Source of the DNA: a virus
Length of the DNA: 47,407 nt
Virus record (IMG/VR): IMGVR_UViG_3300042904_000114
Span: 1-47,407 of that record
Reading direction: 5' to 3' (one strand)
Part shown: in pieces, positions 1-47,407 of the stretch
Numbering within the stretch: position 1 is the first letter of the stretch
Layout: every line of letters begins with the position of its first letter
Position numbers and translations under genes: made by a program
Notes under the pieces: generated by a model
Told to the model about the DNA's origin: nothing
What the model saw: the letters and a program-made list of their open reading frames with translations, nothing else
Databases searched by the model: none

Positions 1-127
1 CTATCTGGCCATCGAGACGCATTAAGGCAAAGTCTGGAGTGTAGAAAGTGTTATCGGCGAGTCGGAATTTCATGCCCTCGAATCTGTACCAGAGAAGTTC
101 TCCAGCCATCAGCAAGGTTTTCAGATA
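1..127. repeat. Terminal overlap, left copy (identical to 47281..47407)
   Basis: The first 127 bases are repeated exactly at the right end of the window. A gene reads through the join without a break, so the window is a circularly closed molecule written with an overlap. 127 is a common assembler k-mer length, so this is most simply an assembly overlap rather than a biological direct terminal repeat. Unit length is therefore 47,280 bp. Confidence 0.95.
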
Positions 128-202
128 GGAGTCGTACGCTGCCTCAGTCTTGTTCAGAACGCCTGTCTTGAGCCGTCCTAGCGCGTACATACCAGACTTC
201 AT
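1..202 (-). CDS. DUF1064-like nuclease-fold protein, 5' part (continues at 47280 downwards)
   Basis: This is the amino-terminal part of a 115-residue protein whose remainder lies at 47135..47280. The start is the ATG at 202..200, which overlaps the stop of the preceding gene (ATGA). The joined protein begins MKSGMYALGRL and contains TPDFAL and a later EVKGFW. This PDF...E-x-K arrangement is typical of DUF1064, a small phage family with a restriction-endonuclease or Holliday-resolvase-like fold. It sits among NinB and other recombination genes, which fits a role in processing DNA branches or ends. Function is inferred from motif and context only. Confidence 0.8.
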   Translation of the reverse strand, partial: MKSGMYALGRLKTGVLNKTEAAYDSYLKTLLMAGELLWYRFEGMKFRLADNTFYTPDFALMRLDGQI

Positions 203-315
203 TTACCCAGCACCCATGAGCCGTAGTCGAAATAGAACATCGTTATCTTCATTGCCCATGGCAGAGCAGCAAGCATCAACGTGGCTACTGCAATACCTGC
301 AAGAACTTCTTTCAC
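199..315 (-). CDS. Very small membrane protein (38 aa)
   Basis: A GTG-started reading frame that overlaps its upstream neighbour (GTGA) and its downstream neighbour (ATGA). The product has one hydrophobic stretch (VLAGIAVATLMLAALPW) near its start, so it is probably a single-pass inner-membrane peptide. No family is recognised. The tight overlaps on both sides are the main argument that it is real. A role cannot be assigned. Confidence 0.55.
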   Translation of the reverse strand: MKEVLAGIAVATLMLAALPWAMKITMFYFDYGSWVLGK

Positions 316-488
316 GCAACCTCCTTTACCTGTTTCCTCATCCTATTCACCTCATCAATCAACTCATTCGCAGCCACTTTCCCGCGCTTGTCAAAGACGC
401 CCTGGTAATATGCTTGCCGGCGCGTGTCGGTCAACTTCATACAGTAGCGGGCCTCGCATTCGCGTCTGTGTTGTTCTGTGTCATTCAC
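312..488 (-). CDS. Small charged protein (58 aa), unknown
   Basis: A GTG start lies inside the end of the upstream gene (8-base overlap) and the stop overlaps the next GTG. The product (MNDTEQHRREC...QVKEVA) is rich in Arg, Lys and Glu and predicted to be helical and soluble. It is coupled to its neighbours in the leftward early operon between the PPC-motif protein and the small membrane peptide. I do not recognise the family. Confidence 0.55.
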   Translation of the reverse strand: MNDTEQHRRECEARYCMKLTDTRRQAYYQGVFDKRGKVAANELIDEVNRMRKQVKEVA

Positions 489-1044
489 TTTTCGAGCATC
501 GTTTAGCTAACTCACATAGCCAGACCGCCAGTGCAGGCGGCGTATGCTCACGCTCCGCTTTGCTCACTTCCGGCCTCTTCCCTCTTCCTGCGCGACCGAC
601 GTCGCCAATTACATGCGTCGGCTCATCTATCCGCAGCGGTATGTCTGGTATATCTTTCGGCTCACATCCAACGATATAAAGCCGGGTCTTTTTCTCTGCT
701 CTATGGCCCCACCAGTGCTGGTGGATAGGTAATGTCCAGCCGCCATACTCATCCTTGCGGCCCGGAGCCGGCAGGTTGAGTTCTGGCCATAACTTGGAAT
801 TTGCAGGATGCTCAAGCACGCCACCAAACTTTCTAATCTGTTCAATAGCCCATGGCGCCAGTGCTTTTTCATCCTCTCTTGGCTTTGCAAACATGGCGAA
901 CTGGCCCCAGGCTCTGCAAGGCGGGTGAGCAACAACAGGAGATCCTCCTTGCCAATTCCTTGCGTCACGTTCCATATCCCACACATCACAGCCAGGGATG
1001 GTTTTATAGACACTATCGGAGCGGGCAAAAAGGACCGCTACCAT
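481..1044 (-). CDS. Conserved phage protein with HPPC motif, possibly methyltransferase-like
   Basis: 187 residues from the ATG at 1044, which overlaps the dnaB stop (TGATG); a GTG three bases upstream is an alternative. Conserved-looking segments are VVAHPPCRAWGQF, GGVLEHPANSKLW and a C-terminal TRLYIVG. The PPC motif followed by an aromatic/Gly segment recalls motif IV of C5 cytosine methyltransferases, but there is no recognisable SAM-binding motif I, ENV motif or target-recognition domain. It may be a stripped-down relative or a partner of the complete methyltransferase two genes upstream. Function unknown. Confidence 0.6.
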   Translation of the reverse strand: MVAVLFARSDSVYKTIPGCDVWDMERDARNWQGGSPVVAHPPCRAWGQFAMFAKPREDEKALAPWAIEQIRKFGGVLEHPANSKLWPELNLPAPGRKDEYGGWTLPIHQHWWGHRAEKKTRLYIVGCEPKDIPDIPLRIDEPTHVIGDVGRAGRGKRPEVSKAEREHTPPALAVWLCELAKRCSKSE

Positions 1045-2312
1045 CACCCGCCCACCCTGAAGCCGCGCTCGACCGGTTTGTTGTATTTCTCGATACGCGG
1101 CCCGTCGTAAGTACCGAATCGTGTGTATTCGCCGTTAAAGGTAAGCCGTACATCGCCAAGCGCACCATTGCGATGCTTGCGGAAGATCACCTCTGCCGTC
1201 CCTGCTGCCTCGCTGTTTTCGTCGTATACCTCGTCGCGATAGATGAATGCGATCAGGTCAGCGTCTTGCTCGATCTCCCCTGATTCGCGCAGATCGGACA
1301 TGACCGGTCTCTTATCGCCGCGTTCTTCAACCTTCCGGCTTAGCTGGGATAGCGCGATAACCGGGACGGAGAACTCTTTCGCGATCTGCTTCAGTCCGCG
1401 GCTAATACTTCCGATCTCCTCGTTCCGGTTATTGCCCTGCCCTCTCATCAGCTGGATGTAGTCAACAACGATCAGGGATAGTCCGTGCTGGCGCTTGATG
1501 CGTCTGCAACGTGAGCGGATATGGCCGATAGTGATAGCTGGCGTATCGTCAATCTGCATGTTCAAGCCGAACAGGTGACGCACAGCTTCATTCCGGCTTG
1601 TTGTGGCCGTGTGATACTTGAGCATCCTGCTTGCGAGTTGCCTGCGGCTCATTTCCATGGAGAAAACTGCGGCCGGCTGGGACTTGGAGACATGCTCAGC
1701 GATCTGCAATGCCAGGCTAGTCTTGCCCATCGAAGGACGCGCGCCGATGATGATTAAATCGGTATTGCCCAGCCCGCTTGTTAACTTGTCGAGATCGCGC
1801 AGGCCAGTCATCAGCCCGGTGTGCTCCGTCTCTTCCCAATCAATCGCTTCCTCGATTGCGGTAGACAGCGGCACATAGTCGCGCTCTGTTTCTGTATCGA
1901 GTACCGAGAGGATCTTCGTCTCAGCCTCGGCTGCCATGTCCTTCGGATCCATGTGCGAGTCGCAAGCAATGGATATTTCCTCAGCCACCGTGCGCAGCTT
2001 GCGAAGGATCGCAGCGTCTTCGATTGACTTGGCGTAGCTCTTGATATTCGCGGATGTGTTTACGCCGTCACGCAAGGTCTGGAGGTATTGCCATCCACCG
2101 ATACGCTCCAGCTCGCCATGCGCTTCCATGGCTTCAGCAAGCAGGATGATGTCTACCGGCTTGCCAGCATCCAACATGCGCTGCATTGACTTGTAAATTA
2201 ACCGGTGATCCTCGCGGATGAATGCTGACCCGGGAAAGGATGGGATACGGTCATATGCCCCGTTATCGCGCAGTAGAGCGCCGAGGAGGGACATTTCGGA
2301 TTCGATGCTCAT
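1044..2312 (-). CDS. dnaB: Replicative DNA helicase, DnaB family
   Basis: 422 residues. An N-terminal DnaB domain (about 1-105) is followed by a RecA-like ATPase core. Walker A is GARPSMGKTS (about 190-199, Lys197), Walker B is LIVVDYIQLM (Asp284), and an SQLSR motif follows, all typical of DnaB. The protein unwinds DNA at the phage fork and would be loaded by the replisome organiser encoded two genes upstream. It is shorter than bacterial DnaB (about 470), as phage copies often are. Its ATG overlaps the stop of the methyltransferase gene (ATGA), so the two are translationally coupled. Confidence 0.95.
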   Translation of the reverse strand: MSIESEMSLLGALLRDNGAYDRIPSFPGSAFIREDHRLIYKSMQRMLDAGKPVDIILLAEAMEAHGELERIGGWQYLQTLRDGVNTSANIKSYAKSIEDAAILRKLRTVAEEISIACDSHMDPKDMAAEAETKILSVLDTETERDYVPLSTAIEEAIDWEETEHTGLMTGLRDLDKLTSGLGNTDLIIIGARPSMGKTSLALQIAEHVSKSQPAAVFSMEMSRRQLASRMLKYHTATTSRNEAVRHLFGLNMQIDDTPAITIGHIRSRCRRIKRQHGLSLIVVDYIQLMRGQGNNRNEEIGSISRGLKQIAKEFSVPVIALSQLSRKVEERGDKRPVMSDLRESGEIEQDADLIAFIYRDEVYDENSEAAGTAEVIFRKHRNGALGDVRLTFNGEYTRFGTYDGPRIEKYNKPVERGFRVGG

Positions 2313-3610
2313 GCTGCCACCTGTAATGATTTGATTGCGTCAACCGCAGCTATTCGCTGACCTATCCAGGACATAACTGGTACTGCCATGCTGTTACCGA
2401 GCGCCTTGTAACGCGGCCCATCGGCAGCCCGGCCCGGTATCAGCGTGTAGTCGTCGGGGAATCCTTGGAGCCGTTCGCACTCGAGCGGAGTAAGGCGGCG
2501 TACTTGCATGGCTGATGTCATCACCCCATCATGTCGGCCGCCGTCTCCACCTCTCTGAATCGTTCCTGCGCAGTCAACGCTTGCAGTTAACTCTTCGGAC
2601 CAAGCAATCGCGGGTTGTGCGATGTAAGTTTGCTGCTTCATTCCAGGTTCTGCTGCCAGAGCTCCGGCAACGTGCATCATGCGAACTTCGTCACGCTGGT
2701 TCTGTGCGAAGGCTACCGGCACAAGACCATGCTCATCCCTGTATCCGCTATGCGCATCGCCATTGCTGGTTAGTGTTGGCACTACGGTTAGCGGTGTGCC
2801 TCGCCCCGTTCCATCCTCGGATGCATCAAAGCCTTCGCCGGCTGAAAGGGTGGCGATAACATTGGAAGGACGAGACGGCCTGTTTTCCCCCTCTGCCCTA
2901 ATAGTTCCCGCAACGTCTCCGGACTGCCAAAATCCTTGACCAGTTTCGTGCATAGCCACTACCGCGTCTTGTCCTCTGGTGTTTCCGATCCTCTCCGCTC
3001 GACTGCTTGTAAGGCATGGCGCAGTGTCGTGGGTAAAGCCTTTCCCCGCTTGTCTGCTCGGCGCAGTATTCCCCGACAGGCTGTGGCGCTCAAATAGAAC
3101 CGCTGCGGCACGTCTCCAGTTTCCAAGATGTCCGACAACGAAGACGCGACGGCGCCGCTGTGGAACTCCAGCGTATTGAGCGTCAAGAATTCTGTAGGCG
3201 AACCCATACCCGAGTTCCCCCAACCCTCCGAGTAAGGTTCCAAAGTCTTTTCCTCCGTTACTCGACAGGACGCCGGGGACGTTTTCCCATACCAGCCACT
3301 TGGGGCGATACCTTGCAGCAATGGCAAGGTAGGTGAGCATGAGGTTGCCACGAGGATCGTCCAGTCCTTTTCGGAGTCCGGCGATTGAGAAAGACTGGCA
3401 AGGGGTTCCTCCCACAAGGACATCGATGATTGCATCAGGCCACTCCTTAAACTTCGTCATATCGCCCAGGTTCGGGACTGTTGGGTAATGGTGATCCAGC
3501 ACGGCGCTGGGAAATTTCTCTATCTCGGAAAAGAACGCAGCTTTCCAGCCCAACGGGTGCCATGCCACGCTAGCCGCTTCTATTCCGGAACAGACTGAGC
3601 CGAAGTTCAT
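2309..3610 (-). CDS. dcm: DNA (cytosine-5) methyltransferase
   Basis: 433 residues with the ordered C5-MTase motifs: motif I FGSVCSGIEAAS (3-14), motif IV GGTPCQSFS with catalytic Cys71, motif VI ENV (109-111), motif VIII QRRRRVFVVG (151-160), a variable target-recognition region (about 190-370), and C-terminal motifs IX/X with LTPLECERLQGFPDDY and GNSMAVPV. All key residues are present, so it is probably active. No partner restriction enzyme is visible, suggesting an orphan enzyme that protects phage DNA from host restriction or affects regulation. The start overlaps the previous stop (ATGA). Confidence 0.95.
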   Translation of the reverse strand: MNFGSVCSGIEAASVAWHPLGWKAAFFSEIEKFPSAVLDHHYPTVPNLGDMTKFKEWPDAIIDVLVGGTPCQSFSIAGLRKGLDDPRGNLMLTYLAIAARYRPKWLVWENVPGVLSSNGGKDFGTLLGGLGELGYGFAYRILDAQYAGVPQRRRRVFVVGHLGNWRRAAAVLFERHSLSGNTAPSRQAGKGFTHDTAPCLTSSRAERIGNTRGQDAVVAMHETGQGFWQSGDVAGTIRAEGENRPSRPSNVIATLSAGEGFDASEDGTGRGTPLTVVPTLTSNGDAHSGYRDEHGLVPVAFAQNQRDEVRMMHVAGALAAEPGMKQQTYIAQPAIAWSEELTASVDCAGTIQRGGDGGRHDGVMTSAMQVRRLTPLECERLQGFPDDYTLIPGRAADGPRYKALGNSMAVPVMSWIGQRIAAVDAIKSLQVAA

Positions 3611-4290
3611 GCCGCCCTCGCAAACTTGACCGCGTTACGAATCCAGGTGCGCCAAGCGGCTGTCCAGTCGAGGTAGGTATCGCCTTTGGCTTTGTTGCGG
3701 TCAAGGAACTGTTCTGTCTCAGGCTTAATTCTGCTTGCAGATAAACCTTGGCTTTCTGCCCAATCGAACATCTCAGCGGTTACTTCGAAGTCTTTAGGAA
3801 CGGTTGTTGGCTTTTCTTTTTTCTTTTCCGATTTGGAAATGGAAGGAACGACAGTTCCGATAGTCTTTTCTGGATCTGTATCTGTATCTGTATCTGTATC
3901 TGTATCTAGGACAGTCACCGTTACGTCACGCGTTACGTCACGCGTTTTTTCTTTCTGTTTTTCCCTGTAACGTCGCTGTCTTGCTGCATGCGATGGGTCG
4001 GCGTCACTTATGAACTGCCTGTTATTCCAGTTAATCGGCTGCCAGTTTTCATCTATCAGACCCACTTCAGAGATGCGTCTTTTGGCGTTGTCCAACGCCT
4101 CACCTACCAATCCAAGCCTTCTGCCTACAACACGCTCGAGCATCCCTGGTTGCGGGTAATGTTTGTCGAGCATCCCCTCGTTCTTCATACACAACAGAAA
4201 AACGAAATGCCGCTGATCCTCGAATGAAAGGAATTCAACCGTCTCGTTGTAAATAAAATCGGAATACATCCTGAACCATGGGTTGCTCAT
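3607..4290 (-). CDS. Replisome organiser / helicase-loader-type replication protein
   Basis: 227 residues from the ATG at 4290, chosen over a start 45 bases upstream because it makes an ATGA overlap with the preceding gene. The N-terminal half (MSNPWFRMYSDFIYNETV, then FEDQRHFVFLLCMKNEG) resembles winged-helix replisome organisers of lambdoid phages. A low-complexity linker carries a run of alternating Asp-Thr. The C-terminal part (FDWAESQGL...WTAAWRTWIRN) resembles the DnaT/O-type tail that contacts the helicase. It lies upstream of dnaB, the usual order for an O/P-like pair. The origin may lie within the linker-coding repeat region, as in lambda, but iterons are not clear. Confidence 0.75.
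   Translation of the reverse strand: MSNPWFRMYSDFIYNETVEFLSFEDQRHFVFLLCMKNEGMLDKHYPQPGMLERVVGRRLGLVGEALDNAKRRISEVGLIDENWQPINWNNRQFISDADPSHAARQRRYREKQKEKTRDVTRDVTVTVLDTDTDTDTDTDPEKTIGTVVPSISKSEKKKEKPTTVPKDFEVTAEMFDWAESQGLSASRIKPETEQFLDRNKAKGDTYLDWTAAWRTWIRNAVKFARAA
3874..3906. repeat. Hexanucleotide microsatellite (ATCTGT, 5.5 copies) in the replisome organiser gene
   Basis: Five and a half tandem copies of ATCTGT encode the (Asp-Thr)n linker on the minus strand. Because the unit is six bases, slippage changes linker length without breaking the frame. A 12-bp direct repeat (CGTTACGTCACG, twice) lies next to it at 3919..3942. Confidence 0.9.
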
Positions 4291-4724
4291 GATGGAACTC
4301 TCACGGGATGAATTGACACGCCACTGATCGAACATTTCCGCGTCGTCTCAAGCCGCTCCAGGCGCTTAGCTGCCACAAGTGCATTGACCCGGGCTGAGAT
4401 GGTGCTGAGTTCGATGTCAGGACGGGTAAGGCAAAACGCCTTGTTGTACATATCCTTAATCTCTTTCAAACTGAGATTGTCGCCACCCATGCCGCAATAA
4501 TTCTTAACAAGGTTGCATATCCGATCCGCTTGAGTCGCCAGTTGCTTAACCGGCATGGAGCGATAGGCTGCGATGGAAGTGTCGGCTACGTTCGTCCGTT
4601 TCCGTTCTTCGCTGGCCGTGATGTTCGCCGCTCTTGTCTCGCTATCCGCGAACGCCTGAAAGACGACCTTTCCTTCTTTGGTGCGGACAAACCTTTCCTC
4701 AGTCATTAGCCTCGATTCGCTCAT
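4287..4724 (-). CDS. Probable winged-helix DNA-binding protein
   Basis: 145 residues. The C-terminal half (LSLKEIKDMYNKAF...STISARVNALVAAKRLERLETTRKCSISG) reads as a winged helix: a recognition-helix-like segment and a basic wing of the type found in small replication-region proteins of lambdoid prophages. The N-terminal half is basic and probably disordered. It is coupled by ATGA overlaps on both sides between the CII-like gene and the replisome organiser. The exact role is unknown. Confidence 0.6.
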   Translation of the reverse strand: MSESRLMTEERFVRTKEGKVVFQAFADSETRAANITASEERKRTNVADTSIAAYRSMPVKQLATQADRICNLVKNYCGMGGDNLSLKEIKDMYNKAFCLTRPDIELSTISARVNALVAAKRLERLETTRKCSISGVSIHPVRVPS

Positions 4725-5188
4725 TTCGCCCTCACCGTTTTGCGCCGATCTTGCACCATCGAACTAAGCCGGCTCATCAATGCAGCACCAGCCGCGCAGT
4801 AGTCCATGAACTCTTTGTTGATCCGCGCAAACTCGCCGGGGTCTACTCTGCCGTCGCTCAACGCAGTCTTGACTGCATCGTTCCATTCGCCCTTCTCTTT
4901 CCCTTCTGCGAGGAACAGGTCAAGCAGCTCCATGTCGGAACCACCTTCGTGCTGTGCTATGGGAATGCAGACCATGTTGCGACGCTCTGCGAAGGCTTTG
5001 GCTATGTCGTCACAGTCAGCCATATCAGCTATCGCTGCGGCTTCCTCGACCGTCGTGTGATGCGTCTCACAGTTCGGATTAACCTTGTTCTGCAATACGT
5101 TCGGGCTCTTACCCATACGCACAGCCAGAGCCGGAATGCCGCCCGGGTAGTCGTGTGCTGTTTTGTAAATAACATCAAGAATATTCAC
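4721..5188 (-). CDS. CII / CP76-family phage regulatory protein
   Basis: 155 residues from a GTG at 5188, preferred over an upstream TTG because a GGAGGG ribosome-binding site lies seven bases before it. The N-terminal segment (DVIYKTAHDYPGGIPALAVRMGKSPNVLQNKVNPNCETHHTTVEEAAAIAD) has the hallmarks of the phage regulatory CII (CP76) family: a helix-turn-helix with a KVNP motif. It is in the cII position, downstream of cro in the leftward operon, so it may influence the lysis/lysogeny choice. The target promoter is not identifiable. Confidence 0.8.
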   Translation of the reverse strand: MNILDVIYKTAHDYPGGIPALAVRMGKSPNVLQNKVNPNCETHHTTVEEAAAIADMADCDDIAKAFAERRNMVCIPIAQHEGGSDMELLDLFLAEGKEKGEWNDAVKTALSDGRVDPGEFARINKEFMDYCAAGAALMSRLSSMVQDRRKTVRAK

Positions 5189-5256
5189 GGTGACACCCTC
5201 CAAATAACGCCGTTTTCAATACTGCTGAGTCGCTTCAAAATGCTATTCATGGATAC

Positions 5257-5538
5257 TTACTTATTTCTCAACTTTTCAAGCAGATCAAGGACTTGTTCAA
5301 CCGTGAATAGTCCGATCGGTTGGTCCCGGTTTGGGTCAAGATTGGGTCTATTGCTCGCTAATTTTTGCTGGGATAATTCTTTCTCAACACGTTTCTTATC
5401 TTCATCAATGAGCCATCTAATGTACGCAGCGAAAGCCATCTTTTTTTCATCGCAGCGGGAATCTGACCAATCAGATTGCTCCTCATTGATGTTGAATTTT
5501 TTCGGTATGTCGAAAAAATCTCTACGGTTGCGCGCCAT
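5257..5538 (-). CDS. Small acidic/basic protein (93 aa), unknown
   Basis: Begins MARNRRDFFDIPKKF and is highly charged, with predicted helices and a C-terminal leucine-rich helix (VEQVLDLLEKLRNK). It lies between cro and the CII-like gene in the leftward operon, without overlap to either. I do not recognise a family; the composition would suit a regulatory or DNA-interacting protein, but that is a guess. Confidence 0.65.
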   Translation of the reverse strand: MARNRRDFFDIPKKFNINEEQSDWSDSRCDEKKMAFAAYIRWLIDEDKKRVEKELSQQKLASNRPNLDPNRDQPIGLFTVEQVLDLLEKLRNK

Positions 5539-5551
5539 GTTCGGGCTCAGG

Positions 5552-5731
5552 TTAAGCAGCTGCTTTGGATTTGGGCGTACGGAAAAGATCGGGACGCAAC
5601 TCTTTGAGTTGGTACTGGCGGAGCTTCGGAACTTCTTCGCCCCACTGATACACGGCCTTGTCAGTGATGCCCAGCGCTGCGGCTAACTCGGCAACGCTCC
5701 CGAAAAGGGAGATAACGGATGCTGTTTTCAT
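5552..5731 (-). CDS. cro: Cro-like repressor
   Basis: 59 residues from the ATG at 5731. The segment VISLFGSVAELAAALGITDKAVYQWGEEVPKLRQYQLKEL matches the compact helix-turn-helix of P22 Cro / DicC proteins. It is the first gene of the leftward early operon, divergent from the CI-type repressor. The promoter's -10 ends at 5738, so transcription should start within a base or two of this ATG; no Shine-Dalgarno is present. A leaderless mRNA is therefore likely. An in-frame ATG two codons upstream (5737) is possible but would lie before the expected transcript start. Confidence 0.85.
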   Translation of the reverse strand: MKTASVISLFGSVAELAAALGITDKAVYQWGEEVPKLRQYQLKELRPDLFRTPKSKAAA

Positions 5732-5737
5732 GGACAT

Positions 5738-5767
5738 ATTAAAGCATACTTTACTCGATGGTGTCAA
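5738..5767 (-). promoter_or_regulatory. Leftward early promoter (PR-equivalent) for cro
   Basis: On the minus strand TTGACA (5767..5762) is followed after 18 bases by TTTAAT (5743..5738). The -35 is a perfect consensus and the -10 differs by one base. Both hexamers overlap operator palindromes. The predicted transcription start falls at about 5731, the first base of cro. Confidence 0.8.
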
Positions 5768-5777
5768 GCACACTTTA
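5740..5777. promoter_or_regulatory. Operator pair for the phage repressor (left set)
   Basis: Two related 14-bp palindromes, TAAAG-CATA-CTTTA (5740..5753) and TCAAG-CACA-CTTTA (5764..5777), are spaced 24 bp start to start. They cover the -10 and -35 of the leftward promoter and lie before the cI start. The same pair with the same spacing occurs at 7286..7323, which supports their being operators for CI and/or Cro. Confidence 0.8.
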
Positions 5778-5789
5778 ACGGATACCAAT

Positions 5790-5795
5790 TATGAT
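5790..5795 (+). promoter_or_regulatory. -10 element of the cI maintenance promoter (PRM-equivalent)
   Basis: TATGAT lies seven bases before the A of the cI ATG at 5802, so the transcript would begin at the start codon itself, as in lambda PRM. There is no good -35 at 17-18 bp upstream; instead the operator at 5764..5777 covers that position, which suits repressor-stimulated transcription. The element is a close but not perfect consensus. Confidence 0.55.
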
Positions 5796-5801
5796 TGCGG
5801 T

Positions 5802-6356
5802 ATGAGCACACTCGAGGAAAGGGTTTTGGAGGCCATTAAAGCAACGGGCATGAAGGTACCCGTTCTCGCCGAAAAGATAGGCGTTAGCGTCCAGTCCGTT
5901 TATGACTGGATGAGGGGGAAATCGCTTGGCGATATGAAGGCAGACAATCTGATTGAATTAGCTTACCTTGCGGGGTATGAGCCCAGGTGGATCAGAAAGG
6001 AGAAAGGTTTAAAGAAGAAAGTTATCACCAAGGAGCAAGAAATAATTCTTGAGTTAGCTGAAAACATGATTCCGGAATCAAAAGACAACTGGATCGCTAT
6101 TGGAAAGTCCCTTACAGCTGTTATCCCTACTCAAAGTGCTGTTGATACACTACCATCTCAGCCGTTAGACTTAAAGGCGAGCGATGAGCAGAAGACCCCA
6201 GCCGGCCCTAAACGACTTGGAACAAACGAAGGCATCCCGCGCGAGAATAGCAGCGGTCGATTTGTGGGCAAACTAAAGCCTGTCGAAAAAAGGACTGCAC
6301 GAATTGAGGTAGCCAAGGATCGTCGCAAGACCCCTTGGAAATACGAAGGAGAATAA
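5802..6356 (+). CDS. cI: CI-type repressor without an S24 protease domain
   Basis: 184 residues from the ATG at 5802. The N-terminal helix-turn-helix is VLEAIKATGMKVPVLAEKIGVSVQSVYDWMRGKSL (about 9-43). The middle (EQEIILELAENMIPESKDNWIAIGKSLTAV) is a short helical segment seen in non-cleavable phage repressors; the tail is Pro/Lys/Arg-rich and looks disordered. No LexA/S24 Ser-Lys autoprotease domain is present, so RecA-triggered self-cleavage is unlikely. No Shine-Dalgarno precedes the start, consistent with leaderless translation. Its operators are proposed at 5740..5777 and 7286..7323. Confidence 0.85.
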   Translation: MSTLEERVLEAIKATGMKVPVLAEKIGVSVQSVYDWMRGKSLGDMKADNLIELAYLAGYEPRWIRKEKGLKKKVITKEQEIILELAENMIPESKDNWIAIGKSLTAVIPTQSAVDTLPSQPLDLKASDEQKTPAGPKRLGTNEGIPRENSSGRFVGKLKPVEKRTARIEVAKDRRKTPWKYEGE

Positions 6357-6357
6357 G

Positions 6358-6594
6358 ATGGACAGACCTTTTGCGCTTGCGCCGGACTCCCTATCGAACG
6401 ATACGATTGAGGCGTTGCGTGAGCTGCTCACCAGCGCCGAGCGCGGCGAGATTATAGGAATTGCCTTCGCCGTCATGTACAAGGGAAGGGATTACATCGT
6501 GAACACGGCCGGGGAAGCACACAGAAGCCCTACGTTCGCCCGCGGCATGGTGCAGGCCCTAGACGATCACCTTATGCAAAAGGTGCATGGCTGA
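6358..6594 (+). CDS. Conserved small phage protein in the lysogeny operon (78 aa)
   Basis: Starts one base after the cI stop, so it is translated with the repressor. The sequence DTIEALRELLTSAERGEIIGIAFAVMYKGRDYIVNTAGEAHRSPTFARGMVQALDDHL resembles a small protein I recall from proteobacterial prophages, without a known function. It occupies the position of lambda rexA/rexB, so it would be made in lysogens. Confidence 0.75.
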   Translation: MDRPFALAPDSLSNDTIEALRELLTSAERGEIIGIAFAVMYKGRDYIVNTAGEAHRSPTFARGMVQALDDHLMQKVHG

Positions 6595-6609
6595 CTCATC
6601 TCATTTGAA

Positions 6610-6861
6610 ATGCCCGACCCCGCCCTAGAGTTCCTCGTCGTCAACCTCTCCAAGATCGAGTCTATAGTCGAGGAGCTGCCGCGCATTGGGTCACGACGGG
6701 AGTTAAAGGCTAAGGCAGATGAGATATTGCAACTCACCGACAAGGTTAGGCAGCAGGCTTACAGGCTGGTAGATACAAAACCCACAGATGCTTACACGCC
6801 CGACTTCAAGCAATATGGTGGCGGTGCGGCAGGGAAAAAAGAAAATGGGAGCGGCAAATAG
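6610..6861 (+). CDS. Small helical protein in the lysogeny operon (83 aa), unknown
   Basis: MPDPALEFLVVNLSKIESIVEELPRIGSRRELKAKADEILQLTDKVRQQAYRLV reads as an all-helical, possibly coiled-coil protein with a Gly/Lys-rich tail. The Shine-Dalgarno is weak. It follows the previous gene by 15 bases and is co-transcribed with cI. No family recognised. Confidence 0.65.
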   Translation: MPDPALEFLVVNLSKIESIVEELPRIGSRRELKAKADEILQLTDKVRQQAYRLVDTKPTDAYTPDFKQYGGGAAGKKENGSGK

Positions 6862-6863
6862 AA

Positions 6864-7169
6864 ATGGCGGTCTACCAGTTAACGCTTTTTTACTCTAATC
6901 TTCGCGAGCATAAGGTTGCAGTTCAAAACATCCGGGATGACGTGAAAGACATCTCCGGTAATAAATGGCGCGTCCTGTCAGCAGGCGAGCAAGTCTGTGC
7001 AATCGTTTTTGAGACAGATGAACCACCTGAACGGATGAAGACCCGTTTTCGCCAGTATGGAACGAATGAGCTTCTATTTCTCCTAGCAGAACTTTCCTCA
7101 GTAACGTCAGGACACTTAACAGGAGATGCTTGGCAATGGCTAGATAGTCGCCTCTCTCGCACGAGATAA
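6864..7169 (+). CDS. Unknown protein, last gene of the lysogeny operon (101 aa)
   Basis: MAVYQLTLFYSNLREHKVAVQNIRDDVKDISGNKWRVLSAGEQVCAIVFETDEPPERMKTRF... looks like a compact alpha/beta protein (strand-rich start, a CAIVFET strand, then helices). It begins three bases after the previous stop and is followed about 50 bases later by a terminator. It is not recognised. Position makes it a candidate lysogen-expressed (exclusion or host-modifying) gene. Confidence 0.65.
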   Translation: MAVYQLTLFYSNLREHKVAVQNIRDDVKDISGNKWRVLSAGEQVCAIVFETDEPPERMKTRFRQYGTNELLFLLAELSSVTSGHLTGDAWQWLDSRLSRTR

Positions 7170-7220
7170 CAGCTGTAAACCACATCATCCACATACTCTC
7201 CATTTTCCCCTCCTTTAATT

Positions 7221-7243
7221 AACCCGCTTAGGCGGGTTTTTTA
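7221..7243 (+). terminator. Rho-independent terminator of the cI operon
   Basis: ACCCGC-TTAG-GCGGGT stem-loop followed by a run of T on the plus strand, 50 bases after the last lysogeny gene and 40 bases before the rightward promoter. It isolates repressor transcription from the right arm. Confidence 0.85.
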
Positions 7244-7285
7244 TTGCCCAAAATCCGCAGCGTTGGAAGTATTGTAGCATAAGTT

Positions 7286-7325
7286 TAAAGTATGCTTGAC
7301 ATACTGTATTCAAGTGTGCTTTAAT
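7286..7325 (+). promoter_or_regulatory. Rightward early promoter (PL-equivalent) with operator pair
   Basis: TTGACA (7296..7301) and TTTAAT (7320..7325) are separated by 18 bases, the same geometry as the leftward promoter. Palindromes TAAAG-TATG-CTTGA (7286..7299) and TCAAG-TGTG-CTTTA (7310..7323) cover the -35 and -10 with the same 24-bp spacing as at 5740..5777. It should drive the recombination/integration arm and be silenced by CI. Confidence 0.85.
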
Positions 7326-7467
7326 ACTCGCCATGCAGTAACGAAAAGGATCACCGCTTAGCCGGCCATGCGGCTCTAAATAGCGTGGGACAAACGGTAA
7401 AGTCTGGTTCAAATGCCTTAAGCAAGCTGGCAGATCGGAAAGACGGTCACTTTCGGAAGAGGTTTTT
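7326..7467 (+). other. Untranslated leader of the rightward operon
   Basis: No convincing gene starts here. At the expected transcript start is ATG CAG TAA (7333..7341), a start codon, one sense codon and a stop. A small hairpin AGCCG-GCCATG-CGGCT lies at 7360..7375 and could be an antitermination or regulatory element, but no clear boxA accompanies it. A 9-bp direct repeat CCTAGCACG (7509..7517 and 7549..7557) lies just downstream. Confidence 0.4.
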
Positions 7468-7629
7468 GTGTCGCTCAATGACGTGATGGGGTTTTTCCTG
7501 GCGGTTGACCTAGCACGAGACGCAAGAATCTCTCCTGAAAGCGACTGCCCTAGCACGTGTCGTTTCGTGCCCTCCCGAAAAACGATGACAGCTGGAAAGA
7601 CAGCATCGAATTTAAGGAGAAGGAAATGA
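7468..7629 (+). CDS. Possible small protein (53 aa) at the head of the rightward operon
   Basis: A GTG at 7468, with an in-frame ATG at 7486, opens a frame (MSLNDVMGFFLAVDLARDARISPESD...) that ends overlapping the next start (ATGA). A GGAAGAGG-like ribosome site precedes the GTG. The second half is unusually Arg/Lys-rich, and a competing frame from a GTG at 7557 would extend the next gene instead. Real or not is uncertain. Confidence 0.4.
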   Translation: MSLNDVMGFFLAVDLARDARISPESDCPSTCRFVPSRKTMTAGKTASNLRRRK

Positions 7630-7802
7630 ACCCGAATCTGAAGGAACCGCAGTATCTCAGGACCGGCAAAGTGATCCGGGATGTGACGCAACCGGAAGAG
7701 ACGCGGGACAAGACGTATCCGTCTATCTCTGCCGCCAAAAAAGCAAGCCGCGAGCTACAAGGCACCAAGCGCGGCGACGGCACCCTGAAAGTTATCCGCT
7801 AA
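7626..7802 (+). CDS. Small basic phage protein (58 aa), unknown
   Basis: ATG at 7626 follows a strong AAGGAG ribosome site. The product, MNPNLKEPQYLRTGKVIRDVTQPEETRDKTYPSISAAKKASRELQ..., is basic and mostly without obvious fold. First well-supported gene of the rightward early operon. No family recognised. Confidence 0.7.
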   Translation: MNPNLKEPQYLRTGKVIRDVTQPEETRDKTYPSISAAKKASRELQGTKRGDGTLKVIR

Positions 7803-7812
7803 GGAGACTCCC

Positions 7813-7908
7813 ATGCTCTGGATCGCTTGCTGGTTCGTTCTATCCGTCCCGCTCGGCTTACTGGCGGGACAGTTTATATCTGTAGGTGAGAGAGAGGATT
7901 TGGAATGA
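7813..7908 (+). CDS. Tiny membrane peptide (31 aa)
   Basis: AAGGAG lies six bases before the ATG. MLWIACWFVLSVPLGLLAGQF is a single hydrophobic segment followed by a short acidic tail (GEREDLE). The stop overlaps the next start (ATGA). Likely a single-pass inner-membrane peptide; function unknown. Confidence 0.6.
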   Translation: MLWIACWFVLSVPLGLLAGQFISVGEREDLE

Positions 7909-8078
7909 AGCATTACGGATTTGGGGTAACGGATAAGGACGGCAACAAGGAGACTGAGTTGGTTATGGACTCCTACGCCGCCAACAGGTTTGCAAGCGTC
8001 CTCAACTCGATAGAAGGCGATTGGTCAGACAGGGGGCCATTCCTCGCCGTCGAGTTGTTCTACAAGGACGCTGATTGA
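7905..8078 (+). CDS. Small acidic protein (57 aa), unknown
   Basis: MKHYGFGVTDKDGNKETELVMDSYAANRFASVLNSIEG... has a strand-then-helix look. It overlaps the preceding gene by ATGA and the following by TTGA. Not recognised. Confidence 0.6.
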   Translation: MKHYGFGVTDKDGNKETELVMDSYAANRFASVLNSIEGDWSDRGPFLAVELFYKDAD

Positions 8079-8263
8079 CCGACACAGAAATACTGGACTG
8101 GCTTAGCGAGTACTGCGACCAGTCTGTTTATAACCGCCCTACCCCGCAATACCGCGCTGGATGGGTGCTGTATTGCGATGAGATGAAAGTAACAGGGCAG
8201 ACGCTGCGGGAAGCTGTGATGAAGGCTAAAGCGAAAATTGATGAGGAGAATAGGGATGAGTAA
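8075..8263 (+). CDS. Small protein (62 aa), unknown
   Basis: Begins at a TTG that overlaps the previous stop. MTDTEILDWLSEYCDQSVYNRPTPQYRAGWVLYCDEMKVTGQTLREAVMKAKAKIDEENRDE is a mixed alpha/beta small protein with an amphipathic C-terminal helix. No family recognised. The TTG start is inferred from overlap coupling. Confidence 0.6.
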   Translation: MTDTEILDWLSEYCDQSVYNRPTPQYRAGWVLYCDEMKVTGQTLREAVMKAKAKIDEENRDE

Positions 8264-8582
8264 CGAACGTAAGCCGCACAAGCATGCCGAGGCAATTAAG
8301 GCTTGGGCAGATGGGAAGCAGATTCAGTTTGATGACGACGACCGCGGATGGGTTGATGTTCTAAGTAACCGTCCTTTCTGGAGCGAGCAGACCGCATACC
8401 GCGTCAAGCCTGAGCCGGTAAAGGTGCGGTATCGGGATTACATCTGGAAAGGCAGCAACGGGCAATATCTTGTTGACACCGTTAACACTTCAGAGAGTTT
8501 CAATACCGGCATCATGGAAGAGCAAAACAACTTCGTTAGCTGGATTCACACCGAATGGCAAGAGGTCGAAGTCCCGCAATGA
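8256..8582 (+). CDS. Phage protein with repeated Trp/Asp-rich motif (108 aa)
   Basis: The ATG at 8256 has GAGGAG upstream and was preferred over a start 18 bases earlier. MSNERKPHKHAEAIKAWADGKQIQFDDDDRGWVDV...RPFWSEQTAYRVKPEP resembles small phage proteins with the HAEAIKAWADG...YRVKP pattern, common in early regions and of unknown function. The stop overlaps the next ATG. Confidence 0.7.
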   Translation: MSNERKPHKHAEAIKAWADGKQIQFDDDDRGWVDVLSNRPFWSEQTAYRVKPEPVKVRYRDYIWKGSNGQYLVDTVNTSESFNTGIMEEQNNFVSWIHTEWQEVEVPQ

Positions 8583-8752
8583 CTTTCCGCGACACGCTAT
8601 ACGCCAGGATAGACCTGAAATGTGCCATAGCTAAGCAGGAAATCAGGGTTAGCGCGATCCGGCACATCGCGGAACTGAACGATAAGGCCGAGTTTATTAA
8701 TCGCAGCATGGGCCAGTCTAGAAGGCAATGGAACGAGAGGAACGGAAGATGA
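8579..8752 (+). CDS. Small helical protein (57 aa), unknown
   Basis: MTFRDTLYARIDLKCAIAKQEIRVSAIRHIAELNDKAEFINRSM... is predicted to be one long amphipathic helix. The start overlaps the previous stop (ATGA) and the end overlaps the next start by four bases. Not recognised. Confidence 0.6.
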   Translation: MTFRDTLYARIDLKCAIAKQEIRVSAIRHIAELNDKAEFINRSMGQSRRQWNERNGR

Positions 8753-9240
8753 AAACGCACTACCGCAAGGCCTTTAATTCGCCCTACCTTAGCTCGGCGG
8801 ACATAGTTGAGCCTACCGTATTAACCGTAGCTCGCGTCGCGCTAGAGCCCGATCAGACGAAGAAAACGAAGGATGTATTTAACACAGCCTACTTCGTTGA
8901 AAAGGAAATCCGGCCCGGCGAGAAGTTGAAACCGATGATCCTGAACGCATCGAACAGCAAGACGATGAGCGGCATAACCGGATCAGCCTTTATCGATGAC
9001 TGGCAGAACGTTCGCGTGACGGTTTACGTTGATCCGAATGTCAGATTTGGCAAGGACATTGTAAGCGGCTTAGTGATAAGCCCGAACGTGCCTGAGAAGA
9101 AATACCTTTCGCCGGACAACGCTAAGGGATGGGGCAACGCGAAGGATGCCTATAAGCGCGACGGTAATCTCGATTCAGTTCTGTCCAGGGTAAGCATGAG
9201 CGACGAGCACCAGGAACAGCTTAAGAAGGAGTGCGCATAG
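8749..9240 (+). CDS. Conserved early protein next to the exonuclease (163 aa)
   Basis: ATG at 8749 after GAGAGG. The middle (VFNTAYFVEKEIRPGEKLKPMILNASNSKTMSGITGSAFIDDWQNVRVTVYVDPNVRFG) is strand-rich and could be an OB- or beta-barrel-like domain. It lies just upstream of the YqaJ exonuclease and SSB-like genes, so a recombination or DNA-binding role is possible. I cannot assign a family. Confidence 0.7.
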   Translation: MKTHYRKAFNSPYLSSADIVEPTVLTVARVALEPDQTKKTKDVFNTAYFVEKEIRPGEKLKPMILNASNSKTMSGITGSAFIDDWQNVRVTVYVDPNVRFGKDIVSGLVISPNVPEKKYLSPDNAKGWGNAKDAYKRDGNLDSVLSRVSMSDEHQEQLKKECA

Positions 9241-9623
9241 TGAGTGAATGGAAATGGGTGCCGGTTGAGCCTACGGCAAAAATGCGCAGAGCGGCCATGA
9301 ATGCCCCCGCTTACGGACATCCTGAAACCGCTGTGCCGACGAACGTAGCGATATATCAAGCAATGCTAGCAGCCGCCCCAACGCCAGAGGTTGAACAGAC
9401 AGCAACTCCTGGGGCGAAGTGGCGCGAGAGTGGGGAGCCCGACCCGCACGGGAAGCAATACAACTGTGAGCGAGCCTATCTATGTCTCGGAACCATGACC
9501 GATGACGAGTTGGCAAACGCGGTCTATTTAGACCCGAACATCGCAAACCTGACCGCCGCGAAGGATCGAATCAGATGGCTGTCTCGCAAGCTACACGACG
9601 CGCTAGGTAAGGCCAAATCTTGA
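9240..9623 (+). CDS. Small phage protein with AIYQAMLAAAP motif (127 aa)
   Basis: GTG at 9240 overlaps the previous stop. MSEWKWVPVEPTAKMRRAA...NVAIYQAMLAAAPTPEVE resembles a family of small prophage proteins of unknown function in which VPVEPT and YxAMLAAAP are conserved. The C-terminal half is helical and may mediate protein contacts. The stop overlaps the exonuclease start (TTGA). Confidence 0.7.
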   Translation: MSEWKWVPVEPTAKMRRAAMNAPAYGHPETAVPTNVAIYQAMLAAAPTPEVEQTATPGAKWRESGEPDPHGKQYNCERAYLCLGTMTDDELANAVYLDPNIANLTAAKDRIRWLSRKLHDALGKAKS

Positions 9624-10243
9624 TCTGGCACGACATTCAACAGAATACCGATGTATGGAACGGCCTACGGTGCGGCAAAGTTACAGCGTCAAGTTTCGGC
9701 TGCTTCATGGCTAACGATGGTAAGGCGTTCGGCGAACCGGCAAAGAAATACGCGCTACAGATCGCCCTGGAAATATGCAACGGAAAGAAGGCCGAGTTTA
9801 GCTTTTCTAATGAGCATACCGAGCGCGGACACGAACAGGAACCAGTCGCGCGGATGCTTTACGAGAATGAGTACTTCGTCGATGTGCGTAACGGTGGATT
9901 CTTTGATTGGGGGAACTATGGCGACTCGCCGGACGGTTTGGTGGGCAATGACGGAGTGGTCGAGATCAAGTCAGTCATCGCCGCAACGCACTACGCAACG
10001 TTACGCCGCGGAAGCTTTGATCCGTCCTATCGCTGGCAGCTCGTCGGACACTTGGACTGTACCGAGCGGCAGTGGGTCGATTTTGTCAGCTACTGCTCGG
10101 AGTTTCCCGAAGAGAAGCAGTTGATCGTTCATAGACTGAACCGGGCTGATTATTCGCAAGAGATAGAAAGGTTACGAGCCAGGCGCGAAGAGTTTATCGG
10201 ACTGGTACAGGAAACATTGAAATCAATAAAGGAGGAAGCGTAA
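9620..10243 (+). CDS. YqaJ-type viral exonuclease / recombinase
   Basis: 207 residues from a TTG that overlaps the previous stop. Motifs of the lambda-exonuclease/YqaJ family are clear: GKVTASSF, RGHEQEPVARMLY, GDSPDGLV followed by VVEIKS (the Asp and Glu-x-Lys catalytic set), and YRWQLVGHLDCTERQWVDFVSYC. It would chew 5' ends to make single strands for recombination. No Bet/RecT annealing protein is recognisable nearby, although the adjacent SSB-like gene suits a recombination module. Confidence 0.93.
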   Translation: MIWHDIQQNTDVWNGLRCGKVTASSFGCFMANDGKAFGEPAKKYALQIALEICNGKKAEFSFSNEHTERGHEQEPVARMLYENEYFVDVRNGGFFDWGNYGDSPDGLVGNDGVVEIKSVIAATHYATLRRGSFDPSYRWQLVGHLDCTERQWVDFVSYCSEFPEEKQLIVHRLNRADYSQEIERLRARREEFIGLVQETLKSIKEEA

Positions 10244-10506
10244 TGGCATTCGAGCAAAGAAACGGAAGCGGCGCGTTATTCAAGAACGACAAGAAAGGGA
10301 ACGAGAAGGCTCCTGACTATACGGGTAACGCCCTATCCCCTACTGGCGAGTATTTTGAGTTGTCCGCCTGGATTAAGGAAGGCCAGAAAGGGAAGTTTAT
10401 GAGCATCGCGCTCAAGCCTAAGTTTGGCAGCGAAGGCCAATCACGGCCAGCCAGTAAATCGCCGGCAAGCCTCGATGATATGGGCGATCTGGATATTCCG
10501 TTCTGA
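10243..10506 (+). CDS. Small SSB-like single-strand DNA-binding protein
   Basis: 87 residues. A beta-rich body (GNALSPTGEYFELSAWIKEGQKGKFMSIALKPKF) is followed by a flexible tail ending DDMGDLDIPF, which mimics the acidic -DIPF tip by which bacterial SSB recruits partners. It follows the exonuclease gene with a one-base overlap. The SSB assignment is inferred from the tail and position, not from a full domain match. Confidence 0.6.
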   Translation: MAFEQRNGSGALFKNDKKGNEKAPDYTGNALSPTGEYFELSAWIKEGQKGKFMSIALKPKFGSEGQSRPASKSPASLDDMGDLDIPF

Positions 10507-10513
10507 GGTAGCC

Positions 10514-10732
10514 ATGAAAAATCAAGACTACAAAAACTACCGCGCCACACGTCCGCTCAATCGTGACCGGATCGCCTCAGTCCTGCTCGGCCTAGCGCTC
10601 GTTGTTATGCTCTGCGTCAAGCTGCCCGAAGTCAGCGCGGAACAGCCGAGCCAGGCTATGACGGAATGCGACGGACTGCCCACTATGGAGATGGGTATGC
10701 CGATAGCGATAGAAGATTGGGTGCGGACATGA
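10514..10732 (+). CDS. Small membrane or exported protein (72 aa)
   Basis: ATG at 10514 with GAGG upstream. MKNQDYKNYRATRPLNRDRIASVLLGLALVVMLCVKLPEVSAEQ contains one transmembrane segment preceded by a basic stretch, then an acidic tail. Could be membrane-anchored or processed after VSA. Function unknown. The stop overlaps the next ATG. Confidence 0.6.
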   Translation: MKNQDYKNYRATRPLNRDRIASVLLGLALVVMLCVKLPEVSAEQPSQAMTECDGLPTMEMGMPIAIEDWVRT

Positions 10733-11349
10733 GCAGACAGCTTTGGACGGATGCAGAGGTTCAGCTCGTGAAGGCTCTCTACCCTGACACACGCACGGCA
10801 GACATCGCGCAACGACTAGGGCGCACGCTTGATAAAGTTTACCGCAAGGCAGCGGCGCTCGGACTTGCCAAAAGCGAAGCATACCTTGCCAGTATGCTGG
10901 CCTGCCGCTTGCGCCGTGGAGATGAGGTAGGGAAGGCGCATCGCTTCAAGCCGGGACAAACTGCATGGAACAAGGGGATTAGTTTCGATTCTGGCGGGCG
11001 ATCCGCTGAGACAAGATTCCGCAAGGGCACGATTCCACCGAATCACAGGCCAGTAGGCAGCACTCGCGTAACTGTTGACGGTTACGTTGAGATCAAGGTG
11101 GCAGAGGGCATATTCCAGTGGCGTCTATTGCACCGCGAGAACTGGAAGAAAGCGCACGGCGCATATCCGGCTCGAGGAACTGCGCTGATATTTAAGGACG
11201 GCAATAAACAGAACTGCGACATAAGCAACTTGCAGGTACTGACGCGCGCGGAGTTGATGGACCGAAATACCGTGCACAACCTGCCGGAAGAGATCAAGGA
11301 CGTAATTCGACTTAACGGCGTTTTAAGGAGAAAGATCCATGGCAAATAA
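10729..11349 (+). CDS. HNH endonuclease with N-terminal helix-turn-helix
   Basis: 206 residues from the ATG at 10729. The N-terminus (LWTDAEVQLVKALYPDTRTADIAQRLGRTLDKVYRKAAALGL) is a GcrA/SANT-like DNA-binding helix-turn-helix; then FKPGQTAWNKG and RFRKGTIPPNHRPVGSTRV, typical of this free-standing HNH family; then the nuclease core RLLHRENWKKAHG...LIFKDGNKQNCDISNLQVL. It is likely a homing-type nuclease rather than a phage function. It overlaps both neighbours by a few bases. Confidence 0.88.
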   Translation: MSRQLWTDAEVQLVKALYPDTRTADIAQRLGRTLDKVYRKAAALGLAKSEAYLASMLACRLRRGDEVGKAHRFKPGQTAWNKGISFDSGGRSAETRFRKGTIPPNHRPVGSTRVTVDGYVEIKVAEGIFQWRLLHRENWKKAHGAYPARGTALIFKDGNKQNCDISNLQVLTRAELMDRNTVHNLPEEIKDVIRLNGVLRRKIHGK

Positions 11350-11590
11350 CATCACAGAATTGCGCACACACTTATTCGAGACCATAGCGGCGCTCAAGGA
11401 CAAAGATAAACCGATGGAGATAGAACGAGCCAAGGCAATCTCTGACGTCGCTCAAGTCATTATCAATAGCGCAAAGGCCGAGGTCGACTACATCAAGGCA
11501 ACCGGGGGTGTTATTGAAAGCGACTTTCTTGGAAATGAGACCAAGAACAAAGCTGTGCCGGGCTTAACCGTTCACCGAATCAAAGGCTAG
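11339..11590 (+). CDS. Conserved small helical phage protein (83 aa)
   Basis: AAGGAG precedes the ATG at 11339. MANNITELRTHLFETIAALKDKDKPMEIERAKAISDVAQVIINSAKAEVDYIKATGG is helical and resembles a frequent small early-region phage protein of unknown function. It overlaps the end of the HNH gene by 11 bases, suggesting the HNH gene is tightly inserted ahead of it. Confidence 0.75.
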   Translation: MANNITELRTHLFETIAALKDKDKPMEIERAKAISDVAQVIINSAKAEVDYIKATGGVIESDFLGNETKNKAVPGLTVHRIKG

Positions 11591-11594
11591 GATC

Positions 11595-11909
11595 ATGAGC
11601 GTAGAGGGTTACGGCAGGCTAGACGTGCCGAAGATCGTTGTTCGTCCGTTGCAAGACAGCGAGGGACTGCCGTTCTATTCCACCGAGCAGTTGCTGTTTG
11701 GTGTATGCCATATCGTACCCTCACCCGAGGAGAGGGTGGGAAAGGTCCGCGCTATTAATAAGGCGCAGCAGGAGTCCCAGGATAGGTTTGCAGCAAATCA
11801 AAATGCGATCTGGTCCGCGTTAGAAACACAAGGGATTTGCAAGGTAGCAACCACTTACGGATTTGATACCCGAACACTGAAAAGACTATTGGGAGCGAAA
11901 AGTGAGTGA
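11595..11909 (+). CDS. Unknown protein (104 aa)
   Basis: MSVEGYGRLDVPKIVVRPLQDSEGLPFYSTEQLLFGVCHIVPSP... with a C-terminal helical part (ICKVATTYGFDTRTLKRLLGAKSE) that could be a helix-turn-helix. The end overlaps the next GTG start. No family recognised. Confidence 0.6.
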   Translation: MSVEGYGRLDVPKIVVRPLQDSEGLPFYSTEQLLFGVCHIVPSPEERVGKVRAINKAQQESQDRFAANQNAIWSALETQGICKVATTYGFDTRTLKRLLGAKSE

Positions 11910-12138
11910 ATGGAGATTAGAGGCCGCACCATCGCCAGAGGCTGATCTGAGTCATGCTGAGCGTGACGAGATAATGGATAACCTAGAGCTTTTTATGTTT
12001 TGGGCTAGGAACACCGTGCCTTACGAAAGCCAAAGTCTTATCTACCCAGGAAGCTCTAGGCAGGCGCCGTATTTCGAAAGTTCTTTTTTGCAAGCTGCAT
12101 GGAGCTTGCTTTACCCCACGCCACTGCACAAGGGTTGA
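11902..12138 (+). CDS. Small acidic protein (78 aa), unknown
   Basis: Starts at a GTG inside the end of the preceding gene (MSEWRLEAAPSPEADLSHAERDEIMDNLELFMFWARNTVP...). Rich in Trp, Phe and Glu in its first half. Its opening MSEW repeats the opening of the gene at 9240, perhaps reflecting a copied start region. Function unknown. Confidence 0.5.
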   Translation: MSEWRLEAAPSPEADLSHAERDEIMDNLELFMFWARNTVPYESQSLIYPGSSRQAPYFESSFLQAAWSLLYPTPLHKG

Positions 12139-12210
12139 CGTTCACGAATGTAGATCAGATTCCGTTATCTCTCGATGAACCTCTACACCAACCCTTAAAG
12201 GAGCATACCA

Positions 12211-12375
12211 ATGAAACAAGAACAACAGGAACTCATCGAGGCAGTTCGGCGCATCCTTCCAATGCTTAATCGAATCTGGCCCATTTTTGGCGACAGGACT
12301 CTATTAAACAAACTCACTGAGGCATTCATCAAAGCTACCTCGCCCGATAACGACTCGCAAAACAAGACTGGATAA
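12211..12375 (+). CDS. Small helical protein (54 aa), unknown
   Basis: AAGGAG eight bases before the ATG. MKQEQQELIEAVRRILPMLNRIWPIFGDRTLLNKLTEAFIKATSP is an amphipathic helical peptide. It stands just ahead of the dUTPase gene. No family recognised. Confidence 0.6.
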   Translation: MKQEQQELIEAVRRILPMLNRIWPIFGDRTLLNKLTEAFIKATSPDNDSQNKTG

Positions 12376-12384
12376 GGAAAAATC

Positions 12385-12804
12385 GTGCTGAAAATTAAAC
12401 TACTCCACCCTGATGCGAAGGTTCCGACTCGCGCTAATGCGACTGATGCGGGGTTGGATTTGTATGCTCTGTCCGACAATGATCTGCCGGGGTTTGATCG
12501 ATGTATGGCGCGTACCGGTATATCAATATCAATACCCAAAGGCTACGTCGCGCGCGTTCTCCCTCGTTCCGGACTCGCGGTAAAGAGAGGAATTCATGTT
12601 ATGGCCGGAGTCGTTGACTCGTCTTATAGGGGTGAAATAATGGTCGTTTTGTTCAACTCCGAAGTCGCGCCTTTCCATTACAGCGCGGGCGACCGCATCG
12701 CCCAGCTCGTTATCCAAAAGGTCGAACTCTGGACTCCGCAAGTAGTGGACGAATTGGACGAGACTGAACGTGGCGAGAATGGATTTGGAAGCTCTGGTGC
12801 GTAA
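12385..12804 (+). CDS. dut: dUTP diphosphatase
   Basis: 139 residues from a GTG start. All five dUTPase motifs are present in order: DAGLDLYA, PRSGLAVKRGI, GVVDSSYRGEIMVVLFN, AGDRIAQLV and the C-terminal RGENGFGSSG. The trimeric enzyme hydrolyses dUTP to dUMP, limiting uracil in phage DNA and feeding dTMP synthesis. Length is normal for a homotrimeric phage dUTPase. It overlaps the next gene by one base. Confidence 0.95.
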   Translation: MLKIKLLHPDAKVPTRANATDAGLDLYALSDNDLPGFDRCMARTGISISIPKGYVARVLPRSGLAVKRGIHVMAGVVDSSYRGEIMVVLFNSEVAPFHYSAGDRIAQLVIQKVELWTPQVVDELDETERGENGFGSSGA

Positions 12805-13016
12805 TGGGCAAATCCTACCTCGCCGGGCCGCCCGCTGACTGGATACATCCGGACGATCATAAGCCGCCACCTGCTAAGAAGATCCGGATTTATACGAGCA
12901 CAGGCATTGAGATACACGGTCACTGGTCTGATACGCCGCTGTACGTTCTGTGGATGCCGATGACCAAAGTGAAGCCTGAGATGAAGGAAAGGCTGAGAAG
13001 AGAGGGGAAGTTGTGA
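12804..13016 (+). CDS. Small phage protein (70 aa), unknown
   Basis: MGKSYLAGPPADWIHPDDHKPPPAKKIRIYTSTGIEIHGHWSDTPLYVLWMPMTKVKPEMKERLRREGKL: a short beta-rich domain with Trp/Tyr clusters and a charged C-terminal helix. It is placed between dUTPase and the excisionase and overlaps both. Not recognised. Confidence 0.65.
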   Translation: MGKSYLAGPPADWIHPDDHKPPPAKKIRIYTSTGIEIHGHWSDTPLYVLWMPMTKVKPEMKERLRREGKL

Positions 13017-13228
13017 AGACGCTCGATGTAAACCAGATCGCCGAACTATTGCACAAGACGGTTAAGACCATCCACAACGATCTAAAGCGTCGTCCGTACT
13101 GCATCCCGCCAAGGCTTAATATACCGGGTAAGCTGCTTTGGCTCGAAGCCGATGTTGAGGAATGGTTCGAAAAGAAACGGCAGAAGCCGAAAGGAAGGCC
13201 GCGTGAACATGATAGAATCGCGGCTTGA
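13013..13228 (+). CDS. xis: Probable excisionase (AlpA/Xis-type helix-turn-helix)
   Basis: 71 residues from a GTG overlapping the previous gene. MKTLDVNQIAELLHKTVKTIHNDLKRRPYCIPPRLNIPGKLLWLEADVEEWF has the winged-helix pattern of AlpA/Xis/helix-turn-helix_17 proteins, including the RLNIPGKLLW wing, with a basic tail. Its place immediately before attP and the integrase supports a role as the directionality factor for excision. Confidence 0.75.
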   Translation: MKTLDVNQIAELLHKTVKTIHNDLKRRPYCIPPRLNIPGKLLWLEADVEEWFEKKRQKPKGRPREHDRIAA

Positions 13229-13240
13229 TTTAGACGAACT

Positions 13241-13466
13241 CCGTCATTTTTTCCGTCAAATCCTTGGAGAAGCGCATGAATAAAGGGTCGGGGAGTCCTC
13301 TTCTGGGCACCACGGCACTATCTCTCAAACCCTTGTAATTCGCCGTTCTCCGCGTGTTTACTGGCTTTCAGCCAGTCCGTCAACGTCACTTCCATTCACT
13401 AAAATTACCCAAAATACCCTATATTTGCTACCCTATTCCGTCATTTTTCCGTCAAGGATTCCGTCA
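13241..13466 (+). promoter_or_regulatory. attP: attP region with repeated integrase or excisionase arm sites
   Basis: The gap between xis and int carries six copies of CCGTCA in one orientation, at 13241, 13253, 13377, 13438, 13449 and 13461, in close pairs with 11-12 bp spacing at each end, which suits arm-type protein binding sites. Between them are a tRNA-like segment (13294..13312) and a perfect 7-bp hairpin ACTGGCT-TTC-AGCCAGT (13360..13376). The last CCGTCA abuts the int start, so binding there could also repress int. Confidence 0.6.
13294..13312 (+). other. Candidate attP core resembling a tRNA 3' end
   Basis: AGTCCTCTTCTGGGCACCA reads like the 3' end of a tRNA gene: end of a T-loop, a 5-base T-stem strand (CCTCT), a 7-base acceptor strand (TCTGGGC), a discriminator A and CCA. 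Tyrosine integrases often use such tRNA ends as cores. It would predict insertion at a host tRNA with acceptor GCCCAGA. Identity of the tRNA is not certain. Confidence 0.5.
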
Positions 13467-14443
13467 TGGCGTACATCAGGAAGAGGGGCAAAGGGTACTA
13501 CGTCGAGATAAGAAAACTTGGCGTAGAAAAGAACGCCACGTTCGACAGTAAAACGGAAGCCGCGAAATGGGCAGCCGATACTGAAGCTTTAATTGTAGCA
13601 GGGAAGGCGAGCGGCATTCCAGATATTACGTTCGGGCAACTACTAAAGCGCTATTGCGACGAGGTAACGGTCAAGAAACGCGGGAAGAAATGGGAAGAGA
13701 CGCGCATTAAGCTTGTGCAGCGCGATGATTTGGCAAAGGTAAAACTGGCAATCCTCGACCAGCGTCACTTTGGAGAGTGGCGGGACAGGCGGCTTGAGTC
13801 GGTATCCGCGGCTAGTGTCAGGAGGGAATGGAACATACTCTCCGCAGCGTGCTCTACAGCGGTCAATGAGTGGAAGCTGATACCATCGCACCCGATGAAA
13901 GGAGTTAAGCGCCCAGAGGCTCCGCAGGCGCGAGACAGACGCATCAGCCAGAAAGAGATAGACGCGCTACTGTATGCGCTGGGCTATGACGGAAATACTC
14001 CGTCAACTATTACGGCACGAGTCGGGGCGGCTTTTCTCTTTGCGATTGAAACCGGGATGCGAGCGGGAGAGATTGCCGGTCTGAAGTGGGACAAGGTATT
14101 TCTTGAGAAGAGCTACCTGAAAACCTCTGGTAAGACGCGAGCAGCGTACCGAGACGTTCCGTTGTCTCCTGCGGCGATCAGAATCCTCAAGAGCCTGGAT
14201 GCGAGCGGAGAAACGGTATTCTGCCTCAACACCCAGCAGATCGACGCACTGTTCAGGAAGGCGAAGGCCAAAGCGCTAGTTGATGATCTGCATTTCCATG
14301 ATACCCGTCATGAAGCCATAACTAGGTTAGCAAGCAAGCTCCATATTCTGGAACTTGCCCGCGCGATAGGCCACAAGGATCTGCGGATGTTGCAGATTTA
14401 TTTTAATTCAACAGCAGAAGACGTCGCCAAGAAGTTGGACTAA
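13466..14443 (+). CDS. int: Tyrosine recombinase integrase
   Basis: 325 residues. An N-terminal arm-binding domain (MAYIRKRGKGYYVEIRKLGVEKNATF) precedes a core-binding SAM-like domain (about 54-150) and a catalytic domain with Arg199 (TGMRAGE), Lys223, His278-x-x-Arg281 (HDTRH), His303 (GHKD) and nucleophile Tyr312. All catalytic residues are present, so it should be active in site-specific integration and excision. It is preceded by attP and a probable excisionase. Its stop overlaps the stop of the convergent late operon, so the two transcripts run into each other. Confidence 0.96.
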   Translation: MAYIRKRGKGYYVEIRKLGVEKNATFDSKTEAAKWAADTEALIVAGKASGIPDITFGQLLKRYCDEVTVKKRGKKWEETRIKLVQRDDLAKVKLAILDQRHFGEWRDRRLESVSAASVRREWNILSAACSTAVNEWKLIPSHPMKGVKRPEAPQARDRRISQKEIDALLYALGYDGNTPSTITARVGAAFLFAIETGMRAGEIAGLKWDKVFLEKSYLKTSGKTRAAYRDVPLSPAAIRILKSLDASGETVFCLNTQQIDALFRKAKAKALVDDLHFHDTRHEAITRLASKLHILELARAIGHKDLRMLQIYFNSTAEDVAKKLD

Positions 14444-14751
14444 GAATTACATCCGCGCAGAGCCGCACGAAGTTTTATTTCACAACTCCACCTCTCCTCT
14501 ATTTCTGCCCTCAATGCCCTGTTGATTGTAACCGGACTATCACTCGGACTTACGCGATCCACAGCGTAACTATCCTTGCACTCATCGGGTAGCTTCACTT
14601 CGCACGGAACCGGTACGAGCTTTTCTATTACTTGCGTGCTTACTGTGGGTTTAGTGGCGCACCCCGCAATTAACAAGGCCGCGGCGCCCGCAGCAATCAA
14701 TTCCGCATACTTGTGCTGCCTTTTCTTTTCTTGTGTCGCTAAGCCGATCAT
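14440..14751 (-). CDS. Internal o-spanin (Rz1-like) lipoprotein reading frame
   Basis: 103 residues starting at the in-frame ATG at 14751, with AAAGGAG (14767..14761) nine bases before it. The product begins MIGLATQEKKRQHKYAELIAAGAAALLIAGC: basic region, hydrophobic core, lipobox with Cys as the acylated residue. The mature part (ATKPTVSTQVIEKLVPVPCEVKLPDEC...) contains extra Cys and Pro, as in many outer-membrane spanins. It would join the i-spanin encoded at 15733..16116 to fuse inner and outer membranes at lysis. Independent expression is predicted, not shown. Confidence 0.65.
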   Translation of the reverse strand: MIGLATQEKKRQHKYAELIAAGAAALLIAGCATKPTVSTQVIEKLVPVPCEVKLPDECKDSYAVDRVSPSDSPVTINRALRAEIEERWSCEIKLRAALRGCNS

Positions 14752-15363
14752 TCTCAGTTTCTCCTTTGTCTCGTCGGAGTGCTTATATCCCGCGTTCGAC
14801 GCCCTGGCTTTTTCAATGGCATCCGCAGAACGTTTCTTGCCTTTTCGCGCAGCGGCCATTTTTGCCCTTGTTTCGGCTGAGCAAACCTTTCCACGCTGAG
14901 CTGCCGCAATTTTCGCCTTCGTTTCTGGCGAACACCTAGCGCGTTCCATAGCCCTTGAGGCTATGGATATTTTTGCCCGCGTTTCTGCTGACTGCTTTGA
15001 TCCGCGTTTCGCGGCAGCTAATTTCTCAATCCATTCAACGGAACGCGGAGGACGCTGTATCCCGCGCAATCGATTCCCGACAGCCTCGCCAGCGAGTCTA
15101 CGAAGCCATCCGTAAGCTTTGTTGCCAGTGCATTGCCTGGCCATCCTGACTGCGGCAACCACAAGCCCCGGCACACCAGGATACATTTTCACTAGCAACT
15201 GATGAGCCACGTAATGCTCTTCGGCAGTTAACGACACGATATTCGTTTTTGCGTTATCCCCGCCCATACACTTCGGGATAACGTGATGCCGTTCTCGGTA
15301 TCCAGTAAGAACGCGGGAGCGCGCCCGCTCAACCAGCCTTATATAATGATTTTCGTAATTCAT
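14440..15363 (-). CDS. Homing endonuclease (HNH + NUMOD3) fused in frame to an o-spanin-like lipoprotein
   Basis: 307 residues. The first part is a mobile nuclease: RHHVIPKCMGG with NIVSLTAEEHYVAHQLLVKMY (HNH core, about 26-60), then several NUMOD3-type DNA-binding repeats (SAETRAKISIASRAM, SPETKAKIAAAQRGK, SAETRAKMAAARKGKKRS, SDETKEKLRMIG; about 118-208). The last third is unrelated: a hydrophobic signal ending in lipobox LIAGC followed by a short periplasmic tail, like the outer-membrane spanin Rz1. A good ribosome site inside the repeat region allows the lipoprotein to be made separately (14440..14751). The i-spanin is upstream. The fusion is plain in the sequence; the spanin role is inferred. 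Confidence 0.85.
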   Translation of the reverse strand: MNYENHYIRLVERARSRVLTGYRERHHVIPKCMGGDNAKTNIVSLTAEEHYVAHQLLVKMYPGVPGLVVAAVRMARQCTGNKAYGWLRRLAGEAVGNRLRGIQRPPRSVEWIEKLAAAKRGSKQSAETRAKISIASRAMERARCSPETKAKIAAAQRGKVCSAETRAKMAAARKGKKRSADAIEKARASNAGYKHSDETKEKLRMIGLATQEKKRQHKYAELIAAGAAALLIAGCATKPTVSTQVIEKLVPVPCEVKLPDECKDSYAVDRVSPSDSPVTINRALRAEIEERWSCEIKLRAALRGCNS

Positions 15364-15404
15364 TAGATAACAATCATCTCGTCGAGAATTAATCTAAATA
15401 GCAT
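15363..15404 (-). CDS. Possible 13-codon leader peptide before the endonuclease
   Basis: ATG at 15404 opens a 13-codon frame (MLFRLILDEMIVI) whose stop overlaps the endonuclease start (TAATG). A TATAAT (minus strand, 15414..15409) lies just upstream, so it could be the start of a short private transcript. Too short to be sure of. Confidence 0.3.
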   Translation of the reverse strand: MLFRLILDEMIVI

Positions 15405-15523
15405 CTCTATTATACTCCTATGGTATAATTACAACGAGCTTAGCTCATGAGGTCGTAGCAGTTTGCGGCCGCCCATCCCTGAACCAGAGCCGGTCAGCAG
15501 AGTCGGAGTTCTCGTAGGGATAG
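15405..15523. other. Non-coding structured gap in the lysis region
   Basis: No convincing gene. With the neighbouring bases it has many short hairpins: GAGC-TTA-GCTC (about 15434), CTG-A-ACC/GGT-CAG (about 15480-15498), CTCATTC/GGATGAG (about 15530-15551) and AAGGCGA/TCGCCTT with a GAAA loop (about 15558-15590). An extended -10 (TGGTATAAT, plus strand, 15421..15429) precedes them and a terminator follows at 15702, so a plus-strand RNA is possible. Confidence 0.35.
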
Positions 15524-15649
15524 TTACCCCCTCATTCGTTTCGATGGATGAGTGCAAGGCGATTTCCGAAAGGGAGTCGCCTTTGCTTTAGGCTTACTGG
15601 CACATCCGGCCAGAGCCAGACTAAGAATCAGCGCGATTGCTTTTTGCAT
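15524..15649 (-). CDS. Short lipoprotein (41 aa), perhaps a remnant o-spanin 5' end
   Basis: AGGAG precedes the ATG at 15649. MQKAIALILSLALAGCASKPKAK has a complete lipoprotein signal (lipobox LAGC), followed by only 26 mature residues, basic and Pro/Lys-rich. Its LAGCASKP resembles the IAGCATKP of the fused lipoprotein downstream. It may be a tiny outer-membrane spanin, or the truncated start of an o-spanin displaced when the endonuclease inserted. It follows the i-spanin and a hairpin. Confidence 0.6.
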   Translation of the reverse strand: MQKAIALILSLALAGCASKPKAKATPFRKSPCTHPSKRMRG

Positions 15650-15701
15650 ACTTGCTCCTGTGATATAATTCTCTTGTCTGCGAAAAGACAAGTTGTAGTT
15701 A

Positions 15702-15735
15702 AAAGCCCACTGTTATCAGCAGCGGGCTTTTTTTA
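15702..15735. terminator. Bidirectional intrinsic terminator
   Basis: AAAGCCC-A-CTG loop CAG-C-GGGCTTT hairpin with seven T on the plus-strand side and four on the minus-strand side. It is stronger in the plus direction, although no plus-strand gene precedes it. On the minus strand it separates the i-spanin from the short lipoprotein. Confidence 0.65.
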
Positions 15736-16116
15736 TTCAGCAATCCGCCGAGCAGTCACGTACTCAATCTGCTCCTTTACGATTGCTTCACATTGATTCG
15801 CAGCGGGAATGACCGGCGCGGCCTTGATGGTGACAGCCGTTTTGGAATGCTTCGCGGCTAACACCTCGGCCTGACTCATCGCGTTCCGTGCCGCCTCTTC
15901 GCGCTTACCCACGGCCTCAGTGATCTGCTTTATCCCGGTTCGCACCGATTCAATATCTGTCTCGCAGCGCTGATTCGCGGCAGACTTCACAGCGTTGTCA
16001 GACTGAAGCCGCGCTATCTCGGCTCCGTCCTTCCAGTCTTTGATAGACCAACCGCCAGCAAAGCCGGCAATGAATATGACTGCCGCGATTATTGCGGCAA
16101 CTGCTGGGCTGATCAT
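15733..16116 (-). CDS. Inner-membrane spanin (Rz-like)
   Basis: 127 residues: one N-terminal membrane segment (AVAAIIAAVIFIAGFAGGW), then a long helical, coiled-coil-like periplasmic part (WKDGAEIARLQSDNAVKSAANQRCETDIESVRTGIKQITEAV...), ending near IVKEQIEYVTARR. This is the architecture of Rz. It would work with the o-spanin to disrupt the outer membrane after the endolysin has cut the wall. Its ATG overlaps the stop of the protease gene (TAATG). Confidence 0.75.
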   Translation of the reverse strand: MISPAVAAIIAAVIFIAGFAGGWSIKDWKDGAEIARLQSDNAVKSAANQRCETDIESVRTGIKQITEAVGKREEAARNAMSQAEVLAAKHSKTAVTIKAAPVIPAANQCEAIVKEQIEYVTARRIAE

Positions 16117-17855
16117 TATTTCACCACCGTAACGTTAACTGTTGCCGTTGAGGAATTGCCGGCCGCGTCCTTCGCAATTACCTTTATCACGTGCCCGCCT
16201 GATACATTCTTAGGCTTGGTATTCCAACTCGCGCTGAGAGTCGTGCCGGTTCCGCTTGCCTTGGCTACGCCGTCAACATAGATCGTCTGCGTGATACCTG
16301 AAGCCGGACCGTTATCTGACGCGTTCGTCGTGATCGTGACGTTGCCCGACACATTACCTGCGATCGGATTAACAATTTTCACAACAGGCGGCGTCGTATC
16401 TTTGGCAATCTGAACCGTCCCGTTCGACACGGTAACCGCTACCGGTTCGGATGCGTCAACGTTGCCAGCAGCGTCGTAAGCGTAGGCAACGAGATTGGCT
16501 GTTCCATTTGGCGCGCCGGTTGAGTCCCACGTGAAAGCGAAAGGTGCCGCGTTGTCTATCGCAACCACTGTATTGTTTACCCACAACTCGACGCGGCTCA
16601 CACCGACGTTATCCGTTGCGGATACATTAACCGGGACCAGACCGGATACAGTGTCTCCAACATATGGAGATGTGATCGAGGCAACCGGAGATTGAATATC
16701 GAGCGTAGGCGTAGCAGAGATAACGGACTGAACCGCGGCAGCCGCATTGACCCTGCCCCATCCATAGTAAATATCTCGCCCCATATCGCCCAGATCAGTC
16801 GCGCTGGAGAATAGGCGCTTCTCTATGTCGGTATTTGGTAGGCCAGGGTTCGCCGCCATCATTAGCGCAATAACACCGGCTGTTACCGGACTGGCAAACG
16901 ATGTACCGGAAACTGATCCGTAACCCCCACCGACCGAAGTAGTCAGAATGCCCGCACCGGGAGCTGCCACTGAAACGAAACTTCCGTAGCTCGACCAGCT
17001 TGTTTTGAAGTCGTTGCCGTCTGTAGCAGATACCGCAATCAGGGTTGTGGTCGGCGTATAGCCCTGATCAATACCATTATTCCCCGCGGCAACAACCACC
17101 AGCCCGCCTTTGCTCTTCATATACTGCGATGCGTTCTGAATGCTTGCGCTTCCTGCTACGCTGTTGAAACTGACGTTCGCAACTCGAACACCGTGATCTG
17201 CTGCCCACGTGATAGCAGAGGCAATCGTCGAGATATTGGCTGAGCCACTGGTAGCAGACACACGCAACGGCATTATTCTCGACTGTCCCGCGACACCCGA
17301 TACACCGACTCCGTTATTCGTGATTGCTGAGGCCGTGCCAGCCACCTTCGTGCCATGACCGAATACGTCAGAGGTTATCGAGTTGTTGTCGTAGAAGTTC
17401 CAACCGGGAACCATGCGCGAGGCGAGATCTGGATGTGAGCCGTCAACGCCTGAGTCCAAAATAGCAACCGTTACCCCTGCGCCTAGCGAACTGTCCCACG
17501 CGGACGGTGCGCTGATTTTAGGAAGATGCCAGGCGCTGAGATAATTCGGATCGTTGGGCACAAACTCAGGTGAGACGAGATAATCCAGTTCAGCCGATTT
17601 GATGTGCGGATTATGTTCGAGTCGCGCAACGACGCCGCGCTCTGATCCGTGTGGAATGTCCACAATATACAGATCGCTTTGACCTATCTTTCGACCGTTG
17701 CCGCGATGGTCATTAAATATTTTCTTAAGGTCCGACTCAGGTAGTCCGGCACGTGGTAAAACGATGATCCGGCCCTCTGCGAACTGTTCCGGCTTGGCGT
17801 AGGCTGCGTCGGAAAGCAGGCATGCGCATACGAATGCTAAGAGCATTATTTTCAT
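16116..17855 (-). CDS. Secreted subtilisin-like serine protease (S8) with Ig-like C-terminal domains
   Basis: 579 residues. Signal peptide MKIMLLAFVCACLLSDAAYA (1-20); I9-type propeptide (about 28-95); S8 catalytic domain (about 105-380) with Asp134 (ILDSG), His167 (FGHGT), oxyanion Asn259 (AAGNN) and Ser319 (GTSFASP). Two bacterial Ig-like domains follow (about 390-477 and 490-577), each with a P-V-I-P/G-N-V-T pattern. The full triad predicts an active exported enzyme. It lies between the endolysin group and the i-spanin, so it may aid lysis or modify the envelope; being carried as lysogenic cargo is an alternative. Such a gene is unusual in a phage. Confidence 0.9.
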   Translation of the reverse strand: MKIMLLAFVCACLLSDAAYAKPEQFAEGRIIVLPRAGLPESDLKKIFNDHRGNGRKIGQSDLYIVDIPHGSERGVVARLEHNPHIKSAELDYLVSPEFVPNDPNYLSAWHLPKISAPSAWDSSLGAGVTVAILDSGVDGSHPDLASRMVPGWNFYDNNSITSDVFGHGTKVAGTASAITNNGVGVSGVAGQSRIMPLRVSATSGSANISTIASAITWAADHGVRVANVSFNSVAGSASIQNASQYMKSKGGLVVVAAGNNGIDQGYTPTTTLIAVSATDGNDFKTSWSSYGSFVSVAAPGAGILTTSVGGGYGSVSGTSFASPVTAGVIALMMAANPGLPNTDIEKRLFSSATDLGDMGRDIYYGWGRVNAAAAVQSVISATPTLDIQSPVASITSPYVGDTVSGLVPVNVSATDNVGVSRVELWVNNTVVAIDNAAPFAFTWDSTGAPNGTANLVAYAYDAAGNVDASEPVAVTVSNGTVQIAKDTTPPVVKIVNPIAGNVSGNVTITTNASDNGPASGITQTIYVDGVAKASGTGTTLSASWNTKPKNVSGGHVIKVIAKDAAGNSSTATVNVTVVK

Positions 17856-17941
17856 TTATTCTTGTCCTTATCAGGGTATTGCTGGGGGGATTTAAATCGA
17901 TTGTAGGGCTTGTACGATTGCCTACTATTTAGGCAAATTCG

Positions 17942-18223
17942 TTACTTTGTGATCCACACTTTGTAAGGCGCCCTGCCGGGCTTATAGCGCCAGTAAAATA
18001 CCGCTTTAGCACCGGCCGCCACCATTTGCTGATGCAGAGAGCGACGTTGCGGGATGGTTAGCGTCAGCCCGTGTGCAATCTTCGCCTCGAAGATTCCTGG
18101 CTCGACTTGCACCACCGCGAACGCGTCTTTGAATGGCGCGTACTCACCGAACACAGCCGGCTCGTCGTGAGCACGAACGAAGCCAACAGACCATTCGATA
18201 GTGACGCAGCCAGAATCACTCAT
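17942..18223 (-). CDS. Small conserved phage protein after the endolysin (93 aa)
   Basis: ATG at 18223 overlaps the endolysin stop (ATGA), preferred over a start 15 bases upstream. MSDSGCVTIEWSVGFVRAHDEPAVFGEYAPFKDAFAVVQVEPGIFEAKIAHG... is beta-rich with a helix (QRRSLHQQMVAAGAKAVFYWRYKPGR). It is probably a small cytoplasmic phage protein; function unknown. A 7-bp perfect hairpin (TTGCCTA/TAGGCAA) lies downstream at 17918..17936 in front of the protease gene. Confidence 0.7.
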   Translation of the reverse strand: MSDSGCVTIEWSVGFVRAHDEPAVFGEYAPFKDAFAVVQVEPGIFEAKIAHGLTLTIPQRRSLHQQMVAAGAKAVFYWRYKPGRAPYKVWITK

Positions 18224-18675
18224 GCCGCTACCTTGCATTCAGTAAGGTACAGTTCGGCTTCCGCTGCTCTGCGACGAATCAGCCCATTCACTACCTTGCC
18301 GCCTGACCTTCGCCAATTAGCAAACGCTGCAGCTGCTTTCTTAAAGTCGCGCTGGTTGTGATACTTCAGGACTTCGCTTTTCTGGAATGCCCCGCGTCCA
18401 ATGTTCCATGACAGACAGACCATTGCGGCAAATTGGTTTTCGTTCGGCGTGACAGAACAAGCCGATTCCACCGTGCGCTCATAGTCCCGGATCTCTTCGG
18501 CTAGGCGAGCGTTACCCTCTTGCTCGGTCATACGGTCGCCTTCCTTCACGCCTTTGGTAAAGCCCCAGCCGATAGTCCAGACCTTACCCATGCCATCCCA
18601 ATAGGCCTTTTCCTCGAATCCCTTGCCCGCCTCGAAATGCTTGAGCAGGGCTATCCCCGCTTGGTTTGTAAACAT
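18220..18675 (-). CDS. Endolysin, T4-type lysozyme (GH24)
   Basis: 151 residues. The catalytic region LLKHFEAGKGFEEKAYWDGMGKVWTIGWG carries the Glu15, Asp27 and Thr34 set of GH24 lysozymes, with a three-residue insertion between Glu and Asp. Later NQFAAMVCLSWNIGRGAF and GLIRRRAAEAELY are also typical. No signal or SAR segment is present, so it needs a holin to reach the peptidoglycan it cleaves. It lies downstream of several small membrane-protein genes that are holin candidates. Confidence 0.9.
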   Translation of the reverse strand: MFTNQAGIALLKHFEAGKGFEEKAYWDGMGKVWTIGWGFTKGVKEGDRMTEQEGNARLAEEIRDYERTVESACSVTPNENQFAAMVCLSWNIGRGAFQKSEVLKYHNQRDFKKAAAAFANWRRSGGKVVNGLIRRRAAEAELYLTECKVAA

Positions 18676-18730
18676 TCTTTTAAAGTCCAGTGAGCAATGT
18701 AAGAAAAAGGCTTATTTCTTTGAAAGCCGA

Positions 18731-18988
18731 TCATTTGCTTTCCAACTCGATCAGCAGATCAATAAAGTGTCGCGCCTTCTCGAGATCCTTGATGCCGCCC
18801 TTGTCTCTCCATCGCGTGACGTACTTGATCACACTGCCTTCAGCGAACGGGATATTGTTCGCATGGATAAACTCGATCGGCTGAATCTTCAGTTTCTTGT
18901 AATGGCTGCCAGCGACTTGCACATCAAGCGCCGAGTCTGTAATGGGCTTGTGCGTCTGCTCGTAAGCCTCTTCCATTGATTGCGTCAT
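18731..18988 (-). CDS. DUF3310 protein (SaV-like)
   Basis: 85 residues: VAGSHYKKLKIQPIEFIHANNIPFAEGSVIKYVTRWRDKGGIKDLEKARHFIDLLIEL is a clear DUF3310 pattern (Y-x-x-x-x-I-Q-P-I-E-F, VIKYVTRWRDKGG). These proteins are common in phages and sometimes called nucleotide-kinase-like, but no catalytic role is established. Its ATG overlaps the exonuclease gene stop. An early-type gene inside the late operon is unexpected. Confidence 0.85.
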   Translation of the reverse strand: MTQSMEEAYEQTHKPITDSALDVQVAGSHYKKLKIQPIEFIHANNIPFAEGSVIKYVTRWRDKGGIKDLEKARHFIDLLIELESK

Positions 18989-19728
18989 GCTGCCCTCACG
19001 TATTTAGTCTGCCGGCCGCTTTCGCTCTGCGTGCCACGCATCCATGTTTTGCAGTCCATGCACTGATACCTTCTGTACTGATAAGTCATGCCGCCGCCCA
19101 GCCCTCTGCTTTGGATATTCGAGCCGCCGCAGGTCGGGCATTGCTCTTTGTCTGCCACGTATGTCGCCGGGTTTGGATGCCCTTTAATCCACGGTCTGAC
19201 TTCCATGTACAATTTCTCAAGCTCTACAACATCGCCAATGTTGTACTTTTTCATGGTTGCCCAAGATTCCTTGTTATTGTTCAGGCAGCCGTGCCATGTC
19301 TCCATCCCGCCAGGATTGCCCTTCTCACCTAACTCCAGTTCCCCCAAGATGTATCCCAATTTGTTGCTTGGAAACTTGAAGTTCTGGCGCATCGTTTGCA
19401 GCAAATCGACTTGCTTGAATGGACTTGGTGGGGAAAACTTGTGCTTGATAAATTCTTTGTTCAGATGCTTGATGTCGAAAGATTTGCCGTTGTAATGGAT
19501 TACGAAGTCGGCTTGGTCGAGCAGTTTGTGGATGCGCCCTAACATCTGGAGCGGCTTCCTGTTCTGCAAGCTACCGAATAGAACTTCTTCTTCGCCTAAC
19601 CACTTGGCGGCCCAGCACAGCACTTTCGACGGATGAAGTATTTGATTGGTGGAAATGTTTTGATTGAATAAGCCCCACGAATAAACGATGTTGGGAGATG
19701 TCTCTATATCCAACAGGAGCGCCTTCAA
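18985..19728 (-). CDS. DEDD-type 3'-5' exonuclease with C-terminal zinc ribbon
   Basis: 247 residues. Exo I LLLDIETSP (Asp7, Glu9), Exo II DFVIHYNGKSFDIKHLN and Exo III YNIGDVVELEKLY match the RNase H-like/DnaQ exonuclease fold (RNase_H_2 type). The C-terminus has CPTCGG...RRYQCMDCKTWM, a four-Cys zinc ribbon. It could trim or proofread nucleic acid, or act in transcript or host-DNA degradation. Its start abuts the previous stop. It is placed with the lysis genes rather than replication genes. Confidence 0.8.
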   Translation of the reverse strand: MKALLLDIETSPNIVYSWGLFNQNISTNQILHPSKVLCWAAKWLGEEEVLFGSLQNRKPLQMLGRIHKLLDQADFVIHYNGKSFDIKHLNKEFIKHKFSPPSPFKQVDLLQTMRQNFKFPSNKLGYILGELELGEKGNPGGMETWHGCLNNNKESWATMKKYNIGDVVELEKLYMEVRPWIKGHPNPATYVADKEQCPTCGGSNIQSRGLGGGMTYQYRRYQCMDCKTWMRGTQSESGRQTKYVRAA

Positions 19729-19929
19729 TCACTCCACCGGCTCAGTAGTTACGGTGCGTCTCCAGCCGTTCCAGGTGTTTATTGCGACGATCATGAGCGC
19801 GTAACCCCATGTCGGCATAAACTCGCGCAGCACGTCGGACGACATCTCTATGCCGAACATGATCGCGCCGACAATGCCGGAAATCGTATTGACTACTATG
19901 GTCTGTGATTCCGTTTTAGCCTTCGCCAT
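19729..19929 (-). CDS. Small membrane protein (66 aa), holin candidate
   Basis: Two hydrophobic stretches (IVVNTISGIVGAIMFGI and WGYALMIVAINTWNGW) separated by a short charged loop, with Arg-rich C-terminus. That resembles small class II holins, but length and topology are not decisive. It is one of four small membrane proteins upstream of the endolysin. The start overlaps the end of the zinc-finger gene by 14 bases. Confidence 0.55.
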   Translation of the reverse strand: MAKAKTESQTIVVNTISGIVGAIMFGIEMSSDVLREFMPTWGYALMIVAINTWNGWRRTVTTEPVE

Positions 19930-20122
19930 TTCGCTTCAGCGCCCCCTCTTGTTTTTCATGGTCTTCCCGGCAGTATTGATTGCAATAGGCCCGCTGAACC
20001 GGTTGAACAGGATCGTTGCAACTCAGGCAATAGCCATGACTCCGCTCAACTGGCTTTCTCTTGCTTAATGCGGCAGCAGTAAAAAGCCGCGTGACTTCCG
20101 CGGCCTTATCTATCTCGTCCAT
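19916..20122 (-). CDS. Small zinc-finger protein (68 aa)
   Basis: MDEIDKAAEVTRLFTAAALSKRKPVERSHGYCLSCNDPVQPVQRAYCNQYCREDHEKQ: an N-terminal helix then a C-x2-C...C-x3-C zinc knuckle, similar to TraR/DksA- or DUF2116-like small phage proteins. Such proteins may bind RNA polymerase or nucleic acid. Its start overlaps the previous stop by one base. Confidence 0.7.
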   Translation of the reverse strand: MDEIDKAAEVTRLFTAAALSKRKPVERSHGYCLSCNDPVQPVQRAYCNQYCREDHEKQEGALKRNGEG

Positions 20123-20298
20123 CAGTGGCGATTCTCAAGGATGCGGTCAATACGGCTGTGGGCCTCAACAGCAGACTTCTCGGCGTGCTCGATTCGGATA
20201 TGCATACCCTTAATGTCCGCTCTGATCCCGCCCCATATTGCCGCTCCAGCGATAACTTGCCCGGCAACCCACATCCAGATGTTTATGTCTCCGGGCAT
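20122..20298 (-). CDS. Small membrane protein with C-terminal helix (58 aa)
   Basis: ATG at 20298 was chosen over a longer frame because the upstream extension overlaps the previous gene and is Arg-rich noise. MPGDINIWMWVAGQVIAGAAIWGGIRADIKGMHIRIEHAEKSAVEAHSRIDRILENRH: one membrane segment followed by a coiled-coil-like helix, as in lysis accessory proteins such as antiholins. Role unproven. Confidence 0.6.
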   Translation of the reverse strand: MPGDINIWMWVAGQVIAGAAIWGGIRADIKGMHIRIEHAEKSAVEAHSRIDRILENRH

Positions 20299-20306
20299 GG
20301 CGGCAC

Positions 20307-20495
20307 CTAGAAGTAAACGGCAGCCAGGAATACGCCGCCGGCCGCGCCCAGGATCGCCCAGGTGAAGCGTGACGCGACGAGCCACTTAGCTGCAGACGTA
20401 ACCCATGAATCAGCCTTCGCGTCAGCAACGGCGTTTGCTTTCACAGCCTGCGCAGCTGCATAGTCCTTGGCTTGCTGTACTCTTTCTTCCAACAT
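20307..20495 (-). CDS. Small membrane-anchored helical protein (62 aa)
   Basis: AGGAGAAGG lies just before the ATG at 20495. The N-terminal two thirds (MLEERVQQAKDYAAAQAVKANAVADAKADSW) is an Ala-rich helix; the C-terminus (FTWAILGAAGGVFLAAVYF) is a membrane segment. It may be a lysis-region accessory protein. No family recognised. Confidence 0.6.
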   Translation of the reverse strand: MLEERVQQAKDYAAAQAVKANAVADAKADSWVTSAAKWLVASRFTWAILGAAGGVFLAAVYF

Positions 20496-20524
20496 TTTCC
20501 TTCTCCTGTAAAAAGTGATTCCGT

Positions 20525-20788
20525 TCATAGTGCGTAAAAAACTACCGTGAAAATTGTGCAAGCCAACCCAGCGCATACCGTGTCGGCCCGGCCTATCGCG
20601 CGCCAATCCCAATCCTTTTGCTCAAGCTCGCGCAGGACGAAATAAGTCATCGCAAGAAGCGCAGCGCTCCAGACTGGAACAGGGAAAACGAAACCGGCCA
20701 TCAGGATTGCGACATACGCGCCATGCCCGAACTGCTCAGCTATTTCGAGCAGCGCAGACTTGCCGGGCTTGAGCGCGAAGAGGGGCAT
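20525..20788 (-). CDS. Multi-span small membrane protein, best holin candidate (87 aa)
   Basis: Hydrophobic segments AYVAILMAGFVFPVPVWSAALLAMTYFVL and ADTVCAGLACTIFTVVFYAL suggest two or three membrane passes with a charged loop (RELEQKDWDWRAIGR), as in phage holins. It is the first gene of the lysis-region set. The predicted ATG sits directly after the T-run of a terminator and has no Shine-Dalgarno, so either expression is restricted or the true start is elsewhere. Confidence 0.6.
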   Translation of the reverse strand: MPLFALKPGKSALLEIAEQFGHGAYVAILMAGFVFPVPVWSAALLAMTYFVLRELEQKDWDWRAIGRADTVCAGLACTIFTVVFYAL

Positions 20789-20812
20789 AAAAAAAGCCGC
20801 TCGAAAGCGGCT
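20789..20812 (-). terminator. Terminator between receptor-binding and lysis genes
   Basis: AGCCGCT-TTCG-AGCGGCT hairpin followed by seven T on the minus strand, immediately before the start codon of the holin candidate. The transcript would end or pause here unless antitermination is active. Confidence 0.85.
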
Positions 20813-20829
20813 TGTGTGATTGAGTCAGG

Positions 20830-22053
20830 CTAAATAATTACGACGCCACCGGTAGTCCAGTAAGCGACACGGCCATCGGTGAACTTGCTCGCGTTGAGCA
20901 TCGTGCCGCTCATCAGCAAAGTGCGGAGCGTTTCGCGATACGTGACCACGTCAGACCGCCCATAGAAGCCCATAGTCCCGTGATCGTATTGGTAATAGAT
21001 CGTACGGGCGATCCCCTTGGCAGCCATCGTAATCATCATGCGAGCCATCAGGATCGTGGCTTGCGAGTCGGTCAGCGTTGACGCGTCGCCACCGATGGGC
21101 GCTGACTCCGTATCCCAAGTTTCCTTAGAGGTGACGGCCGCTGTAGTCTTGGCAGCATTGATCCGGTCGATAATACCTGCCAAGTCTTTAACTTGGTTAA
21201 CTGAGGGCAGGTAGAGATGGACGGCGATGATGTCGACCCAATCTTTCATGGTCCCTGCTGCACCGTCACTGGCCGCCATCATGTCAGTGAAGTATGTCTC
21301 TGACGCGCCAGCAGCAGTCGCAATCCAACCTTGGATAGAAGGTGAAATTATCTTTGCCGTCGGGTCAATCGCTTTAATGATCTGATTCGCGCGCCGCACC
21401 ATTTGGGCTAGAATAGTTTTTGTGCCGCTGTAGAATCCCGTCAGGTTGACTTCATTCCCAACCTCGTAGTATTTGATTTTGCCCAAATACCGAGTGGCGA
21501 TAGTCGTGCAATAGTTATCCCACTTTGCAAGATCGGCCGGCTCCGCAGCCATGCCATAATTGCCAAAACTCCCTACGCCGTACGTCCCGTACGCGTAGGC
21601 ACTCGTCTCTGATGGCCGAGCCGATGCCCACGCAGGAGTCCCGAACAGGGTAAAAATAATATCTCGGCCTGCAGCGTAATGAGCATCCACCCACTGGTCG
21701 AGCTCTGTCCAGTCGTACAAACCCTCGGCATATTCAATTTTCTGCCAACGGCCTTTACCGTTTGCGATGTCGTGTGATCTAACAGTGCTGGCTGTGACGC
21801 CACTCAGCGTGTCGTTCGCTCGATCTTTAACACTCATGCCAAAGAAACTGGCCGGCATCGTTATCGGCGAAGTCGTCAGGGAACTGATCGGAAAGTTCGG
21901 AATTGCCAGCACGTCAGCGCCGAGTGAGGCAAAGTCAGCGTCCAGCATGAACGTCATGTTGGCGCCGCCGTCGTAGTGCGCAGCGTAATACTTCGTTGGG
22001 TAGGTGGCGCTTTTCAGGACGCCGCCTACGCTCGTCACTGCGTACTGTGTCAT
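20830..22053 (-). CDS. Tail spike or fibre tip with glycoside hydrolase (clan GH-A / GH39-like) domain
   Basis: 407 residues from the ATG at 22053 (overlapping the previous stop; a longer frame was rejected). A short N-terminal attachment region (about 1-65) is followed by a TIM-barrel-type glycosidase: SFFGMSVK, YDWTELDQWVDAHYAAGRDIIFTLFGTPAWAS, YYEVGNEVNLTGFY with acid/base Glu201, and ETWDTESAP with candidate nucleophile Glu316. It is probably a virion depolymerase that cuts a host surface polysaccharide. Placement after the tail-fibre genes supports this; substrate unknown. Confidence 0.8.
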   Translation of the reverse strand: MTQYAVTSVGGVLKSATYPTKYYAAHYDGGANMTFMLDADFASLGADVLAIPNFPISSLTTSPITMPASFFGMSVKDRANDTLSGVTASTVRSHDIANGKGRWQKIEYAEGLYDWTELDQWVDAHYAAGRDIIFTLFGTPAWASARPSETSAYAYGTYGVGSFGNYGMAAEPADLAKWDNYCTTIATRYLGKIKYYEVGNEVNLTGFYSGTKTILAQMVRRANQIIKAIDPTAKIISPSIQGWIATAAGASETYFTDMMAASDGAAGTMKDWVDIIAVHLYLPSVNQVKDLAGIIDRINAAKTTAAVTSKETWDTESAPIGGDASTLTDSQATILMARMMITMAAKGIARTIYYQYDHGTMGFYGRSDVVTYRETLRTLLMSGTMLNASKFTDGRVAYWTTGGVVII

Positions 22054-22604
22054 GCTATTCCTGGGTAGTGAATAATTGAATAACCGCGCAGCGTGATGGT
22101 CTGAGACAATGCAGGCGACCCCCACTTCACCCTGAACTCAATCGTTTGGCTGTACGACGTGTCGATCGTGGTGCTGACGCGCGCATTCGTCGATGCGGCA
22201 TAACTGGAGCCGTTAAATATCCCTTGCAACCCCAGGCTGCCGAGGTTCTGAATCTCGATCAGGAACTTGTTCTCTATAGTCGTGGTTAGCGGAATGCCTG
22301 ATATTTCAGAGCCACCAAACGTGATTGAGACTGTCTTTGTTCCGGTCGTCATCAATCCCCATTCTGCGACTATCGAAATCTTGCTGTTTGCCCCCATAAT
22401 GATGCCGGTCGAGACCGATGCAAGTACCATATATGTCTGGTCGTCGGCTGTGTTATCAGATAACCGAGTAACCGGGATGTATGACTGCCAGATATACTGC
22501 GGCGCGATATTGACGGCGCCCTCGATGGCGTCTAGGTTCCCGTCATCTTCAGCAAACGAACGGGGCCGCCCGAGCGAAGCCCGTCTGATCAGTTCAACTG
22601 CCAT
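22050..22604 (-). CDS. Tail fibre or spike-associated structural protein (184 aa)
   Basis: Beta-rich, Ser/Thr/Gly-rich protein (AEDDGNLDAIEGAVNIAPQYIWQSYIPVTRLSDNTADDQTYMVLASVSTGIIMGANSKISIVAEWG...). The composition and its place between the Tfa-like gene and the glycosidase gene suggest a minor virion protein at the tail end, perhaps joining the glycosidase to the fibre. No family recognised. Confidence 0.65.
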   Translation of the reverse strand: MAVELIRRASLGRPRSFAEDDGNLDAIEGAVNIAPQYIWQSYIPVTRLSDNTADDQTYMVLASVSTGIIMGANSKISIVAEWGLMTTGTKTVSITFGGSEISGIPLTTTIENKFLIEIQNLGSLGLQGIFNGSSYAASTNARVSTTIDTSYSQTIEFRVKWGSPALSQTITLRGYSIIHYPGIA

Positions 22605-22978
22605 TACAGCGTCGCTCCGAGCGTGAATAGTTCGTCGAGCTGCGATTCGGTAAGAGGCAAAGCAGCGGCCATTGACGCAACCAAAGGATGATCACGACGC
22701 ACCTCAGTCGCATAGTTCCAGTCGATCCGCGCCTTATCGCCATCCGTGCCTGGTATGGAAGCGATGAGCGCGTCGACTTGCGATAGATAGCCGGACTGGT
22801 AAAGCGCGCGACGACCCTGACGAATAGAGAGGACGGATGGGATTGCAGGAGGCAGCACACGCAAGGCGTCTGCCTGCTCTGCGGTGATAGGGGTCAGGCC
22901 GGGTTTAATGTATGCGTCTTGCGATCCGTCAGATTCAAACGCGAACACCTCATTACTGGCATTTTTGTAATATTTCAT
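22604..22978 (-). CDS. Tail-fibre assembly-like protein (Tfa-type)
   Basis: MKYYKNASNEVFAFESDGSQDAYIKPGLTPITAEQADAL...DGDKARIDWNYATEVRRDHPLVASMAAALPLTESQLDELFTLGATL. The opening (MKYYKN.NEVFAFE) and the KARIDWNYATEVRRDHPLV segment resemble Tfa/DUF4376-like chaperone proteins that follow tail-fibre genes and help fold them. 124 residues. It immediately follows the fibre gene. Confidence 0.7.
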   Translation of the reverse strand: MKYYKNASNEVFAFESDGSQDAYIKPGLTPITAEQADALRVLPPAIPSVLSIRQGRRALYQSGYLSQVDALIASIPGTDGDKARIDWNYATEVRRDHPLVASMAAALPLTESQLDELFTLGATL

Positions 22979-22980
22979 GC

Positions 22981-23898
22981 TTACCTCAGTTCATACCATT
23001 GTTGAAGAGTGGCTGTGCCGCCGCTTGCCGTGACGGCATAAGTCGCGCCCGCAGGAATGATGATTCCGACGCTGAGGAAAACTGTCCCTGCGTTCTCGCC
23101 AGTGCCGTGTATCAGGGCACCGTTTATCGTGATGCGGATGGCTGCCGCTACCGTTGAGGTAATGGAGACGTTGACCGCTATTGCCCGACCGGTCGAGTTG
23201 GTATAGGTGGTCGTGATGGCGCGTGACGCGGTTAAGTCCTGCCACGTCTGCCCCAGCCCAAGCACTACCGCGCCGAGGTTGTCTGGGGTAACGCATCGGG
23301 TCGCGTCGGTTCCGGCCTGCGCTTCCGCGTCTGTTGCCAGTTCCACAACGCCAGTCGCGGTAGTGCTTGCTGCCTGTTTCAGATTCGAGAAAGCGGTTGC
23401 CGCCGTGCTTGCCCCGGTTCCGCCGTCTGCAATGGCAAGGTCTGTAATGCCGGTTATCGAGCCTGATGTGATAGCCGCTACGCCTGATACCGCGCCGCCG
23501 CCGAGAGTCACAAGTTGCCAGCCGTCGAACGTGCCGCTGGTTGACGCGATAGGCCATGCGGCCATTACTTCATTTGCCGTGGTTGTATAACTTGCCCCGC
23601 CAGGACAGCGCAGAGTCGTCGAGTTATGCGTGAATATCAGCGCACCTGACATCCTGATAAAGATCGGCCCGCGGTAATTCGTGCCGAACGAGCTGATCGT
23701 ATTTGTGCCAGTGATCCGAAGCTTGGTCGAGAGCTGGCCGCCTATGTCCGTTGTCGCAGACGAGGCAAGGTCGCGCTCAGCGGCTTGCGTCGCCTCATTC
23801 AGAGCATCCCAGAGTTGAGCGAAACCAGCCCGCGCCGTCGTGTTGCTCGGATTAGGATAGGTATCGGAAATAGCCGTTTTTAACGGAAGCATCGTCAT
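22981..23898 (-). CDS. Tail fibre protein
   Basis: 305 residues. An N-terminal region (TYPNPSNTTARAGFAQLWDALNEATQ) likely attaches to the tail tip; then beta-rich shaft; then a phage tail-fibre repeat motif ATGVVELATDAEAQAGTDATRCVTPDNL, typical of side-tail fibres; then a receptor-binding C-terminus. It lies between the J-like tip gene and the Tfa-like gene. Confidence 0.85.
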   Translation of the reverse strand: MTMLPLKTAISDTYPNPSNTTARAGFAQLWDALNEATQAAERDLASSATTDIGGQLSTKLRITGTNTISSFGTNYRGPIFIRMSGALIFTHNSTTLRCPGGASYTTTANEVMAAWPIASTSGTFDGWQLVTLGGGAVSGVAAITSGSITGITDLAIADGGTGASTAATAFSNLKQAASTTATGVVELATDAEAQAGTDATRCVTPDNLGAVVLGLGQTWQDLTASRAITTTYTNSTGRAIAVNVSITSTVAAAIRITINGALIHGTGENAGTVFLSVGIIIPAGATYAVTASGGTATLQQWYELR

Positions 23899-23901
23899 GT
23901 C

Positions 23902-26900
23902 TTAGTAACCTCCAATTTGAGCGTCTACCTTCGCGCCCGATACGGCGACGCCTGCATCGTTAAAAGCGCGCACTACCTGAGCCATAGGATTTGTTTTATC
24001 GATTGTTAACATCGTTGCTCCGCTTGCCCCGGGTTGCATCGCGCCGAACGATATGAACTTGATCGAGGTGAAATTTTTCGTGTAAGGAACGACCGTTCCG
24101 GAAGCGCTGATGAGCAGATCAGTGACTGACTCAACCATGTCCGGCGCGTCTATGGTCAGAACCATATTGCTGATCTTGCCCGGTGCGCTGCCTGACCCTA
24201 TCGTGACCCTGAATTGATAGTCGCCAGCACGCGCAACGATGCTGCCCGGCCACGACTTCCATGCACCGGTAGTCGCACCGTAGAATGATGCTGAGCCGGT
24301 ATCAAGGAACGCTTCACCGTCAACCGTGGCGAACGAGTTAATGTCGAGCGGGTCAAAATCGTCGCCAATGACAGCGTAGGAATTCGGATCGCTCGGATTA
24401 AAATCATCCGATACAGCGTCGAATGCATCTGCGCTCGGCGGGTATAAAGAAACGGAATCTGCTGAGTAGAACGGCTCATCATCCGGGCCGTAGAATGAGC
24501 CTGAGTTCGCTAGCCGGTACTCGATTGACACATCCGTCCCGGTCGTAGTTAGCGCCAGCGTCATGTTCGAGCCGGCCAGTACCTGAGCAACGTTTACCGT
24601 ATCGGACGTGTAAACCATCTGCCCGAAACCGAGCGACGGCTTATAGAACGAGGCCGAGTCTAGGCCGTACAGAGATTGCGCGTCATCTCCATAGAATGAG
24701 TCAGCCGCGTTCGCTACCAGCTCAGAGCCGACAATCGTGCAGTTCGTTAGCGTTCCAGCAAATGTCGGATGGAAGCTATGCGTCTCAAGTACGTTCGCAA
24801 CAGGCGCATCGCCCAAGTCCGTATAGATAACCGCGGCGCTTACCGATTCGTTACCGGACGTATCAATCGCTTTGCCGAGGATCGTGATCGATCCGTATGG
24901 CATGGAAAGGAGGTTATAAGGCGAGTCGGTTACTATCCCTGTATGCAGCGGTATCGCCGTACCCCAATCCAGATTTGCGCCGAAGTGATACCTAAAAACG
25001 TAGCCAGCCAGATCGCGGTCGGTTACTTCTGTCCAACTCAGGATCGAGCCGTCAATCGACAAATCCTCGAGGTCAGCAGGTGGCTCGCTCTTACCTACGA
25101 CTTGATGTAGGTCGGCGTAGGTCCAGTCGGCGCGGACATTGAAATATGGGTTCCAAGCCCGAGCCCGAACGATGTACCACGCCAAATCCTCGACCGGTGA
25201 GAGATAAACCCCCGTCTCGTCGCTCGATGCCGTAGTCTTGCGCCAGACAGTCTCCGAATCACGCTTCCACTCGATCTCGACGTAACCGCCATTTAATGCA
25301 GCAGTACCCCACGTCACCAAGATGCGGGATATAACAGTCCCGTCTTGTTGAATCAGCAGCGCGTCGGTTCCTGAGTCAAGCGTAACGAAACTAAGCTGCG
25401 CGAGTACGAACGGATTGGGTAAGTCTGTATTCGGCGTATCGTCGATATTGACGGTATCGGCCAAATCCCAAATGCTTGCCGCGTCTTCCTTCATCGTCAG
25501 TTCGATTGACGAGTCCGGCGAATACTTCTTGTCTGTTACGCGATAGACCTTATCGGTCTGCCCCAGGAAGGCGCTGGTGAGCGTTACGCGATCCCCGACG
25601 TGTATGTCCCACGCCTTTAAACTGAACTGAGCCTTGACCGTGAAACCGTTGCGCTGATCCTCTACGAGAATGCGAGCGAGGTTATGGACGCGCTGAGCTG
25701 TATCGGTAAAAGGAAAATTGATGTCAGCGTACTTATCCTTGCCGTCTGACTCGGCATAGGTCGCGTTTTGATATGGCGCGTAATCGGTCGCAACGTAGAG
25801 ATTCGCTGCTGTGATGTTCTGCCCACGCACGCCATTGATCAGGTCAGCGTCGGATATGCCTGGAGTTACCGCGAGCGATCCGACGATGTCTTTTTGCTCG
25901 AGTGACGCTACCGGCGCGACGTACTTGCCTGCGAATATTTCCCAAGTTGTTGAGACGATACCGCCAGCCATGCAGTCTGCAATAGCTTCGAGCACGTTGG
26001 CCTGATCCTGATCGGCTGTTACCGTCCCGTTGCAGGTATACAGCGCCCCAAATGATTGCGATTCGTCGCAGACGATCGCCGCGGCAATAAAGTGAGCCAA
26101 CGGCAGATCGTCGGCGTCCACCCCGCACATTTCCGAGGTCAGATAATCGTAGGCAACTAGCGCTGGGTTATCGCTCCACGCCGTTAAGCCCGTGCGCGGA
26201 TCGTAGAGCTTGCGCCCCTTCATCAGAACGTTTATTTCGGGCAACCCGCCCTGAAACTCTGCCTGCCTTAAGTCGAGCCGGATTACGGTATACGTGAAGC
26301 CGCTGAGCGTTGCAGTCGACGGCCATTTGGCCGGAACCTCAGACATGAGCGATGCATCGGCGGTCTGCCCCGGCGTACCTAGATGCTTCTTAACGCGAAC
26401 CTGGCTTGTGTTGTTGGTGTACTGATAAGTAACGCGATACTCACTGACGCGAACAGTCCCGATAGGAACCGACGAAACAGGCGCGCCAGTAACCGTGATC
26501 GTGTTACCGACTCTGGTATAAGTTACCTCACCACTTACCGGGCCGTAGGGCAGCGGAAACTCGCCAGACCAAAGCGCGCCCCACGCAATGACCTTGACCG
26601 CGCTGCTCGGCGTATGCGCAAGGGTGAAGGGCGATGTAGCAAACGTCTCGGTTATGTTTTCCGTGCGCGCGGAATAGTATTCTCCGCTCGTAACGAAGCC
26701 GTCAGCGTCAAGCGTGCCGAGCGCTTTGCCATTGATGTAAACCTCGTCAATGGATTCCGACTCACCCGCGGCATGGACACAAACGAGATGGCGGTATTCG
26801 TCGTTCGGGCCGCTAGTGAACATCGCGACGATAGCTGAGCCGACCTTAGAGCGTCCGTAAACATGGACATGCGGCGCCTCAGTTGCAATGCGCGTGACGG

Positions 26901-27156
26901 TGCGCTCTTGCAGCGAGTTGAGGAAATCTTCACGGGCCTTGGCTGCCGCGCGCTTGGCTTTCTTCGCCGCTTTCCTTTGCTGGACCGCGCCGAAGACGGT
27001 TGTGCCAATAGTGATCGCGATGGACGCAATCGTTATGACGCCGCTGATCGTGGTCGCCGTGGCCAACGTAACGCCAAGCAGCCCGACTAGAAACGCGGGA
27101 GGCATGGCGTATGCGGAGCACGGAAACAGCAGAAGTACTAGCAGCGCCAAGCGCAT
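23902..27156 (-). CDS. Tail tip / host-specificity protein, J-like
   Basis: 1084 residues. The N-terminal part contains hydrophobic segments (MRLALLVLLLFPCSAYA, then MPPAFLVGLLGVTLATATTISGVITIASIAITIGTTVFGAVQQRKAAKKAKR), then a long J/tip-type body (TEAPHVHVYGRSKVGSAIVAMF... MCGVDADDLPLAHFIAAAIVCDESQ... DIHVGDRVTLTSAFLG...) and C-terminal fibronectin-like and beta-rich segments with short Tyr/Ser/Asp repeats (SFYGPDDEPFYSADSVSLYPP). It forms the tail tip and contacts the receptor. A start at 27105 (MPPAF) is an alternative; the longer form would begin with a signal-like peptide. Confidence 0.9.
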   Translation of the reverse strand: MRLALLVLLLFPCSAYAMPPAFLVGLLGVTLATATTISGVITIASIAITIGTTVFGAVQQRKAAKKAKRAAAKAREDFLNSLQERTVTRIATEAPHVHVYGRSKVGSAIVAMFTSGPNDEYRHLVCVHAAGESESIDEVYINGKALGTLDADGFVTSGEYYSARTENITETFATSPFTLAHTPSSAVKVIAWGALWSGEFPLPYGPVSGEVTYTRVGNTITVTGAPVSSVPIGTVRVSEYRVTYQYTNNTSQVRVKKHLGTPGQTADASLMSEVPAKWPSTATLSGFTYTVIRLDLRQAEFQGGLPEINVLMKGRKLYDPRTGLTAWSDNPALVAYDYLTSEMCGVDADDLPLAHFIAAAIVCDESQSFGALYTCNGTVTADQDQANVLEAIADCMAGGIVSTTWEIFAGKYVAPVASLEQKDIVGSLAVTPGISDADLINGVRGQNITAANLYVATDYAPYQNATYAESDGKDKYADINFPFTDTAQRVHNLARILVEDQRNGFTVKAQFSLKAWDIHVGDRVTLTSAFLGQTDKVYRVTDKKYSPDSSIELTMKEDAASIWDLADTVNIDDTPNTDLPNPFVLAQLSFVTLDSGTDALLIQQDGTVISRILVTWGTAALNGGYVEIEWKRDSETVWRKTTASSDETGVYLSPVEDLAWYIVRARAWNPYFNVRADWTYADLHQVVGKSEPPADLEDLSIDGSILSWTEVTDRDLAGYVFRYHFGANLDWGTAIPLHTGIVTDSPYNLLSMPYGSITILGKAIDTSGNESVSAAVIYTDLGDAPVANVLETHSFHPTFAGTLTNCTIVGSELVANAADSFYGDDAQSLYGLDSASFYKPSLGFGQMVYTSDTVNVAQVLAGSNMTLALTTTGTDVSIEYRLANSGSFYGPDDEPFYSADSVSLYPPSADAFDAVSDDFNPSDPNSYAVIGDDFDPLDINSFATVDGEAFLDTGSASFYGATTGAWKSWPGSIVARAGDYQFRVTIGSGSAPGKISNMVLTIDAPDMVESVTDLLISASGTVVPYTKNFTSIKFISFGAMQPGASGATMLTIDKTNPMAQVVRAFNDAGVAVSGAKVDAQIGGY

Positions 27157-27527
27157 TCAGCCCTCACTCGATCCTTGTATACCAACCCATCCATGCCAGC
27201 AGCCACGACGTGCCTACCTGAGAATAGGCTTGCAACCCCGTCGATAATCGTGAGGTCGCCGTCTTGAGCCATATTTGGATTGATGCGAGTTAGGTTTTCA
27301 TCGAACAAAAAAAAGAGCCCGGAGAGGGCTCTTAATTTCTTGCTTGCTTGTCTGGCTGTTCGCCAGGGACGGTGCTCTGCTAGATAATCCCGTCCGGTTT
27401 TGATCTGCACCCAACCCACGGCGAACGTGCAGCAGTCGTGCTCGCCCCATTCAAACGGGCGATTAATATGTTCAGTAATATAGGTAGCGAGATCAACCTT
27501 TCTTAACCCACTCGTAGCCTTTGTCAT
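27138..27527 (-). CDS. NlpC/P60-like tail assembly protein (DUF6950 type)
   Basis: 129 residues. EHINRPFEWGEHDCCTFAVGWVQIKTGRDYL resembles the conserved start of papain-like cell-wall peptidase domains of siphophage tails, with a Cys pair at the expected active site, and AQDGDLTII and GRHVVAAGMDG further on. It corresponds in position to lambda gpK. The coding sequence includes a terminator-like hairpin (27307..27332). The start overlaps the lipoprotein gene by 35 bases. Confidence 0.75.
   Translation of the reverse strand: MTKATSGLRKVDLATYITEHINRPFEWGEHDCCTFAVGWVQIKTGRDYLAEHRPWRTARQASKKLRALSGLFFLFDENLTRINPNMAQDGDLTIIDGVASLFSGRHVVAAGMDGLVYKDRVRAECAWRC
27307..27332 (-). terminator. Terminator-like hairpin inside a coding region
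   Basis: AGAGCCC-TCTCC-GGGCTCT stem-loop followed by seven further T (eight counting the last stem base) on the minus strand. It lies within the NlpC-like gene and codes for part of ALSGLFFLFDEN. Spacing and T-run fit an intrinsic terminator; whether it works in a translated region is untested. Confidence 0.65.
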
Positions 27528-27747
27528 TCATGCAAGCCAAAGTGTGTTTTTCAACCAACATCCACCACGGCTCGCTCCATGAATGCCCGTAAGATTCATC
27601 CGTAGCTTTCCTTTTTGCCACTTCTCGACACTGCTCGCGGGCTGCTGTGTAATCCGCTTTAACCCCGCCGCGCGTATACTCTCCATGGTACGGAGCAGTA
27701 GAGCAGCCAGTTAGCACAGCCGCAAATAGAACGCCAATCAGTTTCAT
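27493..27747 (-). CDS. Small lipoprotein embedded in the tail operon (84 aa)
   Basis: MKLIGVLFAAVLTGCSTAPYHGEYTRGG: a lipoprotein signal with lipobox LTGC, then a Cys/Trp-containing mature part (YTAAREQCREVAKRKATDESYGHSWSEPWWMLVEKHTLACMNDKGYEWVKKG). AGGAG precedes the start and TATAAT (27781..27776) lies about 30 bases upstream. Not a tail component by type; it may be a moron that blocks superinfection at the envelope, in the manner of T5 Llp or N15 Cor. That role is inferred from position only. Confidence 0.75.
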   Translation of the reverse strand: MKLIGVLFAAVLTGCSTAPYHGEYTRGGVKADYTAAREQCREVAKRKATDESYGHSWSEPWWMLVEKHTLACMNDKGYEWVKKG

Positions 27748-27790
27748 ATCCCACTCCTAGAAATAGCAGGATATGATTATATGCAATTGT

Positions 27791-28375
27791 TCAGTTTATG
27801 CTACGTTGAAATTTCTTACTAAGCCACACTTGAGGATTGGCGATCAAGTCAGTCAAGTAATCGAAGCCGGTATCTGTCGGGTATCTCTTCTTTTGCTGTG
27901 CGGCGTTCAATCTCATTGCGGGCGCCCTCTTTAACCCGTAGGCGCTCGTTTCGCACTTCAGCTTGACGCTCCCCTCTTGCCCCTCGATCCCGATTGCCAT
28001 CATATCCATATAGCCGCGCCAGCAAAGCTGAGGCGTTCCGACCATAACGAAGGATTCGTCCAAAGGCGCAAAATACAACTTTGCTGCCCTTCCCCGGTAC
28101 TCTTCAACGTCGCCCACGGCCAGCGCAAGGTAAGACGCCTGGGCCAGGTTTAACGTGAACTCTAACGACTTTGACTCAACTCCTTCCGATTCTTCGAGAG
28201 GGCTTATTGAACCAATGCTGCCCAGACCCAGCCAGTCTTGGTTATTCCAGTTTATTGTCTGATTGGCGGAGCAGATATATTGCGTACCGCTCAGGAATTG
28301 AAGCTCGATAAAATAAACTGTGCGCGTTACAGGCTTCTCAAGCTCGGCCTGCTGCCCGGCAGATAAGGTGGTCAT
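27791..28375 (-). CDS. Minor tail / tail hub protein (DUF2163-type, lambda L-like position)
   Basis: 194 residues. SAGQQAELEKPVTRTVYFIELQFLSGTQYICSANQTINWNNQDWLGLGSIGSISPLEESEGVESKSLEFTL and KKRYPTDTGFDYLTDLIANPQVWLSKKFQ are typical of the DUF2163-like siphophage tail hub protein. It sits just before the NlpC-like and J-like genes, as in the lambda L-K-I-J series. The start overlaps the HNH stop (ATGA), so the nuclease gene was inserted exactly at the gene boundary. Confidence 0.75.
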   Translation of the reverse strand: MTTLSAGQQAELEKPVTRTVYFIELQFLSGTQYICSANQTINWNNQDWLGLGSIGSISPLEESEGVESKSLEFTLNLAQASYLALAVGDVEEYRGRAAKLYFAPLDESFVMVGTPQLCWRGYMDMMAIGIEGQEGSVKLKCETSAYGLKRAPAMRLNAAQQKKRYPTDTGFDYLTDLIANPQVWLSKKFQRSIN

Positions 28376-28878
28376 ATCGTGCAGCCTTTATGCATTTCTC
28401 TCTTGCGTTGCAGATACACCTGATGCGCTTCCTCTGGGCTTTTATACTGCCCGAGATAAAACACTTCTCCACTGAGCCTCAGTTGCGCTCTAAATGTTCC
28501 GCTTCTGGTTAATGTAACGCCAAGCACGCCTGTAGACTTTGCAGTTCTATTTGCCCGTATCCTGTTTTGGGAATTCTCGGCCAATCTCACATCTCTTAGA
28601 TTCGCAATGCGATTGTTAAGCTTATTGCCATCGATGTGATCTATGACATGTTCCGGCCATTTGCCGTACATATAAAACCAAGCCAGTCTGTGAGCGGAGT
28701 GCCCATCATTGTTGATGCGTATCACATAATAGCCTTTGTGTGATACACACCCGGCCAATGTGCCGCACGTTTTTCTACGGTGCCTGTCAACTAACCAGAC
28801 GAATTGACCAGTACTCGGATGGTAATAAAGGATTTCTTTTAGATACGCGTGCGTGAGTGTAGAATTGAGCCTGCTCAT
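28372..28878 (-). CDS. HNH homing endonuclease with AP2 DNA-binding domain
   Basis: 168 residues. Nuclease core: GTLAGCVSHKGYYVIRINNDGHSAHRLAWFYMYGKWPEHVIDHIDGNKLNNRIANLRDV (HNH_3, His-Asn-His), then an AP2-like domain (TGVLGVTLTRSGTFRAQLRLSGEVFYLGQYKSPEEAHQVYLQRK). Free-standing homing enzymes of this type spread by cutting phages lacking them. It lies between two tail genes. TATAAT at 28947..28942 and a perfect 10-bp hairpin at 28912..28937 lie in its own leader. Confidence 0.92.
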   Translation of the reverse strand: MSRLNSTLTHAYLKEILYYHPSTGQFVWLVDRHRRKTCGTLAGCVSHKGYYVIRINNDGHSAHRLAWFYMYGKWPEHVIDHIDGNKLNNRIANLRDVRLAENSQNRIRANRTAKSTGVLGVTLTRSGTFRAQLRLSGEVFYLGQYKSPEEAHQVYLQRKREMHKGCTI

Positions 28879-28911
28879 GGTCGTTTCCTCATAAACGATT
28901 ATCGGGAAGTG

Positions 28912-28947
28912 GGTATCAGTGTCTCACCACTGATACCTGCGATTATA
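28912..28947 (-). promoter_or_regulatory. Private promoter and 10-bp hairpin before the HNH/AP2 gene
   Basis: On the minus strand TGCTATAATC (TATAAT 28947..28942) forms an extended -10, then a perfect inverted repeat GGTATCAGTG-loop-CACTGATACC (28937..28912). A read-through late transcript can form the hairpin while one starting here begins inside it. GAGG and the ATG lie 20-35 bases downstream. T4 homing genes use similar leaders; that parallel is inference. Confidence 0.5.
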
Positions 28948-28953
28948 GCACAG

Positions 28954-29565
28954 CTAAACACGAAAATCTTCTATTAAATCAAGAACAAACCCATCAACCA
29001 CTGCCGCTGAATAATTCCAGCCGTATTTCGAGTCAACGCGACGAAATAGAGCCTTTGGATGGTCCCAAGTTACGGACTCGCCAGAGAGGAACGCATTGCG
29101 CAGAGGTGGCTCGGTAGTAACAGAAATTACACCAGAGCCATCGCTTGTCGCATCTTCCACGACCATCACGACCTGTTGAGTCAGCAGCGAACCGATGCCA
29201 AGATAATCACCCTGCAGGAGCGTCTTGCCGTTCTGCCCGCTGGCAACTATCTCAAGGCTAGTTGCGCCTTGTGCCGCGCCAGAGTTTAGAGTCATTGTGC
29301 CGCGCATCGTGCCGAGCGGGACGGGACGGCCATGGTTCCATAGCTCCAGTTGCCGCGTCTTGCCGCGCAATGAGATGCCGAGCGCTTGCCAGCCGCCACC
29401 ATTTGCCGCGAGCCCCGGCGCTCCCTCAAGCGTAACAGCCCACAGCGGACCAGAGCCTTCTACCGCTTGAGCACCGAAAGCAGAACGGAACTCAATATCG
29501 TTCCGTTGCTGAGCCCAGGTGCAACGCGCCACGCCAAGGGTAGAGGGAAACGTGATAACGCTCAT
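28954..29565 (-). CDS. Minor tail protein (203 aa)
   Basis: MSVITFPSTLGVARCTWAQQRNDIEFRSAFGAQAVEGSGPLWAVTLEGAPGLAANGGGWQALGISLRGKTRQLELWNHGRPVPLGTMRGTMTL... is a beta-rich distal tail protein often found directly after the tape measure in siphophages (lambda M position). Its start overlaps the tape-measure stop by four bases. Confidence 0.75.
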   Translation of the reverse strand: MSVITFPSTLGVARCTWAQQRNDIEFRSAFGAQAVEGSGPLWAVTLEGAPGLAANGGGWQALGISLRGKTRQLELWNHGRPVPLGTMRGTMTLNSGAAQGATSLEIVASGQNGKTLLQGDYLGIGSLLTQQVVMVVEDATSDGSGVISVTTEPPLRNAFLSGESVTWDHPKALFRRVDSKYGWNYSAAVVDGFVLDLIEDFRV

Positions 29566-31550
29566 ATCAACCCTTGACGAGTAAGCCTGTCCGCAAAATC
29601 AGCGTTACCCTGCTTTACCGCGCGCGAGACTATTGCGTGTACCTCATTCCGATCCGTTCTTGAGTCGATCTGAATAACTGGCGCGTAGCTGACCGATACC
29701 GACTTGCCGCCACCGTTCAGAATATTCTTGGTCTGGTTCGCGTTGAATATGCGTGACGGTCCGGTTGCTTCCAGCTCAGGGCCATTCTCGCCGACCAGAC
29801 GCAGCCCACCCATGTGCATCCCACCAGCGGCAAACTTCGGCACAGGCCAGAGCGATTGACCGAAAGTGGATGAGCCGAGTGCGCCAGCTTTCGGGCCTTT
29901 ACCTAGCCCGCCCAGACTGCCGAGTATCGAGCCGAACATGGAAAGTATGCCGCCTGAACCGCTCTTGCCAAATATCTTTGATGATATATCTGCGGCTAGA
30001 GCATCGGCCGCCATCCGAAAGAGCATGTTTTTCCACTGCTCCGCGATGTTATCGAAATCGCCGCTGAGCACCTTAAATATGCCGTCGCCGAGATTGCGCT
30101 GCACATTCGTCTGAAAGCCAATCGCTGCGGCGCTCATCTTCTCGAAGCCGTCCGTCGTGGCTTTCTTCATATTGTCCGTAGACTGCGCCACGGCAAGGTC
30201 AAACGTTTTCTGATCGATAGCGCCTTTCTTCAGTAGCTCGCTATAACGCGCTACCTCTGCATTCATGCGAGCCATCGGGTCAACGCTGAACTTTAAGTTC
30301 TGACCTTCCTTCATCAGATTGTCGAGCGCAATCTGCCCGTCTTTCGCTATCTTTTCCTTATCCTTGTGTAGCTTGTTGAACGCCTCGAGCTCGACATCTA
30401 TCTCATGTTGGAATATCTTTTCGCGTGCATCAGCAAGACGTTTCGCTTCGGCTTCGGCTGCTTTGGCCGCGGCTTTTGCTGAGTTGTCGCCTGACGAGTT
30501 GCCAAGGAAAGCGGATATGGATGACTTGGTAGGCGTCTTTGCGGAACCGGATGACTGAGCTACGGCGTCGGCTTTCTTGGTCAACGACTGGAGATACGAT
30601 ATTTTCTTTTCTACTGCGAATATCTGGTTATCAATCGTCTTGATGTCAGATACGCCACCACTCAACAGCGAGCCGAGCAGGGAATTGTTCAGTTTGTTGG
30701 CAAGGGTCGGAGCGGTTAACTCCTCGCGCATCTTCTTAAGCGATGCAACCTTGTCTTGCAGATTCGTGATTGTTGCGGCAGCGTTCGCCTCTTCCTGCTT
30801 CGATGCAGTAAAGAAGCTGAGTATGCCGCCAGAAGAGGATGACGCAGCCCGTAACTTATCCAGCACGCTATTCATCGCGGGCAATAGTTCGCCGGTCAGC
30901 GATACCGCGACACCAGCGAGCCTGGCTTTCATTGCCTCAAGTTCATCGTTGAACTTGTCGGCCTGTAGCGCCATTTCCTTTGTGACGCCGGCAGCCTTCT
31001 CGCCTTCTGTCACCATACGACCGATAGCAGCGCCGCCTTCTGATAGCAGGGGCGCCGTACCTTGCCATGACTTACCCAGAGCCTCAGCAGCGACTGCAGC
31101 CCGTTCCTGCGGGTCTTTGATCGATACGAATATATCTGCGAGTTGCTTGAACGCTTCGAGCGGATCCTTAGCGGTAACACCTAGCGCGCGGAACTTCTCC
31201 GCGTCCTTGCCCATGTTGACGGACAGTTTTGATACAGCAGCAGCAACGCTATCCAGATCAGCGCCGGACTGTTTTGCAGCAACGCCGAGGCCAGCCAAGG
31301 TATTAACGGCGAGCCCGGTTGTCTTGCTCAGGTCGTTAAGTTTGTCCAGGCCGTCGATGACAGACTTGCCGAACGCTACAACACCAGCAGCGGATAGGCC
31401 TACGCCGATGTTGGCCAGCGCGTCATTGATCGCCTTGCCAGAGCGCTGAGCTTTAGTCTGGAAACGAGTTAGATCATTGGTAGCTTTATCAACGCCCGCA
31501 GTAAACCGCGCCACATCTGCATTGAAATCAACTTTAACCCCTCTACTCAT
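29562..31550 (-). CDS. Tape measure protein
   Basis: 662 residues. Ala/Lys/Gly-rich helical protein beginning MSRGVKVDFNADVARFTAGVDKATNDLTRFQTKAQRSGKAINDALANIGVGLSAAGVVAFGKSVIDG, with TGLAVNTLAGLGVAAKQSGADLDSVAAAVSKLS, long coiled-coil (about 320-520) and a Gly-rich hydrophobic C-terminus (GKSGSGGILSMFGSILGSLGGLGKG). Length fixes tail length; at about 1.5 Å per residue this predicts a tail near 100 nm. It follows the chaperone genes in standard order. Confidence 0.95.
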   Translation of the reverse strand: MSRGVKVDFNADVARFTAGVDKATNDLTRFQTKAQRSGKAINDALANIGVGLSAAGVVAFGKSVIDGLDKLNDLSKTTGLAVNTLAGLGVAAKQSGADLDSVAAAVSKLSVNMGKDAEKFRALGVTAKDPLEAFKQLADIFVSIKDPQERAAVAAEALGKSWQGTAPLLSEGGAAIGRMVTEGEKAAGVTKEMALQADKFNDELEAMKARLAGVAVSLTGELLPAMNSVLDKLRAASSSSGGILSFFTASKQEEANAAATITNLQDKVASLKKMREELTAPTLANKLNNSLLGSLLSGGVSDIKTIDNQIFAVEKKISYLQSLTKKADAVAQSSGSAKTPTKSSISAFLGNSSGDNSAKAAAKAAEAEAKRLADAREKIFQHEIDVELEAFNKLHKDKEKIAKDGQIALDNLMKEGQNLKFSVDPMARMNAEVARYSELLKKGAIDQKTFDLAVAQSTDNMKKATTDGFEKMSAAAIGFQTNVQRNLGDGIFKVLSGDFDNIAEQWKNMLFRMAADALAADISSKIFGKSGSGGILSMFGSILGSLGGLGKGPKAGALGSSTFGQSLWPVPKFAAGGMHMGGLRLVGENGPELEATGPSRIFNANQTKNILNGGGKSVSVSYAPVIQIDSRTDRNEVHAIVSRAVKQGNADFADRLTRQGLI

Positions 31551-31551
31551 C

Positions 31552-32076
31552 TTATAACCCTAGTTTCCGAGCCAACAATTCAGCGGATGCTGTAGCCGTT
31601 CCAACAATCATATTTACCGCTGCTTCGCGTTTATCTATGAATGCCTGATCAATAAATTTGAGGCCGGGAACGTCAGTCTTACCGCGCTGCGTTACCCTTG
31701 AACTGCCGACAGAGCGCCTCGTCATTAAGAAGTGGGCTCTGTAGTTCTGCCGCCAATCGTTCGACTTGCCGCGAGTATTCCAGCCATCCTCTTGAAAGCG
31801 TCCATAGAACGGATCGCCCTTGCGCTTACGGATCGTGATCGTCACTCCGAGCAGCTTCGACTTTCTGCCGTTGTTGATCCGCGACCGCATAACCGTAATG
31901 CCGCGCTTCAATTTCCCGGTAGAGCCGCGAGGGGCATTGACGCGAGCTTGCTTAGCAATGATGGCCGCGCCAGCCCGTAGCGACTTATAGACTACGAAAT
32001 CGCCCAACTTCTGCGAGTAACCATATAAGGCTTTTTGCGTCTCCTTCAGCCCGGTTATTGTTAACGTTTCGGCCAT
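31552..32076 (-). CDS. HK97 gp10-like neck / tail component
   Basis: 174 residues. MAETLTITGLKETQKALYGYSQKLGDFVVYKSLRAGAAIIAKQARVNAPRGSTGKLKRGITVMRSR: the opening and NAP-x-x-TGKLKRGI segment match the HK97-gp10_like family of neck or tail-completion proteins. The usual place is before the tail tube gene; here it sits after the chaperones and just before the tape measure, which is a small rearrangement. Confidence 0.8.
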   Translation of the reverse strand: MAETLTITGLKETQKALYGYSQKLGDFVVYKSLRAGAAIIAKQARVNAPRGSTGKLKRGITVMRSRINNGRKSKLLGVTITIRKRKGDPFYGRFQEDGWNTRGKSNDWRQNYRAHFLMTRRSVGSSRVTQRGKTDVPGLKFIDQAFIDKREAAVNMIVGTATASAELLARKLGL

Positions 32077-32611
32077 TCGAAATCTCGCATCGCTACCAAC
32101 TGAACGAGCAGCGTTTCAATGTCTGTCACGCCGTACATTTCACAGAGAACAGGCAAGGCAGCGTAATCAATATGCCGCCCCGACATAATCCAAATCTTTA
32201 CCGCTAATTGACACTCTTCGGGAGGATCGCCTGGTGGAAAGGGTTGCTTAAACTCTTCCAGCCAGGCCGCTATTTTTTTTCAGCTTCGCCTAGACTCTTG
32301 CGGTGCGAGATAAACTCATTTACTACCGCGTCTGTCAGTGGAGTCCAGAATTGCTCTTTATCGGCAACCCATTCAACGAACAGCGCTCTATCGAAATCGA
32401 CGGGAGATGCGTCGCCGCCGGGAACCAAGTCCAACTCGGTGACACCGTCCCAACCTTCAACGAACCTCTCCATAATGTCCATCTGGAGAATTTCGCTCTT
32501 GCGCATCTCCGCGAATTCCCAATCCGTCGGGCGGCGAACGATGAAGGTTTTACCCTCCACCGTGACGCGGGTCTGACGCGCCTTACGGATGCGCTCGATT
32601 AAGCTACTCAT
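32061..32611 (-). CDS. Tail assembly chaperone fusion (G-T type) via predicted -1 frameshift
   Basis: The 113-codon chaperone gene (32270..32611) ends GAA AAA AAA TAG. The run of eight A (32280..32273) contains the slippery A-AAA-AAA heptamer. A -1 shift there continues for 70 more codons (IAAWLEEFKQPFPPGDPPEECQLAVKIWIM...FEWPKR) to a stop at 32061, overlapping the next gene start. This matches the lambda G/GT system in which a small fraction of the short chaperone is extended to recruit tape measure and tube protein. The frameshift is predicted from sequence; efficiency is unknown. Confidence 0.85.
32270..32611 (-). CDS. Tail assembly chaperone, short form (G-like)
   Basis: 113 residues: MSSLIERIRKARQTRVTVEGKTFIVRRPTDWEFAEMRKSEILQMDIMERFVEGWDGVTELDLVPGG... 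ending GEAEKK. Produced by normal decoding of the same start as the frameshifted form. Its small acidic/helical makeup and position between tail tube and tape measure fit the G-type chaperone. The start abuts the tail tube stop. Confidence 0.85.
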   Translation of the reverse strand: MSSLIERIRKARQTRVTVEGKTFIVRRPTDWEFAEMRKSEILQMDIMERFVEGWDGVTELDLVPGGDASPVDFDRALFVEWVADKEQFWTPLTDAVVNEFISHRKSLGEAEKK

Positions 32612-33270
32612 TAAGGAATACCGTAGGTAGCCGCGCCGTTCATCGATACAGCAGCGGGCGACGTGGTAACGCCTTGCGAGCCGCCACCGGGCAGACCGGC
32701 ATAGCCTACGGAGCCGTAGAACATGGCATAGCGACCATTAGGCCAAGTGATACGGAATCCCTTGCTGGTGCGAGTCGTGAAGGCGTTCAGCATAGCGATC
32801 TGCGCGGTGTCAGACGGATCCCACTGCATTGTCATGTTGTAGCTCATCGCGGTTGCGCCGACGACTTGCTGTTTATCTACTTTGTCCGAGACGGTCGTAG
32901 TATCGACAAACTTAATGTCACCACCGGAAGGTGAGAACTCTTGCACGCCGGGAATGGTTGTGCCGAGCGTTAACTTGGTGAACGTGCCGGAAGTGAATAC
33001 GCCGAAGCTGGTCGTATCGATGCCGACCGAGCCGGTTGCGGTATTCTTGAGTTGGAATGTGTTCGTCGCTTTGTTGACAACAACGAACATGCGCTCATTG
33101 ACTTCGATCATGCCGCTCGCGGTAATCAGCACGATGTCGCCATCAACCAGGGTATGCGCGGTTGCCGTGAATTCGCCCGGGCTGGCATTGGTTGCCGCGG
33201 AGATTGCCGTCTCTGTCCCGGCCGCACTTTGCATCGCAAGCGTCAGCCCCGAATTTGTGTAAATCGTCAT
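32611..33270 (-). CDS. Major tail tube protein
   Basis: 219 residues, beta-rich, Thr/Gly/Ala-rich: MTIYTNSGLTLAMQSAAGTETAISAATNAS...GTTIPGVQEFSPSGGDIKFVDTTTVSDKVDKQQVVGATAMSYNMTMQWDPSDTAQIAMLNAF. Segments such as LGTTIPGVQEF and a WDPSDTAQ loop are usual for siphophage tail tubes. A hexamerising ring protein forming the tail lumen. It lies between the tail-terminator-like gene and the chaperones. Confidence 0.88.
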   Translation of the reverse strand: MTIYTNSGLTLAMQSAAGTETAISAATNASPGEFTATAHTLVDGDIVLITASGMIEVNERMFVVVNKATNTFQLKNTATGSVGIDTTSFGVFTSGTFTKLTLGTTIPGVQEFSPSGGDIKFVDTTTVSDKVDKQQVVGATAMSYNMTMQWDPSDTAQIAMLNAFTTRTSKGFRITWPNGRYAMFYGSVGYAGLPGGGSQGVTTSPAAVSMNGAATYGIP

Positions 33271-33282
33271 CCTTATAACTCC

Positions 33283-33747
33283 TTAAATTAAAGTACCGGG
33301 AATACCTTCTAAAATTGCATAACCGACTGTGTACGAAAGAACTATCTGCCCAAAATAAACATCATCTTCGTCCGGCAAGACGTCGGTATTCGTCCGGGGA
33401 GGGGATAACGATTTAATGCCGGGTATCTGGGCGAGTAATGCTGGAAACGTCAGTTTTGTTTGTATCTCCGTGCCCATCGCATCAAACTGCTCTTCAATAG
33501 TGGCCATATCCCCATTGCCTGGTAGCCGCAGTCGCCCCTCAATTAAGAGGTCGCAAGCGAACAACTGAACGCTGGACGAATTGACGGAGGCCGCTACCGG
33601 ATCATCCGATGGCGTATGCACCATCAGATACGGCCAAAGAACGCGATCGGGCTCCTTCCGCTGCTTAAGTACAGTTTTCCAGGCAATAGGACTCCTGGAG
33701 AGGATCGTCGCAACGGCCTCTCTTATTTGCTGCCTTGCATGGGTCAT
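33283..33747 (-). CDS. Tail terminator-like protein (gpU position)
   Basis: 154 residues: MTHARQQIREAVATILSRSPIAWKTVLKQRKEPDRVLWPYLMVHTPSDDPVAASVNSS...GTEIQTKLTFPALL...IVLSYTVGYAILEG. Mixed alpha/beta small protein of tail-terminator type, which caps the finished tail. The N-terminal THARQQIREAV pattern is common in this family. It overlaps the connector gene stop by four bases. Confidence 0.75.
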   Translation of the reverse strand: MTHARQQIREAVATILSRSPIAWKTVLKQRKEPDRVLWPYLMVHTPSDDPVAASVNSSSVQLFACDLLIEGRLRLPGNGDMATIEEQFDAMGTEIQTKLTFPALLAQIPGIKSLSPPRTNTDVLPDEDDVYFGQIVLSYTVGYAILEGIPGTLI

Positions 33748-34334
33748 AGAAAGTCGAGCTTGAAGTCGTTGAGCTTGTCGATAACCGAGAATGGGATCCG
33801 CGAAGGGGTAATGCCGCTTTCAGACTGCGGCTGAAAGTTCATCCAGTGCCCAATGAGCGTTAGTAGCGCTTCGATAATCCCTGGCTCAACATCGCTTGCG
33901 AGTGGGCCGTAGCCTGCCGTGTATTGAATCCGCACCGCATTCTCTTCTGCCCGCGAAGTAGGCCAAGAAACGCCGTATGCCTTGCGAACGTGAGGAATGA
34001 ATGAGTATGTGTCTAGCAGATAATCCGATGCGCTGAGCGTCTGTTCAGCGCCGTCAGCGTCAATGTATTTCACTGACACCACTGTCAAAGCGGAAGGCAA
34101 TTCGTGCCTGCCAACGAAACAATCCCACCTAATCTCGCGCGTCTGGGTGATAAATGCGCGGCCCGTATGCGTTTCTGCCCACTTCCTCGCCACTACAATC
34201 CTGCGAGCTATAAGCGCATCGCTCACTGTGTCGGTTGCTTGAATCCCAAGATATTCTTTGACCTCAGCAAGAGACACGGGCTCTTTGAGAGGCGGCGTGA
34301 TGAGCTTGAACGGACTCTTTTTTACGTACGTCAT
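33744..34334 (-). CDS. Head-tail connector (gp6-like)
   Basis: 196 residues: PFKLITPPLKEPVSLAEVKEYLGIQATDTVSDALIARRIVVARKWAETHTGRAFITQTREIRWDCF is the N-terminal helical domain of the gp6/phiE125 gp8-type connector; the remainder is beta with a C-terminal helix. A ring below the portal. Its start overlaps the previous stop. Confidence 0.85.
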   Translation of the reverse strand: MTYVKKSPFKLITPPLKEPVSLAEVKEYLGIQATDTVSDALIARRIVVARKWAETHTGRAFITQTREIRWDCFVGRHELPSALTVVSVKYIDADGAEQTLSASDYLLDTYSFIPHVRKAYGVSWPTSRAEENAVRIQYTAGYGPLASDVEPGIIEALLTLIGHWMNFQPQSESGITPSRIPFSVIDKLNDFKLDFL

Positions 34335-34633
34335 AGATCGTCCCGCACCGTGACAGTGATCAGGTTTTGGTTACGTAATATGTATCCGCTTGAGTCGGTA
34401 ATCTTGACCTCGAAGGCCATCCCTGGCGCGTAGAGATCGCCATCCACAAACTTGTAACTGCACGTTCCAGCCGCAGCGCTAACAATCGTCATGGTCTTGT
34501 CTGCAATAGTGCCGACCGCTTCCTGCCAACGCAGCTTGACCGTGGATCCGGTCAAGTCAATAACCGCGCCAGCGTCATCCGTACAGGCGACGAGCAGGCT
34601 CGATGCCGTATCGTTTGCAACGAAATCGCTCAT
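34331..34633 (-). CDS. Small Ig-like virion protein (100 aa)
   Basis: MSDFVANDTASSLLVACTDDAGAVIDLTGSTVKLRWQEAVGTIADKTMTIVSAAAGTCSYKFVDGDLYAPGMAFEVKITDSSGYILRNQNLITVTVRDDL is an all-beta domain similar to BppU N-terminal/Ig-like domains that decorate phage structures. It follows the 860-residue protein and may anchor or accompany it on the head or neck. Confidence 0.7.
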   Translation of the reverse strand: MSDFVANDTASSLLVACTDDAGAVIDLTGSTVKLRWQEAVGTIADKTMTIVSAAAGTCSYKFVDGDLYAPGMAFEVKITDSSGYILRNQNLITVTVRDDL

Positions 34634-37216
34634 TTAATTGAACCTGACGGTTACAGATTTGGTGCGCTGGAATTTGGCGGTTCGTTCTACTGTTGACGCA
34701 ATCGGTTGCGCAAGGCCCGATGTGCCGCTGGCTGATAATGTATCGTTCGCGTTTGTCACGGCGAGGCTACCGGTCACAGTTGTTGTGCCGGACGCCGCCA
34801 AGGTGTCGTTTGCGTTTGTGTAATCGAGCGATCCAGTTACGGCGCTGCTACCAACCGAGCCGGATGCGGCCAACGTGTCATTGGCATTTGTTACCGCAAG
34901 CGAACCTGTTACGGTTGTTGACCCTGAAGCCGCGAGAGTGTCATTTGCATTTATCGTGGCGAGGCTGCCGACGACAGTTGTTGAACCGGACGCGACTACT
35001 GTGTCGTTAGCGTTCGCTCTGGCTAGGCTGCCAGTTACCGTCGTGGACCCTGATGCAGCTACGGTATCATTGGCATTGGTGTAGGCAAGCGAGCCGGTAA
35101 CAGGATTGCCTACAGAGCCGCTGGCGGCCAGCGTATCATTGGCGTTGGTTGTTGCTAACGTCCCGCCTGTACCGTCATAGACAGAAACATCTCTGAACTT
35201 TGCAGCCAGCCCATTGCGACTTAGAGAGAGATACCCGCCCCGGTAAGTGGCGTCCGAGATGGTTTTTTCGGTTACGTCGTTCCCGCTGCCGTCTATCTGT
35301 GCAATCTTTACGGTTGTGGCTGTGACGGTAATACGAAAAGTCTTTTCTGCTCCGTCTGCAATAGTGCTGCCTGAAGTTGCGCCCTGGCTTACCGCTGCGC
35401 CGCTAGGCGCCTTCTTCCATATGCTAACTTCGCCATTTTTTCTTAGGAGAAACGCATACCCATACTCAGCCCCTGATGCGTTCGTGAACGGGTTGTCGTC
35501 TACGCCGAGAAAGACGCCGGCCCATCGCGTTCCGTCACCTCCGTTCGCCGAATCGAATGTAACCTTGAAGTCCAGCACGAAATTCGACGGATTTGCTACC
35601 GGGCAGAGGAAGCCCATCAAGCAACCGCGGAATGTCGTCTCGTTGGACGAGTATCCCCAATAGTCCGGAGAGAAGAGCTGGCCCCTGCTTGCCGCAGTCA
35701 GCAACTCGTCGGACGCGATCATCCCGTGCTCCCATGTCTGGGAAGCAAAGTTGTCTGTCGTCCGTAAAGCTGTTGTCGCCTTTAAATACTTGGTGTCATC
35801 CGAGAAAATTCCGTTGACACCGTACCCCAGCCATGTATCACGAGCCTTGCGCGTGTTAAGTGTCCAAACCGCGACCTTCAGGCCAGCGCCGAGATACGCT
35901 GAAACTTGTGCGCTTGATGTGCCTGTCCCTACCCCTACCCAATTAACCCCGTAACCTGAAACTGTAGCAGCACTCTCCGCTCCTGCCGTAGTCAGGAACA
36001 TGGATTTGTAGGCCGACGCGTTGATCGTCGCCATGTGTCCCGACGTGAACGACGAGACCACCGCCTGGTTGCCTGCAATACCTCCGTTTGATAGCGCAGT
36101 TAACAGAGCCGAGACGCTAGAATCCTTTACCTCTATCGAAAATAGTGCCGAGCCTGCATAAGTTGCCAGCACATCCGACAGAACAGGAGGCGTTTCTGTG
36201 TCAGGATAACCTCCGCCAAACCACGCGCCGCCCGTTGGGTCAATTACAACTGAGCCGTCCGTCCAGTTGGTTAGCGTCTTGCTGGAAACGTTACCTGTTG
36301 AATTGGTCGTGCGGTTTACAGTCGTGTCGTGCATCAACACGACTTCGCTTGTACTGAGCGTCTGTGAATCTACGTCGAGGAAGTTTTCACCAGCCGCAAC
36401 GGATGCAGCAAAAGCAGTGTACGACTCTTCCGGCCACATGAATTTATTGCCGGCATGAGCAAAGTACAAAGGCTCAGACAGCAAATCCATGTCCAGCACG
36501 AACGAACCGGCCGCACATATATCGTTTGCGTTTGTTACTGCAAGCGAACCGGTTATGGTCGTCGTGCCGGATGCGGCTAGTGTGTCGTTTGCGTTGGTAT
36601 AGGCAACGGTCCCAGTAGTCCCTGAAACCGGATCATCCGCGCTGAAGTTGTCAAAATGAAGATACTTGCTATCTGCCTGTCCAGATACAATATCGTATAA
36701 CCGTACCCCAGCCTTACCGGCTGCGGTATGTGGAGAGGATGAATCTGTTTGCGTGATTACTAGGGCGTCATCTAAATACCCTTTAATTGTCGTGGTAGCT
36801 GAGCCACTTACTTCTATCTTAATATTCCGCGTTGTGCCAGCGGAAAGGGAGACTGTGTAGGTGGAACCTAGTTGAGTAAAAGACCCTGCACCATTTTGCT
36901 TATATAACCGCAAGCCGGTGCCCGCGAAAAGGGCGGCGAAATACCCTCCTGTAGCCGTTGTTGCGCCCCTGGCGAACACGCCAGCGGAGACCCCGGAATC
37001 AGTGCTTGCTATATAAATGTCGGCTGAAACGCTATAGTCCGCACTAGCCGGATTGCCCGCGTTCCAGTAATACTCGATGGGGTTAGGTCCGTCAGACCTA
37101 GCTCTTCCGGCTGCTGTCAGTATCAGTTTTTGCGCGGCTACTGCTCGTTTAGTCCATGACGAAGAAATCTCCGCCCCGGCAGTGCCGGTAAACGAATCAG
37201 AAGCGAATTGCGCCAT
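34634..37216 (-). CDS. Large multi-domain virion protein: LamG-like, GDPD-like and 21-residue repeats
   Basis: 860 residues. Two LamG/concanavalin-like segments (about 1-195 and 485-680) flank a glycerophosphodiesterase-like domain (about 245-480) with H254, PEES (262-265), D281-x-D283, MHDTTVNRTT (H296, D297) and later SIEVKD. The Arg of the usual HRG motif is replaced by Ala. Two 21-residue repeats (about 201-240) and seven more (685-831), each TGSLA-x-TNANDTLAASG with a short linker, form a rod-like tail; the last 29 residues are basic. Gene position in the head-neck module implies a virion surface protein that binds or hydrolyses a glycerol-phosphate-containing host polymer. This is inference. 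Confidence 0.75.
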   Translation of the reverse strand: MAQFASDSFTGTAGAEISSSWTKRAVAAQKLILTAAGRARSDGPNPIEYYWNAGNPASADYSVSADIYIASTDSGVSAGVFARGATTATGGYFAALFAGTGLRLYKQNGAGSFTQLGSTYTVSLSAGTTRNIKIEVSGSATTTIKGYLDDALVITQTDSSSPHTAAGKAGVRLYDIVSGQADSKYLHFDNFSADDPVSGTTGTVAYTNANDTLAASGTTTITGSLAVTNANDICAAGSFVLDMDLLSEPLYFAHAGNKFMWPEESYTAFAASVAAGENFLDVDSQTLSTSEVVLMHDTTVNRTTNSTGNVSSKTLTNWTDGSVVIDPTGGAWFGGGYPDTETPPVLSDVLATYAGSALFSIEVKDSSVSALLTALSNGGIAGNQAVVSSFTSGHMATINASAYKSMFLTTAGAESAATVSGYGVNWVGVGTGTSSAQVSAYLGAGLKVAVWTLNTRKARDTWLGYGVNGIFSDDTKYLKATTALRTTDNFASQTWEHGMIASDELLTAASRGQLFSPDYWGYSSNETTFRGCLMGFLCPVANPSNFVLDFKVTFDSANGGDGTRWAGVFLGVDDNPFTNASGAEYGYAFLLRKNGEVSIWKKAPSGAAVSQGATSGSTIADGAEKTFRITVTATTVKIAQIDGSGNDVTEKTISDATYRGGYLSLSRNGLAAKFRDVSVYDGTGGTLATTNANDTLAASGSVGNPVTGSLAYTNANDTVAASGSTTVTGSLARANANDTVVASGSTTVVGSLATINANDTLAASGSTTVTGSLAVTNANDTLAASGSVGSSAVTGSLDYTNANDTLAASGTTTVTGSLAVTNANDTLSASGTSGLAQPIASTVERTAKFQRTKSVTVRFN
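34722..35164. repeat. Seven 63-bp-class tandem repeats in the 860-aa gene
   Basis: DNA encoding the seven C-terminal TNANDTLAASG repeats. Most units are 63 bp (21 codons); two carry short extra linkers. Related units occur again at about 36490-36620. The copies differ by many silent or single changes, so they are diverged rather than recent. Confidence 0.9.
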
Positions 37217-37229
37217 GAGCTACTGCTTT

Positions 37230-37622
37230 TTAGGGGTTAGCTTCGGTAATAACAAAACCGGAAACGCTAACGGGCTGCGTAGCTGCAATGGTTGTAGAAA
37301 TCAGGTTTAAATCGGATCCACTGGTGCCTACGTTGCCATCGATAACTGCTGTGCCACCTGAAGTCACGACACGGAACCATGTAGCCGTCCCTGAAGCGTT
37401 CGCGCTGGAATCCTGAGTAAATGCGTTGGCCGTCAGTACGCCACCAGAAGCAGCCGGCGCGAACGTGGCGCTACAGGCTAATTCAGCCAGCAGAGTCGTT
37501 GCTGTGCCACCAGTCGCCGGCCGAGTGCCGTCGTAGATCCTAACTAAACCACTTGAGCCGACCGCCGCAGTGATTGCGTCCAACATTGCGTTACGTGCTG
37601 CTGTGCTATAGGCGAGTGCCAT
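37230..37622 (-). CDS. Conserved virion protein (130 aa)
   Basis: MALAYSTAARNAMLDAITAAVGSSGLVRIYDGTRPATGGTATTLLAELACSATFAPAASGGVLTANAFTQDSSANASGTATWFRVVTSGGTAVIDGNVGTSGSDLNLISTTIAATQPVSVSGFVITEANP is beta-rich and resembles a widespread phage structural protein (YSTAARN, LRIYDGTRPATGG) of the head-neck region, perhaps capsid decoration. Its start overlaps the stop upstream by one base. Confidence 0.75.
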   Translation of the reverse strand: MALAYSTAARNAMLDAITAAVGSSGLVRIYDGTRPATGGTATTLLAELACSATFAPAASGGVLTANAFTQDSSANASGTATWFRVVTSGGTAVIDGNVGTSGSDLNLISTTIAATQPVSVSGFVITEANP

Positions 37623-37852
37623 TATTTATTTACTCCTTTGCGTTTTTCACGACGGGAAACTGTGAGCGTTGTGCTCGGCTGCGGATTGTCTGAAACGATC
37701 TGAGCTTGCGCGACAGGCTCCTCTACCTCGACAGCGAGGCCGCGGTTCAGCCAGTGATTTGCTGAAGCGTCATTCAACGAATGCAAAGAGCCCTCTTTCA
37801 AGGGCTCTCCGTTTCCGCCAATAACGTCCTGTAAGAGACGTATCGTTTTCAT
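37622..37852 (-). CDS. Small head-region protein (76 aa), unknown
   Basis: MKTIRLLQDVIGGNGEPLKEGSLHSLNDASANHWLNRGLAVEVEEPVAQAQIVSDNP... A short beta domain (VxLLxDV...GxVxxLxxxxAxxLxxRGxAxxV pattern) with a basic tail. This pattern is common in small phage head proteins near the capsid gene. Function unknown. Confidence 0.65.
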   Translation of the reverse strand: MKTIRLLQDVIGGNGEPLKEGSLHSLNDASANHWLNRGLAVEVEEPVAQAQIVSDNPQPSTTLTVSRREKRKGVNK

Positions 37853-38292
37853 TACACCACTTGAACTACGGTGCTCAGGTCGTTCGCGCTTGCCGGGTTG
37901 TGACGAGCGTCGAAGCCCAGAACGACCGCTGAAGCATCCGAAGTAGCAACACCAACAGTCATCACGAGACGCGCGTACGGCTTTGACGTGTAGGCCACGG
38001 AAGGCACGAAGTTCATCACGGCTTGCTTGCTGTCGCCGCTTGCCTTCAGGATCTGGGTGAGAGCGGTGCCGACATCAGTTGCATTGGTGCCGCTCGAATC
38101 GTCGGCTTGCTGCCACTTGGCGTCCAGAGTTGCAGAGGCGCCAAGCGTGCCGGTCGTAATAACAGCCATCAGACGCGTGTACAGGGTCAGGTCCACCCAG
38201 CCGGAATTTTTGGCTCCGGTCGTGAGTGCGCCAGGATTGATAACCGCAGCAATCGCAACACGATCGCTCGGCAGGGAATTTACATTCGCCAT
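37852..38292 (-). CDS. Virion protein, probable head decoration (146 aa)
   Basis: MANVNSLPSDRVAIAAVINPGALTTGAKNSGWVDLTLYTRLMAVITTGTLGASATLDAKWQQADDSSGTNATDVGTALTQILKASGDSKQAVMNF... all-beta, Ala/Thr-rich, with YARLVMTVG. It lies next after the capsid gene, where decoration proteins usually are. It resembles a frequent phage structural protein but the exact role is not proven. Confidence 0.65.
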   Translation of the reverse strand: MANVNSLPSDRVAIAAVINPGALTTGAKNSGWVDLTLYTRLMAVITTGTLGASATLDAKWQQADDSSGTNATDVGTALTQILKASGDSKQAVMNFVPSVAYTSKPYARLVMTVGVATSDASAVVLGFDARHNPASANDLSTVVQVV

Positions 38293-38313
38293 AATAGTTT
38301 CCTTAAAAGGGAG

Positions 38314-38338
38314 TCAAAGAAACGGGGCCGAAGCCCCG
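38314..38338 (-). terminator. Terminator-like hairpin after the capsid gene
   Basis: CGGGGC-TTCG-GCCCCG stem-loop with a UUCG tetraloop followed by TTTCTTT on the minus strand, between the capsid gene and the decoration gene. Strong stem, imperfect T-run. Confidence 0.65.
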
Positions 38339-38349
38339 CTAATTAATGC

Positions 38350-39705
38350 TTAGGCGCGATCAGCCAGAGTTGCGAAGAAGCCGCGAGCCGCAGTGCCGGA
38401 CTGGAAGCCGGTGACGGTCGAATTCCACCAGGGCTGACCACCAACGCGCAGGATGAAACGGAACGCGGTGATGTCGTAGTCAAACCAGATATGGATAGAC
38501 ACGTCAGAACGGATGCCGCCAGCCTTGACCACGGTCAGGTAGTTGGAGAGATCGCCGAAGATGATGTCGCCTTTGTCGCCCAGCGCTTTACAGGCTTCGG
38601 TCGGGATAACCGGACGGCCCAGCAGTAAGCCGTAAGGCGAGGCAGACAGACCGCCAGGAGGCATGTAGGCAGGAACGGCGGTGCCGGTGCCCGGAAAGCT
38701 CATGGTCATCAGCTGTTGCTCGACATCGGGATTCACGAGCCACTTTGCTTTGGTGCGCGCGGCAGGAGTCAGGGCCGAATACAACTTGACGATGTTGGTG
38801 AAGTTGATCGTGTCAGCGGTTTGGCTGGTCTCTTTTGCGACAACAACTGTGCCAGCGGAAGGGATAATTCCGAGAGGCATGCCCGCGCCTGTTCCGTTGA
38901 TGATCGCATCGTTCAACCTGAAGCCGATCTTTTCCGGAGCTTTGCGGCCAACGTAGCTGCTCATACCGGCTGCGTCTTGCAGGAGTTCGTCGGTCAAGGG
39001 AACCAAGGCAATAATCTTGTTCGCTTTGACAGTCTTCTCAGCCAAGGACGGTTTGGACTGGGTATGAACGCCAGCCTCTGATTCCCAATAGGCCTGGATG
39101 CCACCGGATGATTGCCATGCGGTTGTTTCGTCCACCGGGAAGGTCATGCTGTTGCCGGAGGTCACTTGCTGATCGGTCATGGCAATAAGCGACTCTTCAC
39201 TGCCCATAACTTTGCTGACGATTGTGCTGCGGAAGTCAGGAGGAATTCCGAAGCCGCCATCGCCGCCATTGCCTTCCGTGCCGTAGGTGCTCGGCGTTGC
39301 GTTGGCGATAAGGCGAGGATCAACCTGGCCGCCTTTGCGCGAAGAGGCAACAACAGAGACCAGGAACTCCGCGTGGGACCGGAAGCCCCATTTGTTCGCA
39401 TCTGCGCTGCGCGGTTGAGCGTAAACTTTATAGCTCGACTTGGCCGCGGCTTGAGGCTCGTCCGCCACTTCGGGGTTGCTCTTGCGACCGGCAGGCGCGG
39501 CCACTTTGGCGTTGATTGCGTCGAGTTGTTCGCGGCGGGCAATGTCAGCCTCGACGTTCTCGAAAGACGCGAATATTTCTGCGATTTCTTTCTGTTCATC
39601 AGCAAACAGTTCGCGGCTCTCGGCGTCGGCGCGAGCTTGTATGTTGTTGGCCGAGTCTTTCAACTCGATCAGCTTGTTTTGGAGTTGATCCAGCGTTTCG
39701 TTCAT
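38350..39705 (-). CDS. Major capsid protein, HK97 fold
   Basis: 451 residues. An N-terminal coiled-coil delta domain (MNETLDQLQNKLIELKDSANNIQARADAESRELFADEQKEIAEIFASFENVEADIARREQL, about 1-110) is followed by the HK97 core (GFGIPPDFRSTIVSKVMGSEESLIAMTDQ... PLTDELLQDAAGMSSYVGRKAPEKIGFRLNDAIINGTGAGMPLGI ... FGDLSNYLTVVKAGGI). The delta domain is presumably removed by the head protease encoded upstream. It is flanked by two terminator-like hairpins. Confidence 0.95.
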   Translation of the reverse strand: MNETLDQLQNKLIELKDSANNIQARADAESRELFADEQKEIAEIFASFENVEADIARREQLDAINAKVAAPAGRKSNPEVADEPQAAAKSSYKVYAQPRSADANKWGFRSHAEFLVSVVASSRKGGQVDPRLIANATPSTYGTEGNGGDGGFGIPPDFRSTIVSKVMGSEESLIAMTDQQVTSGNSMTFPVDETTAWQSSGGIQAYWESEAGVHTQSKPSLAEKTVKANKIIALVPLTDELLQDAAGMSSYVGRKAPEKIGFRLNDAIINGTGAGMPLGIIPSAGTVVVAKETSQTADTINFTNIVKLYSALTPAARTKAKWLVNPDVEQQLMTMSFPGTGTAVPAYMPPGGLSASPYGLLLGRPVIPTEACKALGDKGDIIFGDLSNYLTVVKAGGIRSDVSIHIWFDYDITAFRFILRVGGQPWWNSTVTGFQSGTAARGFFATLADRA

Positions 39706-39720
39706 GTTTTCAATCCTTAG

Positions 39721-39747
39721 AAAATAAAAAAGCCGCTCTGGGCGGCT
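39721..39747 (-). terminator. Terminator before the capsid gene
   Basis: AGCCGC-CCAGA-GCGGCT stem-loop followed on the minus strand by TTTTTATTTT, in the gap between the head protease and the capsid start. Typical intrinsic terminator. Confidence 0.8.
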
Positions 39748-39771
39748 GGGATGGTTGGAAAGGGCTGGCCC

Positions 39772-40449
39772 TTATTTTCCGGAGCTGGCTCCGCGAACTT
39801 TGCTGCGCATTTCCATGCGAGCGAGTAGCGCGCCAGATGCGCTCGATTGCTTTTTAAGCTGTTCCGGCACGTTATTGAACTTGGATAGCATCTTGAATTC
39901 TGCTTTGATTGCTTTTTCTTCAGTCTTCTGTGTGGCAAAACCGAACTTGACCGACTCTTCGGCATTCATCCATGTCTCGGCGCTCATCCAGTCGGATACT
40001 TCTTTTTCACTGCGGCCTGTTCTGGCAACGTACGTGCTCAAAAGAGTTTCTCGAACCTTATCTAGCGAATCAGCGTATTTGCGCATTTCGCCGGCAGTAC
40101 CTACCGCCATGCCCCAAGGGTCATGAATCATGATCATTCCGTTCGCTGCAATCCGGACCTCATCGCCTGCCATAGCAATAACTGAGGCGATGCTGGCCGC
40201 TATGCCGTCGATATGGACAACCTTCTCGCCAGAGAAGCGCTTGATCTGGTTGTAAATTGCTATGCCATCGAATACTGAACCGCCGGGGCTGTTGATGTAA
40301 ATGTCCAGAGCAGTAACGTTACCGAGATCCTTCATGGAGTCGGAAAACGCTTTCGCGGTTATCCCGCCGAACCAGCCTTCGCCAATATCCTCGTAAATGT
40401 ATATCTCGCCGCGCGCACCGGTCTTTTTGGCAAAGAAAGCTTTATTCAT
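39772..40449 (-). CDS. Head maturation protease, ClpP/S14 type
   Basis: 225 residues from the ATG at 40449, overlapping the portal stop; the longer frame was rejected. GEIYIYEDIGEGWFGGITAKAFSDSMKDLG...LDIYINSPGGSVFDGIAIYNQIKRF shows the ClpP fold; DGIAASIASVIAMAG carries the catalytic Ser, IMIHDPWG the His. It cleaves the capsid delta domain during maturation. It lies between portal and capsid, the usual HK97 order. Confidence 0.93.
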   Translation of the reverse strand: MNKAFFAKKTGARGEIYIYEDIGEGWFGGITAKAFSDSMKDLGNVTALDIYINSPGGSVFDGIAIYNQIKRFSGEKVVHIDGIAASIASVIAMAGDEVRIAANGMIMIHDPWGMAVGTAGEMRKYADSLDKVRETLLSTYVARTGRSEKEVSDWMSAETWMNAEESVKFGFATQKTEEKAIKAEFKMLSKFNNVPEQLKKQSSASGALLARMEMRSKVRGASSGK

Positions 40450-41944
40450 CATTTCCCTTTTCGAAAACCTTGTGCGCAGCATCTCGCGAAGTAATATTGC
40501 CGGCAGTGACTTCTGCCGCCCATTTCTGAGCTATATCCATGCGCCCGCATAGCGCATCGGCAAGTGCCGCTAATTCTGACTTGGCGTAAGTGTCGAAATC
40601 AGCGAACGCCGCGGCTGCGCCGTGAGCCTTTAAGCGATTGTCGAACCGTCTTTTGATCCGGTTGTAAACAGACTCAAGCCATGCTTGCGCGACAGGCTCG
40701 TCATCAACTGGAGCGGAAGCAGGCAGCATGTTCTTGCCTACATCGTCCAGTTTCATCATGGCGCCTTGAACCATATGCACGTCACCAGACGGGCCAATCG
40801 TGTTCTCTCCGAGCTTCCTACGCACGTCATTGACGGAATAGACGCCACCGGTAATGCCGGACGAGAAACCCATCATACGGCTCTGGAAATCACCTTCTGA
40901 CGCCCAATCTATGTCTATCTCGACAAACTTCTTCGGGCCGCGAACAGGGATAAGCTTATAGTCGGCTTCCTGCTCTATTTCCTTTACCCATGGCCGGAGC
41001 GTGTCGCGACTGAACTCTAAGCCTTGGTGCTCAATGTTGTTATTCGTGCTGCGCAGAAGGTGCGCGACTTTATGCGGAGGAACGCGGAACCAGCGGCAGA
41101 TTTCCTCGATTAACTGATTCTTTGCCTCGATAAGCTGAGCTTTGTCGGCATCGTTGGCGAGTTGGTGTATTTTCCAATCGCCCTCGAAGACGGCGGGCAG
41201 GTGCGACTTTTTGGGGCCGGTATACCGCTTCTTAATGCCCTCTTCTAACTGAACTTTACGCTCCGGCGTCATCGGTCCGTTGTATTGGAATATCGTGCCG
41301 AGCTGGGCATTGTTGCCGAAGTAGGCCGCAGCAAACTGATCTATCGCGACCATCCGGCTAATAGACTGGATGGCCTTGCCGATCATGTCGTCGCCAACAC
41401 TGCCGATCAAACTTGCGCCGCGGATGTGGTATACATCAGACGGATCAAGATCAACCGTGCCGCCAGCGTAATCCTGTGTCACGCGATAGAAGGGCCGACC
41501 AGACTCATCACGAATTGGCAAGACACGATCCGGCGAGATTGGCCACAACGCAACGATACGACGCGACATATCGCGCTCTATCTCGGCGTAACCATTGCCG
41601 TATCCAACAGCCCCGATAGCGACCGCGCGCTTTCCAGCTTGAGCGGTCATTTCTGGGTTAAAGCGGGTATTCAGGACATATTGCAGGCCATCATCAGGTA
41701 TGGCCTGCTTGTTGCTGCCTTGACGTATACCGGAATACACGTTCCAGTCAGATGAGGCCAAGGAAGATGCAACGACATCCATGCAGGCCCATACAGCAGC
41801 GGCCATGAAAGCTGTCTCATGCGTGACATGCACTCCGGCGTTGTTCTGTCCGAAGAACATATACGAGCCCCGATCAGGATTGGCCGGATTAACGCGCAAA
41901 GCGTTCCAGGCGTTCCGGACGAAGGTGATGGGGTTTATAGCCAC
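40442..41944 (-). CDS. Portal protein, HK97 family
   Basis: 500 residues: ETAFMAAAVWACMDVVASSLASSDWNVYSG..., AVGYGNGYAEIERDMSRRIVALWPISPDRVLPIRDESGRPFYRV, DVYHIRGASLIGSVGDDMIGKAIQSISRMVAIDQFAAAYFGNNAQLGTIF and RWFRVPPHKVAHLL are classical portal segments. The dodecameric ring forms the DNA entry vertex and docks the terminase. A C-terminal Ala-rich region is typical. It overlaps the terminase stop by 10 bases. Confidence 0.95.
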   Translation of the reverse strand: MAINPITFVRNAWNALRVNPANPDRGSYMFFGQNNAGVHVTHETAFMAAAVWACMDVVASSLASSDWNVYSGIRQGSNKQAIPDDGLQYVLNTRFNPEMTAQAGKRAVAIGAVGYGNGYAEIERDMSRRIVALWPISPDRVLPIRDESGRPFYRVTQDYAGGTVDLDPSDVYHIRGASLIGSVGDDMIGKAIQSISRMVAIDQFAAAYFGNNAQLGTIFQYNGPMTPERKVQLEEGIKKRYTGPKKSHLPAVFEGDWKIHQLANDADKAQLIEAKNQLIEEICRWFRVPPHKVAHLLRSTNNNIEHQGLEFSRDTLRPWVKEIEQEADYKLIPVRGPKKFVEIDIDWASEGDFQSRMMGFSSGITGGVYSVNDVRRKLGENTIGPSGDVHMVQGAMMKLDDVGKNMLPASAPVDDEPVAQAWLESVYNRIKRRFDNRLKAHGAAAAFADFDTYAKSELAALADALCGRMDIAQKWAAEVTAGNITSRDAAHKVFEKGNDE

Positions 41945-43653
41945 GTAATTTGGGGCTCTATAATTGGTTTTGCGGCAGCGGCCCGACCTGCGGCCATAAT
42001 CGCGGCAACTACACCATCAACACGACCGGTGCCTCGATCCTTCGCAACCTTCCTGTTTCCAGCCGGATCAATGTCAAGCACTGCATTCCTCGCGCAATAG
42101 GTCATCACAGCGTTGCCATCGTGCCGAAGTGTTCCGTTGATAATCATTCGCTCGAATTCCTCTAGCGCTGGGCTCATATCTTTAAAGCCCTGCCCGAAAG
42201 GAACCAGTGTGGGGAGACTCAAGCCTTCCGTATCAACTAAAACCTTGAAGTCTTCTATGCGCCAGCGGTCGAAACCGATGTCCTGTATGTCATACAGCCC
42301 GGCCAACTGGGAGACTTTGTGGGCGACAGACAACTTATTAATCGCGCGGCCTGGTTGCGTTATTAACTCCCCGCTCTCCTGCCACACCAGGTACTGGGCC
42401 TCGTCTCTCTGCTCCTTCTCATGCAGCCCGTCACCGGGCAGCCAGAAATGAGGCAGTAGTCTCCAGAACGGATCTTGCTCAGTCGGCTCGAACAGCAGAA
42501 CGAATGCAGTTAGATCTTGCGTGCTACCAAGATCCAGCCCACCAAAACACCTGCGGTTCAGCAGGAGCGTCTTGTCAAATTCTTCCTTCGGCTCACAGTT
42601 GCGCCAAGGTTCTCCGCCGATCCAAGGCGACTCAGACTCTACCCACTCGCAGAAATTAAGACGTCGGGCGACAGCTTCTTTTGAAAGCATGCCGCGCGCT
42701 TGGTGCACCTGCTCCCGAAGGTATTTCAGGCCAGGTATGCCGTGCTCTAGGCTAGGGTTTGCCTTATGCCAGCACGTCTCATCTTTAAACGGATCATCCC
42801 CCTCATCCAAGGCGCAGATGTAGGAGAAAAAGCTGTCGTCCTTAAGAACTCCAGAGCAAACCTTCGCTCCGTAGCTGTGATAATCCCAGCACACTCGCCG
42901 CCTATCGGTACCAGAGTTGGTGATCATCACCATCAGCGGCTGCTTGCGAAACTTGAAACCCGCCTTCATCATTTCGATGACGTAAGGCGTCTTGTGTTCG
43001 TGTACCTCGTCTATTAGCGTGAAGTGGGGTCTAGGGCCGGACTGCCCATCGTCAGCAGAAATAGGCCGGAAGAAGCTGCCTGTTTGCAGATACGCAAGGT
43101 TCCAAACACCCTGCCCTACTCCGGACTTTTTTAATCGCTTACCAAGTTCGGGTGATTGATCAACCATCGCGACCGCATCACGAAACAAGATCATTGCCTG
43201 ATCTTTCTTCGTTGCAGCTGCGTAGACTTCGGCGCGCGCTTCGTTGTCGGCTACCGTACCGAAGATACCCAAGCCGGCAGCAAGCGGGCTTTTGCCGCTA
43301 CCTTTAGCCGTTTCTATGTAAGCAGTGCGGAAACGCCTATAACCCTCGCTATCAACCCAACCAAGAAGACTGCCGACAACGAATGCCTGCCAGCCTAACA
43401 ACTCGTATGGCCTGCCCTCGAACTCGCCGCCATTAAGACGGAGCACGTCGCGGTAGAAACCTATCGCGCGCTCAACTTTTCCTAGGTCGAAAAAAAAGCC
43501 CCGGTCGGGGGCTTGCTCTAAATCCTCAAGGTGCCGTCTACACGCGTCTCGAACATGCGGTCCTGCGACCGTTGCTCCGGAGACTACTGATAAGGCGTAT
43601 TCAGTTACCGGGTCAGTTGAAGTAGGACGCCGCTTTATCTTTGCCATCTTCAC
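41935..43653 (-). CDS. Terminase large subunit
   Basis: 572 residues. ATPase: Walker A-like ETAKGSGKSPLA, Walker B HFTLIDEVHEH, coupling motif MVMITNSGTDR. Nuclease: FGGLDLGSTQDLTAF (first Asp pair) and DIGFDRW later. It packages DNA into the prohead. The frame overlaps the end of the small-subunit gene by 41 bases; starting at the ATG at 43647 is equally possible. The early coding sequence carries a terminator-like hairpin (43490..43513). Confidence 0.95.
   Translation of the reverse strand: MKMAKIKRRPTSTDPVTEYALSVVSGATVAGPHVRDACRRHLEDLEQAPDRGFFFDLGKVERAIGFYRDVLRLNGGEFEGRPYELLGWQAFVVGSLLGWVDSEGYRRFRTAYIETAKGSGKSPLAAGLGIFGTVADNEARAEVYAAATKKDQAMILFRDAVAMVDQSPELGKRLKKSGVGQGVWNLAYLQTGSFFRPISADDGQSGPRPHFTLIDEVHEHKTPYVIEMMKAGFKFRKQPLMVMITNSGTDRRRVCWDYHSYGAKVCSGVLKDDSFFSYICALDEGDDPFKDETCWHKANPSLEHGIPGLKYLREQVHQARGMLSKEAVARRLNFCEWVESESPWIGGEPWRNCEPKEEFDKTLLLNRRCFGGLDLGSTQDLTAFVLLFEPTEQDPFWRLLPHFWLPGDGLHEKEQRDEAQYLVWQESGELITQPGRAINKLSVAHKVSQLAGLYDIQDIGFDRWRIEDFKVLVDTEGLSLPTLVPFGQGFKDMSPALEEFERMIINGTLRHDGNAVMTYCARNAVLDIDPAGNRKVAKDRGTGRVDGVVAAIMAAGRAAAAKPIIEPQITWL
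43490..43513 (-). terminator. Terminator-like hairpin inside the terminase large-subunit gene
   Basis: AGCCCC-CGACC-GGGGCT stem-loop followed by seven more T on the minus strand, coding for Ala-Pro-Asp-Arg-Gly-Phe-Phe-Phe. Closely similar in design to the hairpin in the NlpC-like gene. Function in a translated region is untested. Confidence 0.65.
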
Positions 43654-44095
43654 CTTGTGGCTCAGCCACTACGCGAGAGCGGGCCGCAGGTGACATGCCG
43701 AATTGCGCGAATACAGTCATGGCTTGTTTAAAGCTCATGGACTGCGCGACTAGCCAAGGGTTAACGTGATGCCCAACCTGTACGGGCGCTCCGTCTTTAT
43801 CCTCAATCGTTTTAGATTTAACCAACTCGTCACCGGTAGCCTGTGCAGCAATGCGGAACTGAGCAACAGCGATACAGCCCATACCGAGCATATGAACATC
43901 GGCAGTTGTCAGCAAACCTGCCTTGCCCAGGTGCGGCGCAATCTCGTTCCACACAGCCGCAGCTTCAGGATTTAACCAGTGAGGAGCGGCCAGATCAGCG
44001 TCGTCGGGCTTAGGTTCGGCCTTATTTAACGCTCGCTTGCCAGGATTGCCAGTTACGATCTTCAGTACGGTAGGTTTACGCGGACGACCTTTCAT
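43613..44095 (-). CDS. Terminase small subunit, P27 family
   Basis: 160 residues: MKGRPRKPTVLKIVTGNPGKRALNKAEPKPDDADLAAPHWLNPEAAAVWNEIAPHLGKAGLLTTADVHMLGMGCIAVAQFRIAAQA is the standard P27-type opening (RGRPRKP...GNPGKR...P..P.WL...A...W..I...L...G.L). It recognises the packaging site and feeds DNA to the large subunit. It lies directly upstream of that gene. Confidence 0.92.
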   Translation of the reverse strand: MKGRPRKPTVLKIVTGNPGKRALNKAEPKPDDADLAAPHWLNPEAAAVWNEIAPHLGKAGLLTTADVHMLGMGCIAVAQFRIAAQATGDELVKSKTIEDKDGAPVQVGHHVNPWLVAQSMSFKQAMTVFAQFGMSPAARSRVVAEPQGEDGKDKAASYFN

Positions 44096-44101
44096 TTCTT
44101 C

Positions 44102-44217
44102 TCAATTTCTTCTATTCGGAGCCTTGACCCCCACCCCTATCAATTTCGCGGATATGCACGCAACGATTCCAGCGCGGTTTCCAGTGCCAGGACTGACGGA
44201 TTTCGGGTACCCCCGCC
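44102..44217. other. Gap upstream of terS, candidate cos or pac region
   Basis: The non-coding stretch between the HNH gene and terS. It includes GC-rich tracts (GACCCCCACCCC) and the palindrome GGGTACCC (about 44210). P27-type phages often have their cos site near here, between an HNH gene and terS. No cohesive end can be read with certainty. Confidence 0.3.
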
Positions 44218-44961
44218 TTATCCGAACATCAGCAGTTGGTCGTTCGCGTGGTCGTTTCTCTTTTTGAGGTTGCACGCTCTGCAAAGCAACTGAGTATTCC
44301 GATACGAGTGCTCGCCACCTACAGATAAGGGGATGATGTGGTCTAGCTCAGGAGCTTTTGGTTTGTATGTTCCTCTGTCTGCGAGCTTTGTCTTGATGCC
44401 GCAACACTTACACTTCCATCTATCTCTATCGAACACCTGGATAGGGTCAACAGGCTCTATCTTGGCGTTCCGCTTCCTAGCTTTGTATGCTGATGCTTTA
44501 GTCCTAAGCCTTATTGCGTTCCGTATCAATGAACATGGATGGCAAAACGTATACGGGCTTACCTTCCCTATTACAGGGCAGTAAACAGAGCCGCAATAAC
44601 CGCAAGTAACTTCTCTTGCTCTATGCTTGTGGTATTGGATCGATCGTTCGCGCCGCGTTTCCGTTAACGCTATTAAATAATCAGGAGTCCTGCGCTTTGC
44701 GTTCGCCTTCCGTTCTGACTCTCTTCTACGTTCAAGGTTAAGCGCCCTCCACTGCACCTCTCTTGCCCTGAAACTTTCTATGTTCGCGTTACGCCGAACT
44801 GTTTCAGCTTCTGAAAAGCAGGGTTTGCACCACGACTTCAGCCCATCCTTGTTTCTTCCCTTCCCGAATCTATCAGCCGACTTAATCTGTTTGCATCTAG
44901 CGCATTGCTTCGTCAAAATGAAGACAATAGAAGAACCTTCCGATATAATCGGATTAGCCAT
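44218..44961 (-). CDS. Zinc-ribbon HNH endonuclease (247 aa)
   Basis: AAGGAG precedes the ATG at 44961. N-terminal zinc-binding segment CARCKQIKSADRFGKGRNKDGLKSWCKPC; middle basic helix; second Cys cluster CGYCGSVYCPVIGKVSPYTFCHPC; C-terminal HNH core (DRDRWKCKCCGIK...APELDHIIPLSVGGEHSYRNTQLLCRACNLKKRNDH). Probably a mobile homing nuclease. It lies between the usual terminase-linked HNH gene (45032) and terS. Confidence 0.88.
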   Translation of the reverse strand: MANPIISEGSSIVFILTKQCARCKQIKSADRFGKGRNKDGLKSWCKPCFSEAETVRRNANIESFRAREVQWRALNLERRRESERKANAKRRTPDYLIALTETRRERSIQYHKHRAREVTCGYCGSVYCPVIGKVSPYTFCHPCSLIRNAIRLRTKASAYKARKRNAKIEPVDPIQVFDRDRWKCKCCGIKTKLADRGTYKPKAPELDHIIPLSVGGEHSYRNTQLLCRACNLKKRNDHANDQLLMFG

Positions 44962-44988
44962 TACGACTCCTTACCAGTCAATATGGTT

Positions 44989-45024
44989 AAAAGCCCTTCA
45001 GTGCTTCAACACTAGAAGGGCTTT
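44989..45024. terminator. Hairpin between the two HNH genes
   Basis: AGCCCTTC-AGTG ... CACT-A-GAAGGGCT stem with one bulged base, four T on the minus side and a broken T-run on the plus side. Possibly a bidirectional terminator of moderate strength. Confidence 0.5.
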
Positions 45025-45031
45025 GTCTTTT

Positions 45032-45400
45032 CTACTTCTTGTAGAAGTGATGATTTGGGTTTAGGGGATGCCCACGTACATCGCAGCCTGTCTTCATACG
45101 TGGCTTAGATGTAATGCCTCTTGCCTTGTTTGATTCGGCGTGTGTCTTGGCTTGGTGACATGCGATGCATAACGCTTGAACGTTGCTATCGTCGTCTGTG
45201 CCACCATCTGCAAGGTTAACGATATGATCTCGTTCCATGCTGGATAGCGTGAGCACACAGTGACAGTGAGCACAGTAAGGGCTGCGCCTTATTAACTCTT
45301 CTCTGAGTAGCTGTAGTCTGCGGCCTGTTAGCCTGGTGTACCCTGCATTAGGCCTGTTGCTCCATCCACGTTGCGTAGATGTAGGCCTGGTGTGTGACAT
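45032..45400 (-). CDS. Terminase-associated HNH endonuclease (HK97 gp74-like)
   Basis: 122 residues. LRRSPYCAHCHCVLTLSSMERDHIVNLADGGTDDDSNVQALCIACHQAKTHAES is a complete HNH core with two zinc-binding Cys pairs. HNH proteins of this kind next to terS assist cos cleavage by terminase in HK97-type phages (established for HK97 gp74). First gene of the late operon, just past the leader terminator. Confidence 0.85.
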   Translation of the reverse strand: MSHTRPTSTQRGWSNRPNAGYTRLTGRRLQLLREELIRRSPYCAHCHCVLTLSSMERDHIVNLADGGTDDDSNVQALCIACHQAKTHAESNKARGITSKPRMKTGCDVRGHPLNPNHHFYKK

Positions 45401-45409
45401 GCGGAAATG

Positions 45410-45435
45410 AAAAAGCCCACGTCTTAGGTGGGCTT
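45410..45435 (-). terminator. Leader terminator of the late operon (tR'-like)
   Basis: AAGCCCAC-CTAAGAC-GTGGGCTT stem-loop with a run of T on the minus strand (TTTTTC), about 85 bases after the late promoter start and before the first late gene. In lambda-type phages such a terminator is overcome only in the presence of the late antiterminator. Confidence 0.85.
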
Positions 45436-45502
45436 GGTATAACGTTGCCAGACGGTTATTCGATGGATGTATTAATTAACGGAATAATCACCCGATAGCA
45501 CA

Positions 45503-45531
45503 ACTGTATCAGTTTTTGCGAGGCTAATCAA
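45503..45531 (-). promoter_or_regulatory. Late promoter (PR'-equivalent)
   Basis: Minus-strand TTGATT (45531..45526), 17-base spacer, TACAGT (45508..45503). It lies right after the probable late regulator gene and just before the leader terminator. The predicted start is near 45496. The only good promoter for the late genes seen here. Confidence 0.7.
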
Positions 45532-45539
45532 GAGTTATT

Positions 45540-45902
45540 TTATGCAACAGCTTCGCGCCTCTCTCTCATCAACTCTACCGAGTTACCCATTAGAGTGTGC
45601 GCCTCATTGAGACAATCCCTGTAAGCGCGTCGAGTACGCCCGAAGCTATGCGCCTTGTCTGCCTCGTTGACCCTAGTGGAGAGGTATTCTACCCAGAGCA
45701 CTCCTTTATGAATGACTGGAAGCATCTCATAGGCGCGCTCAGTCAACACGCACTCGACCTCAATACCCGGATCAGGATAGTGCGTTGACGGAGGGACGAG
45801 ACGCATGAAGCTAACCTGTCCTGGATACCCAAGGGAGTTTCCTGTTTGCAGCTTCCAGCGCGCCCAACGCAGCAACATGTTAACCACTTGCGCCTCAATC
45901 AT
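45540..45902 (-). CDS. Probable late-gene regulator (Q-like antiterminator)
   Basis: 120 residues: MIEAQVVNMLLRWARWKLQTGNSLGYPGQVSFMRLVPPSTHYPDPGIEVECVLTERAYEMLPVIHKGVLWVEYLSTRVNEADKAHSFGRTRRAYRDCLNEAHTLMGNSVEL. The LLRWARW start and the pattern of a C-terminal helix-turn-helix (AHSFGRTRRAYRDCL) recall phage antitermination/late-activator proteins. It is the last gene of the leftward early operon and is followed at once by a promoter and terminator, the lambda Q-PR'-tR' order. The family match is suggestive only. Confidence 0.65.
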   Translation of the reverse strand: MIEAQVVNMLLRWARWKLQTGNSLGYPGQVSFMRLVPPSTHYPDPGIEVECVLTERAYEMLPVIHKGVLWVEYLSTRVNEADKAHSFGRTRRAYRDCLNEAHTLMGNSVELMRERREAVA

Positions 45903-46123
45903 GCTGACTCCTTTACTTTGCGGCAGAGCAATGAGCCAGAGCCGCTTGCGTCCACGTGCTCTAGACCGTGTTCATCTAGCAGGTATTGAGCGAACTGAGC
46001 CGCAAGCCGTATACCGCCATCCCTCAAAGAAACTCCCTCAAATGGCTCATCTAGATTCAGTCCCAGCACGACGTAATCCTTCGTCTCTCTCCTAACCGTG
46101 AAATACTGGCAATCGGCTATCAC
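45899..46123 (-). CDS. Small nin-region protein (74 aa), unknown
   Basis: MIADCQYFTVRRETKDYVVLGLNLDEPFEGVSLRDGGIRLAAQFAQYLLDEHGLEHVDASGSGSLLCRKVKESA. Alpha/beta small protein overlapping both neighbours by four bases. Not recognised. Confidence 0.65.
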   Translation of the reverse strand: MIADCQYFTVRRETKDYVVLGLNLDEPFEGVSLRDGGIRLAAQFAQYLLDEHGLEHVDASGSGSLLCRKVKESA

Positions 46124-46323
46124 CTTGCTCCTCCGTTCTTTTTAACGAACTCCACGCTAGAGCTAATCGCTATGGCTCGGCTCTGCGTGTAATACCTATC
46201 CTTGCGCGCTGGCTTAGGCTTGACTGTCGGAACTAGCTCAAGCCGTCTTGTGCGGGCTCTAAGGCCATCTGCTATGTCTTCTGGGTTTCGGTAACACCAT
46301 GAGGGGAGGACGTTGCTTTTCAT
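46120..46323 (-). CDS. Small basic nin-region protein (67 aa), unknown
   Basis: MKSNVLPSWCYRNPEDIADGLRARTRRLELVPTVKPKPARKDRYYTQSRAIAISSSVEFVKKNGGAR. Basic, with a short helix near the start and a long disordered middle. Overlaps the previous gene (ATGA) and the next. Not recognised. Confidence 0.6.
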   Translation of the reverse strand: MKSNVLPSWCYRNPEDIADGLRARTRRLELVPTVKPKPARKDRYYTQSRAIAISSSVEFVKKNGGAR

Positions 46324-46592
46324 GTTTTCCCGTATAAAGTTTCAATGGTCTGAGCCAGCAAGCTAAGCTCAGTCTCTTTCATTACCTTCAGCATGATCTG
46401 CTGTCCGTGAATGCCGTTGCGCTCCCCTTGGTGGCAATCTTTGCAGAGCGGTATCGTGCACCAGTCGGCACAGCGACGGCCTTGTATGCGCCCTTCTAGC
46501 AAGTGATGTGCGTCAGATGGAGCAGACTTGCCGCATAGAGCGCATGGGAGTGATTTGACGCGGCCTATGTGAGCCTTCTCTGCTTTGCTCAT
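46320..46592 (-). CDS. DUF968 / Ref-like HNH nuclease
   Basis: 90 residues from the ATG at 46592, which overlaps the NinB stop. AEKAHIGRVKSLPCALCGKSAPSDAHHLLEGRIQGRRCADWCTIPLCKDCHQGERNGIH shows Cys pairs and an AHH...H metal site as in Ref (P1) and other DUF968 recombination nucleases. It acts with NinB-type functions in phage recombination. Length is near minimal for the family. Confidence 0.85.
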   Translation of the reverse strand: MSKAEKAHIGRVKSLPCALCGKSAPSDAHHLLEGRIQGRRCADWCTIPLCKDCHQGERNGIHGQQIMLKVMKETELSLLAQTIETLYGKT

Positions 46593-46969
46593 TGCTCGCT
46601 CCATTTCACGTCATGCCCTGCCCCGAATGCCTGTATTAGTTCGCACAGATCAGACATCTCCTTTTTGCCCATCTTGCTAGTGCGCGCGCCGATCACGACG
46701 AAGCCACCGTCAACGCCTGGAACGACCTTCTGAGCCTTCAGTGAAGCGCTCATGACATCTTTCCATTCATCGGAAGTAAGGTATTGACCGTGCCAGTTGA
46801 CTTGCTTGGATAGGTCAGCAAGCAGGGCCCACATCATTGCGTTCTGCTCGAGCGTCCTAGTCTTCTGCTTCACGATGCAGACGTAATCGGAAGGAGCTGA
46901 CTCGATACACTGATGGGCGAATTGACGCTGAGCAGGGCCGACGAGGAAGATAGTTTGCTTATCGGTCAC
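46589..46969 (-). CDS. ninB: NinB-family recombination protein
   Basis: 126 residues from a GTG at 46969 with GAGG six bases upstream; an ATG at 46981 is a weaker alternative. TDKQTIFLVGPAQRQFAHQCIESAPSDYVCIVKQKTRTLEQNAMMWALLADLSKQVNWHGQYLTSDEWKDVMSASLKAQKVVPGVDGGFVVIGARTSKMGKKEMSDLCELIQAFGAGHDVKW is a full NinB match, with QNAxMWALLxDxSxQVxWxG and RTSKMxxxEMxxLxELIxAFG. NinB (lambda Orf) helps load recombinase on single strands. Confidence 0.95.
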   Translation of the reverse strand: MTDKQTIFLVGPAQRQFAHQCIESAPSDYVCIVKQKTRTLEQNAMMWALLADLSKQVNWHGQYLTSDEWKDVMSASLKAQKVVPGVDGGFVVIGARTSKMGKKEMSDLCELIQAFGAGHDVKWSEQ

Positions 46970-47138
46970 TCTGCGCCTCATCAAGAAACTTTCTGAGTTC
47001 GTCTCGTGCGGCCTTCAGACTGTTGAACGAGGACATCGGCCTATCTGCAAACATTTCAAGCCATTTATGCGCATCCTCAGCGGCCGCGGCAAGATTCACC
47101 GGGTTGCCTTCTGCATCCCATTGCGCCTTATCTATCAC
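46959..47138 (-). CDS. Small helical protein (59 aa), unknown
   Basis: A GTG start overlaps the DUF1064 gene stop (GTGA). The product MIDKAQWDAEGNPVNLAAAAEDAHKWLEMFADRPMSSFNSLKAARDELRKFLDEAQSDR is acidic and helical. Its stop lies just inside the start of ninB, so it is translationally coupled at both ends. No family recognised. Confidence 0.65.
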   Translation of the reverse strand: MIDKAQWDAEGNPVNLAAAAEDAHKWLEMFADRPMSSFNSLKAARDELRKFLDEAQSDR

Positions 47139-47407
47139 CCGAACACCTCGTAACCCCAGCCGCCGCCGTCTTTCTTTGCCTTGGCTTTCACTGCGATAAA
47201 TTTGAACGGGTACATTTCGGACGCCACTTTGATCTTTACGCGCGCGTCGTCTTGCCAGAATCCCTTTACTTCGTGGATCTCTATCTGGCCATCGAGACGC
47301 ATTAAGGCAAAGTCTGGAGTGTAGAAAGTGTTATCGGCGAGTCGGAATTTCATGCCCTCGAATCTGTACCAGAGAAGTTCTCCAGCCATCAGCAAGGTTT
47401 TCAGATA
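47135..47407 (-). CDS. DUF1064-like nuclease-fold protein, 3' part (continues at coordinate 127 upwards)
   Basis: Carboxy-terminal part of the 115-residue protein whose start is at 202 across the circular join. It contains TPDFALMRLDGQIEIHEVKGFW, the Asp and Glu-x-Lys positions expected in this nuclease-like fold. The stop at 47135 overlaps the next gene start (GTGA). Confidence 0.8.
   Translation of the reverse strand, partial: YLKTLLMAGELLWYRFEGMKFRLADNTFYTPDFALMRLDGQIEIHEVKGFWQDDARVKIKVASEMYPFKFIAVKAKAKKDGGGWGYEVFG
47281..47407. repeat. Terminal overlap, right copy (identical to 1..127)
   Basis: Exact repeat of the first 127 bases, marking circular closure of the assembly. See the entry at the left end. 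Confidence 0.95.

Follow-up and report, generated by a model that had tools for sequence, protein, structure and literature searches.

The window, that is, the whole stretch of DNA analyzed here, is a 47,407-base virus contig from IMG/VR. It begins and ends with the same 128 bases (direct terminal repeat of 128 bp, positions 1-128 and 47280-47407). Thus, the contig represents a complete, circularly closing phage genome. The phage encodes an integrase. Among named genomes, the o-spanins nearest to that of the window belong to Nitrosovibrio and Nitrosospira prophages, which makes an ammonia-oxidising member of the Nitrosomonadaceae the probable host.

On the minus strand, the lysis region contains, in this order, an endolysin gene (18675..18220), a 98-aa ORF, a subtilase gene (17855..16116), an i-spanin gene (15733..16116), a hairpin (15701..15731), a 41-aa lipoprotein ORF (15524..15649), 160 non-coding bases (15364..15523) and a long frame (14440..15363). 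The long frame starts with an ATG at 15363, ends with a stop at 14440 and encodes 307 aa with no internal stop codon. A tyrosine integrase gene on the plus strand (13466..14443) converges on this frame, and the two ends overlap by 4 bp. The preliminary description had claimed that HNH and NUMOD3 sequences run into a lipoprotein without a stop, and the open frame bears this out. In profile searches, residues 1-210 matched the phrog_655 homing endonuclease (E 1.5e-51) and residues 229-306 matched phrog_3580. A homing endonuclease and an o-spanin lipoprotein really share one frame. The fusion is known from one phage only.

The subtilase is a secreted-type S8 protein of 579 aa that contains bacterial Ig-like domains and whose N-terminus is signal-like. 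Its gene is placed within the lysis cassette, with the endolysin on one side and the spanins on the other. A subtilase (63-70% identical) also precedes the spanins in three other loci, L099-L101. The position of the gene suggests an accessory role in lysis or at the envelope. The i-spanin (127 aa) is homologous to the i-spanins encoded upstream of the related o-spanins (35-52% identity), and no embedded o-spanin was found in its gene in any frame. Near position 15764, the i-spanin gene has GAGTACG where the relatives with overlapped genes have GARTATG, which contains the o-spanin ATG inside the i-spanin gene; a AAAGGAGCAG site is still present upstream of GAGTACG. The hairpin directly behind the i-spanin gene is terminator-like. 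Its T-run is better on the plus strand, and it is possibly bidirectional. A second HNH endonuclease gene is present elsewhere in the phage (10666-11349; phrog_1891, HNH_3). The window was also searched for a tRNA or a tRNA-end att site, and none was found. In locus L115, a tRNA 3'-end-like sequence (1140-1195) lies between the o-spanin gene and the convergent integrase gene and is a likely attachment site.

The endonuclease-derived part of the fusion comprises residues 1 to about 216 (14716..15363, minus strand). This assignment is based on alignment with relatives and on the profile matches, which reach residues 210 (phrog_655), 213 (phrog_314) and 215 (TIGR01453). In the Pfam search of the fusion frame, only NUMOD3 was detected (PF07460, three stretches in the endonuclease half, E 2.1e-10), and the HNH model gave no match. 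In the alignment, H26/H27, N41 and H50 correspond to the HNH residues and are conserved with the phage relatives. No match to the endonuclease part was obtained among solved structures. We infer that nuclease function is retained in the fused endonuclease.

In most full-length relatives of the endonuclease, the NUMOD3 repeats are followed by a C-terminal CxxC...HxxxC zinc finger, as in the enzymes of Klebsiella phage R3_1, Providencia phage PSTRCR_121 and Aeromonas phage Aes012. The endonuclease of the window has no zinc finger, and the o-spanin stands in its place in the alignment. The relative in JSE also ends differently, and the zinc finger is not strictly defining. A frameshift or indel artefact was considered for this region and rejected, because the missing zinc finger is coded in neither of the other frames. 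The last NUMOD3 repeat gives way to HKYAELIAAGAAALLIAGC at the position that corresponds to the initiator Met of L001 and other free o-spanins. The native start of the o-spanin thus appears to have been lost.

The o-spanin is needed for disruption of the outer membrane at lysis. In the fusion, the o-spanin homology (14440..14715, minus strand, beginning with HKYAELIAAGAAALLIAGC) consists of a signal sequence, the lipobox Cys235 (codon 14661-14659) and a mature domain. The members of phrog_3580 include a protein of Klebsiella phage Soft annotated as outer membrane spanin component. The lipobox is LIAGC, and the sequence AALLIAGC fits the consensus [LVI][ASTVI][GAS]C cited in PMC6139136. The mature domain keeps all 26 of the 26 positions that are invariant among the relatives, the conserved Cys included, and the mean identity of the fused o-spanin to the family is mid-range, not that of an outlier. 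Between the fused o-spanin and its relatives, synonymous sites are saturated and pN is about 0.2. The fused o-spanin shows no sign of decay; a very recent fusion would look alike. The cognate i-spanin is present, about 1 kb away. The fused o-spanin presumably retains its lysis function.

The first o-spanin scans gave few relatives and none in genome contigs; an alignment-based scan then gave 75 loci (the wider set). When the spanin pairs of the window and of L115 were used for another scan, 31 loci were obtained (the close set), some of which are one prophage present in two collections. The close set includes the Nitrosovibrio and Nitrosospira prophages, and its o-spanins are 48-77% identical to that of the window. 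The preliminary description had called for a search of related phages for the same o-spanin without the nuclease and had named a full-length fusion shared by all of them as its refutation. The o-spanin is free in the 31 close loci and in all 75 loci of the wider set, and the endonuclease was found in 0/31 and 0/75, so that the relatives do not share the full-length fusion. The same i-spanin is encoded upstream in each of the 31 close loci. The i-spanin and o-spanin genes overlap by 1-29 nt in most of these and are separated by 23-525 nt in some. In L115, one of the 75 wider loci, the i-spanin, o-spanin and convergent integrase genes are ordered as in the window with no insert; the two spanin genes overlap by 1 nt, and their products are 38% and 50% identical, respectively, to those of the window. 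An uninvaded o-spanin is the rule among the relatives. The endonuclease was not found elsewhere in 27 whole records of the relatives, in a search run without a positive control. No matches were obtained when phages were searched by megablast with the structural region or by tblastn with the i-spanin, and a scan of viral contigs also gave none.

Two further arrangements were observed at this position. In the related phage L209, about 525 bp of other sequence (242-768), without similarity to the endonuclease, lie between the i-spanin and o-spanin genes. The gap between the two genes may be an insertion hotspot. In L099 (6735-7217), L100 (6726-7208) and L101 (6790-7290), unrelated spanin pairs of the embedded type are found at the position of the spanin/endonuclease module of the window. 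Whole spanin modules are swapped beside the integrase, since L099-L101 share the subtilase but not the spanins.

The small lipoprotein ORF behind the i-spanin gene (41 aa, MQKAIALILSLALAGCASKP..., 15649..15524) was considered as an independent o-spanin. This was set aside, as the DNA match to the 5' ends of the related o-spanin genes favored a gene stub. Positions 15591-15627 are identical at 33 of 37 bases to the 5' end of the L190 o-spanin gene. Among 2000 recodings with the same amino acids and the codon usage of the phage, none reached 33 matches (maximum 32, mean 26). Thus, the DNA match is not due to shared amino acids. The bases before the start of the stub somewhat resemble those of the relatives of the overlapped type (p about 0.02, 3 of 14 compared), and the similarity of the stub to the related o-spanins ends after Lys-Pro. 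On the simplest reading, the ORF would be the severed 5' end of the resident o-spanin gene. The signal sequence of the fused copy is different and has diverged from that of the stub. Therefore, the fused copy is probably no recent tandem duplicate, and it is possible that a donor o-spanin copy arrived with the endonuclease. The non-coding stretch between the stub and the endonuclease (15364..15523, minus strand) is presumed to be part of the insertion and gave no Rfam intron match. For the plus strand of 15364-15580, the predicted fold is better than those of most shuffled sequences (z -2.4), also with no Rfam match.

The fusion frame contains an internal ATG at codon 205 (14751-14749), preceded by an AAAGGAG ribosome-binding site (14761..14767, minus strand). 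Since the endonuclease profiles still match beyond M205, up to residues 210-215, both the ATG and the ribosome site are derived from the endonuclease, and their location within the endonuclease part is as the preliminary description had it. The site falls on Lys-Glu-Lys codons in the final NUMOD3 repeat; its AAGGAG ends 9 nt before the ATG. The predicted anti-SD pairing of ATG205 is -8.7 kcal/mol, the strongest among 19 in-frame ATG/GTG/TTG codons, while that of the endonuclease's own ATG is only -3.5 kcal/mol. AAGGAG corresponds to Lys-Glu codons of the repeat, and an equally good site occurs in 15% of the synonymous recodings. Therefore, its presence is not strong evidence of selection, and the site may be an incidental by-product. 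Since the native start is lost and ATG205 is the sole suitably positioned start after it that has a strong ribosome site, initiation at 14751 is favored. In the best reading of the sequence, which rests on the anti-SD energies, a separate o-spanin of 103 aa (14440..14751, minus strand) would be initiated there. Its signal peptide had been described as of normal length; the signal sequence is complete, but its 30 residues before the Cys make it slightly longer than those of the close relatives (12-27).

We conclude with high confidence that the endonuclease has invaded the spanin cassette. The proposal that a mobile element invaded the o-spanin gene itself agrees with the free o-spanins of all relatives. 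However, the geometry is different: the endonuclease lies between the i-spanin and o-spanin genes, a stub has been left, and the zinc finger is missing. We propose the following mechanism. Break and repair during homing would have placed the endonuclease between the i-spanin gene and the o-spanin 5' end, leaving the severed 5' stub of the resident o-spanin gene upstream. The insertion would also have cost the endonuclease its zinc finger, and its final NUMOD3 repeat would have become continuous, in frame, with a second copy of the o-spanin at the site of the start codon in the related genes. Production of the o-spanin would then occur mainly as the separate 103-aa lipoprotein from the ATG at 14751, using the AAAGGAG that the NUMOD3 repeat happens to encode, and the weakly initiated 307-aa frame would supply little endonuclease. 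A low yield of endonuclease would agree with the translational limitation discussed for T4 endonucleases (PMC2988022). The whole mechanism, internal initiation at 14751 included, is in our judgment probable. The occurrence in a single phage, the possibly incidental ribosome site and the slightly long signal sequence count against it, and so does the hairpin behind the i-spanin gene, because it bears on the transcription of the fused o-spanin. Removal of the element might put lysis at risk, as the preliminary description suggested. More tentatively, the element might carry, in frame behind the endonuclease, a replacement 5' end (ribosome site, start and signal sequence) for the gene that is broken by homing. 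Homing into an o-spanin gene would then cut off the old 5' end yet at once restore a working, internally initiated lysis protein; we regard this extension as possible but doubtful. A homing element could in this way reside inside an important gene with no need for splicing.

Four other explanations were weighed against this mechanism. Illegitimate recombination at a mosaic boundary may have carried the endonuclease to this place, with no homing into the spanin gene. The exchange of spanin modules at this position, seen in the unrelated embedded spanins of L099-L101, is consistent with such an event, and according to the available part of PMC10448857, nuclease genes are often located at exchange boundaries. 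However, the stub, the endonuclease and the second o-spanin are ordered as break repair within the o-spanin gene predicts, and we consider this explanation unlikely.

The fused o-spanin could instead be a dying copy whose expression was destroyed by the insertion, so that lysis would proceed either in its absence or by means of the small lipoprotein of 15649..15524. The latter sits after the i-spanin gene and possesses both a lipobox and an AGGAG site, its signal part has weak PHROG spanin matches, and the fusion occurs in a single genome. In contrast, the fused copy keeps every residue invariant among the relatives and has neither a stop nor a frameshift, whereas the approximately 25 mature residues of the small lipoprotein are unlike the mature domain of the family and its signal part is stub-like. 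Thus, a dying copy is decidedly unlikely.

It is also conceivable that only the 307-aa protein is made, with the endonuclease as a giant cytoplasmic n-region and the o-spanin being freed by signal peptidase II. The frame is open throughout, as this requires. However, the ribosome site of the first ATG is weak (-3.5) and the strong one is at 14751; moreover, 234 residues would precede the lipobox Cys, far beyond the range of the relatives. Sec export of the 307-aa product via an internal signal is the less likely route, and we regard this explanation as very improbable. A self-splicing intron joining the stub (...CASKP) to ...TVSTQVIEK... and restoring one o-spanin is scarcely credible: such a joint would yield a normal o-spanin at the protein level and there is a weak match to TIGR01453 (group I intron endonuclease) that stays under its cut-off, but no group I or II match was found in Rfam even with permissive thresholds, the fold of the minus-strand RNA in the non-coding part is no better than those of shuffled sequences, and the 3' part owns a complete signal sequence, which would be pointless if spliced.

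Homing endonucleases usually avoid harm by residing in introns, inteins or intergenic sites. In the window, the endonuclease appears instead to be fused in frame to a gene of the lysis cassette, and an internal start would rescue the lysis protein. The invaded cassette is a testable example of a selfish gene becoming tied to an important function, and of an overlapped spanin pair becoming a separated one. In the open-licence literature, no in-frame endonuclease/o-spanin fusion was reported, and an endonuclease with an "internal ribosome binding site" was not found.

Several known systems share parts of this arrangement. In the ShiLan-type insertions in phage methylase genes, an HNH element also resides in a gene with neither intron nor intein (PMC11855218). 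Unlike in the window, the HNH protein is encoded in a different frame from the host gene, and translation of the host protein continues across the insert (PMC11855218). The free-standing mob/seg endonucleases of T4-like phages are mobile HNH or GIY-YIG genes, as in the window, and promoters of downstream genes can lie inside the endonuclease gene (PMC2988022, available part). The same part of this source lists nrdA (Aeh1) and gene 60 (T4) as genes split by insertions, and it describes no in-frame downstream fusion with an internal start. In the mobile ORFs of fungal mitochondria (Allomyces atp6; Glomus atp6, atp9, cox2 and nad3), an endonuclease inserted in a gene is accompanied by a second copy of a gene end, which takes over from the displaced native end and is partly in phase (PMC3630166). 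The duplicated part is the C-terminus in the fungal ORFs, whereas it is the 5' end with the signal sequence in the window. The two would thus be mirror images, with unrelated endonuclease families and genomes. Compared with the fungal kind, a stub seen at the DNA level and a divergent second copy flank the endonuclease in the window.

The closest parallel concerns the spanin genes themselves. In the T5-like phages Shivani and phiR201, a GIY-YIG endonuclease is inserted between the i-spanin and o-spanin genes, and the lipoprotein signal has to remain functional after an insertion of this kind (Kongari et al. 2018, PMC6139136). As in the window, the endonuclease lies between the spanin genes and the overlapped architecture has become a separated one. 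In Shivani, the annotated ribosome site of the o-spanin is also inside the endonuclease gene, and the signal sequence of the o-spanin is changed. In contrast to the HNH/NUMOD3 fusion of the window, the GIY-YIG endonuclease and o-spanin genes of Shivani are unfused and overlap by 13 nt in different frames, and no o-spanin stub was reported for Shivani or phiR201. The window thus adds another, independent example of an endonuclease in the spanin gap, the second after the T5-like phages, and it differs from the first by the endonuclease family, the in-frame fusion and the gene stub.

What the first reader, a model, noticed from the sequence alone, without database searches (positions are those of the whole stretch)
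34634..37216. 860-residue virion protein joining LamG-like, GDPD-like and 21-residue repeat segments
The combination of carbohydrate-binding-like folds, a glycerophosphodiesterase-like core and a nine-copy TNANDTLAASG repeat rod, encoded among head-neck genes, is not one I recognise. It may be a surface fibre of the capsid or neck that binds or cleaves a glycerol-phosphate polymer on the host. The usual HRG arginine is Ala, so it may be binding-only.
Basis: partly seen in the sequence, partly recalled or inferred. Interest (0 to 1): 0.7.

Follow-up and report, generated by a model that had tools for sequence, protein, structure and literature searches.

The report
Swappable phage fibre with phosphodiesterase-like tip
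This virus gene makes a fibre whose front end carries sugar-binding-type domains and a phosphodiesterase-like domain, and whose conserved tail end appears to plug into a small adaptor protein, a docking arrangement that related viruses reuse with quite different front ends.

Summary
The gene is on the minus strand, 860 aa: CBM66/concanavalin-type domain (1-197), two 21-aa repeats, a true GDPD barrel (247-475, Pfam 6e-16), a second lectin-type domain (489-684), seven more repeats and a short C-terminal peptide. HRG is HAG and Glu281 is Asp; H254, D283, H296, E362, K364 remain.

The new part is the setting. The gene fills a variable slot between head and neck genes. In 17 related loci every slot protein, whatever its N-terminal domain, ends in a similar peptide (window: STVERTAKFQRTKSVTVRFN), under purifying selection, and is followed by p100, a stand-alone BppU N-domain-type protein. 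The window's first 680 residues are 79-91% identical to a protein of another phage type whose C-terminus is unrelated. So the C-terminus looks like the anchor and the N-terminus a swappable tip. In T4-like contigs p100 lies between a repeat fibre and neck protein gp13. No p100 was found in 50,697 phage records.

Best reading: a C-terminally docked host-recognition fibre, probably on the neck, that binds and perhaps cuts a surface phosphodiester polymer. Docking, location and catalysis are inferred, not shown.

The parts
34634..37216 (-). slot (fibre) protein, 860 aa: lectin - repeats - GDPD - lectin - repeats - docking peptide
36626..37216 (-). residues 1-197: concanavalin/CBM66-type lectin domain, the presumed outer tip
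   Evidence: Z 21.8 to Mycobacteriophage Douge central fibre 8zdp, Z 18.3 to CBM66 4azz; the same domain occurs in Nitrosovibrio, Massilia and Burkholderiales loci
36497..36622 (-). linker with two NAND repeats (residues 199-240)
35792..36478 (-). residues 247-475: GDPD barrel; H254, A255 (for Arg), D281 (for Glu), D283, H296, E362, K364
35165..35752 (-). residues 489-684: second lectin-type domain; with GDPD it forms a unit also seen in XacN1 and Streptomyces phages
34712..35170 (-). seven 21-aa NAND repeats (residues 683-835), presumed stalk
   Evidence: confidence of the model is low here
34637..34696 (-). C-terminal peptide STVERTAKFQRTKSVTVRFN (841-860), presumed docking peptide
   Evidence: similar peptide in slot proteins of 17 loci with window-type neck genes; pN/pS 0.27 in the last 12 codons
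34331..34633 (-). p100: stand-alone BppU N-terminal-type beta-sandwich, presumed adaptor; its ATG directly follows the stop of the slot gene
37230..37622 (-). p130: PHROG 3758 virion structural protein, recurring partner gene of slot or fibre proteins
33744..34334 (-). head-tail adaptor (neck), downstream flank of the slot
   Evidence: PHROG 442 and PF05135
37622..37852 (-). p76, last head-side gene, upstream flank of the slot
37852..38292 (-). p146, small gene after the capsid gene, upstream flank
38350..39705 (-). major capsid protein, used to find relatives

Best explanation
The protein is a host-recognition fibre that is fixed to the virion by its C-terminus and presents its N-terminus outwards. 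Shown by comparison: the last 20-30 residues are conserved among slot proteins whose N-terminal domains and repeats differ, and the gene of the BppU-type protein p100 follows each time. Inferred: the C-terminal peptide binds p100; p100 sits on the neck (less likely the tail or capsid); the repeats form a stalk; the lectin-GDPD-lectin tip binds a host surface polymer with phosphodiester links and, if the altered active site still works, cuts it to bring the phage closer to the cell. The tip is exchanged between phages as a cassette.
For: Cargo exchange: window residues 1-680 are 79-91% identical to L004 but the C-terminal part only 27%, while L004 and L006 share an 84% C-terminal part with 49-57% N-terminal domains. 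L004 is a phage of another type (portal of PHROG 332 and TerL next to the gene, no match to window head genes). Anchor: in 17 loci with p100 and a window-type neck gene the upstream protein ends in the same kind of peptide, with synonymous changes near saturation and pN/pS 0.27, so it is selected, not just carried along. Distant p100 genes (L192-L194, 34-40% identity) also follow large repeat proteins that share a C-terminal peptide of their own. Adaptor: p100 folds as BppU N-terminal domain (Z 11.5 and 10.6 to TP901-1, 10.6 to the 80alpha baseplate) and also hits Sf14 neck and Bas63 connector chains (Z 8.8, 8.3); Pfam BppU_N in 14 of 18 members. Neck: L194 order is fibre, p100, gp13-type, gp14-type, sheath stabiliser, terminase. 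Tip: both lectin-type domains and the GDPD barrel match phage host-binding proteins. In Douge, a BppU N-domain and a lectin-type CBM bind host glycans (PMC13033339).
Against: No direct evidence of virion presence, of peptide-p100 binding or of enzyme activity. BppU in known phages sits on the baseplate, not the neck. The nearest relatives without a slot protein and p100 (L142, L143, L146) also have a different neck gene (about 30% identity), so a clean empty site of the same type was not found. The full-length model is weak outside the domains (mean pLDDT 58.8). The missing Arg and the Glu-to-Asp change may mean no catalysis.
Confidence: 0.6

Rival explanations
1. Capsid head fibre: the protein decorates the capsid (vertex or surface) and p100 is its capsid-side base.
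For: The slot lies directly after the capsid gene, p146 and p76; p130 belongs to a family of virion proteins whose Milano member is annotated virion-associated; capsid fibres with unknown genes exist in phage 7-7-1 (PMC12796354).
Against: p100 goes with the neck gene type, not with the capsid type: relatives with 65-70% capsid identity but another neck gene lack it; in T4-like contigs p100 is next to gp13.
Confidence: 0.18
2. Baseplate or tail-tip side fibre: p100 works as in TP901-1 and binds the distal tail protein, the gene position being only historical.
For: Best solved matches of p100 are baseplate BppU proteins; in L005 the GDPD gene is near tail-fibre type genes, and L004 and L006 carry homologues of window genes p184 and p431 beside it.
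Against: In the window the distal tail gene (28954-29565) is 5 kb away, and p100 adjoins neck genes or the portal in three phage types.
Confidence: 0.2
3. Not a displayed fibre but an enzyme for host phosphate metabolism or wall turnover during infection (auxiliary gene).
For: A prophage GDPD gene has been read as a phosphorus-acquisition gene (PMC9030533).
Against: Two lectin-type domains, repeats, place inside the structural operon, a conserved partner gene, tail-fibre PHROG 16641.
Confidence: 0.05
4. The C-terminal peptide is conserved only because it lies beside p100 and the recombination points lie upstream of it; it has no docking role.
For: The peptide ends within a few bases of the p100 start.
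Against: pS 0.77 and pN 0.21 over the last 12 codons show selection on the protein.
Confidence: 0.07

Closest known systems
Staphylococcus phage phi812 / phage K central spike (PDB 9eul; phage K gp155 C-terminal domain 9f5m)
   Same: Phage tip protein with a GDPD barrel; top Foldseek hit of the model (E 1.4e-9); the first lectin-type domain and the GDPD part align in the same order
   Different: Central tail spike of a Gram-positive phage with intact HRG and ExD (Kayvirus Zeno); domain orientation does not superpose (rmsd 19); no such repeats, docking peptide or stand-alone BppU-type gene known to me there
BppU of TP901-1 and of mycobacteriophage Douge
   Same: p100 has the N-terminal domain fold (Z 11.5, 10.6); Douge baseplate and central-fibre lectin-type domains match window residues 1-197 (Z 19.6, 21.8)
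   Different: Here the N-domain is a separate 100-aa protein and the binding part a separate gene; the gene site is beside the neck, not the baseplate
Xanthomonas phage XacN1 ORF384 (2823 aa) and PHROG 16641
   Same: GDPD plus second lectin-type domain unit, 35% identity over 249-680
   Different: At the C-terminus of a giant protein, intact HRG, no NAND repeats
T4 fibritin (wac) and Sf14 neck whiskers
   Same: Fibre gene next to neck genes; in L194 the fibre and p100 precede gp13 as wac does in T4 (T4 gene order from general knowledge); p100 matches an Sf14 neck chain (Z 8.8)
   Different: No long coiled coil in the model; sequence unrelated
NAND-repeat proteins of uncultured podovirus-like phages (L032, L044, L050, L062, L067, L072)
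   Same: Same repeat, a lectin-like N-terminal region by eye in many, p130 partner gene upstream
   Different: Different C-termini, lie between portal and capsid genes in several, no p100 seen

Membership tests
GDPD (PF03009) | profile score above the curated cut-off | tested here: met
   59.7 bits, cut-off 23.6, E 6.2e-16
GDPD (PF03009) | TIM-barrel fold | tested here: met
   247-510 matches 2pz0 at Z 15.6, 189 residues, 3.1 A; 5t9c Z 15.6, 200 residues
GDPD (PF03009) | catalytic signature HRG...ExD...HD...E.K | tested here: not met
   H254, D283, H296, E362, K364 kept; Arg255 is Ala/Gly and Glu281 is Asp in all four members; Arg kept in 7 of 7 other phage GDPDs compared. It is a GDPD homologue; the claim of a working enzyme is lowered
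GDPD (PF03009) | phosphodiesterase activity | not testable with these tools
   needs an assay
BppU N-terminal domain (p100) | sequence match to PF10651 | tested here: inconclusive
   window p100 19.0 bits, below cut-off 23.1; 14 of 18 relatives match, best E 2e-7
BppU N-terminal domain (p100) | fold | tested here: met
   model pLDDT 90; 4v96_AA Z 11.5 over 98 residues at 2.2 A; 3uh8 Z 10.6
BppU N-terminal domain (p100) | N-terminal part of a longer protein that attaches to the distal tail protein | tested here: not met
   p100 is a separate gene of about 100 aa in the loci compared; its binding partner is not testable here
T4-type neck whisker (fibritin) | gene beside neck genes | tested here: met
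   head-tail adaptor follows p100 in the window; gp13-type follows p100 in L194
T4-type neck whisker (fibritin) | long trimeric coiled coil with foldon | tested here: not met
   model shows strands in the repeats and no long helix
N-terminally anchored tail fibre or tailspike | conserved N-terminal virion-binding domain, variable C-terminus | tested here: not met
   the reverse is seen: C-terminal 22 aa mean 57% identity, N-terminal 200 aa 31% over 14 slot proteins; the window N-domain has 19-31% to the others
Capsid head fibre | attached to the capsid | not testable with these tools
   needs cryo-EM

The most novel reading that the evidence does not exclude
A class of phage fibres not seen in cultured phages: plugged by the C-terminus into a stand-alone BppU-type adaptor at the neck, shared by siphoviruses and T4-like myoviruses, with tips exchanged between unrelated phages; here a lectin-GDPD-lectin tip that recognises a phosphodiester polymer with a changed active site.
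Probability: 0.35. Interest if true: 0.75.

Novelty: new variant of a known kind. Interest (0 to 1): 0.55.

Why it matters
Most known phage fibres are held by a conserved N-terminus. A small C-terminal docking peptide with a dedicated adaptor would be a simple rule for finding receptor-binding proteins in unannotated phage genomes and for seeing which tips a phage lineage has tried. It would also give candidate genes for neck appendages, which are hard to assign in most phages. The GDPD tip raises a testable question: binder or enzyme.

Tried and rejected
Window-like relatives in named phages: p100 has no tblastn match in 50,697 records, and none of 399 genomes of the order of the Massilia locus gave a hit with the p100 profile (no positive control, so uninformative). 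Host: not identified; no tRNA in the window; the first lectin domain occurs in betaproteobacterial genomes, only a hint. PDB sequence hits of the repeats to long repetitive toxin chains are compositional similarity between repeats, rejected. phmmer of the L194 fibre against PDB: nothing. Profile of p100 against PDB sequences: nothing significant; only the fold shows the relation. Promoter and terminator scan: no excess of promoters and terminators close to shuffles, no separate unit seen. Attempts to draw relatives of a virus record or to use a locus as a centre failed. The chain 9c39_J of the Sf14 neck was not assigned to a named protein. The 865-aa slot protein of L147 looks propeller-like by eye only; not tested. 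The paper on the Ld17 GDPD was not held, and none on the phi812 spike was found.

Full report
What is there. The finding is one minus-strand gene, 37216 to 34634, 860 aa, in a 47,407-base virus record that is the whole held genome. The phage has terminase, portal, Clp-type protease, HK97-type capsid, head-tail adaptor, tail terminator, major tail protein, tape measure and distal tail genes in siphovirus order, and an integrase.

Domains. Pfam finds GDPD at 254-475 with E 6.2e-16 and nothing else above its cut-off. PHROG 16641 (tail fibre) covers 227-671. The AlphaFold model (10 aligned sequences) is fair inside the domains and poor in linkers and repeats (mean pLDDT 58.8). Structure comparison gives lectin/CBM66 fold for 1-197, best with Mycobacteriophage Douge central fibre (Z 21.8, 180 residues, 2.3 A), GDPD barrel for 247-510 (Z 15.6 to 2pz0), and legume or ERGIC-53 lectin fold for about 489-684 (Z about 15). 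The highest Foldseek hit is the phi812 central spike; lectin-like and GDPD parts align in the same order, but not in the same mutual orientation (rmsd 19).

Active site. On alignment with seven other phage GDPDs, window H254, D283, H296, E362 and K364 are in place. R255 is Ala (Gly in L005) and E281 is Asp in all four family members (window, L004, L005, L006), while the seven others keep Arg and Glu. 42% of positions are invariant in the four, so five retained site residues are only mild evidence for selection. Binding is likely; catalysis is open, I would say even odds.

Repeats. Nine NAND copies, two before and seven after the GDPD-lectin unit, spaced mostly 21 residues. The repeat is not private: 36 uncultured viral contigs hold the core DNA pattern. 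Of the 19 with five or more copies in one frame, 16 carry a p130 homologue in the same stretch and two more elsewhere on the same contig, while none of the 16 with one copy or none does. So NAND-repeat proteins and p130 (37230-37622, PHROG 3758) form a recurring pair.

Relatives. Full-architecture relatives are L004 (75%), L005 (49%) and L006/L007 (47%). They lie in phages of another type, in L004 and L006 beside homologues of window genes p184 and p431 (20830-22604) that lie downstream of the central tail fibre gene here. Their C-termini are unrelated to the window's. Per domain, window and L004 share 91, 91 and 79% (lectin 1, GDPD, lectin 2) but 27% in the C-terminal part, whereas L004 and L006 share 49, 50, 57 and then 84%. 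The tip moves between phages; the C-terminal part stays with its phage group.

The slot. Phages found by the capsid protein show that the stretch between p76 and the head-tail adaptor varies. Five with window-type neck genes (L140, L144, L147, L157, L164) hold one to five small genes, one large protein and p100. L142, L143 and L146 have nothing there and no p100, but their neck gene is only about 30% identical, so these are not strict empty sites. Searching with p100 gave 22 loci. In the 17 with window-type neck genes (in L181 the contig ends inside p100, so the neck gene is not seen) the protein before p100 ends like the window's, consensus VERTA...FQRSKSVTVRFN. Over 14 of these proteins, the window's included, the last 22 residues average 57% identity and the first 200 average 31%; the window's N-domain shows no blastp relation to the others. 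The last 12 codons have pS 0.77 and pN 0.21.

The adaptor. p100 is predicted with pLDDT 90 as a beta-sandwich and matches TP901-1 BppU in the baseplate (Z 11.5), its N-domain crystal structure (10.6), an 80alpha baseplate chain (10.6), and, weaker, neck chains of Sf14 (8.8) and Bas63 (8.3); unrelated Ig-type domains follow at 7-8. Sf14 has neck whiskers joined by an adapter (PMC11821841); which Sf14 chain is hit was not established. In L194 the order is 917-aa repeat protein, p100, gp13-type adaptor, gp14-type closure, sheath stabiliser, terminase, which is where T4 has its whisker gene wac (general knowledge). In L190 p100 is followed by the portal gene. p100 is absent from 50,697 phage records at the sensitivity used.

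Interpretation. The simplest account is a fibre plugged in by its C-terminus through p100, with the N-terminus outside. In Douge, BppU and central-fibre domains bind host glycans (PMC13033339), and a GDPD has been described in the baseplate of Lactobacillus phage Ld17 (title cited in PMC6116005). The window's tip would bind a phosphodiester-linked surface polymer of an unknown host. Shown: domains, repeats, slot, conserved peptide, linked adaptor gene, exchange of tips. Inferred: peptide-p100 binding, neck location, polymer target, activity.

Limits. All evidence is comparative. The host is unknown, most relatives are metagenomic, and the sample of p100 loci includes related contigs, so 17 is not 17 independent events.

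Noticed in passing
L025-L060, L061-L139: NAND-repeat proteins of uncultured phages nearly always carry a PHROG 3758 (p130) gene a few genes upstream, often in a block between portal and capsid genes; single-copy pattern matches never do.
   Followed up: partly
L192, L193, L194: Contigs (L194 T4-like) with a large repeat fibre ending in KNEAxFAExKIIKGxFV, followed by a p100-type gene and, in L194, gp13: a possible replacement of the whisker gene.
   Followed up: partly
L147:11458-14055 and L141:11481-13241: 865-aa slot protein (and its cut relative) with a different, possibly propeller-like, middle part and another repeat type (CTQANASGTGSI).
   Followed up: no
window 20830-22125 and 22050-22604: p431 and p184 are 46-51% identical to genes beside the GDPD gene in L004 and L006: a second shared gene set that sits at a different site in this phage.
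   Followed up: no
window 28372-28878, 14440-15363, 44218-44961: HNH or homing endonucleases: one inside the tail operon, one beside the integrase gene, one upstream of the small terminase gene.
   Followed up: no
window 16116-17855: 579-aa protein matching a PHROG called protease (phrog_3677, 8.7e-62).
   Followed up: no
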